A stretch of 38,825 nt of DNA. Origin: Spirochaetales bacterium. GTDB taxonomy: Bacteria > Spirochaetota > Spirochaetia > Sphaerochaetales > Sphaerochaetaceae. Where the stretch lies: assembly GCA_012519115.1 (NCBI GenBank), contig JAAYQW010000004.1, forward strand, positions 1 through 38,825, read 5' to 3'. The notes below the pieces were generated by a model that was not told where the DNA came from, searched no databases, and worked only from the letters and a program-made list of their open reading frames with translations. The translations under genes and the position numbers were made by a program. Positions 1-38,825 of this stretch are shown here, in pieces (the stretch's first letter is position 1; each line of letters opens with the position of its first letter).

Positions 1-1
1 A

Positions 2-939
2 GTATTCCCCACGGATGTGGGGATGAACCGTACAGTGTGCAACAAAGGATTGACATAATCTGGTATTCCCCACGGATGTGGGGATGAACCGACAGGCCGC
101 ATTTTGTTCACGCCTTCTGGGATGTATTCCCCACGGATGTGGGGATGAACCGTTGAAAGCGTACAAAGAGCTTGCGATCACCGCGTATTCCCCACGGATG
201 TGGGGATGAACCGCGTACTACAGTCGGATTCGGGATGAGGTTGTTGTATTCCCCACGGATGTGGGGATGAACCGAAAACAACCCCGTTTTCCAAACGCTG
301 ACGCTGTATTCCCCACGGATGTGGGGATGAACCGTTTGCATTTGAGGGAACAAGTCTTACCGCTGCGTATTCCCCACGGATGTGGGGATGAACCGTTCAG
401 TAGTCGACCTGCGTCCACATATGACCCGTATTCCCCACGGATGTGGGGATGAACCGATATCTTTGATATCGCTCACCATGCTCCGCCTGTATTCCCCACG
501 GATGTGGGGATGAACCGACACTTGTCGCTCACGCTCAGATAGTGACAGCGTATTCCCCACGGATGTGGGGATGAACCGGAGACGACCAAGCGATGTTCGA
601 GCGAATCTGCAGTATTCCCCACGGATGTGGGGATGAACCGCAAAGAGGAAAAAAAAGATGCTTATTTCTATTGTATTCCCCACGGATGTGGGGATGAACC
701 GAACGCACAAGCGTTCAATTCTAATCCCAGTATGTATTCCCCACGGATGTGGGGATGAACCGTTGACAGATAAAATAGATACCTCAAATAAAAGGTATTC
801 CCCACGGATGTGGGGATGAACCGACTCTATTCTTCATTTTTGGATTCAAGTTTGAGTATTCCCCACGGATGTGGGGATGAACCGATATGTATAAATTGTT
901 AAGCCAATGGGGAATTGTATTCCCCACGGATGTGGGGAT
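2..939 (+). CRISPR. Type I-E-like CRISPR array, 16 repeats and 15 spacers
   Basis: The 29-bp repeats start at 2, 63, 124, 185, 246, 306, 367, 428, 489, 550, 612, 673, 734, 795, 856 and 917. Each contains the palindrome TCCCCAC-ggat-GTGGGGA and ends in GATGAACCG, the form typical of type I-E repeats. Spacers are 32 nt, except one of 31 (275-305) and one of 33 (579-611). The last repeat keeps only its first 23 bases (917-939) and then diverges, which marks the leader-distal end. The leader, integration end and any cas genes should therefore lie left of position 1. The first repeat begins at base 2, so the array probably continues off the edge. No cas gene is in the window; the subtype is inferred from the repeat alone. 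Confidence 0.97.
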
Positions 940-951
940 CGATTCGTTTAG

Positions 952-980
952 TTGACAGATTTCCACCCCCTCGTCATCAT
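952..980 (+). promoter_or_regulatory. Promoter of the M28 peptidase gene, just after the CRISPR array
   Basis: TTGACA (952-957) is followed by a 17-nt spacer and CATCAT (975-980, 4 of 6 matches to TATAAT). The ATG at 988 is 7 nt after the -10, so the mRNA would be leaderless or nearly so. The -35 begins 12 nt after the last CRISPR repeat. Confidence 0.5.
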
Positions 981-987
981 ACGAAGT

Positions 988-2304
988 ATGGGGAAGAACG
1001 AAACACCTCCCTCTTCGAAGAAAAAAACGAAACTGGCGACATTCAAGGCGGGTAGGCTTGCCCAGCGCGCCTTGGCGTTCACCAAAGACGTGCTCGATCA
1101 GTTGGGACCGCGGAAGAGCGGCAGTTTGGCTGCGCTCGAAGCGGCGGAATTGATCAAAAAGGAGCTTGAAGCCACCTGCGACTCCGTTGAAAGCCAACAA
1201 ATTCCGATCGACTCGAAGATCAATGTCCGCCTCTTCGCCCTCATCGTGTATGCCTATCCGGCGATCGTTCTCCTCTGTCTCATCGGTCTTCCCTATCTCG
1301 GGATAATCATCTCCGCTTCGGTTCTCTGGTTCGGCTTCGAAACCTTTGGTCGTTATGTGCCTCGATATCTCGCTCCATCGGAAATGGGGGTGAACGTCCA
1401 TGGGGTCATCGAGCCGGCGAAAGCCGCCGAATCGACGATCGTCTTCACCGCCCACCATGACAGTGCTCCCATCGAACGCTTTGAGAAAAAGAAAGCGCTC
1501 GTGCCGCTGGGGTTGGTCGCCGGAGCAGCGCTGCTTTCGCTTCTTCAAACGGGCGTCGAACTGACCCAGCTTCGATTGTTCCGACCTAATTTCCCGCCGG
1601 TTCTGTCGTTTCTTCTTGGTTTGGGACTCCTCGGCGGATTCTACTATGTTCGGACGCTCAGGGATTATTATACCGAGGAGGTCGCTCCCGGGGCGGGTGA
1701 CAACCTCATCTCGGTTGGAATCCTCACCGCGCTCGCCCATCATTTCAAGGCGGAACCCCTTTCAAGGACCCGGGTAATCCTCGCTTCCTTTGACGGAGAA
1801 GAGATCTTTCTTCAAGGCTCGGCGGCATGGTATGAAGCCCACGAAGAAGAACTTGAAGGTGCGGTCGTTCTGAACTTCGATTCGATCTTCAGTCCCGAGC
1901 ATCTCGTCTTCCTGGAGCGGGATGCGAACGCGACGCTCACTCTGTCAAAACCGCTGGCCCGCAAATGCGTCCACATCGCCCGCTCGATGGGCTACGAAGC
2001 CTCATCGTTGTCGATACCGATTCTCGGCGGGGCGACGGACGCCGCTTCAGCGGCCCGGATCGGATTGGAAGCGACCACTTTGACCGCCTCGTCATGGAGT
2101 GACGGCGTCTACCACACCAAGGATGATACCTTAGAGGCGATCGATCCGGCGAGCGTGGAGCGATCGATCGGCATCGCGATTCGTCTCGCCGAGCTTATCG
2201 AGAGCAATCAATTGTGGGATGATGAGCCGCCGATCGATGAGGAAAAGAAGAGGGAGGAGCCGGAGAATCCCAATCTCATCTTCTCGAAGCTCACTCGACG
2301 ATGA
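988..2304 (+). CDS. Membrane-anchored M28-family zinc peptidase
   Basis: This is a 438-residue protein of the M28 aminopeptidase-like family. The dinuclear zinc ligands can be read in order: H157-D158 (in TAHHDS), D238 (in GAGDN), E271-E272 (in FDGEE), D298 (in NFDS) and H376 (in YHTKDD). Hydrophobic segments near residues 82-118, 169-190 and 203-221 suggest that it is an integral membrane protein, with two segments inserted between the first and second metal ligands. An upstream in-frame TTG at 952 would add 12 residues, but that TTG is the start of a consensus TTGACA -35 box, so the ATG at 988 is preferred. No clear ribosome binding site precedes it. Its 3' end overlaps the convergent yigZ-like gene by 14 nt. 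Peptide substrate and cellular role are unknown. Confidence 0.85.
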   Translation: MGKNETPPSSKKKTKLATFKAGRLAQRALAFTKDVLDQLGPRKSGSLAALEAAELIKKELEATCDSVESQQIPIDSKINVRLFALIVYAYPAIVLLCLIGLPYLGIIISASVLWFGFETFGRYVPRYLAPSEMGVNVHGVIEPAKAAESTIVFTAHHDSAPIERFEKKKALVPLGLVAGAALLSLLQTGVELTQLRLFRPNFPPVLSFLLGLGLLGGFYYVRTLRDYYTEEVAPGAGDNLISVGILTALAHHFKAEPLSRTRVILASFDGEEIFLQGSAAWYEAHEEELEGAVVLNFDSIFSPEHLVFLERDANATLTLSKPLARKCVHIARSMGYEASSLSIPILGGATDAASAARIGLEATTLTASSWSDGVYHTKDDTLEAIDPASVERSIGIAIRLAELIESNQLWDDEPPIDEEKKREEPENPNLIFSKLTRR

Positions 2305-2905
2305 GACTCGCCTCTCCGTTGGTGAGGTTTCGGACGTAGAGATTCAGGCCTTCGATATCGGCGCTGGGAAGGGTTGCGGCAATGGTCACATCCGTGGCGA
2401 ACTCTTCGCTTGTGATTTCCGCTTCCAAGGAAACGAGATGCAGCCGCAGCAGCTCATAGAGGTTGTAGGCGACCGTAACACGGAATGTCGTTTTCTCGAT
2501 GAGCTCTTCGGTCTCCAGCAGAGGAATCAGCTCGCGGACGCTTTGCCCGTACGCTTTGACCAGCCCCCCGGTTCCAAGCAGAGTCCCCCCGAAATAGCGG
2601 ATGATGAGAATCAGGATATTGGATATTCCACTGCCTTTGAGAACCTCCAATGCCGGTCGCCCGGCGGTGTTTCTCGGTTCTTTGTCATCGCTGTAGCTGT
2701 ACAGGTCGCCTTTCGGTCCCACCACCGCGGCGTGGACGACGTGAGCCGCCCCGGGATGTTCGTCCCGGGTCTTTTGAACGAGACCTTTGATCTGATCCAG
2801 CGAGGTGATCGGGATCGCGTGGGCGATGAAGCGGGACTTTCGAACTTCGATTTCGACAGTGGCTTCTTTTTTAAGTATCAACATGCCTTCAACAGGATAC
2901 TCCAT
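2291..2905 (-). CDS. yigZ: YigZ/IMPACT family protein
   Basis: The 204-residue protein has the full-length layout of the bacterial YigZ/IMPACT family: an N-terminal UPF0029 domain followed by a small ferredoxin-like domain. Diagnostic stretches include KSRFIAHAIPI near residue 23, the HPGAAHVVHAAVV segment, SDDKEPRNTAGRP and RYFGGTLLGTGGLVKAY. Family members are linked to translation control in eukaryotes and are of poorly defined function in bacteria. It starts 2 nt after the stop of the Nudix gene upstream on the same strand, so the two are probably cotranscribed from the promoter before 3807. Its last 14 nt overlap the convergent M28 peptidase gene. Family assignment is secure; the biological role is not. 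Confidence 0.92.
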   Translation of the reverse strand: MEYPVEGMLILKKEATVEIEVRKSRFIAHAIPITSLDQIKGLVQKTRDEHPGAAHVVHAAVVGPKGDLYSYSDDKEPRNTAGRPALEVLKGSGISNILILIIRYFGGTLLGTGGLVKAYGQSVRELIPLLETEELIEKTTFRVTVAYNLYELLRLHLVSLEAEITSEEFATDVTIAATLPSADIEGLNLYVRNLTNGEASLIVE

Positions 2906-2907
2906 CC

Positions 2908-3807
2908 TTACGGGGTTTTGAAGGTTATCCGCTTGTCGACCATCGTTTGTTCGTCAAAGATGAAATATCCTTCAAAATGCTTGCCTTCCAGAGCGGGCGG
3001 CAGCCAGTACAGGTCATCTTCCCACATCCGATCGTAGGGAATCTCGGAGACCGGGACCCAGAACGGTCGTGCTTCCTCGGTTTCGGCGGGTTCTCCGCTG
3101 TAGGCATGGGTGAAGAACACGTACGCTTTTTCCGAGAGGCCGTCACGGAACTGGAAATTCAGAATTCCGACCATCTCAAGATCACTGATTTCAATGCGGG
3201 TCTCTTCCTTGAACTCGCGGATCGCCGCCTCCACTGCGGTTTCATCCTCTTCTATATGTCCGCCCGGAGCGTTGATCAGTCCCCGGCCGAGACCGCTTTT
3301 TTTCTCGATGAGGAGAACCCGGTCGTCATCGAAAAGGTAGGTGATCACGCATACCTCGCCGGGCTCCCAGCTTTCCCAATCGATCTGTTCGACGCTGCTG
3401 GCATCCTGAGCCTCGATCGTCACCTCGATCGGGTTTTCTTCCCCGACCGGCTCCGGATGAGCAGCCTCCCAGCATGTTTTGCAGAGGTTTTCATCGCCGC
3501 CGATGACATGGTTGAAATCGAGCTTCGCGGAGCACTCGACACAGCGCAGCTTGAACGGCCAGGCGCGCTTGCGGAGAAGAAAGAGAATGAGAATACACAA
3601 TAGCGCAAGCGGAATGGCGAGGTAATGGTTCCACTCTTTTGCCAGGATCGTGATGAGCCCGAGCTGGAAGAGGAGAAAAACCGAAGCGATATAGAGCGTC
3701 GCGGTTCGTTTTTTATGGCTGTTGGGAATCTTCCGTTGAGTCAGGTTCAACAAAAGAATTCCGATTAGAGCCCATGTATAATAGCGTTCAATCGTTTGTA
3801 GAATCAT
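2908..3807 (-). CDS. Membrane protein with zinc ribbon and C-terminal Nudix hydrolase domain
   Basis: This 299-residue protein has three parts. Residues 9-79 contain about three hydrophobic segments. Residues 89-112 hold a zinc-ribbon-like pair, C89-x2-C92 and C109-x2-C112. Residues 150-299 form a Nudix domain with the box G183-x5-E189-x7-R197-E198-F-x-E201-E202, where the final Gly of the consensus is replaced by Arg. The domain most resembles MutT/MTH1-type 8-oxo-dGTP diphosphatases (inference). The start ATG at 3807 was chosen because the hydrophobic N-terminus begins there and a TTGACG-17-TACCCT promoter lies 6 nt upstream; the open frame continuing to 4659 is antisense to deoC. It is followed after 2 nt by yigZ. 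The combination of membrane anchor, zinc ribbon and Nudix domain is unusual. Confidence 0.85.
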   Translation of the reverse strand: MILQTIERYYTWALIGILLLNLTQRKIPNSHKKRTATLYIASVFLLFQLGLITILAKEWNHYLAIPLALLCILILFLLRKRAWPFKLRCVECSAKLDFNHVIGGDENLCKTCWEAAHPEPVGEENPIEVTIEAQDASSVEQIDWESWEPGEVCVITYLFDDDRVLLIEKKSGLGRGLINAPGGHIEEDETAVEAAIREFKEETRIEISDLEMVGILNFQFRDGLSEKAYVFFTHAYSGEPAETEEARPFWVPVSEIPYDRMWEDDLYWLPPALEGKHFEGYFIFDEQTMVDKRITFKTP

Positions 3808-3813
3808 AGAGGT

Positions 3814-3842
3814 AGGGTATTGGCAAGAGGAACCCTCGTCAA
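3814..3842 (-). promoter_or_regulatory. Promoter of the Nudix-yigZ operon
   Basis: On the minus strand TTGACG (3842-3837) is followed by 17 nt and TACCCT (3819-3814). The ATG at 3807 lies 6 nt further on and there is no ribosome binding site, so the transcript would be leaderless. Confidence 0.5.
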
Positions 3843-3912
3843 GATATTCTCCAATTGCCCGCTCATCGGATTTGGAGTAAGCTGTTAATACGTTACTTGA
3901 TGGAGGATATAG

Positions 3913-4572
3913 ATGAAACAAGAGGATATTGCCCCATATATCGATCACACGGTTCTCGCCGCGGATGCGACGAAGCAACGTATTGAACAGCTGTGCAAAG
4001 AGGCGGTCAAATATAACTTCGCCTCGGTGTGCGTCAATGGATGCTGGGTCAAAACGTGCGCCAAGCTCTTGGAAAAGAGCTCGGTGAAGGTGTGTACCGT
4101 GGTCGGATTCCCCTTGGGGGCGATGAGCAGCGAAGCCAAGGCGTATGAAGCGAAGAAAGCGATCCATGCCGGGGCGAGTGAAGTCGATATGGTCATCAAC
4201 ATCGGTTTTCTGAAAGACCGCCAAGATGACAAAGTACAAGAAGATATCTCTGCGGTAAAAGCCGTTTGCGGCAAGGCCGCGATCCTGAAAGTGATCATCG
4301 AAACCAGTTTGTTGAATGATGAGGAAAAGGCGCGCGCCTGCCGCCTCGCCAAAGCCAGCGGAGCCGACTTCGTGAAGACCTCGACCGGGTTTTCCACCGG
4401 TGGAGCCACCGTGAAGGACGTTGCGCTGATGCGCAAGACGGTCGGCCCGGGCACGGGAGTAAAAGCTTCCGGCGGAGTTCGAACCTACGAAGATTTCCTT
4501 GCGATGGTCGAGGCCGGAGCGAATCGAATCGGAACCTCCAACGGAGTGGCGATCATCGATGGCGCACATTGA
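3913..4572 (+). CDS. deoC: Deoxyribose-phosphate aldolase
   Basis: DeoC cleaves 2-deoxyribose-5-phosphate to acetaldehyde and glyceraldehyde-3-phosphate, feeding deoxynucleoside sugars into central metabolism in the cytoplasm. The 219-residue length is normal for the family. The Schiff-base lysine is K155 in FVKTSTGF; the relay lysine is K184 in VKASGGVR, and D92 lies in [10 protein letters not shown] strong ribosome binding site, GGAGG at 3902-3906, lies 6 nt before the ATG. The last 14 nt overlap the start of the thymidine-kinase-like gene, so the two are translationally coupled and point to a shared role in (deoxy)nucleoside salvage. Confidence 0.97.
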
Positions 4573-5701
4573 ACAATCGCCCCAAGCCCGGGATTTTCTG
4601 AAAAGCCTGGGCTTTCCGACCCTCGCGTTCCACGAAACGTTCTCACACTTCGATTTCACCGTACCCGGTCGAAGAGTTCTCCTGATCGGGCCGATGGGCT
4701 CGGGGAAGACCGAGTTCGCCGCCCGGGTCTGGCGCGATGCCGCGATCGCTCAGAAGAAGGGGAAGGTGGTTCGAAAACAGACTTCGACAGGCGATGTCGA
4801 TCGGCGAAACGTCTTTTTCGTCCGCGCTCAGATCGACGCTTCCCGCTTTCCGGATGCTCCCTCCGATGCAATGGTCTACCGAAACGGCTACATTCGTTGC
4901 GGTGAGAATATCGCCCTGATTCGCGACTCCTTCGATCTTGAACGGGTATTGGCGGACAATCCGAAGGTCGGAACGTTCATCATCGACGAAGCGTCTTTTT
5001 TCGATGAGCGGTTGGCGTACGTGGTGCGAAACCACAGCTATGAACGAGGTGTGATGTTCATCTTCCCCTCCCTGATCCTGAACTTCCGCCGAGACCTCTT
5101 CAACATGACGGCCCGCCTGATGCTGGATATCGCGACCGACGTGATTCCCCTTACCGCGTACTGTGAGCACCCCGAATGTCTCCGCGATGCGTTCTATACC
5201 TACCGCTACTACCAGGTGGGTGACAAGGAATGTCCGGCCCTGTACTTCGACCCGTTGATCATCGTCGGAGGAGATGAACACAAAGACAGTTCGGTGGAGC
5301 CCAACTATGCGGCGCGATGTGACGAGCATCACTATCTGCCCGGGAAGGAGTACACGTACTTCACCCTCAAGCCGTTGGGACAAAAAGCGGCCGCCGGAGA
5401 GGAGAAGCCGCTCATTAACGAGCTCATCATGCTGAAAGAGGACATCAAAGTTTCTCAATTGTGGCAGAACTTCACTGAACGGTATGACAAGCTGGGCGAC
5501 AGGGAAATCCTCTTCAATTCGCTGGAAGTGGAGAAAATCGCCGAGAAGGCGCTGCTCTACCTCTTTGTCGAGCAGAACCTCATCCCTGAAGATCTTCTCC
5601 TCAGAATCGTCGATCTGCTCGAGTTGGACGTCTCCTACATGAGCAAGGTCCTCACCGATAACAAGCGCCCCGTTTCTTTTGCCCAGCCGCTTCTCTTCTA
5701 A
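4559..5701 (+). CDS. tdk: Thymidine kinase (TK1 type) with a long C-terminal extension
   Basis: Residues 36-260 match TK1-type thymidine kinases. They contain a P-loop GPMGSGKT (44-51), a Walker B and catalytic glutamate IIDEASFF (141-148, E144), and the segment [12 protein letters not shown] that corresponds to the FRG region. The zinc site is C202-x4-C207 and C254-x2-H257, the last within YAARCDEHH after [10 protein letters not shown]1 enzymes are normally about 190-230 residues; this one has 380, with about 120 extra residues of unrecognised helical sequence after the zinc site and an insertion around residues 66-115. The start ATG at 4559 overlaps deoC by 14 nt; the frame is open upstream only because it runs through deoC. 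Substrate specificity for thymidine is inferred from the family and from the deoC partner. Confidence 0.8.
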
Positions 5702-5717
5702 AAGTGCTGGAACGTGC

Positions 5718-5755
5718 AAAGACCCCTCGTAATATTCCATTGAGAGGGGTCTTTT
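5718..5755. terminator. Bidirectional rho-independent terminator
   Basis: An 11-bp perfect stem (5718-5728 with 5744-5754) is A-rich at its 5' base and ends in TTTT. It lies between the converging thymidine kinase and sugar isomerase genes and can serve both strands. Confidence 0.85.
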
Positions 5756-5761
5756 CGTGTC

Positions 5762-6630
5762 TTAGAAAGAATGAAACGTCGAGAGCGTGTTCGCCAAGGT
5801 TTCAGGGTTCGCATTCTCCAGGAGCGCGGGAACGGAAATCTTCCGAGTCCTCAAGTCGGCAAGCAGCGCCGGCCAGTCGAAGACGCCTTCAAGAGCGGGG
5901 AGGTTTCCTGTTTTGAAGCCGTTTTCATTGAGGACGAAATCTTTGACGTGAAGGGCCGCGACCCGAGAACCGAACGCATCGATGGCGTGGTCGGTAAAGG
6001 CGCGCTGAGCTTCAAGCGAAGGCTTGGGACGGTAAGAACCGTCAGCTTCGGGAATCCCGATCCATGGAATCAGGTTGACGGGATCGTAGATGATCTTCAG
6101 ATGGGGGTGTCAAAACGTTCGGAAAGACGGGCCATTCGTTCAATCGTGCAAATCGTATTCTGTTTGGCGACCGCCTCTACCGCCACGACCGACCCGACTT
6201 TGGCCGCATACTCGACCAAGCGGTCCAAGGAGGTGTACAGAGTCTCAAGATTCTCGGGTTCGGCGGTGTCGGGATGGTAAGAACAATCGGGACGAATCGA
6301 TCCGGTTTCCGTTCCGACCATCAACGCTCCGAGGATCGGAGCGACCTTGAGGTGCTCTTCAAAACGCTTGAGCTGGCGTTTCCGCTCGGCGATGTCAGGA
6401 TGGATCGGATTGATATAGCAGCCGAGAACCGCTATGGAAACACCCCGGGCATCAAATGCTTCCTTGATCCGAAGAGCGAACTCTTCGTTGAGGGGGCCGG
6501 AGGAAGGAAAGGATTTGGCGACGGCAAGCTGTACCGGCAGGTGTTCACCAAATGTCCGAACGGCGGCAGCGAGCGCCTCGGGGGTTGTAAAGGAACCCAG
6601 ATCGTGGGCGCGAACTCCAAATCTCATCAT
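5762..6630 (-). pseudogene. Sugar phosphate isomerase/epimerase-like TIM barrel, frameshifted
   Basis: Reading on the minus strand from the ATG at 6630, the first frame encodes a xylose-isomerase-like TIM barrel and stops early at 6097. The rest of the domain continues without a break in another frame down to the TAA at 5762. Adding one base to the run of five G at 6103-6107 restores a single 289-residue protein. Across the junction the metal-site pattern is complete: E in VVAVEAV, D in IIYDPVNLIPW, H in LHVKDF, and E in PALLENANP. The family (COG1082) isomerises or epimerises sugars or inositols. Start codon choice between 6630 and 6627 is open. The break may be a real mutation, programmed slippage or a base-call error in the homopolymer. 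It is divergent from the GH28 gene. Confidence 0.75.
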
Positions 6631-6636
6631 ACGGGA

Positions 6637-6665
6637 AGTATAAAAGGATTTGGAAAGGGAGTAAA
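6637..6665 (-). promoter_or_regulatory. Promoter of the isomerase gene
   Basis: On the minus strand TTTACT (6665-6660) is followed by 17 nt and TATACT (6642-6637). The ATG at 6630 is 6 nt downstream with no ribosome binding site, a leaderless arrangement. The short divergent gap (6631-6676) also serves GH28. Confidence 0.45.
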
Positions 6666-6676
6666 GGAAGGAGAAG

Positions 6677-8029
6677 ATGGCGACGATACGAGCAACGATG
6701 TTGGTTGATGGGGGAGTATTTGACAACACCGAGCACTTTCAACATTTCTTTCATAGTCTGGGTGAAGGTGATGAATTGATCATTCCTCCCGGTATCTATG
6801 CCACCGGAGCGCTGACGCTCGAAAAGCACTACGTGACCATTACGCTGGAGAAGGGATGCCGGATTCAATTCATCCCTGAACCTGAACTCTATCCGCCCGT
6901 GTATACCCGATGGGAAGGGGTGAACTGCTGGGCGATGCAACCCGCTTTTCTGATCGCCGACAGCACCCATATCCACCTTCGGGGTGAAGGGGTCCTCGAC
7001 GGAGGCGGGTCGTGGTGGTGGGAGCAGGCGGCGATAAAGAAAAAGCAGCCCAAGCCGATTACCGATCTTGAACACTCCTTTGCACGTCTGAACCCCGGTT
7101 TTGAGGAGCAGGCAAGCGGCGGAGGCGGTCGTAAAAGCCGGTTTCTTCGTCCGCCTCTGCTTCAGATCTATCAGAGCAGAAACGTTTATGTCTCAGGAAT
7201 CACCCTGCAAAACTCCCCGTTTTGGACGCTTCATCCCCTCTACAGCAAACGGTTGACGATTAAAGACATCACGATCATCAATCCGAAAGACGCTCCAAAT
7301 ACCGACGGAATCGATATTGATTCATGCAACGATGTCGTAGTGAGAAACTGCTTCGTCGATGTGGGTGATGACGGCATCGCGATCAAGAGCGGCAGCGGGA
7401 GCGACGGTGTCGCCACTGCCCGTCCGACCGTCGGTGTCGTGATTGAAGGATGTACCGTGCAAAATGCCCATGGCGGTGCGGTGATCGGCAGCGAAACCGC
7501 CGCCGGGGTACGGGATGTTTTTGTCCAACGGTGTCTCTTCGACGGAACCGATCGGGGGATACGAATCAAAACGCGCCGTGGTCGAGGTGGTGAAATCACC
7601 AATGTCCACTTCCGTTCCCTCACGATGAAAGACAATCTCTGCCCTGTTGCGGTGAATATGTATTACCGCCCGGGAAGCAACGATCCCGGCCTCTTCAGTT
7701 TGGACCCGCAGCCGATTCTGGATACCACTCCTTCCATTTCCAACATCCTGATCGAGGAATGCACGGCAGTGGGTGCCACCTCAAGCGCCGGGTTCATCGT
7801 CGGGCTTCCGGAAGAACCGATTCGCAATGTTCGAATCGCTCATTCCTCCTTCAGCGTATCACAGGAGAACGTCACGGCGATCGAGGAGAGTGAGATGTAT
7901 GAGGGACTTCCCGCCATCAGTAAACGGGGAATTCGCCTGAGAAACGTCCACCTCCACCTCGAGGATGTCGAGGTCCTCGGAGTGGAGGTGGGATTCGTTA
8001 TTGAAGACGGGGTTATGTTTACTTCTTAG
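6677..8029 (+). CDS. GH28 polygalacturonase, probably cytoplasmic
   Basis: The 450-residue protein is a glycoside hydrolase family 28 right-handed beta-helix enzyme that hydrolyses alpha-1,4 bonds between galacturonate units. Catalytic and binding residues are clear: NTDG at 208-211 (D210), GDDG at 230-233 (D231, D232), H265 in AHGGAVIGSE, and R296-I-K298. There is no signal peptide: the N-terminus MATIRATMLVDGG is not hydrophobic, so it probably acts on imported oligogalacturonides, likely as an exo-enzyme (inference). A purine-rich ribosome binding site (GGAAGGAG) precedes the ATG. It is divergent from the isomerase gene and overlaps kdgA tail to tail by 4 nt. Its neighbours, kdgA, kdgK, uxaA and uxaC, carry on the same pathway. 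Confidence 0.93.
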   Translation: MATIRATMLVDGGVFDNTEHFQHFFHSLGEGDELIIPPGIYATGALTLEKHYVTITLEKGCRIQFIPEPELYPPVYTRWEGVNCWAMQPAFLIADSTHIHLRGEGVLDGGGSWWWEQAAIKKKQPKPITDLEHSFARLNPGFEEQASGGGGRKSRFLRPPLLQIYQSRNVYVSGITLQNSPFWTLHPLYSKRLTIKDITIINPKDAPNTDGIDIDSCNDVVVRNCFVDVGDDGIAIKSGSGSDGVATARPTVGVVIEGCTVQNAHGGAVIGSETAAGVRDVFVQRCLFDGTDRGIRIKTRRGRGGEITNVHFRSLTMKDNLCPVAVNMYYRPGSNDPGLFSLDPQPILDTTPSISNILIEECTAVGATSSAGFIVGLPEEPIRNVRIAHSSFSVSQENVTAIEESEMYEGLPAISKRGIRLRNVHLHLEDVEVLGVEVGFVIEDGVMFTS

Positions 8030-8988
8030 CCTTTTACCAAGTGGAACGCGAAGCCTGCGATCTCTTCGTTGAAGTAGCAGCTCTTCATCGCTCCGCTCTG
8101 ATCCCGCTTCACGGACTCTTCATTGAGGGTGAAGCCTTTCATTTGAAGGTAGTAAGCGGTTCGATCGACGCTGTAGCACGCAAAGCCGAGATGCCCGTGT
8201 TTTCCGTAGAACGGGGTATGGGTCACTTCGATGGCGGCATCGAGGAACGTCGAGGAGTTTCCGACCTTTCTGGTCATTCCCAACAGTTCGAGCGCCGCGG
8301 CGACGGTTTGAGCGTTCTCTTTGCTCGTTTCATTGATTCCTAGATGGGCGAAACGAAGACCCTGAAGGGCAAGCACCGCTTCGGCGCAAAGAGCGGTGAT
8401 CTCGTCCCACTGCTCGTTTTCGATCAAATCGCTTTTGACCATCCAAGATCCGCCGACGGCCAGGACATTGGAGAGAGCGGCGTATGAACCGAGGTTTTTG
8501 GCATTGATTCCGCCGGTGGGCATGAACATTACATTGGGGAAAGGCCCGGCAAAGTTTTTGAGCATATCGACTCCACCGCTCGCTTCGGCGGGGAAGAACT
8601 TGAGGACGGAAAGACCGCGGCTCAAGCCCGCTTCGATATCGCTCGGGGTGCAGACCCCCGGAACGATCGGGATGTTGTTTGCAAGCGCCCAATCGACGAC
8701 CTCGGGATTGAAGCCGGGGGAAACGATGAATTTGCCTCCGGCCTTGACCGCCTTCTTTGCAAACTCGACGCTGGTTACCGTCCCGGCTCCGAGGAGCATC
8801 TCGGGCACCGCTTTGGCTATATTGGAAATCGCCTCTTCCGCCGCGGCGGTTCTGAAGGTGACTTCCGCAACGGGCAGACCGCCGGAGATCATCGCTTTGG
8901 CAAGGGGTACCGCCTTGGCGGCGTCATCTATTTTAACGACGGGAACCAGACCGAGAAGCTGGATTTTTTTCATCAGAGCATCAGACAT
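8026..8988 (-). CDS. kdgA: KDPG/KHG aldolase fused to a C-terminal VOC-like domain
   Basis: Residues 1-210 form a 2-dehydro-3-deoxyphosphogluconate aldolase, which splits KDPG to pyruvate and glyceraldehyde-3-phosphate, the last step of uronate breakdown. The catalytic E42 (in AEVTFRT) and the Schiff-base K130 (in VLKFFPAEASGG) are present. Residues 212-320 are an extra domain that begins FAHLGIN and contains GHLGFACYSV; it resembles a single vicinal-oxygen-chelate (glyoxalase-like) module. Standard KDPG aldolases are only about 205-215 residues. The ATG at 8988 has a strong AAGGAGG site 8 nt upstream. It is divergent from kdgK across a 104-bp region that holds a likely IclR operator. Confidence 0.93.
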   Translation of the reverse strand: MSDALMKKIQLLGLVPVVKIDDAAKAVPLAKAMISGGLPVAEVTFRTAAAEEAISNIAKAVPEMLLGAGTVTSVEFAKKAVKAGGKFIVSPGFNPEVVDWALANNIPIVPGVCTPSDIEAGLSRGLSVLKFFPAEASGGVDMLKNFAGPFPNVMFMPTGGINAKNLGSYAALSNVLAVGGSWMVKSDLIENEQWDEITALCAEAVLALQGLRFAHLGINETSKENAQTVAAALELLGMTRKVGNSSTFLDAAIEVTHTPFYGKHGHLGFACYSVDRTAYYLQMKGFTLNEESVKRDQSGAMKSCYFNEEIAGFAFHLVKG

Positions 8989-9010
8989 TGCAATGCCTCC
9001 TTCTTAAATA

Positions 9011-9025
9011 TGAAACAGTGTTTCA
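9011..9025. promoter_or_regulatory. Palindromic operator, probable site of the IclR/KdgR-like regulator (copy 1)
   Basis: TGAAACA-G-TGTTTCA is a perfect inverted repeat with 7-bp arms, placed between divergent kdgA and kdgK and ending 7 nt before the kdgK -35 box. The same arms occur at 17726-17740. The arms resemble the GAAA...TTTC core reported for proteobacterial KdgR sites; assignment to the IclR regulator at 13032-13802 is inference. Confidence 0.7.
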
Positions 9026-9032
9026 AAATACA

Positions 9033-9061
9033 TTGACAGTGTGAACTATACTCTCTATAGT
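9033..9061 (+). promoter_or_regulatory. Promoter of kdgK
   Basis: Consensus TTGACA (9033-9038), a 17-nt spacer and TATAGT (9056-9061). Transcription should begin near 9068, leaving room for the strong AAGGAGGG ribosome site at 9079-9086. Confidence 0.8.
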
Positions 9062-9092
9062 GGGTAATAGCAAGAGATAAGGAGGGAAAACC

Positions 9093-10130
9093 TTGAGTAA
9101 AAAATTTGTAACATTTGGTGAAATCATGCTTCGCCTTAAAAGTCCGGGTCATGAACGATTTTTCCAGAGTCCCGCTCTGGAGGCTACATTCGGCGGGGGA
9201 GAGGCGAACGTCGCCGTTTCGCTCTCCTTGCTCGGTAAAAACGCCCAGTTCGTAACCGCTCTGCCGAAGAATGCGATCGGGGAAGCGGCAGTAAGAGAGG
9301 TTCGGAGCTTTGGGGTGGATACTTCAGCGATTCTTAGAACCGACGAAGGGCGAGTAGGAATCTATTTCCTCGAGACCGGGGCGAACCAGCGACCGAGCCT
9401 CGTTGTCTATGACCGCGCCGAAAGCTCGATCGCCACCGCGAAGCCGAGCGATTTCGATTTTGTCAAGATCCTCAAAGGTGCGGCGTGGCTTCACGTTACG
9501 GGAATCACTCCGGCAATCAGCGCGGAAGCGGCGGCATCGACCTTGGCGGCTCTGAAAGAGGCGAAGAAGCAGGGAGTGACGGTATCGATCGATCTCAACT
9601 ATCGCAGGAAGCTGTGGAAGTGGGGCAAAACCGCCGTGGAAGTGATGCGCGAGCTGACGACCTATGCGGATGTGATCATCGCCAATGAAGAGGACATCCA
9701 GAAGTGCCTGGGAATCGAAGCGAACGTCGATGTCACTTCCGGCGAATTGGATACCAACGTCTATAAAACGCTCACCGAAGAGGTGAAAAAGCAGTTCCCG
9801 AATATCAGCGTCATCGGTGTGACCTTGCGTGAAAGCCGCAGTGCGGATGTGAACGGCTGGAGCGCCGCTCTCAACGGAAAGACCGGATTCTATCTTTCCC
9901 GTTCCTATGAGATCACCGACATCGTCGATCGGGTCGGTGGAGGAGACTCCTTCTCGGCAGGCTTGATTTACGCCTTGAGCGAGTACGGAGATGATGAGGA
10001 GTATGTGATCAACTTCGCGGTCGCCGCGTCCGCTCTGAAACACTCGATCAGCGGCGACTTCAACCTGACCACCTTGAACGAGGTGAAGGCGCTCGTCAAA
10101 GGGGACGGATCGGGTCGGGTTCAGCGCTGA
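9093..10130 (+). CDS. kdgK: 2-keto-3-deoxygluconate kinase, PfkB family
   Basis: KdgK phosphorylates 2-keto-3-deoxygluconate (KDG) to KDPG, the substrate of the divergent kdgA product. The 345-residue protein has the PfkB/ribokinase layout: N-terminal [16 protein letters not shown], the substrate region [28 protein letters not shown] and the C-terminal anion-hole/catalytic motif [17 protein letters not shown] with the base Asp. The start is a TTG at 9093, supported by AAGGAGGG 6 nt upstream and by the family N-terminus. The promoter is TTGACA-17-TATAGT, with a palindromic operator just upstream of it. Its 3' end overlaps the convergent acyltransferase gene by 35 nt. Confidence 0.95.
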
Positions 10131-11385
10131 CCGTTTTCCTGGCGTGAAAGAACAGCTCTTCCGTGGCCAAGGCAACCTTGGTCACCGCGAAGGGCTTTTC
10201 TTTCGGATAGAGGTAGTACGTATCATCAAACGTCGAAAGATCGATGCAATCGCCTTTTCCCTTGTATTCATATTCGATGTGGCAGCTGTACATCGAAGAA
10301 ACGTCTTTATGAAGGTACAGCCCCTCCGTTTCCAACGTGAAGCCGTTCATGTCATGAACGAGGCGCCCCATTCCGATGGGAATATATCCCCGTGCATTGG
10401 GCAGCGCTTCGATCATCACCGGCACGTCGAGGGTGTATGTTCCTTCCTCGATCTCCCGGCGGACATTGCTTCGCTCCCATTCATACCAATCGGGGATATG
10501 GGAAAACTCGGTAATCGGAACTGTTTCATCTTCAGCGGGTTTCGAGGCGCTGAGCTCGCCGTGGATTCCCATTTCCCACTCCTTTCTGCATGCTCTGCAC
10601 GCGATGTGGAAACCGAAAGAATGCATCTCATATTCAGTATGGCAGTGGGCACATTGATAGAGGATCTTGTGCAATCCTTCCGCTCGTTTTTTGAAGGTGA
10701 TCGCGATCCTGTTTTCTTTTTGCCATCGATACTCATCGTATTCGAACGCGCTGCGGATCCTCGCATTGAGCTCATCGACCGAGAGGGATTCCGTTTCCTT
10801 TACATCGGCGATCAAAAAGAGGTCGCTTGCGATCGGAACGCCCCGTTTTTTCAGGTTCCAGACGGGACTGTTCAAGTAGTGTCCGTGCATATTGAGCATG
10901 ACCACGGGAACACCCAGCAGCTTGCAGATCTTCCCCAGCGAATCGGGCAGAACGGCGGTGGTCCCGCAGAGGGAATATCGTGCCTCCGGATACAGGGCGA
11001 GAACGTCGCCATTGGAGTGCAGGACTTCTTTGATGTGCCGCACGACTTGGAGGTCATTGGTGAATTTGCGTTTGCAGATTCCACCGGCGTTTCTCAAGAG
11101 CCATTCACGACCGATGAATCCGTCGATCGCGACTACGTAGTTCGCTCGGTGGGGGAAGAGGGCGGCTGTCGTCACTTTGAAGTCGATGAACGCCATATGG
11201 GTACAGAGCAGGAGGAACGGCGGCTTGATGCCTTCCGTCCTTCTCCTCGTGATGGTCAGGCGCCGCAGCCATACCTCCGGATAACTGAGCAGCCAGGTAA
11301 GCGGGCGCAGATAATGACGCTGGGGTATGGGGTTCCTTTTCATATCAAAGCGTTTTGCGTTGGCAAGTTTTTCAAGTGGAGTCAT
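10096..11385 (-). CDS. PlsC-like lysophospholipid acyltransferase with C-terminal zinc ribbon
   Basis: The 429-residue protein has the PlsC/LPLAT signature H63-x4-D68 (in [10 protein letters not shown]) and a YPEAR block at 132-136, in place of the usual FPEG. It should transfer an acyl chain to a lysophospholipid or a related acceptor at the membrane. Beyond the acyltransferase domain lie a CxxC...CxxC zinc ribbon (C245, C248, C263, C266) and about 160 further residues of unknown fold, so it is nearly twice the length of PlsC. The start ATG at 11385 has AAAGGA about 8 nt upstream; the frame also has an ATG at 11448 without a ribosome site. The 3' end overlaps kdgK by 35 nt. Acceptor and acyl donor cannot be read from the sequence. 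Confidence 0.75.
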
Positions 11386-11454
11386 GGATCGTTCCTTTGC
11401 AGGTTCGATGGTAGAAGCATGACATCGGGAAAGCAAGGGCTGAGACAAGACGAT

Positions 11455-11482
11455 TTGACAACTTCGTTATTTTCACTAGACT
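11455..11482 (+). promoter_or_regulatory. Promoter of the unknown gene at 11489
   Basis: TTGACA (11455-11460), a 16-nt spacer and TAGACT (11477-11482). The ATG at 11489 is 6 nt after the -10 with no ribosome binding site, so the transcript is probably leaderless. Confidence 0.55.
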
Positions 11483-11488
11483 GGGATC

Positions 11489-12571
11489 ATGGATAGAAAC
11501 CTTCTTGCGGAATTATATGCTCTTGCGAAAGCGACGTTCAGCGTCAACCTTGACGGCCTCTTCTTTGAAGAGGATCTGTTCGCGGTTTCACTGGCGAATC
11601 GAAAGACCTACTATGTAACTCTCGGCGACGGAGTGGTGGTGGCGAATCGCGGCAAGCAGGGACTTACAAATTTTCTCGAGTTCCTCGAACATGAAGATAC
11701 CGAGGATGAGTTGGAGTTCTTCGAATATCAGCAAGCGATGGATTCGCTTTACAGCGTTGTTCCCCTCGAGGGGGAAGACGATGTGTTTGAAACCGATGAA
11801 GCGTGGCTGGAGGAAAGCGGTGTCGCCTTTGAAGAGACGGCGGCTCCCGTATTCCGAAGCAAGAAGGAGTATTGTCTTCCCGGGATCATCGACGAAGAAG
11901 AGGCGAAAGAGTTTATCCAGATCTTCCGGGCGATTCTTCACCTCATCAACCGACTGTTGGAGATTAGGAAACAACATCCGAAAAACCGGGCGATCGCGGT
12001 CTGGCATGATCAGGTTTCCGGCGGTTCGAAGAAAGATGAATATATTCCCTTCCTGACGGTCAGGGGAGATGAAGTGATTCTTGATAAGATTCTGTTTGAA
12101 GCGTGGAATTATGAAAACACGTTCCCGGTATCGGACTTCGCCGATGCCGAACAGCGACGCTACTACAAATCGATGAAAGCCAAAAGCGGGAAGATTTTTT
12201 ACATGGCGACGGGAATCTTTCCCGCTCCCGTATCCAGCGAGAAGTTTGATGAGCCGACGTTCCCGGTTTTCTATCTTCTCTACGATCCCCAGACCCATCA
12301 GATCCTCGATGTATATATGCTTGACGAGTTCGAGAAAGATTACGACGTATTCGTCGATCGCTTTCTTGCGATAGTGGACCGTGGAGTGAAGCCTCAAGCG
12401 ATCCACTGCTACGGTCGCCGGACGTTGCCGCTGCTCACCAAGATCGGGCCCAATATGGGAGTGATGGTCTTCGAAGGGAAACGGGACGCGGAGCTCGATG
12501 AGGTGATTGACGAAATGCTCCATCACTTCCTCCACAGTGGAATTGAAAAGGATGATGAGCACGATCACTAG
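11489..12571 (+). CDS. Acidic cytoplasmic protein of unknown function
   Basis: I do not recognise this 360-residue protein with confidence. It has no signal peptide or membrane segment and is acidic, with an Asp/Glu-rich stretch around residues 68-115 and a His/Asp-rich tail (KDDEHDH). Two parts can be guessed: an N-terminal alpha/beta region to about residue 165 (MDRNLLAELYALAKA...), and a C-terminal region from about 240 (FYLLYDPQTHQILD, then HCYGRRTLPLLTKIG and MVFEGKRDAELDE). The layout recalls uncharacterised proteins pairing a DUF7309-like and a DUF6930-like region, but that is from memory and weak. The gene stands alone, with its own TTGACA promoter 6 nt from the ATG. It converges on the oxidoreductase remnant 14 nt away. 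Confidence 0.8.
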   Translation: MDRNLLAELYALAKATFSVNLDGLFFEEDLFAVSLANRKTYYVTLGDGVVVANRGKQGLTNFLEFLEHEDTEDELEFFEYQQAMDSLYSVVPLEGEDDVFETDEAWLEESGVAFEETAAPVFRSKKEYCLPGIIDEEEAKEFIQIFRAILHLINRLLEIRKQHPKNRAIAVWHDQVSGGSKKDEYIPFLTVRGDEVILDKILFEAWNYENTFPVSDFADAEQRRYYKSMKAKSGKIFYMATGIFPAPVSSEKFDEPTFPVFYLLYDPQTHQILDVYMLDEFEKDYDVFVDRFLAIVDRGVKPQAIHCYGRRTLPLLTKIGPNMGVMVFEGKRDAELDEVIDEMLHHFLHSGIEKDDEHDH

Positions 12572-12585
12572 ATCGTATTGGCAAT

Positions 12586-12966
12586 TCAATCGGTTCGCAA
12601 GGCCGACTCGCCCGTCGAAGGGCAGGTGCCGATGCCCAAGAACTCATCAACCACCGTTTGAATAAGCGGTTGGGCGACATGAGCCGGCGGAGAATCTCCT
12701 GCGATGGATTCGACGCCCTGTTTCGTTCGGGTCACGATCGGTTGCGTAAGACCGAGGACCGAGTAGATGAGATCTCCCTTTTCGCAGTGAATCGTCGTCC
12801 GGTCGTCATCGATGTATGTGTTGAAGACGAACATTCCGCTCCGGTTCGCTCCCATTCCTTGAGCCTCAACGATCGGTCCGAGGAGGAAGTCGATCAGATC
12901 GAGAGCGTGCGAGCCGATATCGGGGAAACGCCCGCATCCGATGATTCCCCAACGTATCGTATTCAT
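12586..12966 (-). pseudogene. Gfo/Idh/MocA oxidoreductase remnant with large internal in-frame deletion
   Basis: The 126-residue frame starts like a Gfo/Idh/MocA dehydrogenase (MNTIRWGIIGCG, the first strand and half of the nucleotide-binding loop). It then jumps directly to a segment that normally lies near residue 180, GRFPDIGSHALDLIDFLLG, and continues to STGESALRTD, where it stops just short of the usual C-terminus. Most of the Rossmann fold and the catalytic EKP motif, about 170 residues, are missing, so the product cannot bind NAD(P) normally. The clean in-frame junction at a Gly-rich GCG/GRF point suggests deletion between short similar sequences. It lies downstream of the iclR gene on the same strand and was probably the last gene of the uronate operon. 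Confidence 0.8.
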
Positions 12967-13031
12967 GGGAACACTTTACCCTATCCTTCCAAGAGGAAAC
13001 AAGAAGAGGGGAAGGGGATGGAGGAGCATCA

Positions 13032-13802
13032 TCACCCGCCCGTGTACCCCATGAGCCTCGAAATGCGGGCGGTCGCTTCCTGGATCGCCTGACCCATTCG
13101 TTCGGTCTGCTCGGAGTCGAAGCGGAAAAGCGGCCAGGAGACGCTCATCGCCGCGATCACCTTTCCGCTATGATCGCGAATCGGAGAGCCGATGCACAGC
13201 GTTCCCATCTCGTGCTCTTCGTTGTCCATCGCCCGACCCAGGATACGGACCTCTTCAAGTTCTCCGAGAAGCGCTTCTTTGCTGGTGAGGGTGTTGGGAG
13301 TGAACGCTTTGAGCTTGACCCGTTCGAGGTAGGAGGCGATCTCTTCATCCTCCATATCCGCCAGGAGAACTTTCCCGATCGCGGTGCAGTAGAGCGGAAT
13401 GGTTTTTCCCACCCGGCTGTACATCCGGATCGTATAAGAGGATTCCTTCTTCAGAACATACACCGCGCTGTCCTCTTCGAGGACTCCCATGTGAACCGTC
13501 TCGCCCAGCTCTTCGCTCAGGTGCTGGGCGATGGGCCTCGCGAGGTTGATCAGATCCAAGTGCTCCAAGCCCCGTGAACCCACGCTGAACATCTTCAGCG
13601 TCAGACTGTAGAGGTCGTGCGGGTCGCGATAGACATAGCCAAGGTTCACCAATGTCGAAAGAAAGCGCAGAAGCGTCGCCTTCGGGAGCTTCGTCTCCTT
13701 GGAAAGGCTTTCGAGATTGATCGACTGGTAGCGCGAAAGCGTCTCCAAGATCATGATCGTTCGAATTACTCCGCTGGTTCCCGGTTGTTCACTCATCATC
13801 AT
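13032..13802 (-). CDS. IclR-family transcriptional regulator, KdgR-like
   Basis: The 256-residue protein has an N-terminal winged helix-turn-helix (residues about 12-70, including ESLSKETKLPKATLLRFLSTL) and a C-terminal IclR effector domain (about 80-250, with TVHMGVLEED, YCTAIGKVLLA and the IGSPIRDHSGKVIAAMSVSWP segment). IclR members such as KdgR often repress uronate catabolism and respond to KDG. It is the fourth gene of the transporter-uxaA-uxaC operon; its ATG at 13802 overlaps the uxaC stop, with two further in-frame ATGs following. The two 15-bp palindromes at 9011 and 17726 are its likely operators, which would make it autoregulated (inference). The effector is not visible in the sequence. 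Confidence 0.9.
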   Translation of the reverse strand: MMMSEQPGTSGVIRTIMILETLSRYQSINLESLSKETKLPKATLLRFLSTLVNLGYVYRDPHDLYSLTLKMFSVGSRGLEHLDLINLARPIAQHLSEELGETVHMGVLEEDSAVYVLKKESSYTIRMYSRVGKTIPLYCTAIGKVLLADMEDEEIASYLERVKLKAFTPNTLTSKEALLGELEEVRILGRAMDNEEHEMGTLCIGSPIRDHSGKVIAAMSVSWPLFRFDSEQTERMGQAIQEATARISRLMGYTGG

Positions 13803-15202
13803 CCCTCAAAATACGTTTTGGCGTTATTGAACGAGATATCACTGACGATCTTGCCGACTATATCGATATCGTCGGGAATTTCACCATCTTCCATCCATGT
13901 CCCGAAGATATTGGCAAGAATCCTTCTGAAGTACTCGTGCCGGGAGTAGGAGAGGAAGGAGCGGCTATCGGTCAGCATTCCGACGAAGCGTGAGAGAAGG
14001 CCGACGTTTCCCAAGATCTTCATCTGCTCCTCCATCCCGTCTTTGTGGTCGGCGAACCACCACGCCGAACCAAGCTGCATCTTTCCGGGTCGGCCGTCTT
14101 GGTAGCAACCCATCAGCGTGGCAAGGGAGTAGTAGTCCTTGGGATTGAGCGTGTAGAGAATGGTCTTGGGAACCTCACCGCTTTTGGAAAGGTTGTTCAG
14201 GAACGCCGAAAGCCCTTCGGCCAGCTCCTTGTCATGGGAAGCATCGTAGCCGGTATCCGGTCCGAGCCTATCGAACATCATGCTGTTGTTGTTCCGAATC
14301 GCCGCGAAGTGCAGCTGCATCGCGACATCCCGCTTCTTGTATGCTTTGGCGAGGCGGGTGAGCACATAGGTCTTATACGCTTCGACCTCTTCCTTGGAAA
14401 GGTTCCCGCCTTTCAGACGTTTGGCAAAGACCTTTGCGACGTTTTCTTCACTCCGGAAAAGGGATGGTGTCGTGACTAGGGCGTGGTCGCTGGCTCGACA
14501 CCCCATCTCGACGAAGAAGTCGAGCCGCTTGATCAGCGCGGTGATGAGATCGTCAAGATTGGTAATCGTCATGCTCGCAGAAGCGGCAAGCGTGCTCAGA
14601 TACTCCGGGAACGCGGGATTATCAATGGCGAGCGCTTTGTCGGGACGGTAGGAAGGCATGACGCGGGTCGGAAAATCTTTTTGGCCGGCGATCTCCTTGT
14701 GGCATGCCAGATCATCTGCCGGATCATCCGTCGTCCCGAGGGCGTACACTTTGAACTGCTTGAGGATTCCCTTGACTGAAAGGTTGGGGTTGGTTTGAAG
14801 CTGGCGGTTCGTTTCATCGTAAATCGCTTTCGCGCTCTTTTCGTTGAATACTTCATCGATCCGGAAGTAACGCTTCAGCTCCAGATGGGTCCAGTGATAG
14901 AGCGGGTTGCCCATCAGTTTTTCAATCGTTCTCGCCCAAGCGAGGAACTTGTCATACGGGTCGGCATTCTTTCCCGTTATGAGATCCTCGGAAATGCCGT
15001 TGGCCCGCATCATTCGCCACTTGTAGTGGTCTCCGCCCAGCCACATGTCGGTAATCGTGGTGAAGCGTTTGTTTGTCGCCAGCTCACTTGGTATCAGATG
15101 ACAATGATAATCGTAAATCGGCTGATTCTTCGCAAACTCATGGTAGAGCCGCTCGGAACTCTTGTTTTGCAAGAGGAAATCATCTCCCATAAACCGTTTC
15201 AT
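13799..15202 (-). CDS. uxaC: Uronate isomerase
   Basis: UxaC converts galacturonate to tagaturonate, and glucuronate to fructuronate, the first cytoplasmic step of the isomerase pathway. The 467 residues match the family length. The N-terminal metal motif YDYHCHLIPSELA, the MWLGGDHYKWRMMRANG block, the HWTHLELKRYF block and the C-terminal DSRSFLSYSRHEYFRRIL are all typical. The ATG at 15202 has AAAAAGGAG upstream. It lies 24 nt after uxaA and its stop overlaps the iclR start by 4 nt, so it is in the middle of a coupled operon. Confidence 0.97.
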   Translation of the reverse strand: MKRFMGDDFLLQNKSSERLYHEFAKNQPIYDYHCHLIPSELATNKRFTTITDMWLGGDHYKWRMMRANGISEDLITGKNADPYDKFLAWARTIEKLMGNPLYHWTHLELKRYFRIDEVFNEKSAKAIYDETNRQLQTNPNLSVKGILKQFKVYALGTTDDPADDLACHKEIAGQKDFPTRVMPSYRPDKALAIDNPAFPEYLSTLAASASMTITNLDDLITALIKRLDFFVEMGCRASDHALVTTPSLFRSEENVAKVFAKRLKGGNLSKEEVEAYKTYVLTRLAKAYKKRDVAMQLHFAAIRNNNSMMFDRLGPDTGYDASHDKELAEGLSAFLNNLSKSGEVPKTILYTLNPKDYYSLATLMGCYQDGRPGKMQLGSAWWFADHKDGMEEQMKILGNVGLLSRFVGMLTDSRSFLSYSRHEYFRRILANIFGTWMEDGEIPDDIDIVGKIVSDISFNNAKTYFEG

Positions 15203-15226
15203 CGCAGGAACTCCTTTTTATGGGGG

Positions 15227-16759
15227 TTACAGAACCACCCCATCTTTAAAGATTGAAATCTCACGGTATCCGTGTTCTTCATTTCTCGCCAGTTTCTTGC
15301 CGCTGGCGATCTCTCTCATCATATCAATAAAATCGTCAACTACAACCTTTTGCTCTTCCCTAAGCAATCGTTCGGCGTCAAAATCGATCCAATGGGGCTT
15401 TTTTTCCGCCAAAGCCGTGTTGGAAGCAAGCTTCACCGTTGGAACGGGGGATCCGAGGGGAGTCCCTCGACCGGTGGTGAAAAGGATGATGTGCGCCCCG
15501 GCCGCCGTAAGGGCGGTGGTGGAGACGATATCGTTCCCCGGTCCCGAAAGAAGGGTCAGTCCCCGCTCATTTGCTCGGCCTCCGTAGGGGATGACGTCTG
15601 TGATGATCGCCGTTCCCCCTTTTTGAATACACCCGAGGCTCTTGTCCTCAAGCGTCGTGATTCCGCCTTCCTTGTTTCCGGGCGAGGGGTTTTCATACAC
15701 GACCTGATCGTGTTTGACGAAATATCGTTTGAAGTCGTCGATCAGCGCAGCGATCTTTTCATATACCGCCTCATCGTTCGCCCGGTTCATCAACAGCTGC
15801 TCCGCACCGAACATCTCCGGAACTTCGGTGAGGATTCCGCTGCCGCCCATCGCGGTCAGTTCATCACAGAAATACCCGACCAAGGGGTTTGCGGTGATGC
15901 CGGAGTATCCATCGGATCCTCCGCATTTGAATCCGACGACAAGTCGGTCCGTTCCTACGGTCGTCCGGGTATCGTTCTGCATTTCATCATACAGCTCCCG
16001 GATGAGCGCATACGAGGTTTCAAGCTCATCCTCCACCGCTTGGGAAGTGAGGAACTTCACTCGCTTGGAATCAACCGCTCCGACGAGCTCCCTGAAGGAC
16101 TCGGGGGTGTTGTTTTCACAGCCGAGGGAGAGGATGAGGACCCCACCGGCGTTGGGATGATGGACCAGGTCCGCCAGAATGGTCCGGGTCGCTTCATGGT
16201 CATCCCCAAGCTGGGAGCAACCGAAGGGATGGGTCCACGCGTAGGTCCCCTCGTAGTGCTCGTTTTTCGGAAGGTTCTTCTCCGCCCACTTGGCGATGCG
16301 CTCCGCGGTCATGTTCACGCACCCCACCGTGGGAACGATCCAGATCTCATTGCGGATTCCGATCTTCCCGTTCAACCGCTCGAACGCCTCGATCGTCGGA
16401 ATGGAGTCTTCCCATCGCTTCGCCCGCCGATCCGCTTCCCGTCGGAATGCATCACGGACCTTTCGATCGTAGTGATATTCGGCGCGTTCACGCAACAGCG
16501 TTGAGGTGTTATGGGTGTGCACGTGCTCGCCGACACCGATATCTTTTGCTGCAACGCCCATCGGAGCCCCATATTTGATGATTGGCTGCCCTTTCCTGAT
16601 CGCAGTCAAGGCGATCTTGTGTCCTCCATCGATATCCTCGACCAAGGTCGTGACGAATGATCCGATGATGATCGTTTCGCCCTTTTTGAGGGAGCGGACC
16701 GCTACCGCGACGGTGTCTTCGGGACGGATTCGGATCGCTTTCACATCAACCCCTTTCAT
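15227..16759 (-). CDS. uxaA: Altronate dehydratase
   Basis: UxaA dehydrates altronate to 2-keto-3-deoxygluconate, the substrate of KdgK. The 510-residue protein carries both expected parts: an N-terminal SAF domain (about 1-100, with IIKYGAPMGVA and VGEHVHTHNT) and the C-terminal catalytic domain (from about 120, with IVPTVGCVNMTA, THPFGCSQLGDDH, LGCENNTPE, VGFKCGGSDGYSGITANPLVG). The conserved cysteines of the iron-dependent family are present. Its ATG at 16759 overlaps the stop of the transporter gene by 4 nt, which shows translational coupling. The preceding enzyme of the pathway, tagaturonate reductase, is not in the window. Confidence 0.97.
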   Translation of the reverse strand: MKGVDVKAIRIRPEDTVAVAVRSLKKGETIIIGSFVTTLVEDIDGGHKIALTAIRKGQPIIKYGAPMGVAAKDIGVGEHVHTHNTSTLLRERAEYHYDRKVRDAFRREADRRAKRWEDSIPTIEAFERLNGKIGIRNEIWIVPTVGCVNMTAERIAKWAEKNLPKNEHYEGTYAWTHPFGCSQLGDDHEATRTILADLVHHPNAGGVLILSLGCENNTPESFRELVGAVDSKRVKFLTSQAVEDELETSYALIRELYDEMQNDTRTTVGTDRLVVGFKCGGSDGYSGITANPLVGYFCDELTAMGGSGILTEVPEMFGAEQLLMNRANDEAVYEKIAALIDDFKRYFVKHDQVVYENPSPGNKEGGITTLEDKSLGCIQKGGTAIITDVIPYGGRANERGLTLLSGPGNDIVSTTALTAAGAHIILFTTGRGTPLGSPVPTVKLASNTALAEKKPHWIDFDAERLLREEQKVVVDDFIDMMREIASGKKLARNEEHGYREISIFKDGVVL

Positions 16760-17733
16760 TTGAGGTGCTCCTTGCGTTTCGGTCCATAGAGCACTGAGGC
16801 CATGATCGCACAGATCGATTGTTGAGTAATGATTCCAAAAATGATCGGAAGAGCCGTCATCGGAGGGAAGTAATTGATCGCGAGCACCATGGAAGCGCTG
16901 ATATTCCGCATCGAAGCGGCGAACGTCAGGCTTTTACTTTCTTCAAGGGGGAGACGGGCAAGCTTTCCGAGAGCGTGTGATGCAGGAAATCCCAGTAACG
17001 CCAAGGTGGCGGCAAGCAGGGCGATCGGGATGTAGGCAAGCGTCGCCTTCTTTAGAAGCGTCGGAGCGATTTGGGAAATATTGATCGTCACGATCGCGAA
17101 TAAAGCGATCTTCGTGAACAGCTTCAGGGAAGGAGTAATTTTCTTCGTTCTCTTGTCCCCTACGGTATGGTTGACGAGCATTCCCACCAAGGAGGGAAGA
17201 ACGATCATCATCAACAGACTTATGATCATCGCCCTGGTGTCGATCGAAACGGTTTTTTGGGCGAAAATCTTTACGGTGAGCGGAGTGAGGATCGGTCCCA
17301 GCAATGTCGAGACGAGAATCAGCACCAAAGAGAGGGGCTCATCGCCGTGGTAGATTCCCGACCAGACATATCCGACCATCGCAGTGGGAATCGACGTCAG
17401 AAGGACGAAGCCGGTTACGAGGTTCGGGTCGGTGAAGAGAAGGCTCGCTAGTGTGAATGAAAGCAGCGGCATGATGACGCTCGCCCACAGCAAAAAGAGC
17501 GCGATCGGTTTTATCTTGGTAAGCGCACCGAAAAATCGTTTCGGGCTGATCGCCAATGCGCTGGAAAACGTGATGAAGGCGAACAGCGCGTTCACGATCG
17601 GTTTCAGCGGAGCAAATACCCGGTAGAAGAGCAGACCGGCAACCACGCCCCCGATCGGGATGAGGGGCATGATTCGTTCAAGTGCACTATTCAAAGAGAT
17701 GAGCCGAGCCTCTATGGTTTGGAAATGAAACAT
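16756..17733 (-). CDS. BASS/BART-superfamily transporter, candidate uronate importer
   Basis: This is a 325-residue membrane protein with about nine hydrophobic segments, of the bile acid:sodium symporter (BASS) type. Family features include the TSIPTAMVGYVWSGI region and the FAASMRNISASMVLAINYFPP helix. BASS belongs to the same superfamily as the KDG permease KdgT. As first gene of a uxaA-uxaC-iclR operon it probably imports galacturonate or a related uronate (inference). The start is uncertain: ATG 17733 sits 8 nt after the -10 box and fits the leaderless pattern seen elsewhere in the window; TTG at 17694 and ATG at 17670 are alternatives. The operator overlaps the ATG at 17733. Confidence 0.85.
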   Translation of the reverse strand: MFHFQTIEARLISLNSALERIMPLIPIGGVVAGLLFYRVFAPLKPIVNALFAFITFSSALAISPKRFFGALTKIKPIALFLLWASVIMPLLSFTLASLLFTDPNLVTGFVLLTSIPTAMVGYVWSGIYHGDEPLSLVLILVSTLLGPILTPLTVKIFAQKTVSIDTRAMIISLLMMIVLPSLVGMLVNHTVGDKRTKKITPSLKLFTKIALFAIVTINISQIAPTLLKKATLAYIPIALLAATLALLGFPASHALGKLARLPLEESKSLTFAASMRNISASMVLAINYFPPMTALPIIFGIITQQSICAIMASVLYGPKRKEHLK

Positions 17734-17740
17734 TGTTTCA
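17726..17740. promoter_or_regulatory. Palindromic operator, probable IclR/KdgR-like site (copy 2)
   Basis: TGAAACA-T-TGTTTCA has the same 7-bp arms as the site at 9011-9025 and differs only in the central base. It starts 2 nt after the minus-strand -10 box and covers the expected transcription start, a classic repressor position. It also lies in the divergent region shared with the ORF at 17808. Confidence 0.75.
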
Positions 17741-17741
17741 G

Positions 17742-17770
17742 AGCATATAAGTGCTGCCAAATACTGTCAA
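17742..17770 (-). promoter_or_regulatory. Promoter of the transporter-uxaA-uxaC-iclR operon
   Basis: On the minus strand consensus TTGACA (17770-17765) is followed by 17 nt and TATGCT (17747-17742). The predicted start, near 17735, lies inside the palindromic operator. Confidence 0.7.
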
Positions 17771-17807
17771 GATGCAAGTTGGCTATGGTATAGTCGATCA
17801 CGAGAAG

Positions 17808-18071
17808 ATGAAAAAAATCGCCCTTGTTCTTGCCTCGATTCATACCGGAACCTCCGTCACGTTGTGGAAAGAGATCGCCTATCAGGAGAACCGGGAGTAT
17901 CTGCGAAATGAGACCTATACACGGGTCAATCCCGATAATGTTGGTTTGGGCAAGTGTACGTCAAATCAGGCAAACCGGAACGCTTGGCTTGAAGAGTTCA
18001 AAAAGCTCGGCGGACAAGCATGGAATGATGCCGGAGTGGCATTCATGAAAGAAAACAATCTCTTGAACTAG
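17808..18071 (+). CDS. Small ORF of unknown function, possible remnant
   Basis: This is an 87-residue frame, MKKIALVLASIHTG at the start and FMKENNLLN at the end. The first 20 residues resemble the opening strand of a periplasmic-binding-protein/LacI-type sensor domain; the remainder (TRVNPDNVGLGKCTSNQANRNAW...) does not continue that fold and reads like the C-terminal end of a different protein. It could be a small genuine protein or a fusion left by an internal deletion. A TATAGT at 17789-17794 precedes the ATG by 13 nt, with TGTCAA 18 nt further up. A GTG at 17751 would extend the frame but lies within promoter sequence. A strong hairpin follows 12 nt after the stop, before the GH105 gene. 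Confidence 0.4.
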   Translation: MKKIALVLASIHTGTSVTLWKEIAYQENREYLRNETYTRVNPDNVGLGKCTSNQANRNAWLEEFKKLGGQAWNDAGVAFMKENNLLN

Positions 18072-18083
18072 GGGATTCGCCCA

Positions 18084-18112
18084 ATGAGTCTGACCGGCTC
18101 GGTCAGACTCAT
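18084..18112. terminator. Strong hairpin between the small ORF and the GH105 gene
   Basis: A perfect 12-bp stem (18084-18095 with 18101-18112) closes on a 5-nt loop. No T-tract follows on either strand, so it may be an RNA-stability or attenuation element rather than a standard rho-independent terminator. It ends 18 nt before the GH105 ATG. Confidence 0.5.
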
Positions 18113-18130
18113 GCGTCTTGGAATTGAATT

Positions 18131-19225
18131 ATGACGAAGAACTACTCCTTGGAAATGGCTAGAAGTGTCATCAATCGATATCAACCGGCTCAGATGCGCT
18201 GGCATTATGAGCATGGATTGGCGATTACCGCAATCTTGGAGGTGGGTGAATACTATCAACGAACATCCTTCTTTGATTGGGCGTATTCGATGTATGACCC
18301 GTTCATCAAGGAGGATGGAACGATCAAGAACTATCGAGCGGGCGAGAACAACCTTGATATGATCAATCCCGGACGGAATCTCTTTTTCTTGCACGAGAAA
18401 ACCGGAGAACAGCGATTCATCAAAGCTGCTCACGTCCTTCGCGGACAGCTGATCAACCAGCCGAGGACCCGTAGCGGAATCTACTGGCACAAGCAGATCT
18501 ATCCGTGGCAAGTATGGCTGGACGGAGTCTATATGCAAGGACCGTTCTCCGCCCTCTACGCGAAGCATGTCGATCAACGGAGCATCATCGAGGATCTTGT
18601 CGCCCAGATTGAAGGGGTGTATGCAACGCTTCGGGATTCCGGAACCGGGTTGCTCTACCATGCATGGGACGAGTCGCGGAGAATGCGCTGGTCCGACATC
18701 GAAACGGGGCTTTCTCCCCATTTCTGGGGAAGGGCGCTCGGGTGGTATGCGATGGCGGTCGTTGACATCATCGCGATCATATCAACCGATAATCCGCTTT
18801 CCGATCCGCTGAAGAAGATCCTCAATACGCTGATGGGCGATATCCTGGCATTCCAACAACCCGACGGGATGTTCTGCCAGGTTGTCGACCGAGGTGAAGC
18901 GGAAGGAAACTACAAAGAAACTTCAGCAAGCGCAATGTTCGCCTATACGCTTCTGAGGATGGTGAGCTTGGGAATCAATAATGATTCCAAGATTCAAGCA
19001 TGCGCTCTTAAAGCACTGGACGGGATCGAAAAGCGCTATTTGAGCGTTGATGAAGATGGGGAGTATCATCTTGGAGACATTTGCAGCGTGGCGGGGCTCG
19101 GGGGAAACCCCTATCGTGACGGTTCTCTTCACTACTGCTTCAAAGAACCGCAATTCGTCGATGACTTCAAGGGTGTAGGCCCCTACATCCTTGCAGCCTT
19201 GGAGCGCGAAAAGCTTTCGAAGTGA
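18131..19225 (+). CDS. GH105 unsaturated rhamnogalacturonyl hydrolase, cytoplasmic
   Basis: GH105 enzymes remove the unsaturated galacturonyl residue from the non-reducing end of pectin lyase products. The 364-residue protein has the family (alpha/alpha)6-barrel marks: MRWHYEHGLAITAILEVG near residue 22, KQIYPWQVWLDGVYMQGPF at 121-139 with the likely catalytic D131, and LYHAWDESRRMRWSDIETG followed by SPHFWGRALGWYAMA. There is no signal peptide, so it works on imported oligosaccharides. No good ribosome binding site precedes the ATG; the hairpin at 18084-18112 is just upstream. It is oriented away from the transporter-uxaA operon and may share the palindromic operator region. Confidence 0.9.
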   Translation: MTKNYSLEMARSVINRYQPAQMRWHYEHGLAITAILEVGEYYQRTSFFDWAYSMYDPFIKEDGTIKNYRAGENNLDMINPGRNLFFLHEKTGEQRFIKAAHVLRGQLINQPRTRSGIYWHKQIYPWQVWLDGVYMQGPFSALYAKHVDQRSIIEDLVAQIEGVYATLRDSGTGLLYHAWDESRRMRWSDIETGLSPHFWGRALGWYAMAVVDIIAIISTDNPLSDPLKKILNTLMGDILAFQQPDGMFCQVVDRGEAEGNYKETSASAMFAYTLLRMVSLGINNDSKIQACALKALDGIEKRYLSVDEDGEYHLGDICSVAGLGGNPYRDGSLHYCFKEPQFVDDFKGVGPYILAALEREKLSK

Positions 19226-19322
19226 CTATTGGATTGTTTTCGCCCTGGGAGGGATTTCTGCTTTCCCTTATAAAGTACCCTCCGCGGAGCGATATTTTAT
19301 TTTGGTCTTTTCCTTCTTTAAT

Positions 19323-19351
19323 TTGACATCTGACACCCGCCCTTGTAGAAT
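19323..19351 (+). promoter_or_regulatory. Promoter of the nucleoside-uptake operon
   Basis: Consensus TTGACA (19323-19328), 17-nt spacer and TAGAAT (19346-19351). The start near 19358 gives a leader of about 40 nt with AAGGAG at 19384-19389. This is too short for a purine riboswitch. Confidence 0.8.
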
Positions 19352-19397
19352 GAATTTACGTGTAAAGATCACATGAGATCCAATAAGGAGTAAAAGC

Positions 19398-20474
19398 ATG
19401 AAAAAATTGTTTGCAGTGCTCTGTGTTCTCTTGGCGTTGAGTTTCTCCCTCTTCGCCCAAGGAACGAAAGAGGCGGGAAAATCCGCCCTCAGAGTTGGAA
19501 TGGTAACCGACGCGGGAACCATTGATGACAAATCCTTCAACCAGGGGACTTGGGAAGGAATCGTTCGCGCCCAAAAGGACTTCAATCTGGATGTGAAGTA
19601 TCTCAAGCCGCAAGGAACCACCGAAGCCGATTACCTCAAAGAGATCGGCAACCTTGTCGATGCCGGGTACACGATGATCATTTGCCCGGGATTCAAGTTC
19701 GAGACCGCCCTTTTCGAAGCACAGGACAAGTATCCGAATACGAAGTTCGTCATCCTCGACGGTGAGCCGCACAGCGCCGACTACTCCGTATTCCGCATTG
19801 AAAAGAACGTCGTGGGTCTTTATTGGGCTGAGCACCAATCCGGCTTCCTCGCAGGTTTGGCCGCGGCGCTCCAGATTAAGGATGGCGATTTCGGGTTCAT
19901 CGGCGGAATGGAGATTCCCGCCGTCCAGAAGTTCAACTGGGGCTTCCAGCAGGGAGTGCGCTACGCAAACGCCAATTACAAGACCAACATCCGGATGGAT
20001 CAGGTGAACAATCTCTATCAGGGAACCTTCGACAATATCAGCGCCGGCCAGCAGATCGCCGCAGCGATGTACGACCGTGGTGTTGATGTAATCTTCGCGG
20101 CCGCCGGCGGTGTCGGCGTCGGTGTCATCAACGAAGCCAAAAACCGCGGAAGCAGCGGACAGAAGGTATGGGTGATCGGCGTTGACGTCGACCAGTACGC
20201 CGAAGGTCTCATGCCCAACGGCAAGTCGATCATTCTCACCAGCGCGATGAAGTATCTCGATCGCGCTTCCTACGATATGATCGTAGATGAGCTCAACGGC
20301 AGGTTCCCCGGCGGAGAGATTCTCCATCTCGATGCGACGAACGACGGTGTCGGAATTCCGGTGGAAAACCCCAACTTGGACAAGAGCGTCATGGATGAAG
20401 TGGCCAAAGTCTTCGCCAAGCTGAAGAGCGGCGAGGTCAAGGTTGCTGATAAAGGCGACGGTCTGTTCAAGTAA
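19398..20474 (+). CDS. BMP/PnrA-family purine nucleoside-binding protein
   Basis: This 358-residue exported protein is the substrate-binding component of a BMP-type (PnrA/TmpC-like) nucleoside ABC importer. It begins with a signal peptide of about 20 residues ending LFSLFA-like (ALSFSLFA then QGTKEAG). Then come the family motifs: GMVTDAGTIDDKSFNQGTWEG, ICPGFKFETALFEAQDKYP, GFLAGLAAALQ and AAAGGVGVGVINEAK. Unlike the spirochaete lipoproteins TmpC/PnrA, no lipobox cysteine is visible at the cleavage region, so it looks like a soluble periplasmic protein. It leads an operon with a double ATPase, two permeases and purine nucleoside phosphorylase, which supports a purine nucleoside ligand (inference). 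Confidence 0.93.
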   Translation: MKKLFAVLCVLLALSFSLFAQGTKEAGKSALRVGMVTDAGTIDDKSFNQGTWEGIVRAQKDFNLDVKYLKPQGTTEADYLKEIGNLVDAGYTMIICPGFKFETALFEAQDKYPNTKFVILDGEPHSADYSVFRIEKNVVGLYWAEHQSGFLAGLAAALQIKDGDFGFIGGMEIPAVQKFNWGFQQGVRYANANYKTNIRMDQVNNLYQGTFDNISAGQQIAAAMYDRGVDVIFAAAGGVGVGVINEAKNRGSSGQKVWVIGVDVDQYAEGLMPNGKSIILTSAMKYLDRASYDMIVDELNGRFPGGEILHLDATNDGVGIPVENPNLDKSVMDEVAKVFAKLKSGEVKVADKGDGLFK

Positions 20475-20494
20475 TTGAAGGCATGTTTGTGTAT

Positions 20495-20518
20495 GGGCCA
20501 CCTTGCTTGGGGTGGCCC
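20495..20518 (+). terminator. Hairpin between binding-protein and ATPase genes, likely attenuator
   Basis: GGGCCACC (20495-20502) pairs with GGTGGCCC (20511-20518), followed by a short pyrimidine run (ttctcctc). Such a partial terminator or 3' stabiliser after a binding-protein gene would keep downstream ABC expression lower. Confidence 0.6.
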
Positions 20519-20541
20519 TTCTCCTCAATCCGGGGGTTGTA

Positions 20542-22065
20542 ATGAACCATGTAATTGAAATGTTGAATATCCGCAAGGAGTTTCCGGGAATCGTGGCGAA
20601 CGATAATATCACGCTCCAAGTCCTCGAAGGAGAAATCCATGCGATTCTGGGCGAGAACGGAGCGGGAAAGTCGACGTTGATGAGCATCCTTTTCGGGCTC
20701 TATCAAGCTGATGAAGGAACGATCAAGGTTCGCGGAAAAGAGGTCCAGATCAGGGACCCCAATGACGCGAACGACCTGGGAATCGGAATGGTGCACCAGC
20801 ACTTTCAGTTGGTTCACAACTTCACCGTTACCGAAAACATCATCCTCGGGAAAGAGGGAGGGTTCATCCTTAACCGAAAAGCCGCATCCAAGCGGATCGT
20901 CGAGCTTTCGGCCCGGTATGGCCTCAATATCGATCCGGATATGGTCATCGAGGACATCACCGTCGGGATGCAGCAACGGGTAGAGATCTTGAAGATGCTC
21001 TACCGGGATGCGGAGATTCTTATTTTTGACGAGCCGACAGCGGTGCTTACTCCGCAAGAGATTGACGAGCTGATGCAGATCATGCGCAACCTCGTCAAAG
21101 AAGGGAAGAGTGTCATCCTCATCACCCATAAATTGGCGGAAATCAAAGCGGTCGCCGACCGCTGTACGATCATCCGTCGAGGAAAGCTCATCGATGTGGT
21201 CGATGTCGCAAAGACGCCGGTGGCTCAAATGGCCGCGATGATGGTCGGCCGGCCGGTGAGTTTCAAAGTTGAAAAAAAGCCAGCCCAAGTCGGGCGAGTC
21301 ATCTTGGATATCCATGATCTTACCGTTCTGGGGAATAAAAAAGTGCCGGCGGTGAAAGATCTTTCGCTCTTTGTCCGCAGTGGGGAAATCGTGGGAATCG
21401 CCGGAGTGGACGGCAACGGCCAAAGCGAGCTCATCGAAGCGATCACGGGGCTGAGACCGATTGAAAGCGGGGCCGTCTCCCTTGACGGCAACGATATCAC
21501 CAACGCTCCGATTCGAACGCGAAACGAGATCGGAATGGGGCATATCCCCGAGGACCGCCAGAGGCGCGGACTGGTCCTCACAAGTGCCGTGTACAACAAT
21601 GTCGCGATCAAAGAGTATTACCATCCCCCATTTTCGAAGCGAGGATTGCTGAATATTGAATACTTGCAGGAATACGCCCAGACGGTCGTCGATCAATTTG
21701 ATGTCCGCAGCGGTGAAGGAATCTTCTCCAATGCCGGCAAACTCAGCGGAGGAAACCAGCAAAAACTCATCGTCGGACGAGAGATGGTTGCCAATCCCCA
21801 GCTGCTGATTGCAGTACAACCGACCCGAGGTCTGGATGTCGGGGCGATCGAATATATTCACTCCCAACTGGTGGCCCACCGAGATAAAGGCCACGCCGTG
21901 CTCCTTGTTTCTTTTGAACTGGATGAGATCTTCAACCTTTCCGACCGGATCGCGGTGATGCACTCCGGCAAGATCATGGATGTCGTCTTGCCCAATGAAA
22001 CCAATGAAGCGACAGTCGGCCTGATGATGACGGGAATTGACGCGAAAGGAGCGGGGAATGAGTAA
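20542..22065 (+). CDS. Nucleoside ABC importer, double ATPase subunit
   Basis: The 507-residue protein has two ABC domains in tandem. The first has Walker A GENGAGKST, a signature changed to TVGMQQR and Walker B ILIFDEPTAVLTP. The second has a degenerate Walker A, GVDGNGQSE, an intact LSGGNQQK signature and LIAVQPTRGLD in the Walker B position. This layout is typical of the YufO/NupA/RbsA group that energises BMP-dependent nucleoside uptake. The ATG at 20542 was chosen because the family N-terminus (IEMLNIRKEFPGIVAND) begins there. Its stop overlaps the start of the first permease gene by 8 nt. Confidence 0.95.
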   Translation: MNHVIEMLNIRKEFPGIVANDNITLQVLEGEIHAILGENGAGKSTLMSILFGLYQADEGTIKVRGKEVQIRDPNDANDLGIGMVHQHFQLVHNFTVTENIILGKEGGFILNRKAASKRIVELSARYGLNIDPDMVIEDITVGMQQRVEILKMLYRDAEILIFDEPTAVLTPQEIDELMQIMRNLVKEGKSVILITHKLAEIKAVADRCTIIRRGKLIDVVDVAKTPVAQMAAMMVGRPVSFKVEKKPAQVGRVILDIHDLTVLGNKKVPAVKDLSLFVRSGEIVGIAGVDGNGQSELIEAITGLRPIESGAVSLDGNDITNAPIRTRNEIGMGHIPEDRQRRGLVLTSAVYNNVAIKEYYHPPFSKRGLLNIEYLQEYAQTVVDQFDVRSGEGIFSNAGKLSGGNQQKLIVGREMVANPQLLIAVQPTRGLDVGAIEYIHSQLVAHRDKGHAVLLVSFELDEIFNLSDRIAVMHSGKIMDVVLPNETNEATVGLMMTGIDAKGAGNE

Positions 22066-23146
22066 GATAAGAAGAAAAGAAAGTCTTGGCAGCAATACGT
22101 TTCTCATGGCGGTCAGCGCAGTGATTCTCGGCTTGGTCGCCGGAGCGATCTTGATGGCGATGATCGGCTCCAACCCGTTTAGCGGGTTCTCCTACCTCTT
22201 CCGGGGCGGGTTGATGAACATCGAGCGGATCGGAAATACGATGGCGACCGCCACGACCCTGATGCTTGTCGGTCTCTCGGTAGCGTTTGCGTTCAAAACA
22301 GGTCTGTTCAATATCGGAGCTTCCGGCCAGATGCTCGTTGGCGGACTCTGCGCCACGATCGTGGCGCATAAGGTGTTCCTTCCCCGTCCTCTCTTTCTTG
22401 TCGTCCTGATCGGCAGCGGCCTGCTTGGCGGAGCGATCTGGGGCGTGATTCCGGGCATCTTGAAAGCCCGTTTCAACGTGCACGAGGTCGTCGCGACGAT
22501 CATGATGAACTGGATCGCTTACTGGTCGGTGTACTATTTCGTTCCCGCGTATCTCAAAGGACCGTCTTTAGAGACCGAAAGCGCTTCGATCGCGATCACC
22601 CAATCCCTTCGGGCTCCGTGGCTCACCAAGCTCTTTCACGGATCATATATGAACCTCGGATTCTTCATCGCGATCGTCTGCGTGATCCTGGTCAAGTTCA
22701 TCCTCGATAAGACGACCCTCGGTTTCGGCCTCAAGGCGGTCGGATTCAACCGCCACTGTGCCGAATATGCGGGAATCAGAGTCAATCGCAACGTAGTCAT
22801 CTCGATGATGATCGCAGGTGCCCTTGCCGGTCTTGCCGGCCTTACCTTCTATACCGGCTACTCGCGCAATATGCAAATCGGGGTGTTGCCTTCTCAAGGC
22901 TTTGACGGGATCGCCGTGGCGCTCCTGGGGGCAAGCAATCCGATCGGGGTGTTCTTCAGCTCCCTCTTCTTCGGTATTCTGCAATCGGGGAAAGGGTTCA
23001 TGAACGCGATGACTTCCGTTCCCCCTGAAATCGCCGACACGATCATCGCGACGATCATCTACTTTACCGCCACCAGTGTCCTCTTCGGTCGGATCTGGGA
23101 GTCGATCTTCAAGCGCCGAAGAAAGAGTGCAAAGGAGGAGCAGTAG
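22058..23146 (+). CDS. Nucleoside ABC importer permease 1
   Basis: This is a 362-residue inner-membrane permease of the BPD_transp_2 type (YufP/NupP-like), with about eight to ten hydrophobic segments. Conserved stretches are AFAFKTGLFNIGASGQMLVGG, VHEVVATIMMNWIAYW and AGIRVNRNVVISMMIAGALAGLAG. The ATG at 22058 overlaps the ATPase stop and has AAAGGAG upstream; the in-frame ATG 21 nt earlier lies inside the ATPase gene. Together with the second permease it forms the heterodimeric channel of the importer. Confidence 0.94.
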   Translation: MSKIRRKESLGSNTFLMAVSAVILGLVAGAILMAMIGSNPFSGFSYLFRGGLMNIERIGNTMATATTLMLVGLSVAFAFKTGLFNIGASGQMLVGGLCATIVAHKVFLPRPLFLVVLIGSGLLGGAIWGVIPGILKARFNVHEVVATIMMNWIAYWSVYYFVPAYLKGPSLETESASIAITQSLRAPWLTKLFHGSYMNLGFFIAIVCVILVKFILDKTTLGFGLKAVGFNRHCAEYAGIRVNRNVVISMMIAGALAGLAGLTFYTGYSRNMQIGVLPSQGFDGIAVALLGASNPIGVFFSSLFFGILQSGKGFMNAMTSVPPEIADTIIATIIYFTATSVLFGRIWESIFKRRRKSAKEEQ

Positions 23147-23147
23147 G

Positions 23148-24080
23148 ATGTGGAGCACCTTATCGAGCATCTTCCCCTATGCGATTGCCTATACGATGCC
23201 CATGTTGATGGCCGCCTTGGGCGGTCTCTACAGTGAACGAAGCGGCGTGACCAACCTGGGTTTGGAAGGGTTGATGGTCATCGGATATTTCTTCAGCGCG
23301 ATGACGATCAAGCTCACCGAAGCGACACTGGGAGTAAACGCCCTTGCCCTCGGTCTTCTGGCCGGGACGGTCGCCGGAGCGGTGTTCAGTCTGCTCCACG
23401 CATTCGCATCGATCAACCTCAAAGCGGACCAGGTCATCAGCGGAACAGCGATCAATATGATCGCCGGAGCGCTTACCGTGTATCTAGCCCGGACGATCAG
23501 CGGCAGCGGAAACGTCCGGATCATGATGGGAATCATCCGAAAGAACATTCCGGTCCTGTCCAAGATTCCGATCATCGGACCGCTGTTCTTCACTCAGACG
23601 TATTGGACGACGTGGATCTGTCTTCTGATCTGGTTCGTTTCCTATTTCCTCCTTTCCAAGACGAGCTTCGGCCTCAGGCTCCGAGCATGCGGCGAGCACC
23701 CCTCGGCGGTCGCCTCGGCGGGAGTGAACGTCCGCTTGATGCGCTATATCGGCGTCATCGTCAGTGGAGCGCTTTCCGGCTTCGGCGGATCGGTGATCCT
23801 CATCACCTACAGCGGCGAATTCAACGGAACGGTGGCGGGTCTCGGATTTCTTTCGATTGCGGCGCTGATCTTCGGACAGTGGAAAGTGCTGGGAATCCTG
23901 GGGGCGACGTTCTTCTTCGGAATCGCCACCACGATCGCCAACGTCAGTCAGGTCATTCCGTCCTTGATGATTGTTCCACCGGTATACTTCAAGATCTTCC
24001 CCTATGTAGCGACGCTCCTCGCTTTAGTGGCATTCTCGAAGCGTTCGGCGGCGCCGCTGGCAAGTGGTCAGCCCTATTGA
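23148..24080 (+). CDS. Nucleoside ABC importer permease 2
   Basis: The 310-residue membrane protein is the partner permease (YufQ/NupQ-like). It contains the family stretches MPMLMAALGGLYSERSGVTNLGLEG, LKADQVISGTAINMIAGALTVYLAR and ACGEHPSAVASAGVNVRLMRYIG. The start ATG at 23148 lies 1 nt after the stop of permease 1, with AAAGGAGGAG upstream. It is followed after 13 nt by the purine nucleoside phosphorylase gene. Confidence 0.94.
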   Translation: MWSTLSSIFPYAIAYTMPMLMAALGGLYSERSGVTNLGLEGLMVIGYFFSAMTIKLTEATLGVNALALGLLAGTVAGAVFSLLHAFASINLKADQVISGTAINMIAGALTVYLARTISGSGNVRIMMGIIRKNIPVLSKIPIIGPLFFTQTYWTTWICLLIWFVSYFLLSKTSFGLRLRACGEHPSAVASAGVNVRLMRYIGVIVSGALSGFGGSVILITYSGEFNGTVAGLGFLSIAALIFGQWKVLGILGATFFFGIATTIANVSQVIPSLMIVPPVYFKIFPYVATLLALVAFSKRSAAPLASGQPY

Positions 24081-24093
24081 GTCGGAGGAATGA

Positions 24094-24924
24094 ATGGATA
24101 ATTTGATGAAGAAGATGCAAGAAGCGGCGATGTACATCACCAGCCGAATCGGTCAGATCCCCGTTGACATCGGAATGGTTCTGGGCAGCGGTCTGGGTGA
24201 TTTGGCGGACAATCTAGCGAACAGCATCACGATTTCCTATAAGGATATTCCGCACTTTCCCGTCTCCACGGTCTTCGGGCACAAAGGCCGCTTGGTTGCC
24301 GGAGATCTGGAGGGAAAACGGGTGCTCTGTATGCAGGGGCGCTTTCACTACTATGAAGGGTATGGGATGGATCAGGTGGTCTTTCCGATCCAAGTGATGC
24401 AAGCCCTCGGAATCAAGCACCTCTTGGTAACCAATGCGGCCGGAGGGGTGAACACCTCCTTTTCCGTCGGAGATCTGATGCTCATCACCGATCATATCAA
24501 GCTGATCGCGGACAGTCCGCTGCGTGGACCGAACCCCGATCAGCTCGGGGAGCGCTTCTTTGATATGACCGAAACGTATGATAAAGGGTTGATCGACATG
24601 GCGAAAGCTCAGGCACGGGAGCTGGGCATCGCCGTCCGACAAGGGGTGTACATGTTCTTCTCCGGTCCGGCGTATGAGACTCCTGCGGAGATTCGGGCCG
24701 CCCGGGTCCTCGGAGCGGATGCGGTCGGGATGTCCACCGTGCCGGAAGCTCTCGTCGCCAGCCACATGAGCATGCGCACGCTGGGAATCAGCTGCATCAC
24801 CAATATGGCCGCCGGGGTGTTGAACCAACGGCTTTCCCACCAAGAGGTGATGGAAACCGGCGAACGGGTGAAAGAGGACTTTACCCGCCTTGTTCACGCG
24901 ATCGTCCGTCATTGGCCCCTATGA
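24094..24924 (+). CDS. Purine nucleoside phosphorylase
   Basis: This 276-residue enzyme is a trimeric-type (PNP family 2, inosine/guanosine) phosphorylase that splits purine nucleosides with phosphate into base and ribose-1-phosphate. Signature segments are VLGSGLGDLAD, the HFPVSTVFGHKGRL phosphate region, MQGRFHYYEGY, VTNAAGGVN, and VGMSTVPEALVASHMSMRTLGISCITNMAAG. Its place directly behind the importer genes indicates that imported nucleosides are degraded or salvaged at once. Its stop overlaps the start of the cupin gene by 4 nt. Confidence 0.96.
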   Translation: MDNLMKKMQEAAMYITSRIGQIPVDIGMVLGSGLGDLADNLANSITISYKDIPHFPVSTVFGHKGRLVAGDLEGKRVLCMQGRFHYYEGYGMDQVVFPIQVMQALGIKHLLVTNAAGGVNTSFSVGDLMLITDHIKLIADSPLRGPNPDQLGERFFDMTETYDKGLIDMAKAQARELGIAVRQGVYMFFSGPAYETPAEIRAARVLGADAVGMSTVPEALVASHMSMRTLGISCITNMAAGVLNQRLSHQEVMETGERVKEDFTRLVHAIVRHWPL

Positions 24925-25334
24925 ACCTGACCGAGTACATCAAAACGTTCGACCTCCTTCCCCTCGAAGGGGAGGGCGGGTTCTTTCGACGCGTCCACAC
25001 CTTCAAAGACGGGAGCGTCATCTACTACGCCCTTGATGAAGCGGACTTTTCTTATACGCATCGACTGGTAAACGAAGAGGTGTGGTTTCATCTTGACGGT
25101 TCTCCGGTAACGATCGTCCTGATCGATCCCGATGGGAATGAAGAGGAGCATCTTCTCGATAAGAGCAATCCGATTCTCGTTGTTCCCGGACTCTGGTGGC
25201 AAAGCGCCCGTCCCGAAAACGGCGCGGCCTTGTGCGCCACCGTGATGAGCCCGGCTTGGAAAGAAGAGGAATTCACTCTTGCCGATGAGGCGTTTGTCGA
25301 CCGGCATCCGAAAACGAGGAGGCTGGTCCGATGA
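24921..25334 (+). CDS. Cupin_5 (DUF985) family protein
   Basis: The 137-residue protein is a small DUF985/cupin_5 barrel. Typical marks are LEGEGGFFRRVHTF near residue 13, SVIYYALDEADFSYTHRL, NEEVWFHLDGSPVTIVLI and VVPGLWWQSARP. Members are suspected sugar-nucleotide or sugar-binding enzymes but lack a settled reaction. The ATG at 24921 overlaps the phosphorylase stop (ATGA), and its own stop overlaps the SDR start in the same way, so it is a coupled operon member. Confidence 0.88.
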   Translation: MNLTEYIKTFDLLPLEGEGGFFRRVHTFKDGSVIYYALDEADFSYTHRLVNEEVWFHLDGSPVTIVLIDPDGNEEEHLLDKSNPILVVPGLWWQSARPENGAALCATVMSPAWKEEEFTLADEAFVDRHPKTRRLVR

Positions 25335-26029
25335 AAACGATGCTGATCAGTGGAGGAACCTCCACGATCGGAGAAGCGGCCGTTCGGTATTTCACTCAAA
25401 GAGGGTGGCATGTGTATCTTGGATATAATACCGGTAAAGAAAAGGCCGAGGCTCTTGAAGAAGAGCTTGCCCCTTCGGTTACCGCTCTTCATCTGGACGT
25501 TCAGGACAAGAGTTCAATCACCGATGCGGTACGATCGATGGGCGAGTTGGATCTTCTGATCAACAACAGCGGAATCTTCTCTTCTTTTTTGACCGGATCG
25601 TTGGAGGACGATGAGGTAAGCAGAATCTTGGATGTGAATGTCACAGGTCTCTTTCGGCTTACCAAAGCGGTCCTACCCAGATTGAAAGAGGGTGGATCGA
25701 TCATCAACATCACCTCGATCAACGCGATTATGCCGACGTTCGGCTCGACGACCCACTATGATGCGTCCAAAGGCGCAGTCATCTCGTACACCAGAAGCTT
25801 GGCGGCCGAGCTTGCTCCGAGGATTCGAGTCAACGCGCTCGCCCCGGGTCTCGTTTCCGCCCCATACCTCGATGAATCGAACGAAATTCGAAAGGTCTTC
25901 GAAAAGAGAAGCGTCCTGAAGCGGATGGTTCAAAGCGAGGAGGTCGCCCATGCCCTGTTCTTCATGGCGGAAAACACCGCCCTCAGCGGGGCGGTCATCA
26001 CCCTTGATTGCGGGTATACTATAGGGTAG
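25331..26029 (+). CDS. Short-chain dehydrogenase/reductase
   Basis: This is a 232-residue classical SDR of the FabG-like group. The cofactor loop is GGTSTIG (8-14), the NNSG motif is at 78-81, and the catalytic triad is S129, Y143 and K147 (HYDASKG). The C-terminal NALAPGLVSAPYLDE and GAVITLDCGYTIG are typical. It would oxidise or reduce a hydroxyl or keto group with NAD(P)H; the substrate cannot be read. It overlaps the cupin gene by 4 nt at its start, and the next gene follows after 2 nt. Confidence 0.92.
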   Translation: MKTMLISGGTSTIGEAAVRYFTQRGWHVYLGYNTGKEKAEALEEELAPSVTALHLDVQDKSSITDAVRSMGELDLLINNSGIFSSFLTGSLEDDEVSRILDVNVTGLFRLTKAVLPRLKEGGSIINITSINAIMPTFGSTTHYDASKGAVISYTRSLAAELAPRIRVNALAPGLVSAPYLDESNEIRKVFEKRSVLKRMVQSEEVAHALFFMAENTALSGAVITLDCGYTIG

Positions 26030-26031
26030 GC

Positions 26032-26724
26032 ATGAAAATTCTTTGTATCAGTGATGAAGCCGATCCTCTCATTTATTCCGAACATATCACCACCCGATAT
26101 GGGGATGTGGACCTCATTCTCTCGGCGGGCGATCTGCCGTTGAAGTATTATGAGTTCATCATCTCCATGTTGAACAAGCCCCTCTACTTCGTCTTTGGAA
26201 ACCACAACCAGGAACATTTGCATCAATACCTTTCGAACAACCGGCCCACGTATCATGAGTTTCATCGGCACACCGGCGGAATACCGCCTTTCGGCGGAGA
26301 GTTCGTTGACGGAAAGGTACGTTACGACAAGCGCAACAAGCTCATCATCGCCGGTCTTGGCGGTTCGATGCGCTACAACAACGGCGAGCACCAATTCACC
26401 GATGCTCAGATGTTCCGGCGGATGGTGAAGATGATGCCCCGCCTGATCTACAATCGAATCGTCCGTGGCCGGTATGTGGATATTCTCCTTACCCACGCTC
26501 CGCCGCTCGGTCTCGGGGACGGAATCGATTTGCCGCACAAAGGGTTTTCCTCGTTTCTGTTATTCATGAAGTGGTTTAAACCGGCGTACCTGTTGCACGG
26601 GCATATCCATCTGGTTGACTTCAATGCGAATCGTATTCATCCCTTCAAGCAGACGAAGGTGATCAATATTTTTAGAAACCATCTGCTTGAAGATGATCAA
26701 CTCGGAGGAGAAACAGATGTCTAG
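26032..26724 (+). CDS. Calcineurin-like metallophosphoesterase
   Basis: This 230-residue protein has the dinuclear metal phosphoesterase motifs in order: ISDEAD (D8), SAGDLP, FGNHNQ, LTHAPP and HGHIH. The family hydrolyses phosphomonoesters or phosphodiesters, including cyclic nucleotides. An earlier in-frame ATG at 26008 lies within the SDR gene; the ATG at 26032 begins directly with the first metal-binding strand and is chosen. The 3' end overlaps the ParB-like gene by 8 nt. Its substrate is unknown; a nucleotide would fit the neighbouring genes (inference). Confidence 0.88.
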   Translation: MKILCISDEADPLIYSEHITTRYGDVDLILSAGDLPLKYYEFIISMLNKPLYFVFGNHNQEHLHQYLSNNRPTYHEFHRHTGGIPPFGGEFVDGKVRYDKRNKLIIAGLGGSMRYNNGEHQFTDAQMFRRMVKMMPRLIYNRIVRGRYVDILLTHAPPLGLGDGIDLPHKGFSSFLLFMKWFKPAYLLHGHIHLVDFNANRIHPFKQTKVINIFRNHLLEDDQLGGETDV

Positions 26725-27634
26725 GATGTTTGCCGATCTGTTCACTCAGACAAATGAAGATTTTGAGAAAGCCAAAAGCAGAGGTCGTATTCAATCGATC
26801 CTTTCTTCCCTGGTTCGCAAGAACTCCGACTTGTTGAGTCTCTATGCGGTAACGGAGCTGATCAAACCGAAAAACGAAACATACCGGGGGATGCAGACGA
26901 TTCCGGTAAAGAATATCATCGGGAGCGAGGGGCGCTATCAGGATTTCTCCTTGGCGTTCTATCCGAAGAAAGAACTTCTTCGCGCCCGATGGCGCTCGAT
27001 CGACCTGGCGACGAAGAAGTATGTGATTCTTCCGCCGATCTCCGTGTATAAGCTTGGAGAGTGGTATTTTGTTCGAGACGGCAACCACCGGGTCTCCGTC
27101 GCCAAGACCCAGGGAGTTGAGTTCATCGACGCCGAAGTCGTCGAGCTGGACAGCGAGATTCCTCTCGAACCGGGATTGACGATGAAACAACTGCGCAGAA
27201 GGGTCGTCTACTATGAGCGCAAACGCTTTCTGGAGCAGTATGACGTCGATTGCCTTCCCATAGATCAGATTGTGTTCTCCAACGCCGGTTCCTATGCCGA
27301 GCTGGTGAATCATATATTGGTCCACAAGTATTTTCTCAACGAGGACAGCGAACAGGAGCTTACCTTCAAGGAGGGAGCGATCTCCTGGTATCAGACCGTC
27401 TATGAGCCGATCATCTCCGAGGTTCGGAAGCAGGGGGTGCTATCCTCTTTCCCCGGAAATACGGAAGGGGATTTGTATATGTGGATCGTTCGCCACTGGG
27501 ACAACCTCAAGCATATGAGCGGAAGTCATGAGGTGAGCATTCAAAGCGCCACCAGCGATTACAAGGCGCGCTATGGCAAAAACCTTGTCGGCCGGTGGCT
27601 TCATAAACTCAAACAGCTTTTCGGTAAAGACTAA
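26717..27634 (+). CDS. ParB/Srx-fold domain protein of unknown function
   Basis: The 305-residue protein holds a ParB-N/sulfiredoxin-like domain at about residues 60-145: IPVKNIIGSEGRYQDF, then PPISVYKLGEWYFVRDGNHRVSVAKTQG with the GNHR motif at 122-125. The N-terminal 60 and C-terminal 150 residues are not recognised. It is not a chromosome-partition ParB, as no HTH domain follows. GGAGGAG lies 6 nt before the ATG at 26717, within the end of the phosphoesterase gene. It is the last gene of the operon and overlaps the convergent flavodoxin gene by 4 nt. Function unknown. Confidence 0.75.
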   Translation: MSRMFADLFTQTNEDFEKAKSRGRIQSILSSLVRKNSDLLSLYAVTELIKPKNETYRGMQTIPVKNIIGSEGRYQDFSLAFYPKKELLRARWRSIDLATKKYVILPPISVYKLGEWYFVRDGNHRVSVAKTQGVEFIDAEVVELDSEIPLEPGLTMKQLRRRVVYYERKRFLEQYDVDCLPIDQIVFSNAGSYAELVNHILVHKYFLNEDSEQELTFKEGAISWYQTVYEPIISEVRKQGVLSSFPGNTEGDLYMWIVRHWDNLKHMSGSHEVSIQSATSDYKARYGKNLVGRWLHKLKQLFGKD

Positions 27635-28224
27635 TCTTCTTGGATGTAGGCGGCGAGGATGTCGGCATACACTTCCAGCTCATGACCAAGCCGATCTCCG
27701 GGGCGAATCGAATCCTCCTTGCCGGCAAGGTGCACGATTCCCGATACCGGTTGATCGCTGAACTCCAGTTCATACTGGACACCAAAGGGGATGTGGAGCA
27801 TGCCCATCGATTGCGCCCAGTAGATCAGGGAGTCGAGGGTGTGCGCCCCCTCGCACGTCGAGTTTGAGCAGGAAGTGAAGCAGGCGAAGAACTTCGTCTC
27901 CAGGCTTTTGTTCTTGCTGAGCGGCAAGGTGGTGTCGAGAAACGTCTTCATTTCCGCCGAGATGTTTCCAAATCGGGTCGGCCCGCCGAGGATGATCATG
28001 TCGCTCTTGTGCAGGGTGGAGTCTCCGACCAGCGGAAGCTCGCAGATGTCTTCGTAGAACTCGTTGGTCGTCTCCTGGGTGTTTGCCCAGATGTGAAGAT
28101 CGGGGTCGTCAACTCGATAAAGACGAGCATCGACGTTCCGTTCCGCCATCAATTCTTTCAGATAGTTTCCGATGATAAAACAATTGCCACTGACACTATG
28201 GATGATAATCGAACAACGTTTCAT
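27631..28224 (-). CDS. Flavodoxin-family protein
   Basis: This 197-residue cytoplasmic protein has a flavodoxin/WrbA-like fold. The FMN phosphate loop is SVSGNCFIIGNYL near residue 10 and the second loop is LGGPTRFGNISAEMKTFLDTT near residue 79. A cluster FTSCSNSTCEG replaces the usual third loop and may be redox-active (inference). GCGAGGG lies upstream of the ATG at 28224; an earlier ATG at 28266 has none. It could be an FMN-dependent oxidoreductase or an electron carrier. It ends 4 nt inside the convergent ParB-like gene. Confidence 0.82.
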   Translation of the reverse strand: MKRCSIIIHSVSGNCFIIGNYLKELMAERNVDARLYRVDDPDLHIWANTQETTNEFYEDICELPLVGDSTLHKSDMIILGGPTRFGNISAEMKTFLDTTLPLSKNKSLETKFFACFTSCSNSTCEGAHTLDSLIYWAQSMGMLHIPFGVQYELEFSDQPVSGIVHLAGKEDSIRPGDRLGHELEVYADILAAYIQED

Positions 28225-28275
28225 GAGGTACCCTCGCTTTGTATCGTATACCCAAGTATACACCAACCGAAGCGC

Positions 28276-29055
28276 TTAAGACCACACCGAATAAAGGCCA
28301 TCTCGGTAATCGAGGTAGATCGGCGCCTCATACACTTTTCGGAGGAGCTCTTCATTGAGAATCTCCGCTTTCGGACCGTCGGCGACGATTGCACCGTTTT
28401 TCATCACCACCACTCGATTGATCGCCGGAATGATTTCACTGAGCTCATGGGTGGCGAGGATGATCGTTTTTCCCTCCCTGTCGAGCTGTTCGAGGCTTTT
28501 GCGATAAGTGTGACGGCTGGAAAAATCCAGTGATGCGCCCGCTTCATCGAGGAGCATCACCTCCGGTTCATGGACCGCTGCCCGGGCCAGCAGAACTCGG
28601 CGTGCTTCCCCGCTGGAGAGGCGGTTCATCTGTTTTTCCCACAGCCAAAGAATCCCGTAGGTGCTCATGACCTTTCTCGCCCGTTCGAGGTGCGTCTCAT
28701 GGACGAGATGGTGGAAGTCCAGACCGATTGAACTGAAGAAGCCGCTGACGACGATTTCCCACGCTTTGTAGGTGGAAGCACATACATGCTGAAGGCTCTC
28801 CGATACGATGCCGAGATGTTTTCTCAGTTCCAGGATCTGCCACCGGGATCTGCCAAAGAGGATTCGTTTGAAATCAGGGGTATGGAGGGGATGGACTTCC
28901 ATGCTGAGCGTTTGGACCAGCGTCGACTTTCCCGCCCCGTTGGGGCCGATGATCGCGACGTGCTCGTTCTGCTTGACGGTCAGGGAGACGTCATCCAGAA
29001 TCCGCTGACCGAGGCGCTGGACGGTAGCGTGTCTGAGTTCAATGAGGGTGTGCAT
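28276..29055 (-). CDS. Orphan ABC-type ATPase
   Basis: This is a single ABC domain of 259 residues with Walker A GPNGAGKST, signature LSSGEARR, Walker B VMLLDEAGASLD and the H-loop ATHEL. The overall style resembles iron-complex/ModF/YlmA-like ATPases. No permease or binding protein is adjacent, so it may work with a distant membrane partner or act as a non-transport ATPase. The ATG at 29055 has an extended -10 (TGCTATACT) only 6 nt upstream and no ribosome binding site. It lies 18 nt downstream of the end of the first GntR gene, on the same strand. Confidence 0.85.
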   Translation of the reverse strand: MHTLIELRHATVQRLGQRILDDVSLTVKQNEHVAIIGPNGAGKSTLVQTLSMEVHPLHTPDFKRILFGRSRWQILELRKHLGIVSESLQHVCASTYKAWEIVVSGFFSSIGLDFHHLVHETHLERARKVMSTYGILWLWEKQMNRLSSGEARRVLLARAAVHEPEVMLLDEAGASLDFSSRHTYRKSLEQLDREGKTIILATHELSEIIPAINRVVVMKNGAIVADGPKAEILNEELLRKVYEAPIYLDYRDGLYSVWS

Positions 29056-29061
29056 GAAGCG

Positions 29062-29070
29062 AGTATAGCA
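29062..29070 (-). promoter_or_regulatory. Extended -10 promoter of the orphan ATPase gene
   Basis: On the minus strand TGC-TATACT (29070-29062) forms an extended -10. There is no -35 match, and the ATG at 29055 follows after 6 nt, giving a leaderless arrangement. Confidence 0.4.
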
Positions 29071-29073
29071 CGA

Positions 29074-29826
29074 TTAGGCGTTCGAGGCTCGGCGCCGTTC
29101 CTCAGGATAGTGATCGAGGACTTTATCCTCCAAGGTGGAGAGCGTGACCATCACCAAGGCGACCGCAAGATCCGTCTGTCCATTTTCCAACGCTTCACAG
29201 AGGTAAGTATAGTTTTTCGCCCGTTTGTCCAGTTGACCGGCGCTGAAGCGGATTGAACGCATCGCCTGGTCAAGGAGGGGGCAGAGGTTTTCATAGATTG
29301 AGCTTAAGATCTGATTGTTGTTCGCCATCACCAGCGTGTGGTGAAAATCCATTTCGGCATCGAGAAAGATTTGGGTCGCTTGAGCCTCTCGGGCATAGAT
29401 GTCTGGAAGCGAGACTTCCATCTGTCTGCTGGCGGCCCAGAGCCGGGTGAGATATCGTTTTCTTCCTTCAAGGCGGGAAAAGTTGCGCGCGGCGCTGCTG
29501 GCGACGGTGAGGCGCACCTGCATCAGATTCTTCAACAATTTGGAGTGGCTGATATCACTGTTCAGAATCGTTGAGGAGACGCTCATCACGTAGTGGTCGA
29601 GGTTGTTGGAGCGAATCTGAGCTCGTCGTCCCTGGGAAAGGATTACCAATCCTCGGGCTTCAAGAACCTTCAGCGCTTCCCGGATCGGACGACTGGATGT
29701 TCTGAACTGTTCTGCAAGCTCCACTTGAGAAGGCAGATACGAGCCGCACTCCAATGTGCCGTCTTTGATCCATCGTTCGATCGTCTGGGCTATTACTGCG
29801 GATTTGGTCTGGGGTAGGTCGCTCAT
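29074..29826 (-). CDS. GntR/FadR-subfamily transcriptional regulator (copy 1)
   Basis: The 250-residue protein has an N-terminal GntR winged helix (residues about 8-72, with YLPSQVELAEQFRTSSRPIREALKVLEARG) and a helical FCD ligand-binding domain whose metal site may include the FHHTL region. It is a clear tandem paralogue of the regulator at 30005-30733: both have the QGRRA hinge and the C-terminal ALENGQTDLAVAL stretch. GAGGA lies upstream of the ATG. FadR-type regulators usually sense a carboxylate; the ligand is unknown. A 17-bp motif (29850-29866) upstream is nearly identical to one before the paralogue. Confidence 0.9.
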   Translation of the reverse strand: MSDLPQTKSAVIAQTIERWIKDGTLECGSYLPSQVELAEQFRTSSRPIREALKVLEARGLVILSQGRRAQIRSNNLDHYVMSVSSTILNSDISHSKLLKNLMQVRLTVASSAARNFSRLEGRKRYLTRLWAASRQMEVSLPDIYAREAQATQIFLDAEMDFHHTLVMANNNQILSSIYENLCPLLDQAMRSIRFSAGQLDKRAKNYTYLCEALENGQTDLAVALVMVTLSTLEDKVLDHYPEERRRASNA

Positions 29827-29849
29827 CTATATTGTTCCTCAAAAGAATG

Positions 29850-29866
29850 ATGTCATAGGTTGGAAG
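29850..29866. promoter_or_regulatory. Motif shared by both GntR genes, candidate operator (copy 1)
   Basis: ATGTCATAGGTTGGAAG matches the motif at 30788-30804 at 15 of 17 positions, both differences being A/G. It lies 24 nt upstream of the GntR start. It may be a common autoregulatory site or a relic of the gene duplication. Confidence 0.5.
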
Positions 29867-29917
29867 TTTGTTTCTGACTAGAAGTATACAATATAACCTA
29901 AATAGTTACAATATGGC

Positions 29918-29942
29918 GACATCTATAATTTTAATAGATGTC
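29918..29942. repeat. Inverted repeat in the gap between the GntR genes
   Basis: GACATCTAT (29918-29926) and ATAGATGTC (29934-29942) form a perfect 9-bp inverted repeat around 7 A/T bases. It may be a weak terminator for the upstream GntR gene or an operator for one of the pair. Confidence 0.6.
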
Positions 29943-30004
29943 ATCTGTTGTATTGATGTATTAAAGGATATGAAATCTTTACTACTTAGGACATAAGCAT
30001 CTAC

Positions 30005-30733
30005 TTAGAACTCAAGCGCTTCAAATTTTTCACTGATATTCGTCAGGTTCACCAAGGTGAGAGCGACCGCCAGGTCCGTCTGGCCGTTTTCAAGGGCGTC
30101 GACGAGGTAGCGGTATTCATTCACTTTTTTCTGCTGCTCCTTGAACGTCTCGGTAAGACGTTCCATCGCGCTGTACAGCTGCGGAGCGAGGTAGTCATAG
30201 ATGTGGGTAAGAATCGCGTTGTCATTGGATTTAATCAAGATCGCATGGAATTCCAATTCAACTTCTTTAAACTCTGCGAGCGCTTCCTCGTCTTTGGGAT
30301 TTTCAAGGGAGGGAAGGAGCTGTTCCATCCGGGTACACGCCCGGCTGAGCGAACGGACGATGAGGGTTCGGTTGGGATCGCGGGAAAGCTCACGGGAGGC
30401 GGAGACTTCGATCGTGGTCCTTACCTGCATCAGGTCCCGGATCATCTTCTTGTCCATTGCGCTGGTGCTGATCATTGAACTGGTGAGGGTTTCCACAAAG
30501 CGCTCGAGGCTGTTGGTCTGAACTTCCGCTCTTCGTCCTTGCTGGACTTTGATGAGGCCTTTGGCTTCCAGGCTTTTGAATGCTTCTCGGATCGAACGGC
30601 TTGAAGCGCCGAACATTTCAGCCAGTTCCTGCTGGCTGGGAAGGTTGCCTCCGGCAGGGTATTTTTTCGCAAGAATGTCTTCTTCCAATTGAGCAGCGAT
30701 AATCGAGGATTTTGTTTCAACAACTTTAGCCAT
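30005..30733 (-). CDS. GntR/FadR-subfamily transcriptional regulator (copy 2)
   Basis: This 242-residue paralogue of the neighbouring regulator has a GntR winged helix (about residues 6-70, with NLPSQQELAEMFGASSRSIREAFKSLEAKG) and an FCD-type helical domain. The ATG at 30733 is preceded by AGGGAGAT at suitable spacing; the ATG at 30781 has no such site. The tandem pair likely arose by duplication, and each has the shared 17-bp motif upstream. No obvious metabolic target operon is adjacent, other than the orphan ATPase and the secreted proteins. Confidence 0.9.
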   Translation of the reverse strand: MAKVVETKSSIIAAQLEEDILAKKYPAGGNLPSQQELAEMFGASSRSIREAFKSLEAKGLIKVQQGRRAEVQTNSLERFVETLTSSMISTSAMDKKMIRDLMQVRTTIEVSASRELSRDPNRTLIVRSLSRACTRMEQLLPSLENPKDEEALAEFKEVELEFHAILIKSNDNAILTHIYDYLAPQLYSAMERLTETFKEQQKKVNEYRYLVDALENGQTDLAVALTLVNLTNISEKFEALEF

Positions 30734-30787
30734 ATGTATCTCCCTACCGCATATGTTACGACATTTTATGCAAACAGGCAATATTAA

Positions 30788-30804
30788 ATGTCATAAGTTA
30801 GAAG
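30788..30804. promoter_or_regulatory. Motif shared by both GntR genes, candidate operator (copy 2)
   Basis: ATGTCATAAGTTAGAAG lies 55 nt upstream of the second GntR start and matches the copy at 29850-29866 at 15 of 17 positions. ACAATATAA also follows in both places (29888 and 30827 regions), so the similarity covers more of the promoter. Confidence 0.5.
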
Positions 30805-30952
30805 TGTTTGTTCCAAATAATTTTTGACAATATAAGGGAATATTATAGGAGTATAATTATATTAACTCCTTATAATGTAAGAAGTATCATCATAAAATCC
30901 GTATATTCTCCCGAATTTGACTGGACATAGCCCCTAAAGGCGCCATCATGGG

Positions 30953-30981
30953 TTATTTTGTAATAGCTGTTTACAAAATAA
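30953..30981. repeat. AT-rich hairpin
   Basis: TTATTTTGTAA (30953-30963) and TTACAAAATAA (30971-30981) form a perfect 11-bp inverted repeat with a 7-nt loop. The stop codon of the doubtful minus-strand ORF lies in it, as would be seen in a terminator. Confidence 0.5.
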
Positions 30982-31327
30982 AGAAATAAACCCATTTCGT
31001 GCAATTATCCGTGATCAATTCAAAATACGAAATATCTGACATAAGTTCCCCCTCTTGTTCATGAAATACAATCAGATACCTGACAGAAGTTTCATTTGTG
31101 TCTATATAGTATCCACAATTGTTCAAAGGCAGAATCTGATTGTCCAAACCAAAAACAGAATAAAGCGGAACATATGTTATATGTTGAAAAATATCTAAGT
31201 TATTTAATAATAATAAAATACATACATTTACATAGAGCCTTGAAAAATTTTTATATCTTTTTGTTCGAGAGAGATTGACATATGTGATAGGATACCGTAT
31301 AGTAATGCTATAAAAATGAAAAATCAT
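30971..31327 (-). CDS. Doubtful AT-rich ORF
   Basis: This frame of up to 118 codons reads against the promoter of the secreted protein gene. The later half (VFGLDNQILPLNNCGYYID, then RYLIVFHEQEGELMSDISYF) looks more protein-like than the start, which could mean a gene fragment. No ribosome binding site or family match is seen. The hairpin at its end is the only further support. Confidence 0.2.
   Translation of the reverse strand: MIFHFYSITIRYPITYVNLSRTKRYKNFSRLYVNVCILLLLNNLDIFQHITYVPLYSVFGLDNQILPLNNCGYYIDTNETSVRYLIVFHEQEGELMSDISYFELITDNCTKWVYFFIL
31275..31303 (+). promoter_or_regulatory. Promoter of the first secreted protein gene
   Basis: TTGACA (31275-31280), 17-nt spacer and TATAGT (31298-31303), the same hexamers and spacing as at kdgK. 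The leader is about 54 nt and contains a purine-rich ribosome site. Confidence 0.75.
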
Positions 31328-31363
31328 GGGAGCATAGCCCCCAGAGAGGAAAAGGAAAAGAAT

Positions 31364-31921
31364 ATGAAAAAACTAGTTGCTTTGTTAGTGATCTTGGCAG
31401 TGGTTCTGACGGGGGTGTTTGCGGAGGATTATCCTACGGCGACAGTCAAATTGATAGGACAGATCGGACCTCTGTTTAGGCACGGCGTGGTGGTGGATGG
31501 TGCGCTCGTCGCAAGTAAGGATTTCGATGATGCAGCAGGAGCCAACGTTTTCGGGGCAGATGGAACAACCTTCGATTATGGATATTCGGCCAACCAGAAT
31601 TTGGTAGGATATAAACTGTATCTGACTATCAGTGATTTTACGACTGCTGGTCAAAATCCAAAAACGATTCAAATAGCATCAGTTCTTCTGGGTCCAAGTA
31701 AAGTTGCTGGTGTGCCTGACCCTAGCAATAATAATAGGATTACGATTTTTGATCAGTTGACCGATAATGGTATGGATATCACCCAAAAAAGTATCACGGT
31801 CAAAGCCGCTCAAACCGTGTCAGGTAATGATTATAAGGGTGCTCCAGTTGAACACGCCTATAACAACGCTACTAATGGTGTCTACACTTCAACCCTTACG
31901 TTCTCAGTCGTTGGCAACTAA
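31364..31921 (+). CDS. Small secreted protein of unknown function (1)
   Basis: The 185-residue product starts with a signal peptide (MKKLVALLVILAVVLTGVFA, cleavage before EDYPT) and has no lipobox. The mature part is rich in beta-forming residues, Asn and Thr. It contains TFDYGYSANQNLVGYKLYLTISDF near residue 68 and ends NGVYTSTLTFSVVGN, a final-strand pattern like that of fimbrial or spore-coat-U-type beta-sandwich subunits. The next gene encodes a distant relative with the same order of motifs. GGAAAAGGAAAAG precedes the ATG at 31364. No enzyme residues are recognised; a surface or fibre subunit is one possibility (inference). Confidence 0.75.
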   Translation: MKKLVALLVILAVVLTGVFAEDYPTATVKLIGQIGPLFRHGVVVDGALVASKDFDDAAGANVFGADGTTFDYGYSANQNLVGYKLYLTISDFTTAGQNPKTIQIASVLLGPSKVAGVPDPSNNNRITIFDQLTDNGMDITQKSITVKAAQTVSGNDYKGAPVEHAYNNATNGVYTSTLTFSVVGN

Positions 31922-31947
31922 TGCGATTTTGATTCCTAAATATTCTC

Positions 31948-31973
31948 AAAGCTGTGCTTTCTTGCACAGCTTT
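31948..31973 (+). terminator. Terminator after the first secreted protein gene
   Basis: AAAGCTGTGC (31948-31957) pairs perfectly with GCACAGCTTT (31964-31973) around a 6-nt loop, followed by a T-rich stretch. It separates the two secreted-protein genes, which then have their own promoters. Confidence 0.7.
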
Positions 31974-31987
31974 GCTTGTTCTAGGGC

Positions 31988-32016
31988 TTTAGATTAAATT
32001 CTTTCTTTGATAGAAT
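31988..32016 (+). promoter_or_regulatory. Promoter of the second secreted protein gene
   Basis: TTTAGA (31988-31993), 17-nt spacer and TAGAAT (32011-32016). The ATG at 32026 is only 9 nt further, so the leader would be about 2-3 nt, although AAGG overlaps this region. Confidence 0.4.
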
Positions 32017-32025
32017 AAGGATGTT

Positions 32026-32580
32026 ATGAAGAGATTACTTCTTTTGAGCATAACTATATTCCTCCTCCTTCCGTTGATGGGCGCGACGGTCACCGCCGGG
32101 ATAGGGGAAGCCGTGGCGGTCAGCCTGAAGGGCAAAATCGAAGCTCAGGAATTGGTAATCTCGGTGAAGGGGGAAAGCAAGGATGGGGAGCTCATTGAAG
32201 ACGACACCCTGGTTTTTGATTTTCCCATTACCGATCATGATAAAAGATCGTGGGTGATGGAAATTCCCTTGGTTTTTACCTACACATCCAATCAGAATCT
32301 GCCGAGCAATGCAAATTTAGTGTTTACCGTCGGGGAGTTTATCGGAGATAATGGTGGTAGATTAAAAGCTGAGCTGAAAACCGCTCGCTTAAGCTCCAAA
32401 ACATTCGTTGTAAATCCCGATCCCGACCGAATTGAACTTAAAACGACCTTCGAGGCCGGTCGGCAAACCAATACCCCGATCGGAACCGTGATCGTCGTCT
32501 TTAAAAAGGCCGAGGAGGAACTTTTCCCGGTCGGAAACTATACAGGCGAGTTCTTTATCAGTTTTCTGCGCGAAAACTGA
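32026..32580 (+). CDS. Small secreted protein of unknown function (2)
   Basis: This 184-residue product has a signal peptide (MKRLLLLSITIFLLLPLMGA, cleavage before TVTAG) and a beta-rich mature part. It shares with the preceding gene product the order VSLKGKIEAQ, PLVFTYTSNQNLPSNANLVF with TVGEF, and a last strand VGNYTGEFFISFLREN. Identity is low but the layout is the same, so the two are probably paralogues with an immunoglobulin-like or coat-protein-like sandwich. Its codon use is closer to the bulk genome than that of its neighbour. No function is known; secretion and pairing are what the sequence supports. Confidence 0.75.
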   Translation: MKRLLLLSITIFLLLPLMGATVTAGIGEAVAVSLKGKIEAQELVISVKGESKDGELIEDDTLVFDFPITDHDKRSWVMEIPLVFTYTSNQNLPSNANLVFTVGEFIGDNGGRLKAELKTARLSSKTFVVNPDPDRIELKTTFEAGRQTNTPIGTVIVVFKKAEEELFPVGNYTGEFFISFLREN

Positions 32581-32597
32581 TTATTCGTAATATTTGT

Positions 32598-32626
32598 TTT
32601 ACAGCTCAGAGAATTCGTGCAATAAT
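32598..32626 (+). promoter_or_regulatory. Promoter of the candidate small RNA
   Basis: TTTACA (32598-32603), 17-nt spacer and AATAAT (32621-32626); each hexamer matches the consensus at 5 of 6 positions. No ORF follows on the plus strand before the terminator at 32720-32748. Confidence 0.6.
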
Positions 32627-32631
32627 AGAGG

Positions 32632-32748
32632 TGTCGTTGCTTGGACCTGATCGATTGTTTCCAGCGACAGGTCCGGTACCTCAAGCTTGGAGGAGTATTG
32701 AGGTTCTCGTAAGGAGGTTACCGCTATCCGAGACGGATAGCGGTTTTT
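32632..32748 (+). ncRNA. Candidate structured small RNA of about 117 nt
   Basis: Between a good promoter and a strong terminator lies a non-coding stretch with several paired elements. Helix A is 32633-32639 with 32662-32668. Helix B is 32643-32649 with 32668-32674; it is interleaved with A, so the two probably exclude each other. Helix C is 32678-32684 with 32698-32704. The loop of C holds GGAGGAG, and an unpaired AAGGAGG follows at 32711-32717, a perfect anti-SD complement. The terminator stem is 32720-32729 with 32735-32744, then TTTTT. No known family fits: the SRP GGAAGGAAGCAGC core and the TPP CTGAGA element are absent. Its last 25 nt are antisense to the 3' end of the ROK gene. Confidence 0.55.
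32720..32748 (+). terminator. Rho-independent terminator, overlapping the 3' end of the ROK gene
   Basis: ACCGCTATCC (32720-32729) pairs with GGATAGCGGT (32735-32744), followed by a T run to 32748. The minus-strand ROK gene ends at 32724, so the stem lies almost wholly inside its last codons. Confidence 0.85.
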
Positions 32749-33773
32749 GTCTGTTCAAGCACCGATCGTTTGAAGACTCCCCAATCCAACGCTACGGCGA
32801 CGGAAGCCAGAGGAGTGCTTTGCTCTTTCAAGATGCTCGGGATGATCGGGGTCGAGCCTTGAAAGTTCTCTTGGATGATCGGAAGGTATTCCCTTGTCTG
32901 AGATCCGGCGATGATGATCGCATCGACCGCTGTCGCCCGATCCGCTGCGACCAAAGCCTTTCCGATCGCTTTGGCAGCGCGAGGCAACTCTTCCTTTCCG
33001 TTTCTCGAGAGGGCGGAGACCGTTTCCAGGCAGCCGATCGACCCGCAGGAGCAGAGCCCCGTCTGACCGACCGGAGTATGTTCAAAGCGGGAGAGCCGAT
33101 CGATGCCATCGATGTACAGAGCGCTCTCCAAGTGTTCGCCCCAATTGATATAGAGGTATGAAGCGGGAGTTTCCTTATCAAACCAGCGTTCGGCAAAACT
33201 CATCGAAAGGGTCGTATGGGCGAAGATCGTCGGAATCGAGGTGTTCTTTTCAATCACCTCGGCAAGGGGAATCTGTTCCCAAGGCCAGTAGTTGTGGGCG
33301 ACGAGAGTTTTTCGATCCTCGCTGAACGTTCCGCTGGTGGTAAGGACAATCGCCTTGAAAGGAGTCCTGCTTTCGTGGGTCAGTTTGAGAATCCGCTTGA
33401 TGATCTCCGCTCCGGTCGATTTCGGATCGGGGTGTTCCTGTATCGGGAATTTTTCCATTCTGAGAATCGATCCATGGATATTGGCGACAGCGTACGTAGT
33501 CGTCTTGATATCCATATCGATGCCGAGCACCAATGCTCCGTCGCTCCTGAGTTTCAGGTTGGTCGGCTTTCGACCGGCGGATGTATCGGCCTTTCCGCTC
33601 TCTTTGACAAGATGTTCTTCGAGGAGAAGCGAAACGATCTCGCTCGTCGAAGGTTTGCTCAAGTCAAGCGTTCGGGCGATATCCGCCCGGCTGATCGTTC
33701 CTTCTTGGGCGATGAGGTTGAGCACCCTGAGACGGTTGACTGTCCGCGCGACGGAGGGATGGGAAAAGTCCAT
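32724..33773 (-). CDS. ROK-family transcriptional repressor (XylR/NagC-like)
   Basis: The 349-residue protein has an N-terminal winged helix-turn-helix (about residues 10-65, with ISRADIARTLDLSKPSTSEIVSLL) and a ROK sugar-sensing domain. The ROK zinc site is intact: FEHTPVG, then the motif GLCSCGSIGCLE around residue 240. The usual ATP-binding loop (DxGxT) is replaced by GIDMDIKTTTYAV, so it is a regulator rather than a kinase. The ATG at 33773 is 5 nt after TATGCT with TTAACA 18 nt above, again leaderless. The palindrome at 33815-33830, between it and htpG, is a candidate site. The sugar ligand is unknown. Confidence 0.92.
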   Translation of the reverse strand: MDFSHPSVARTVNRLRVLNLIAQEGTISRADIARTLDLSKPSTSEIVSLLLEEHLVKESGKADTSAGRKPTNLKLRSDGALVLGIDMDIKTTTYAVANIHGSILRMEKFPIQEHPDPKSTGAEIIKRILKLTHESRTPFKAIVLTTSGTFSEDRKTLVAHNYWPWEQIPLAEVIEKNTSIPTIFAHTTLSMSFAERWFDKETPASYLYINWGEHLESALYIDGIDRLSRFEHTPVGQTGLCSCGSIGCLETVSALSRNGKEELPRAAKAIGKALVAADRATAVDAIIIAGSQTREYLPIIQENFQGSTPIIPSILKEQSTPLASVAVALDWGVFKRSVLEQTKTAIRLG

Positions 33774-33778
33774 GCCCT

Positions 33779-33808
33779 AGCATACCCCACCACCACCTCT
33801 TTTGTTAA
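33779..33808 (-). promoter_or_regulatory. Promoter of the ROK repressor gene
   Basis: On the minus strand TTAACA (33808-33803) is followed by 18 nt and TATGCT (33784-33779). The ATG at 33773 is 5 nt downstream with no ribosome binding site. Confidence 0.5.
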
Positions 33809-33814
33809 GGTTTG

Positions 33815-33830
33815 TTGCCGTTTACGGCAA
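33815..33830. promoter_or_regulatory. Palindrome between ROK repressor and htpG
   Basis: TTGCCGT-TT-ACGGCAA is a perfect 7-bp inverted repeat placed 6 nt upstream of the ROK -35 box and about 45 nt before the htpG ATG. It is a plausible ROK autoregulatory site; a role at htpG is also possible. Confidence 0.5.
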
Positions 33831-33875
33831 AACTAAGTATCTTTTGTTATATTCCCTTGGAGGTACGATTGTATC

Positions 33876-35759
33876 ATGGCAAAGAAGAAGTTCAAGACGG
33901 AAGTAACCGAGCTGTTGCAGCTCATCATCCACTCCCTGTATTCGCACAAAGAGATTTTCCTGCGGGAACTGGTCAGCAACGCATCTGACGCCCTCGATAA
34001 GCTGAAATACTTGACCCTCACCGACGAGCAGCTGAAGAGTCTCGATTTCAATCCTCGAATCGATATCACCTTTACCGAGAAATCGCCCCGAACCCTCACG
34101 ATCCGAGATAACGGTCTCGGGATGGATGAAGATGAGCTTTCCAACAATTTGGGAACGATCGCATCCAGCGGAACGAAGAAGTTCCTCGCTTCCTTGACGG
34201 AAGAACAAAAGAAGGACTCCAACCTGATTGGTCAGTTCGGCGTCGGATTCTACAGCGCCTTCATGGTCGCAAAACGAGTCGATGTCTACTCCAAGAAAGC
34301 GGGAACCGAACAAGCATACCTCTGGTCTTCAACCGGAAAAGGAACGTTCGACATCTCCGAAAGCGAGATGGACGGCCATGGAACGGAAATAGTCCTTCAT
34401 CTCAACGAAGAGGGCGAAGCATACGCAAACCGCTGGCAGATCGAACAGCTCATAAAGAAGTACAGCGATCACATCGCCTATCCGATTTTCCTGACCTATG
34501 AAGCAACGACCTATGACGACAAGGAGAAGGATGAGGAGGGCAACCCGAAGAAGAAGAGCGAGATCAAGGTTGAACAGATCAACAGTTCCTCCGCCCTGTG
34601 GCGCCGGCCGAAGAGCGAGTTGACCGACAAGGATTACAACGAGTTCTACAAGCAGACCTCCTACGACAGTGAGGACCCTCTCTTCTATGTGCACACCAAA
34701 GCGGAGGGAGCCATCGAGTACACGACCCTCTTCTTCGTTCCCAAGAAAGCTCCCTTCGACATGTACTACGCCGACTATCGACCCGGGGTGAAGCTCTATG
34801 TGAAACGGGTCTACATCACCGACGACGATAAAGAGCTGCTGCCTCCATATCTCCGGTTCGTTCGGGGAATCATCGACAGCGAGGATCTTCCCCTGAACGT
34901 TTCCCGGGAGATTCTTCAGCAGAACCGGATAATGGCTTCGATCCGCTCCTCCAGCGTGAAGAAGCTGCTCGGAGAGTTCCAGAAGATGAGCGAGCAGAAT
35001 CCGACGATGTACGATGAGTTCATCGAGCAATACAATCGACCCCTGAAAGAAGGATTGTACTCCGATTACTCCAATCGGGACGCCTTGTTGGAGCTGGTCC
35101 GGTTCAAGTCCTCCACCGAAGACGGATGGGTGAGCCTGGATTCCTACAAGGAGCGGATGAAGAGCGATCAGAAGTCGATCTACTACATCACCGGCGGAAA
35201 AGAAGAAGTGCTCAAGGCCAGTCCTCTTCTCGGCGCCTACACCAAGCGTGGGTACGAAGTCCTCGTCATGGGCGATGACATCGACGATATCGTCGTCAGT
35301 CAGCTCGGCTTCTACAAAGAGTTGCCGCTGAAAGCGATCAACAAGAGCGGAGCGGTTGATGATTTGAAGGAAGGAGATGACAAAGCCAAGGAAAGCAAAG
35401 AGTCGAAGGCTTTGATAAAGAAGATGAAGAAAGCGCTCGGGAAGAAGGTGAAGGATGTCGTAGTCTCCACCCGTCTTGTCAATGCTCCGGCCGTCATCGT
35501 GGTCGATGAAAATGACCCGACCGTTCAGATGCAGCAGCTTCTGAAGATGATGGGTCAGGATCAGGGCGAAGAAATTCTTCCGATTCTTGAAATCAACCTT
35601 GATGATCCGATCATCAAAAAGATTGAGGCGAGCGATGATAAGGAGTATGTCGAGGACCTTGCATCGGTTCTTTTGGACCAAGCCCTTCTCTCCGAAGGTG
35701 TGATGCCGAAGGACCCTGTCGCATTCACACGCAGACTTCAAAACCTGTTGGCCCGCTGA
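33876..35759 (+). CDS. htpG: Molecular chaperone HtpG (Hsp90)
   Basis: HtpG is the bacterial Hsp90, an ATP-dependent cytosolic chaperone. The 627 residues match the family. The GHKL ATPase motifs are in place: ELVSNASDALDKL near residue 29, DNGLGMDEDEL, SSGTKKFL, and GQFGVGFYSAFMV. Later come the middle-domain LPLNVSREILQQN and a C-terminal dimerisation part. A lysine/glutamate-rich charged segment (KEGDDKAKESKESKA) lies near residue 500. The ATG at 33876 has TTGGAGGT about 9 nt upstream. It has its own transcription unit, ended by a hairpin. Confidence 0.98.
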   Translation: MAKKKFKTEVTELLQLIIHSLYSHKEIFLRELVSNASDALDKLKYLTLTDEQLKSLDFNPRIDITFTEKSPRTLTIRDNGLGMDEDELSNNLGTIASSGTKKFLASLTEEQKKDSNLIGQFGVGFYSAFMVAKRVDVYSKKAGTEQAYLWSSTGKGTFDISESEMDGHGTEIVLHLNEEGEAYANRWQIEQLIKKYSDHIAYPIFLTYEATTYDDKEKDEEGNPKKKSEIKVEQINSSSALWRRPKSELTDKDYNEFYKQTSYDSEDPLFYVHTKAEGAIEYTTLFFVPKKAPFDMYYADYRPGVKLYVKRVYITDDDKELLPPYLRFVRGIIDSEDLPLNVSREILQQNRIMASIRSSSVKKLLGEFQKMSEQNPTMYDEFIEQYNRPLKEGLYSDYSNRDALLELVRFKSSTEDGWVSLDSYKERMKSDQKSIYYITGGKEEVLKASPLLGAYTKRGYEVLVMGDDIDDIVVSQLGFYKELPLKAINKSGAVDDLKEGDDKAKESKESKALIKKMKKALGKKVKDVVVSTRLVNAPAVIVVDENDPTVQMQQLLKMMGQDQGEEILPILEINLDDPIIKKIEASDDKEYVEDLASVLLDQALLSEGVMPKDPVAFTRRLQNLLAR

Positions 35760-35792
35760 TCATCAGCATCATCTATCATCTATAAACAACCG

Positions 35793-35812
35793 AGAGCCCA
35801 TCACAGGGCTCT
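35793..35812. terminator. Terminator hairpin between htpG and the DUF362 gene
   Basis: AGAGCCC (35793-35799) pairs with GGGCTCT (35806-35812) around a 6-nt loop. It lies between two convergent genes, with modest T content on both sides, and may serve both. Confidence 0.65.
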
Positions 35813-35819
35813 TGCGTAT

Positions 35820-36917
35820 TTAGAGGCTTTTAAGGAACTCCAACATCGCCAAAGCGGTCGGTGGGCACCCCGGTACACTCTTGCCGAGACCGCCGGTGCA
35901 TGTTCCGACACCGGCTCGAGAGGGATCCTGAACGGTTTTGAACTCCTGCCCGACACAGATCTTCCGATCGAACCGACTGCCAAGCTGGTTGACCTCATCC
36001 AACCGTTTCAACGCATGGAGCAAAGTTCCGTGACACGCCGAGCAGGCGCTTCGACTGTCGATATATTGGTTGAGGTAGATAGCCTTCCCGGTGGGAAGGG
36101 GAAGAGGCGCGATCTCGCTCGGCTCATTGAGAAAGATGATATTTGCAAAATCCAGATTCGTCGTTCCCACCCCGAACCGCTCGGCTAACAGGATATAATC
36201 GATATCTTCCACTTCGAAACCCATCAGCGAAGCGCCATAGGTATCACAGAGAACAGAGTCCCGACAAGCGAAAATTCGATCGGTTTGTACGGGGTTGCCG
36301 CCCTCTTCAAAGTCCAGGTCTCCGTTCAGACTGTCGACGATGACCAGATCCGCGCATCGCAATGCGTTCAGCGCGGCGATCGGTTTATGAAGCCCTATGC
36401 TATGGGAATGGCGCTTGGATCGGTCGGAGACGCACCCCTTCATATTCTTGAGGGCGCATGTCATCGATGTCTGGCAGTGGCCTTTGAGAACGGGAAGGCT
36501 GATGAGGAAATCGGTCTCCATGATCGTTTTGCTGATCTCAAAGGGAACTCCATGAACCGTTTTGGCAACGTAGGCATCATCCTTCACATCAACCAGACGA
36601 ACATCATATGTCTTGCCGATCGTATAGTATCCGTTGACCTCGAATGCCCGTTTGGTGGAGTCTCCGACCCATGCGCTTTCAACGATTGAAATATTGTGGA
36701 ATCCCCGTACTTTGAGATATTCGATGATCGCGATGACGATCTCGGGATGCGTTGTCGCCCCTCCATCGGGTTTCGCCGCGACAACCAGATTCGGTTTCAG
36801 GGCGATTTTGCTCGATTGTGACGGAATGAGTTTCTCCGGCTCTATCGCGGTAAGAAGTGATTGAGTCATCTCAAAACCGTCGGTGCCATATATATGAAAA
36901 ATGTCTCGCACGTTCAT
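35820..36917 (-). CDS. DUF362 protein with C-terminal cysteine cluster
   Basis: The 365-residue protein has the DUF362 core: KIALKPNLVVAAKPDGGATTHPE near residue 40, IVESAWVGDSTKRAF, SLPVLKGHCQTSMTCALKNMKGCV and ADLVIVDSLNGDLDFEEGGNPV. Many DUF362 proteins carry two 4Fe-4S ferredoxin motifs; here the tail has only scattered cysteines (SACSACHGTL and GTCTGGLGKSVPGC), so an unusual metal site is possible. The ATG at 36917 is chosen as the family N-terminus; it is 8 nt after TACACT with TTGACC 18 nt above. The frame upstream of it is antisense to the alcohol dehydrogenase. Function of the family is unknown. Confidence 0.85.
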   Translation of the reverse strand: MNVRDIFHIYGTDGFEMTQSLLTAIEPEKLIPSQSSKIALKPNLVVAAKPDGGATTHPEIVIAIIEYLKVRGFHNISIVESAWVGDSTKRAFEVNGYYTIGKTYDVRLVDVKDDAYVAKTVHGVPFEISKTIMETDFLISLPVLKGHCQTSMTCALKNMKGCVSDRSKRHSHSIGLHKPIAALNALRCADLVIVDSLNGDLDFEEGGNPVQTDRIFACRDSVLCDTYGASLMGFEVEDIDYILLAERFGVGTTNLDFANIIFLNEPSEIAPLPLPTGKAIYLNQYIDSRSACSACHGTLLHALKRLDEVNQLGSRFDRKICVGQEFKTVQDPSRAGVGTCTGGLGKSVPGCPPTALAMLEFLKSL

Positions 36918-36925
36918 TGCCTCTG

Positions 36926-36955
36926 AGTGTAAATCGGGAAGAGTCCCTCGGTCAA
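36926..36955 (-). promoter_or_regulatory. Promoter of the DUF362 gene
   Basis: On the minus strand TTGACC (36955-36950) is followed by 18 nt and TACACT (36931-36926). Its -35 box lies back to back with that of the divergent alcohol dehydrogenase promoter, with 3 nt between them. Confidence 0.5.
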
Positions 36956-36958
36956 TCT

Positions 36959-36988
36959 TTGACTGAACAGGATGGTATTGGGTAGTAT
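36959..36988 (+). promoter_or_regulatory. Promoter of the alcohol dehydrogenase gene
   Basis: TTGACT (36959-36964), 18-nt spacer and TAGTAT (36983-36988). AGAGAGG follows before the ATG at 37007. Confidence 0.55.
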
Positions 36989-37006
36989 ATAAAAGAGAGG
37001 AAAAAC

Positions 37007-38233
37007 ATGGATTTAAAAAAACAAGCGTACGAATTGCTGAACAATTGGAAGGGTTCTGCCTATATTCACGGTCTTGGAGTGCTTGATCGGATCGGTGAGG
37101 CGGTGGCGGCCTTGGGCAGGGACGCCCTTGTGATCGCGAATACCACTCGAAAGAGCGAAACCGTCGAGAAGGTGCTTGCTTCTCTTGCGGATGCGGGCAT
37201 CGCCTTTGGCGAGGTTGTGCCGACCGCAAAGCCCAATTCTCCAAAAGAGGATGTACTGCGCCTCAGCAAGGCGATTACATCCCGGAAGCCCGAGGTGATC
37301 ATCACGATCGGTGGCGGATCCGCAATCGATGCCACAAAAGCGGCGAACGCGTTGGCGACGTTGGGCGGAGATGTCGACCAGTACTTCGGAACCGATCTGG
37401 TTGCCAAAGCGCTCAAAGAACGAAACCTTCAACTGATTCCGACGGTGGCGGTGATGACCGCCGCTTCCAGCGCGGCTCACCTGACCAAGTATGCAAACGT
37501 CACGGATCTTGCTGCGGGACAAAAGAAGCTGATCGTTGATAACGCCTTGGTGCCGACGTTGAGCGTCTTTGATTACACATCCACCGTTACGATGCCGAAA
37601 GAGCTGACGATCGACGGCGCCTTTGACACGATCGCCCATACGCTTGAGGTGTACCTCGGCTCTCATCCCGAAACGATCGAGCTCACCGGAAAAATCGCCG
37701 AATGCGCGATTCGGCTCGTCGTAGAGAATGCACCGATTCTAATCGATGATCCAAACAACGATGAAGCGCGGGAAGCCCTTGGGCTGGCAAGCGATCTCGG
37801 CGGGTACGCGATCATGGTCGGTGGAACGAGCGGGGCTCATTTGACGAGTTTCTCCCTTGTCGACATCGTCGCCCACGGAACGGCGTGCGGGATCATGAAT
37901 CCGTATTATGTGGTTCTCTTCGGACGGGTGATCGAGCAGCAGCTGAACGTGGTCGGACCGGTTTTCGGTTCCAAGGATATGTCTCCGATTTCCGTCGCCG
38001 AAGCGATGATCGCCTTCGCCAAGTCGATCGGCGCTCCGACGAAGCTGAATGATATCGAAGGGTTCACCGAAGCTCATATCGTTCGGGCGCTCGCCGCGGC
38101 AAAAAACCCTCAACTGAAGATGAAACTGCAGAACATGCCGATTCCGATGGACGCCACAGGTATAGACACCTATATGGCGCCGCTTCTTCGGGCCGCAGCC
38201 GAGGGCGATCTCACAAAGATCAAGGCGATGTAG
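37007..38233 (+). CDS. Iron-type (group III) alcohol dehydrogenase
   Basis: This 408-residue protein is an iron-dependent alcohol dehydrogenase, usually NAD(P)-dependent and reducing an aldehyde or ketone in fermentation. The nucleotide-binding GGGSAIDATKAAN lies at about 104-116. Metal ligands appear in DGAFDTIAHTLEVY and in the SGAHLTSFSLVDIVAHGTACGIMNPYY segment, with the Asp and His residues typical of the family. AGAGAGG precedes the ATG. The physiological substrate is not evident from the neighbours; butanol or lactaldehyde-type activity would be guesses. It is divergent from the DUF362 gene. Confidence 0.93.
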   Translation: MDLKKQAYELLNNWKGSAYIHGLGVLDRIGEAVAALGRDALVIANTTRKSETVEKVLASLADAGIAFGEVVPTAKPNSPKEDVLRLSKAITSRKPEVIITIGGGSAIDATKAANALATLGGDVDQYFGTDLVAKALKERNLQLIPTVAVMTAASSAAHLTKYANVTDLAAGQKKLIVDNALVPTLSVFDYTSTVTMPKELTIDGAFDTIAHTLEVYLGSHPETIELTGKIAECAIRLVVENAPILIDDPNNDEAREALGLASDLGGYAIMVGGTSGAHLTSFSLVDIVAHGTACGIMNPYYVVLFGRVIEQQLNVVGPVFGSKDMSPISVAEAMIAFAKSIGAPTKLNDIEGFTEAHIVRALAAAKNPQLKMKLQNMPIPMDATGIDTYMAPLLRAAAEGDLTKIKAM

Positions 38234-38242
38234 ATATACGAC

Positions 38243-38266
38243 AAGGAGGCCGAAACCGGCCTCCTT
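38243..38266. terminator. Bidirectional terminator
   Basis: AAGGAGGCCG (38243-38252) pairs with CGGCCTCCTT (38257-38266) around a 4-nt loop, with pyrimidine-rich sequence following. It lies between the convergent alcohol dehydrogenase and solute-binding protein genes. Confidence 0.85.
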
Positions 38267-38289
38267 CATCATTCTCTTTCCAATTGTAG

Positions 38290-38825
38290 CTATTTGAGCA
38301 GTTCGGCGATATTTGAACGGACCATCTCTTCAAGACTTCCTCGTCCCCCGCGGTCCGGGAGGTTGCGCCACGTCACGATTCTGCTCTTTGGAGAGACTTC
38401 CAAAGCGGGAGGAGCGACGGGGTTGTGGATATTGTCGATGATGATATCGATATCGCCTTTGGCGATTTCGGCAAGCTGAGCCGCCGTCAGCGGTGCCGGA
38501 CCGAACGTTCCGACCACGTTGAGACCAAGATCCTTCGCAAGGTATACCTGCATCGCGTGACAGTAGACGTTCTTCCGATCGAGACCTTTTTCAGCTACGT
38601 TCTCCTTCCCTTCGAGAATCCCCTTTTCGTAGGTCGCGAAGCGGACCGTGTTTTTCGCTTCGGTTCCGAAGATCTTGGCAAGCTTGGCGCTCTGGGTCCG
38701 GACGTTTTCAATCGAGTTGTTCGTCTGGATGTGGATGAGAGCCGACTCATCTTTCTTGATCGTCGTTCCCATCGACTTCATCATCACCTCGTATCCTGCA
38801 TAGAGGAAGTATTCGGCGTTGTTGA
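38290..38825 (-). CDS. Metal-type ABC solute-binding protein, 5' end cut by window edge
   Basis: The visible C-terminal 178 codons run off the right edge in frame; the upstream part reads NNAEYFLYAGYEVMMKSMG, so an ATG at 38787 is internal and not the start. The segment resembles the second lobe of ZnuA/TroA-type (cluster A-I) binding proteins: VYCHAMQVYLAKDLGLNVVGTFG, then PLTAAQLAEIAKGDIDIIIDNIHNPVA, ending EEMVRSNIAELLK. Such proteins deliver zinc or manganese to an ABC importer; permease and ATPase genes may lie beyond the edge or elsewhere. Ligand is inferred only from the family. Confidence 0.65.
   Translation of the reverse strand, partial: NNAEYFLYAGYEVMMKSMGTTIKKDESALIHIQTNNSIENVRTQSAKLAKIFGTEAKNTVRFATYEKGILEGKENVAEKGLDRKNVYCHAMQVYLAKDLGLNVVGTFGPAPLTAAQLAEIAKGDIDIIIDNIHNPVAPPALEVSPKSRIVTWRNLPDRGGRGSLEEMVRSNIAELLK

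Follow-up and report, generated by a model that had tools for sequence, protein, structure and literature searches.

A BASS-family permease without most sodium-binding residues in a galacturonate operon, a candidate sugar-acid importer of a Sphaerochaeta-like spirochaete

Genes and features of the locus

The DNA stretch analysed here (the window, 38,825 nucleotides) represents contig C2 of a Spirochaetales genome (G000) which comprises 1.70 Mb in 117 contigs and is 82.9% complete. It carries an operon in the order BASS-uxaA-uxaC-iclR, with BASS as the first gene, and the following features:

6677..8029, plus strand: hydrolase of the GH28 (polygalacturonase) family, by Pfam.
8026..8988, minus strand: eda, KDPG/KHG aldolase of 320 residues, 8-200 of which are covered by the Pfam match.
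9011..9025, no strand: the other perfect KdgR-type palindrome, in the eda-kdgK intergenic region.
9093..10130, plus strand: kdgK, PfkB-family sugar kinase, KDG-kinase-like; no NCBIfam model above cut-off.
11489-12571: DUF7309/DUF6930 protein, whose relatives remain near the uxa locus in many same-genus genomes.
12586..12966, minus strand: Gfo/Idh-family gene, a probable remnant (126 residues versus 367 in L038; Pfam 26 bits, cut-off 27).
13032..13802, minus strand: iclR, IclR-family regulator, KdgR-like (IclR_C 197.3 bits; KdgR equivalog 232.6 bits, below its cut-off of 275).
13799..15202, minus strand: uxaC, hexuronate isomerase (PF02614, 657.5 bits).
15227..16759, minus strand: uxaA, altronate/galactarate dehydratase family (GD_AH_C, 315.2 bits).
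16756..17733, minus strand: BASS/SBF-family permease of 325 residues, from a clade without canonical Na+-site residues and a candidate hexuronate carrier (profiles, alignment, tree).
17726..17740, no strand: KdgR-type palindrome TGAAACANTGTTTCA, 15 bp, 0 mismatches, covering the BASS start codon.
17742..17770, minus strand: sigma70-like promoter match TTGACA-17-TATGCT (10 of 12, a consensus match only), ending 8 nt before the ATG.
17751..18071, plus strand: deletion scar in which the opening part of a LacI/AraC hybrid regulator gene runs into the closing part of an ABC binding-protein gene (by comparison with L036).
18131..19225, plus strand: Glyco_hydro_88 (GH88/GH105-type) hydrolase, by Pfam.

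The BASS reading frame is intact, starts with the ATG at 17733 and contains no internal stop among its 325 codons. Its product matches PF01758 (SBF) with 85.9 bits (cut-off 24.3, E 3.7e-24), which places it in the family, and PF13593 (SBF_like) with 68.9 bits; these two were the only Pfam models found at E ≤ 0.001, with no KdgT, MFS, TRAP or DctM model among them. The BASS stop codon TGA (16758-16756) and the uxaA start codon ATG (16759-16757) form an ATGA overlap that can be read directly at 16756-16759. The original prediction of a BASS-like permease which heads the uxaA-uxaC-iclR operon, is coupled by ATGA to uxaA and stands outside the KdgT, TRAP and ExuT types was borne out in each of these respects. 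A further candidate BASS gene in the same genome was rejected; the PF01758 match on contig C110 (30.8 bits) is partial, contains one stop and falls in a permease that looks auxin-efflux-like by eye.

As the galactarate dehydratase equivalog scores UxaA with 255.1 bits, below its cut-off of 730.85, the name altronate dehydratase follows from family and context. The GH28, eda, kdgK and Glyco_hydro_88 genes close to the BASS operon characterize the window as a pectin and uronate locus. Eda extends for about 120 C-terminal residues past its Pfam match, and its relatives align over a similar length. The -10 box of the promoter match ends eight bases before the ATG, so the message of the BASS operon may be leaderless; since a scan of the region gave 7 such matches versus 4.1 expected, the match by itself proves little. 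A TTGACA at a similar distance recurs in many linked relatives.

Linkage to uxa genes and a KdgR-type operator

A single-protein scan of genome contigs gave three loci, with Sphaerochaeta and Spirochaetales MAGs as named relatives (52% protein identity). BASS matches are present in 56 of 139 genomes of the order at E ≤ 1e-20 and in 115 of 392 genomes sampled from the phylum at E ≤ 1e-10. The order search yielded 72 places, 61 of which (window included) were read with their flanks, G098 via the short contig L004 only; ten places were left out, namely second copies in G109, G115, G114, G108, G092, G113, G082 and G116 and two G102 fragments. From the phylum search, 20 further places were read (13 clade members outside the order, G461 and six canonical loci), the remaining low-scoring places being left out. 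The resulting clade set, sampled almost wholly within Spirochaetota, contains 75 rows including L142; L004, which duplicates G098, and L131, which is linked as well but truncated by the end of its contig, were dropped.

The survey of homologue neighbourhoods for uxa genes, envisaged by the original prediction as the point at which rare linkage would speak against it, did not refute it: in all 40 rows of at least 240 bits, window included, uxaA, uxaB or uxaC lies on the same strand as BASS, the nearest within 283 bases. The uxa genes are downstream of BASS in the layouts viewed, and most relatives read show the order BASS-uxaB-uxaA-uxaC-iclR, from which uxaB is missing in the window. Over the whole clade, 46 of 75 rows are linked and 29 unlinked. 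Seven linked rows score below 240 bits, and six of them (L122-L125, L129, L133) come from two other families of the class; L123 and L124 have the uxa genes on the opposite strand, and L133 has another gene between BASS and uxaC. None of the six canonical Spirochaetota BASS loci is linked to uxa genes. The linked label requires 8 changes on the tree versus 27.6 in shuffles, for rows that share ancestry.

Scanning of viral contigs gave no BASS match, and plasmids gave six matches with 26.5-27.5% identity, two of which were read and found to be canonical. Three matches were obtained in phage records; the one read (L142) has clade-type residues in a short, unverified record. There the BASS gene (6019-6978) lies beside nrdD/nrdG-like genes, and the DNA is probably bacterial rather than phage.

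The BASS start codon is embedded in TGAAACAATGTTTCA (17726-17740), and this 15-bp palindrome, found in a spirochaete, matches the core of the KdgR consensus of Dickeya dadantii, AAATGAAACAnTGTTTCATTT (PMC5559549). The pattern TGRAACAN1-2TGTTYCA is one of two IclR-family motif types described in PMC8222616, whose gammaproteobacterial KdgR consensus differs at two inner positions. The BASS promoter thus carries a KdgR-type operator with 0 mismatches. The window contains five matches to the pattern at up to 3 mismatches (1.5 expected), including two perfect ones; in the whole G000 assembly, at up to 1 mismatch, the pattern occurs at the BASS start and at eda/kdgK only, and the reversed-pattern control gave 0 matches. 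Perfect matches were found in 22 of the 139 genomes of the order (26 sites), versus a control match in one genome. Among the 23 perfect sites read, seven belong to eda/kdgK and three to BASS, and each of these two groups includes one from the window; three sites each are situated by a PfkB-type kinase (39-42% identical to kdgK), by a short-chain dehydrogenase and by pyruvate phosphate dikinase, one is situated by a TRAP binding protein, and three have no assignment; one or two genes of each kind were checked with Pfam and the rest by eye. The dikinase sites are found in L218, L222 and L223 of genus g11 (Pfam-checked in L218).

A site with up to 3 mismatches precedes kdgK in 14 of 19 loci. Near the BASS start, from 200 bases before to 60 bases after the aligned start position, an operator is present in 40 of the 46 linked rows at up to 3 mismatches (28 at up to 2, four perfect), versus 0.9% in single-base shuffles of these regions; at up to 3 mismatches it was detected in none of the 29 unlinked clade rows and none of six canonical rows. 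The conservation of the palindrome in linked rows is, however, raised by the fact that half of it is coding sequence (Met-Phe-His). Because the uxa linkage is recurrent and the operator is common to eda/kdgK, BASS can very probably be counted among the members of the KDG/uronate regulon, an assignment which we regard as well supported and hold with high confidence. The IclR-family protein encoded at 13032..13802 is the presumed binder of the palindromes.

Membership in this regulon leaves several observations that count against an import of galacturonate. The uxaC gene was detected in 125 of the 139 genomes of the order, versus 56 for this BASS, and G000 contains TRAP transporters elsewhere in the genome. 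Twenty uxa loci devoid of BASS were fetched, of which L164 and L167 were dropped as the ORF filter gave no uxaC there; in the remaining 18, inspected by eye, no other carrier was seen in the BASS position. One of them, L174, comes from G061, a genome with an unlinked BASS. Six of the 18 (L156, L158, L160, L162, L166, L174) have the palindrome, at up to 2 mismatches, near the uxaB start instead. As uxaC is commoner than BASS and no replacement carrier was seen, the uxa pathway can evidently run without BASS. Unlinked BASS genes are accompanied by a uxaC elsewhere in G061 and G073; no uxaC was found in G048 and G068.

The operon of the window has also undergone gene loss. The uxaB gene of L038 matches the tagaturonate reductase model with 647 bits; the search for it gave no more than a 25%-identical protein in G000, nothing in G099 and an operon-borne fragment in G104, and G094 has a broken copy in the operon and a full, 50%-identical one elsewhere. 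As no good uxaB was found in them, G000 and G099 would need another reductase for galacturonate catabolism, which again counts against the galacturonate reading. A 535-residue Mannitol_dh protein of G000 (contig C110) might stand in for UxaB, although its scores are below every reductase cut-off (119.5 bits for tagaturonate reductase, cut-off 359; 133.5 bits for fructuronate reductase, cut-off 603); its gene adjoins one of the nickel-dependent hexonate epimerase type (NF052594, 631.9 bits), the pair spanning 4999-7976 of L175.

These losses bear on a second reading, according to which BASS takes up a pathway intermediate or relative from the medium, either KDG as an analogue of KdgT, tagaturonate or altronate. 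In its favour, KdgT is under KdgR control in enterobacteria, and BASS shares its operator with kdgK and eda. The poor record of uxaB in G000, G099 and G104 suits altronate, as does G054, which keeps BASS-uxaA-iclR only, with no uxaB-family or uxaC match, and thereby speaks against galacturonate. On the other hand, BASS resides beside the uxa genes, and kdgK is at least 6 kb away in the four loci showing both (window, L065, L069, L073). Moreover, L129 and L133, both from near-complete genomes, pair BASS with uxaC and give no match to PF20629 (uxaA family), and therefore fit a hexuronate better than altronate. We consider uptake of an intermediate possible, at a probability of roughly one in four.

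The scar upstream of BASS marks a further loss; about 6 kb separate its two ends in the relative L036. In L036 (6744-9797) and L038 (10708-13875), a regulator of more than 1000 residues with a LacI-type binding domain and an AraC DNA-binding domain (Pfam, L036 copy) is divergent from BASS. BASS, uxaA, uxaC and iclR are intact in the lineage of the window, and dN/dS values among G000, G099 and G104 are 0.17-0.24 for BASS, 0.12-0.13 for uxaA, 0.09-0.13 for uxaC and 0.06-0.09 for iclR. Thus, uxaB and the neighbouring ABC transporter were lost from the locus while BASS is under purifying selection. Since these genomes are 81-87% complete, absence of a gene from them is no proof, and the scar may be an assembly error.

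BASS might also be an exporter that relieves the build-up of a pathway acid, such as a keto-sugar acid, pyruvate or lactate. Export is known for PIN carriers of the same fold (PMC9477730). ABC transporter genes are situated beside BASS at the uxa locus in L036 and L038 and at a rhamnose locus in L077, which makes a second importer look redundant there. In the window, however, the neighbouring ABC genes are deleted and BASS is retained under selection, and the first place in a catabolic operon is commoner for importers. Export is therefore an unlikely reading.

Sodium-site residues of the clade

Residue numbers refer to ASBT_NM and were assigned via an alignment to 3zuy and an alignment of the 75 clade and eight canonical rows. 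We take Gln77, Ser128, Thr132, Glu260 and Gln264 to be Na+ ligands of ASBT_NM in addition to Ser114 and Asn115. PMC10645422 assigns the latter two to Na+ binding and Asn265 and Thr112 to contact with pantoate; it also states that all plant BASS carriers it discusses have conserved Na+ sites. In the window protein, Gln77, Ser114, Asn115, Thr132, Glu260 and Gln264 correspond to Ala84, Gly121, Tyr122, Ile139, Ala272 and Arg276, and Ser135 (Ser128) is the sole Na+-site residue kept, so that the two Na+ sites are not preserved. Glu260, Asn115, Thr132 and Gln77 are each found in none of the 75 clade rows, and the Gln264 position is occupied by Arg in 62, Lys in 12 and His in one. CaiT and ApcT, too, carry Arg or Lys in what was once a Na+ site. 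The substrate-contacting Asn265 (Asn277 in the window) is present in 75 of 75 rows, as is a Trp at the Met117 position; Lys208 (window number) is Lys in 74 and Arg in one, and Thr112 is replaced by a hydrophobic residue in 72. The canonical rows have Glu260, Gln264, Asn115, Ser114 and Ser128 in 8 of 8, and Gln77 and Thr132 in 6 of 8 each (His and Ser, respectively, in the other two). The 75 clade rows are split from canonical BASS with 100% SH-aLRT in a quick tree containing long branches, L135 and L142 among them.

With most Na+-site residues gone, the usual Na+ symport of BASS carriers becomes doubtful, and the residues suggest, with about even probability, that this BASS works without Na+. 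The partial retention of Ser128 (55 of 75 rows) and Ser114 (22 of 75) counts against such a loss. An AlphaFold model of four sequences (window, L003-L005) reached a pLDDT of 60 and a pTM of 0.55; Foldseek with this weak model returned ASBT structures as best matches (4n7x, TMq 0.56), the bacterial ASBT sharing 21-26% identity with the window protein in these alignments. As side chains cannot be positioned reliably in so weak a model, the residue argument is drawn from the sequence alignment.

The carrier could alternatively be an ordinary Na+-coupled BASS with another task, transporting pantoate or a keto acid, and merely be placed in the operon. The canonical bacterial carriers ASBT_NM, ASBT_Yf and PanS have the profile family and Asn265 in common with it, and the two NCBIfam models matching it are the general BASS subfamily (TIGR00841, 96.6 bits) and PanS (NF047939, 88 bits). 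Both scores are, however, far below the cut-offs of 326.3 and 400, the clade differs from these three carriers by the four residues absent throughout and by Arg, Lys or His for Gln264, and the uxa linkage and the operator recur over families. We consider an ordinary BASS very improbable.

Eight clade rows constitute one side of a 100% branch in the quick tree, a related group whose context was viewed in three. L077 carries a second copy of the type in an L-rhamnose operon of a Sphaerochaeta-like genome, together with RhaA (568.9 bits), a class II aldolase, an AraC regulator and a sugar-binding protein (Pfam). The contexts of L083 and L087 resemble it, BASS being located near 9.3-10.6 kb in all three. 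The accessible text of an L-rhamnose survey (PMC3870299) contains neither 'spiroch' nor 'symporter'. In L088, BASS is adjacent to a lactate-racemase-type gene, an HpcH aldolase and a 2-hydroxyacid dehydrogenase; in the contexts viewed of the remaining unlinked rows, no clear sugar link was seen. The rhamnose-linked rows also possess the Arg although rhamnose has no carboxylate, which counts against a pairing of Arg and carboxylate. Tentatively, and with less than even confidence, the whole clade might consist of carriers without Na+ coupling, in which Arg/Lys replaces the Na2 ion and which serve pectin sugars and sugar acids, i.e. galacturonate in uxa operons, L-rhamnose or a product of it in rhamnose operons and other acids elsewhere.

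Predicted substrate, transport mode and implications

Substrate, direction and coupling of BASS are all predicted from sequence. The original prediction of a uronate or KDG-type substrate holds insofar as a uronate-pathway substrate is likely, given the linkage in 40 of 40 top rows and the operator common to eda/kdgK; galacturonate itself is not singled out against KDG, tagaturonate and altronate, and 29 of 75 rows are unlinked, some of them in rhamnose or other operons. Its argument from a common superfamily of BASS and KdgT adds little. Import of D-galacturonate would be the most likely single reading, with a probability of about one half, and altronate, tagaturonate or KDG would be the next likeliest substrates.

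In our preferred scenario, a Sphaerochaeta-like, pectin-using cell would take up a hexuronate, most probably D-galacturonate, through the BASS-fold carrier and process it with UxaC, UxaA, KdgK and Eda. A KdgR-like IclR repressor would hold the BASS operon and eda/kdgK off via the palindromes until KDG or a similar product appears. The carboxylate might be held at the helix crossover by Asn277 and two conserved basic residues, Lys208 and the Arg276 that occupies the Na2 position, and transport would then be a uniport or otherwise not coupled to Na+, as in PIN auxin carriers. Taken as a whole, this combination of Na+-independent hexuronate import and KdgR-like control is the best explanation we can offer, and we give it an even chance of being correct.

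Among the known systems, ExuT and TRAP transporters serve uronate uptake, the same job as proposed for BASS; they belong to other families, and the window protein has no MFS or DctM match. KdgT, itself a KdgR-controlled uronate-pathway permease, shares with BASS the KdgR-type operator, whereas BASS has no KdgT match in Pfam. PIN-FORMED auxin carriers of the BART superfamily have the crossover elevator fold and transport a carboxylate without Na+ or obligatory proton coupling, PIN8 demonstrating that the fold is capable of it; in contrast to BASS, they have an inverted topology, show negligible sequence similarity and export their substrate (PMC9477730). Within the literature outside subscription papers, no BASS uronate carrier was found by title or beginning of abstract, nor any paper joining 'bile acid sodium symporter' and 'galacturonate'.

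The findings point to a KdgR-type uronate regulon in spirochaetes. If the proposed function is true, the uronate transporters known so far would be joined by a new family, a BASS clade outside all named subfamily models would gain a substrate class, and the clade would offer a natural experiment on the rewiring of a Na+-coupled carrier fold for work without Na+. With most Na+-binding residues gone and its gene in a galacturonate operon, this BASS protein is a promising candidate for a sugar-acid importer of a kind not recognised before.
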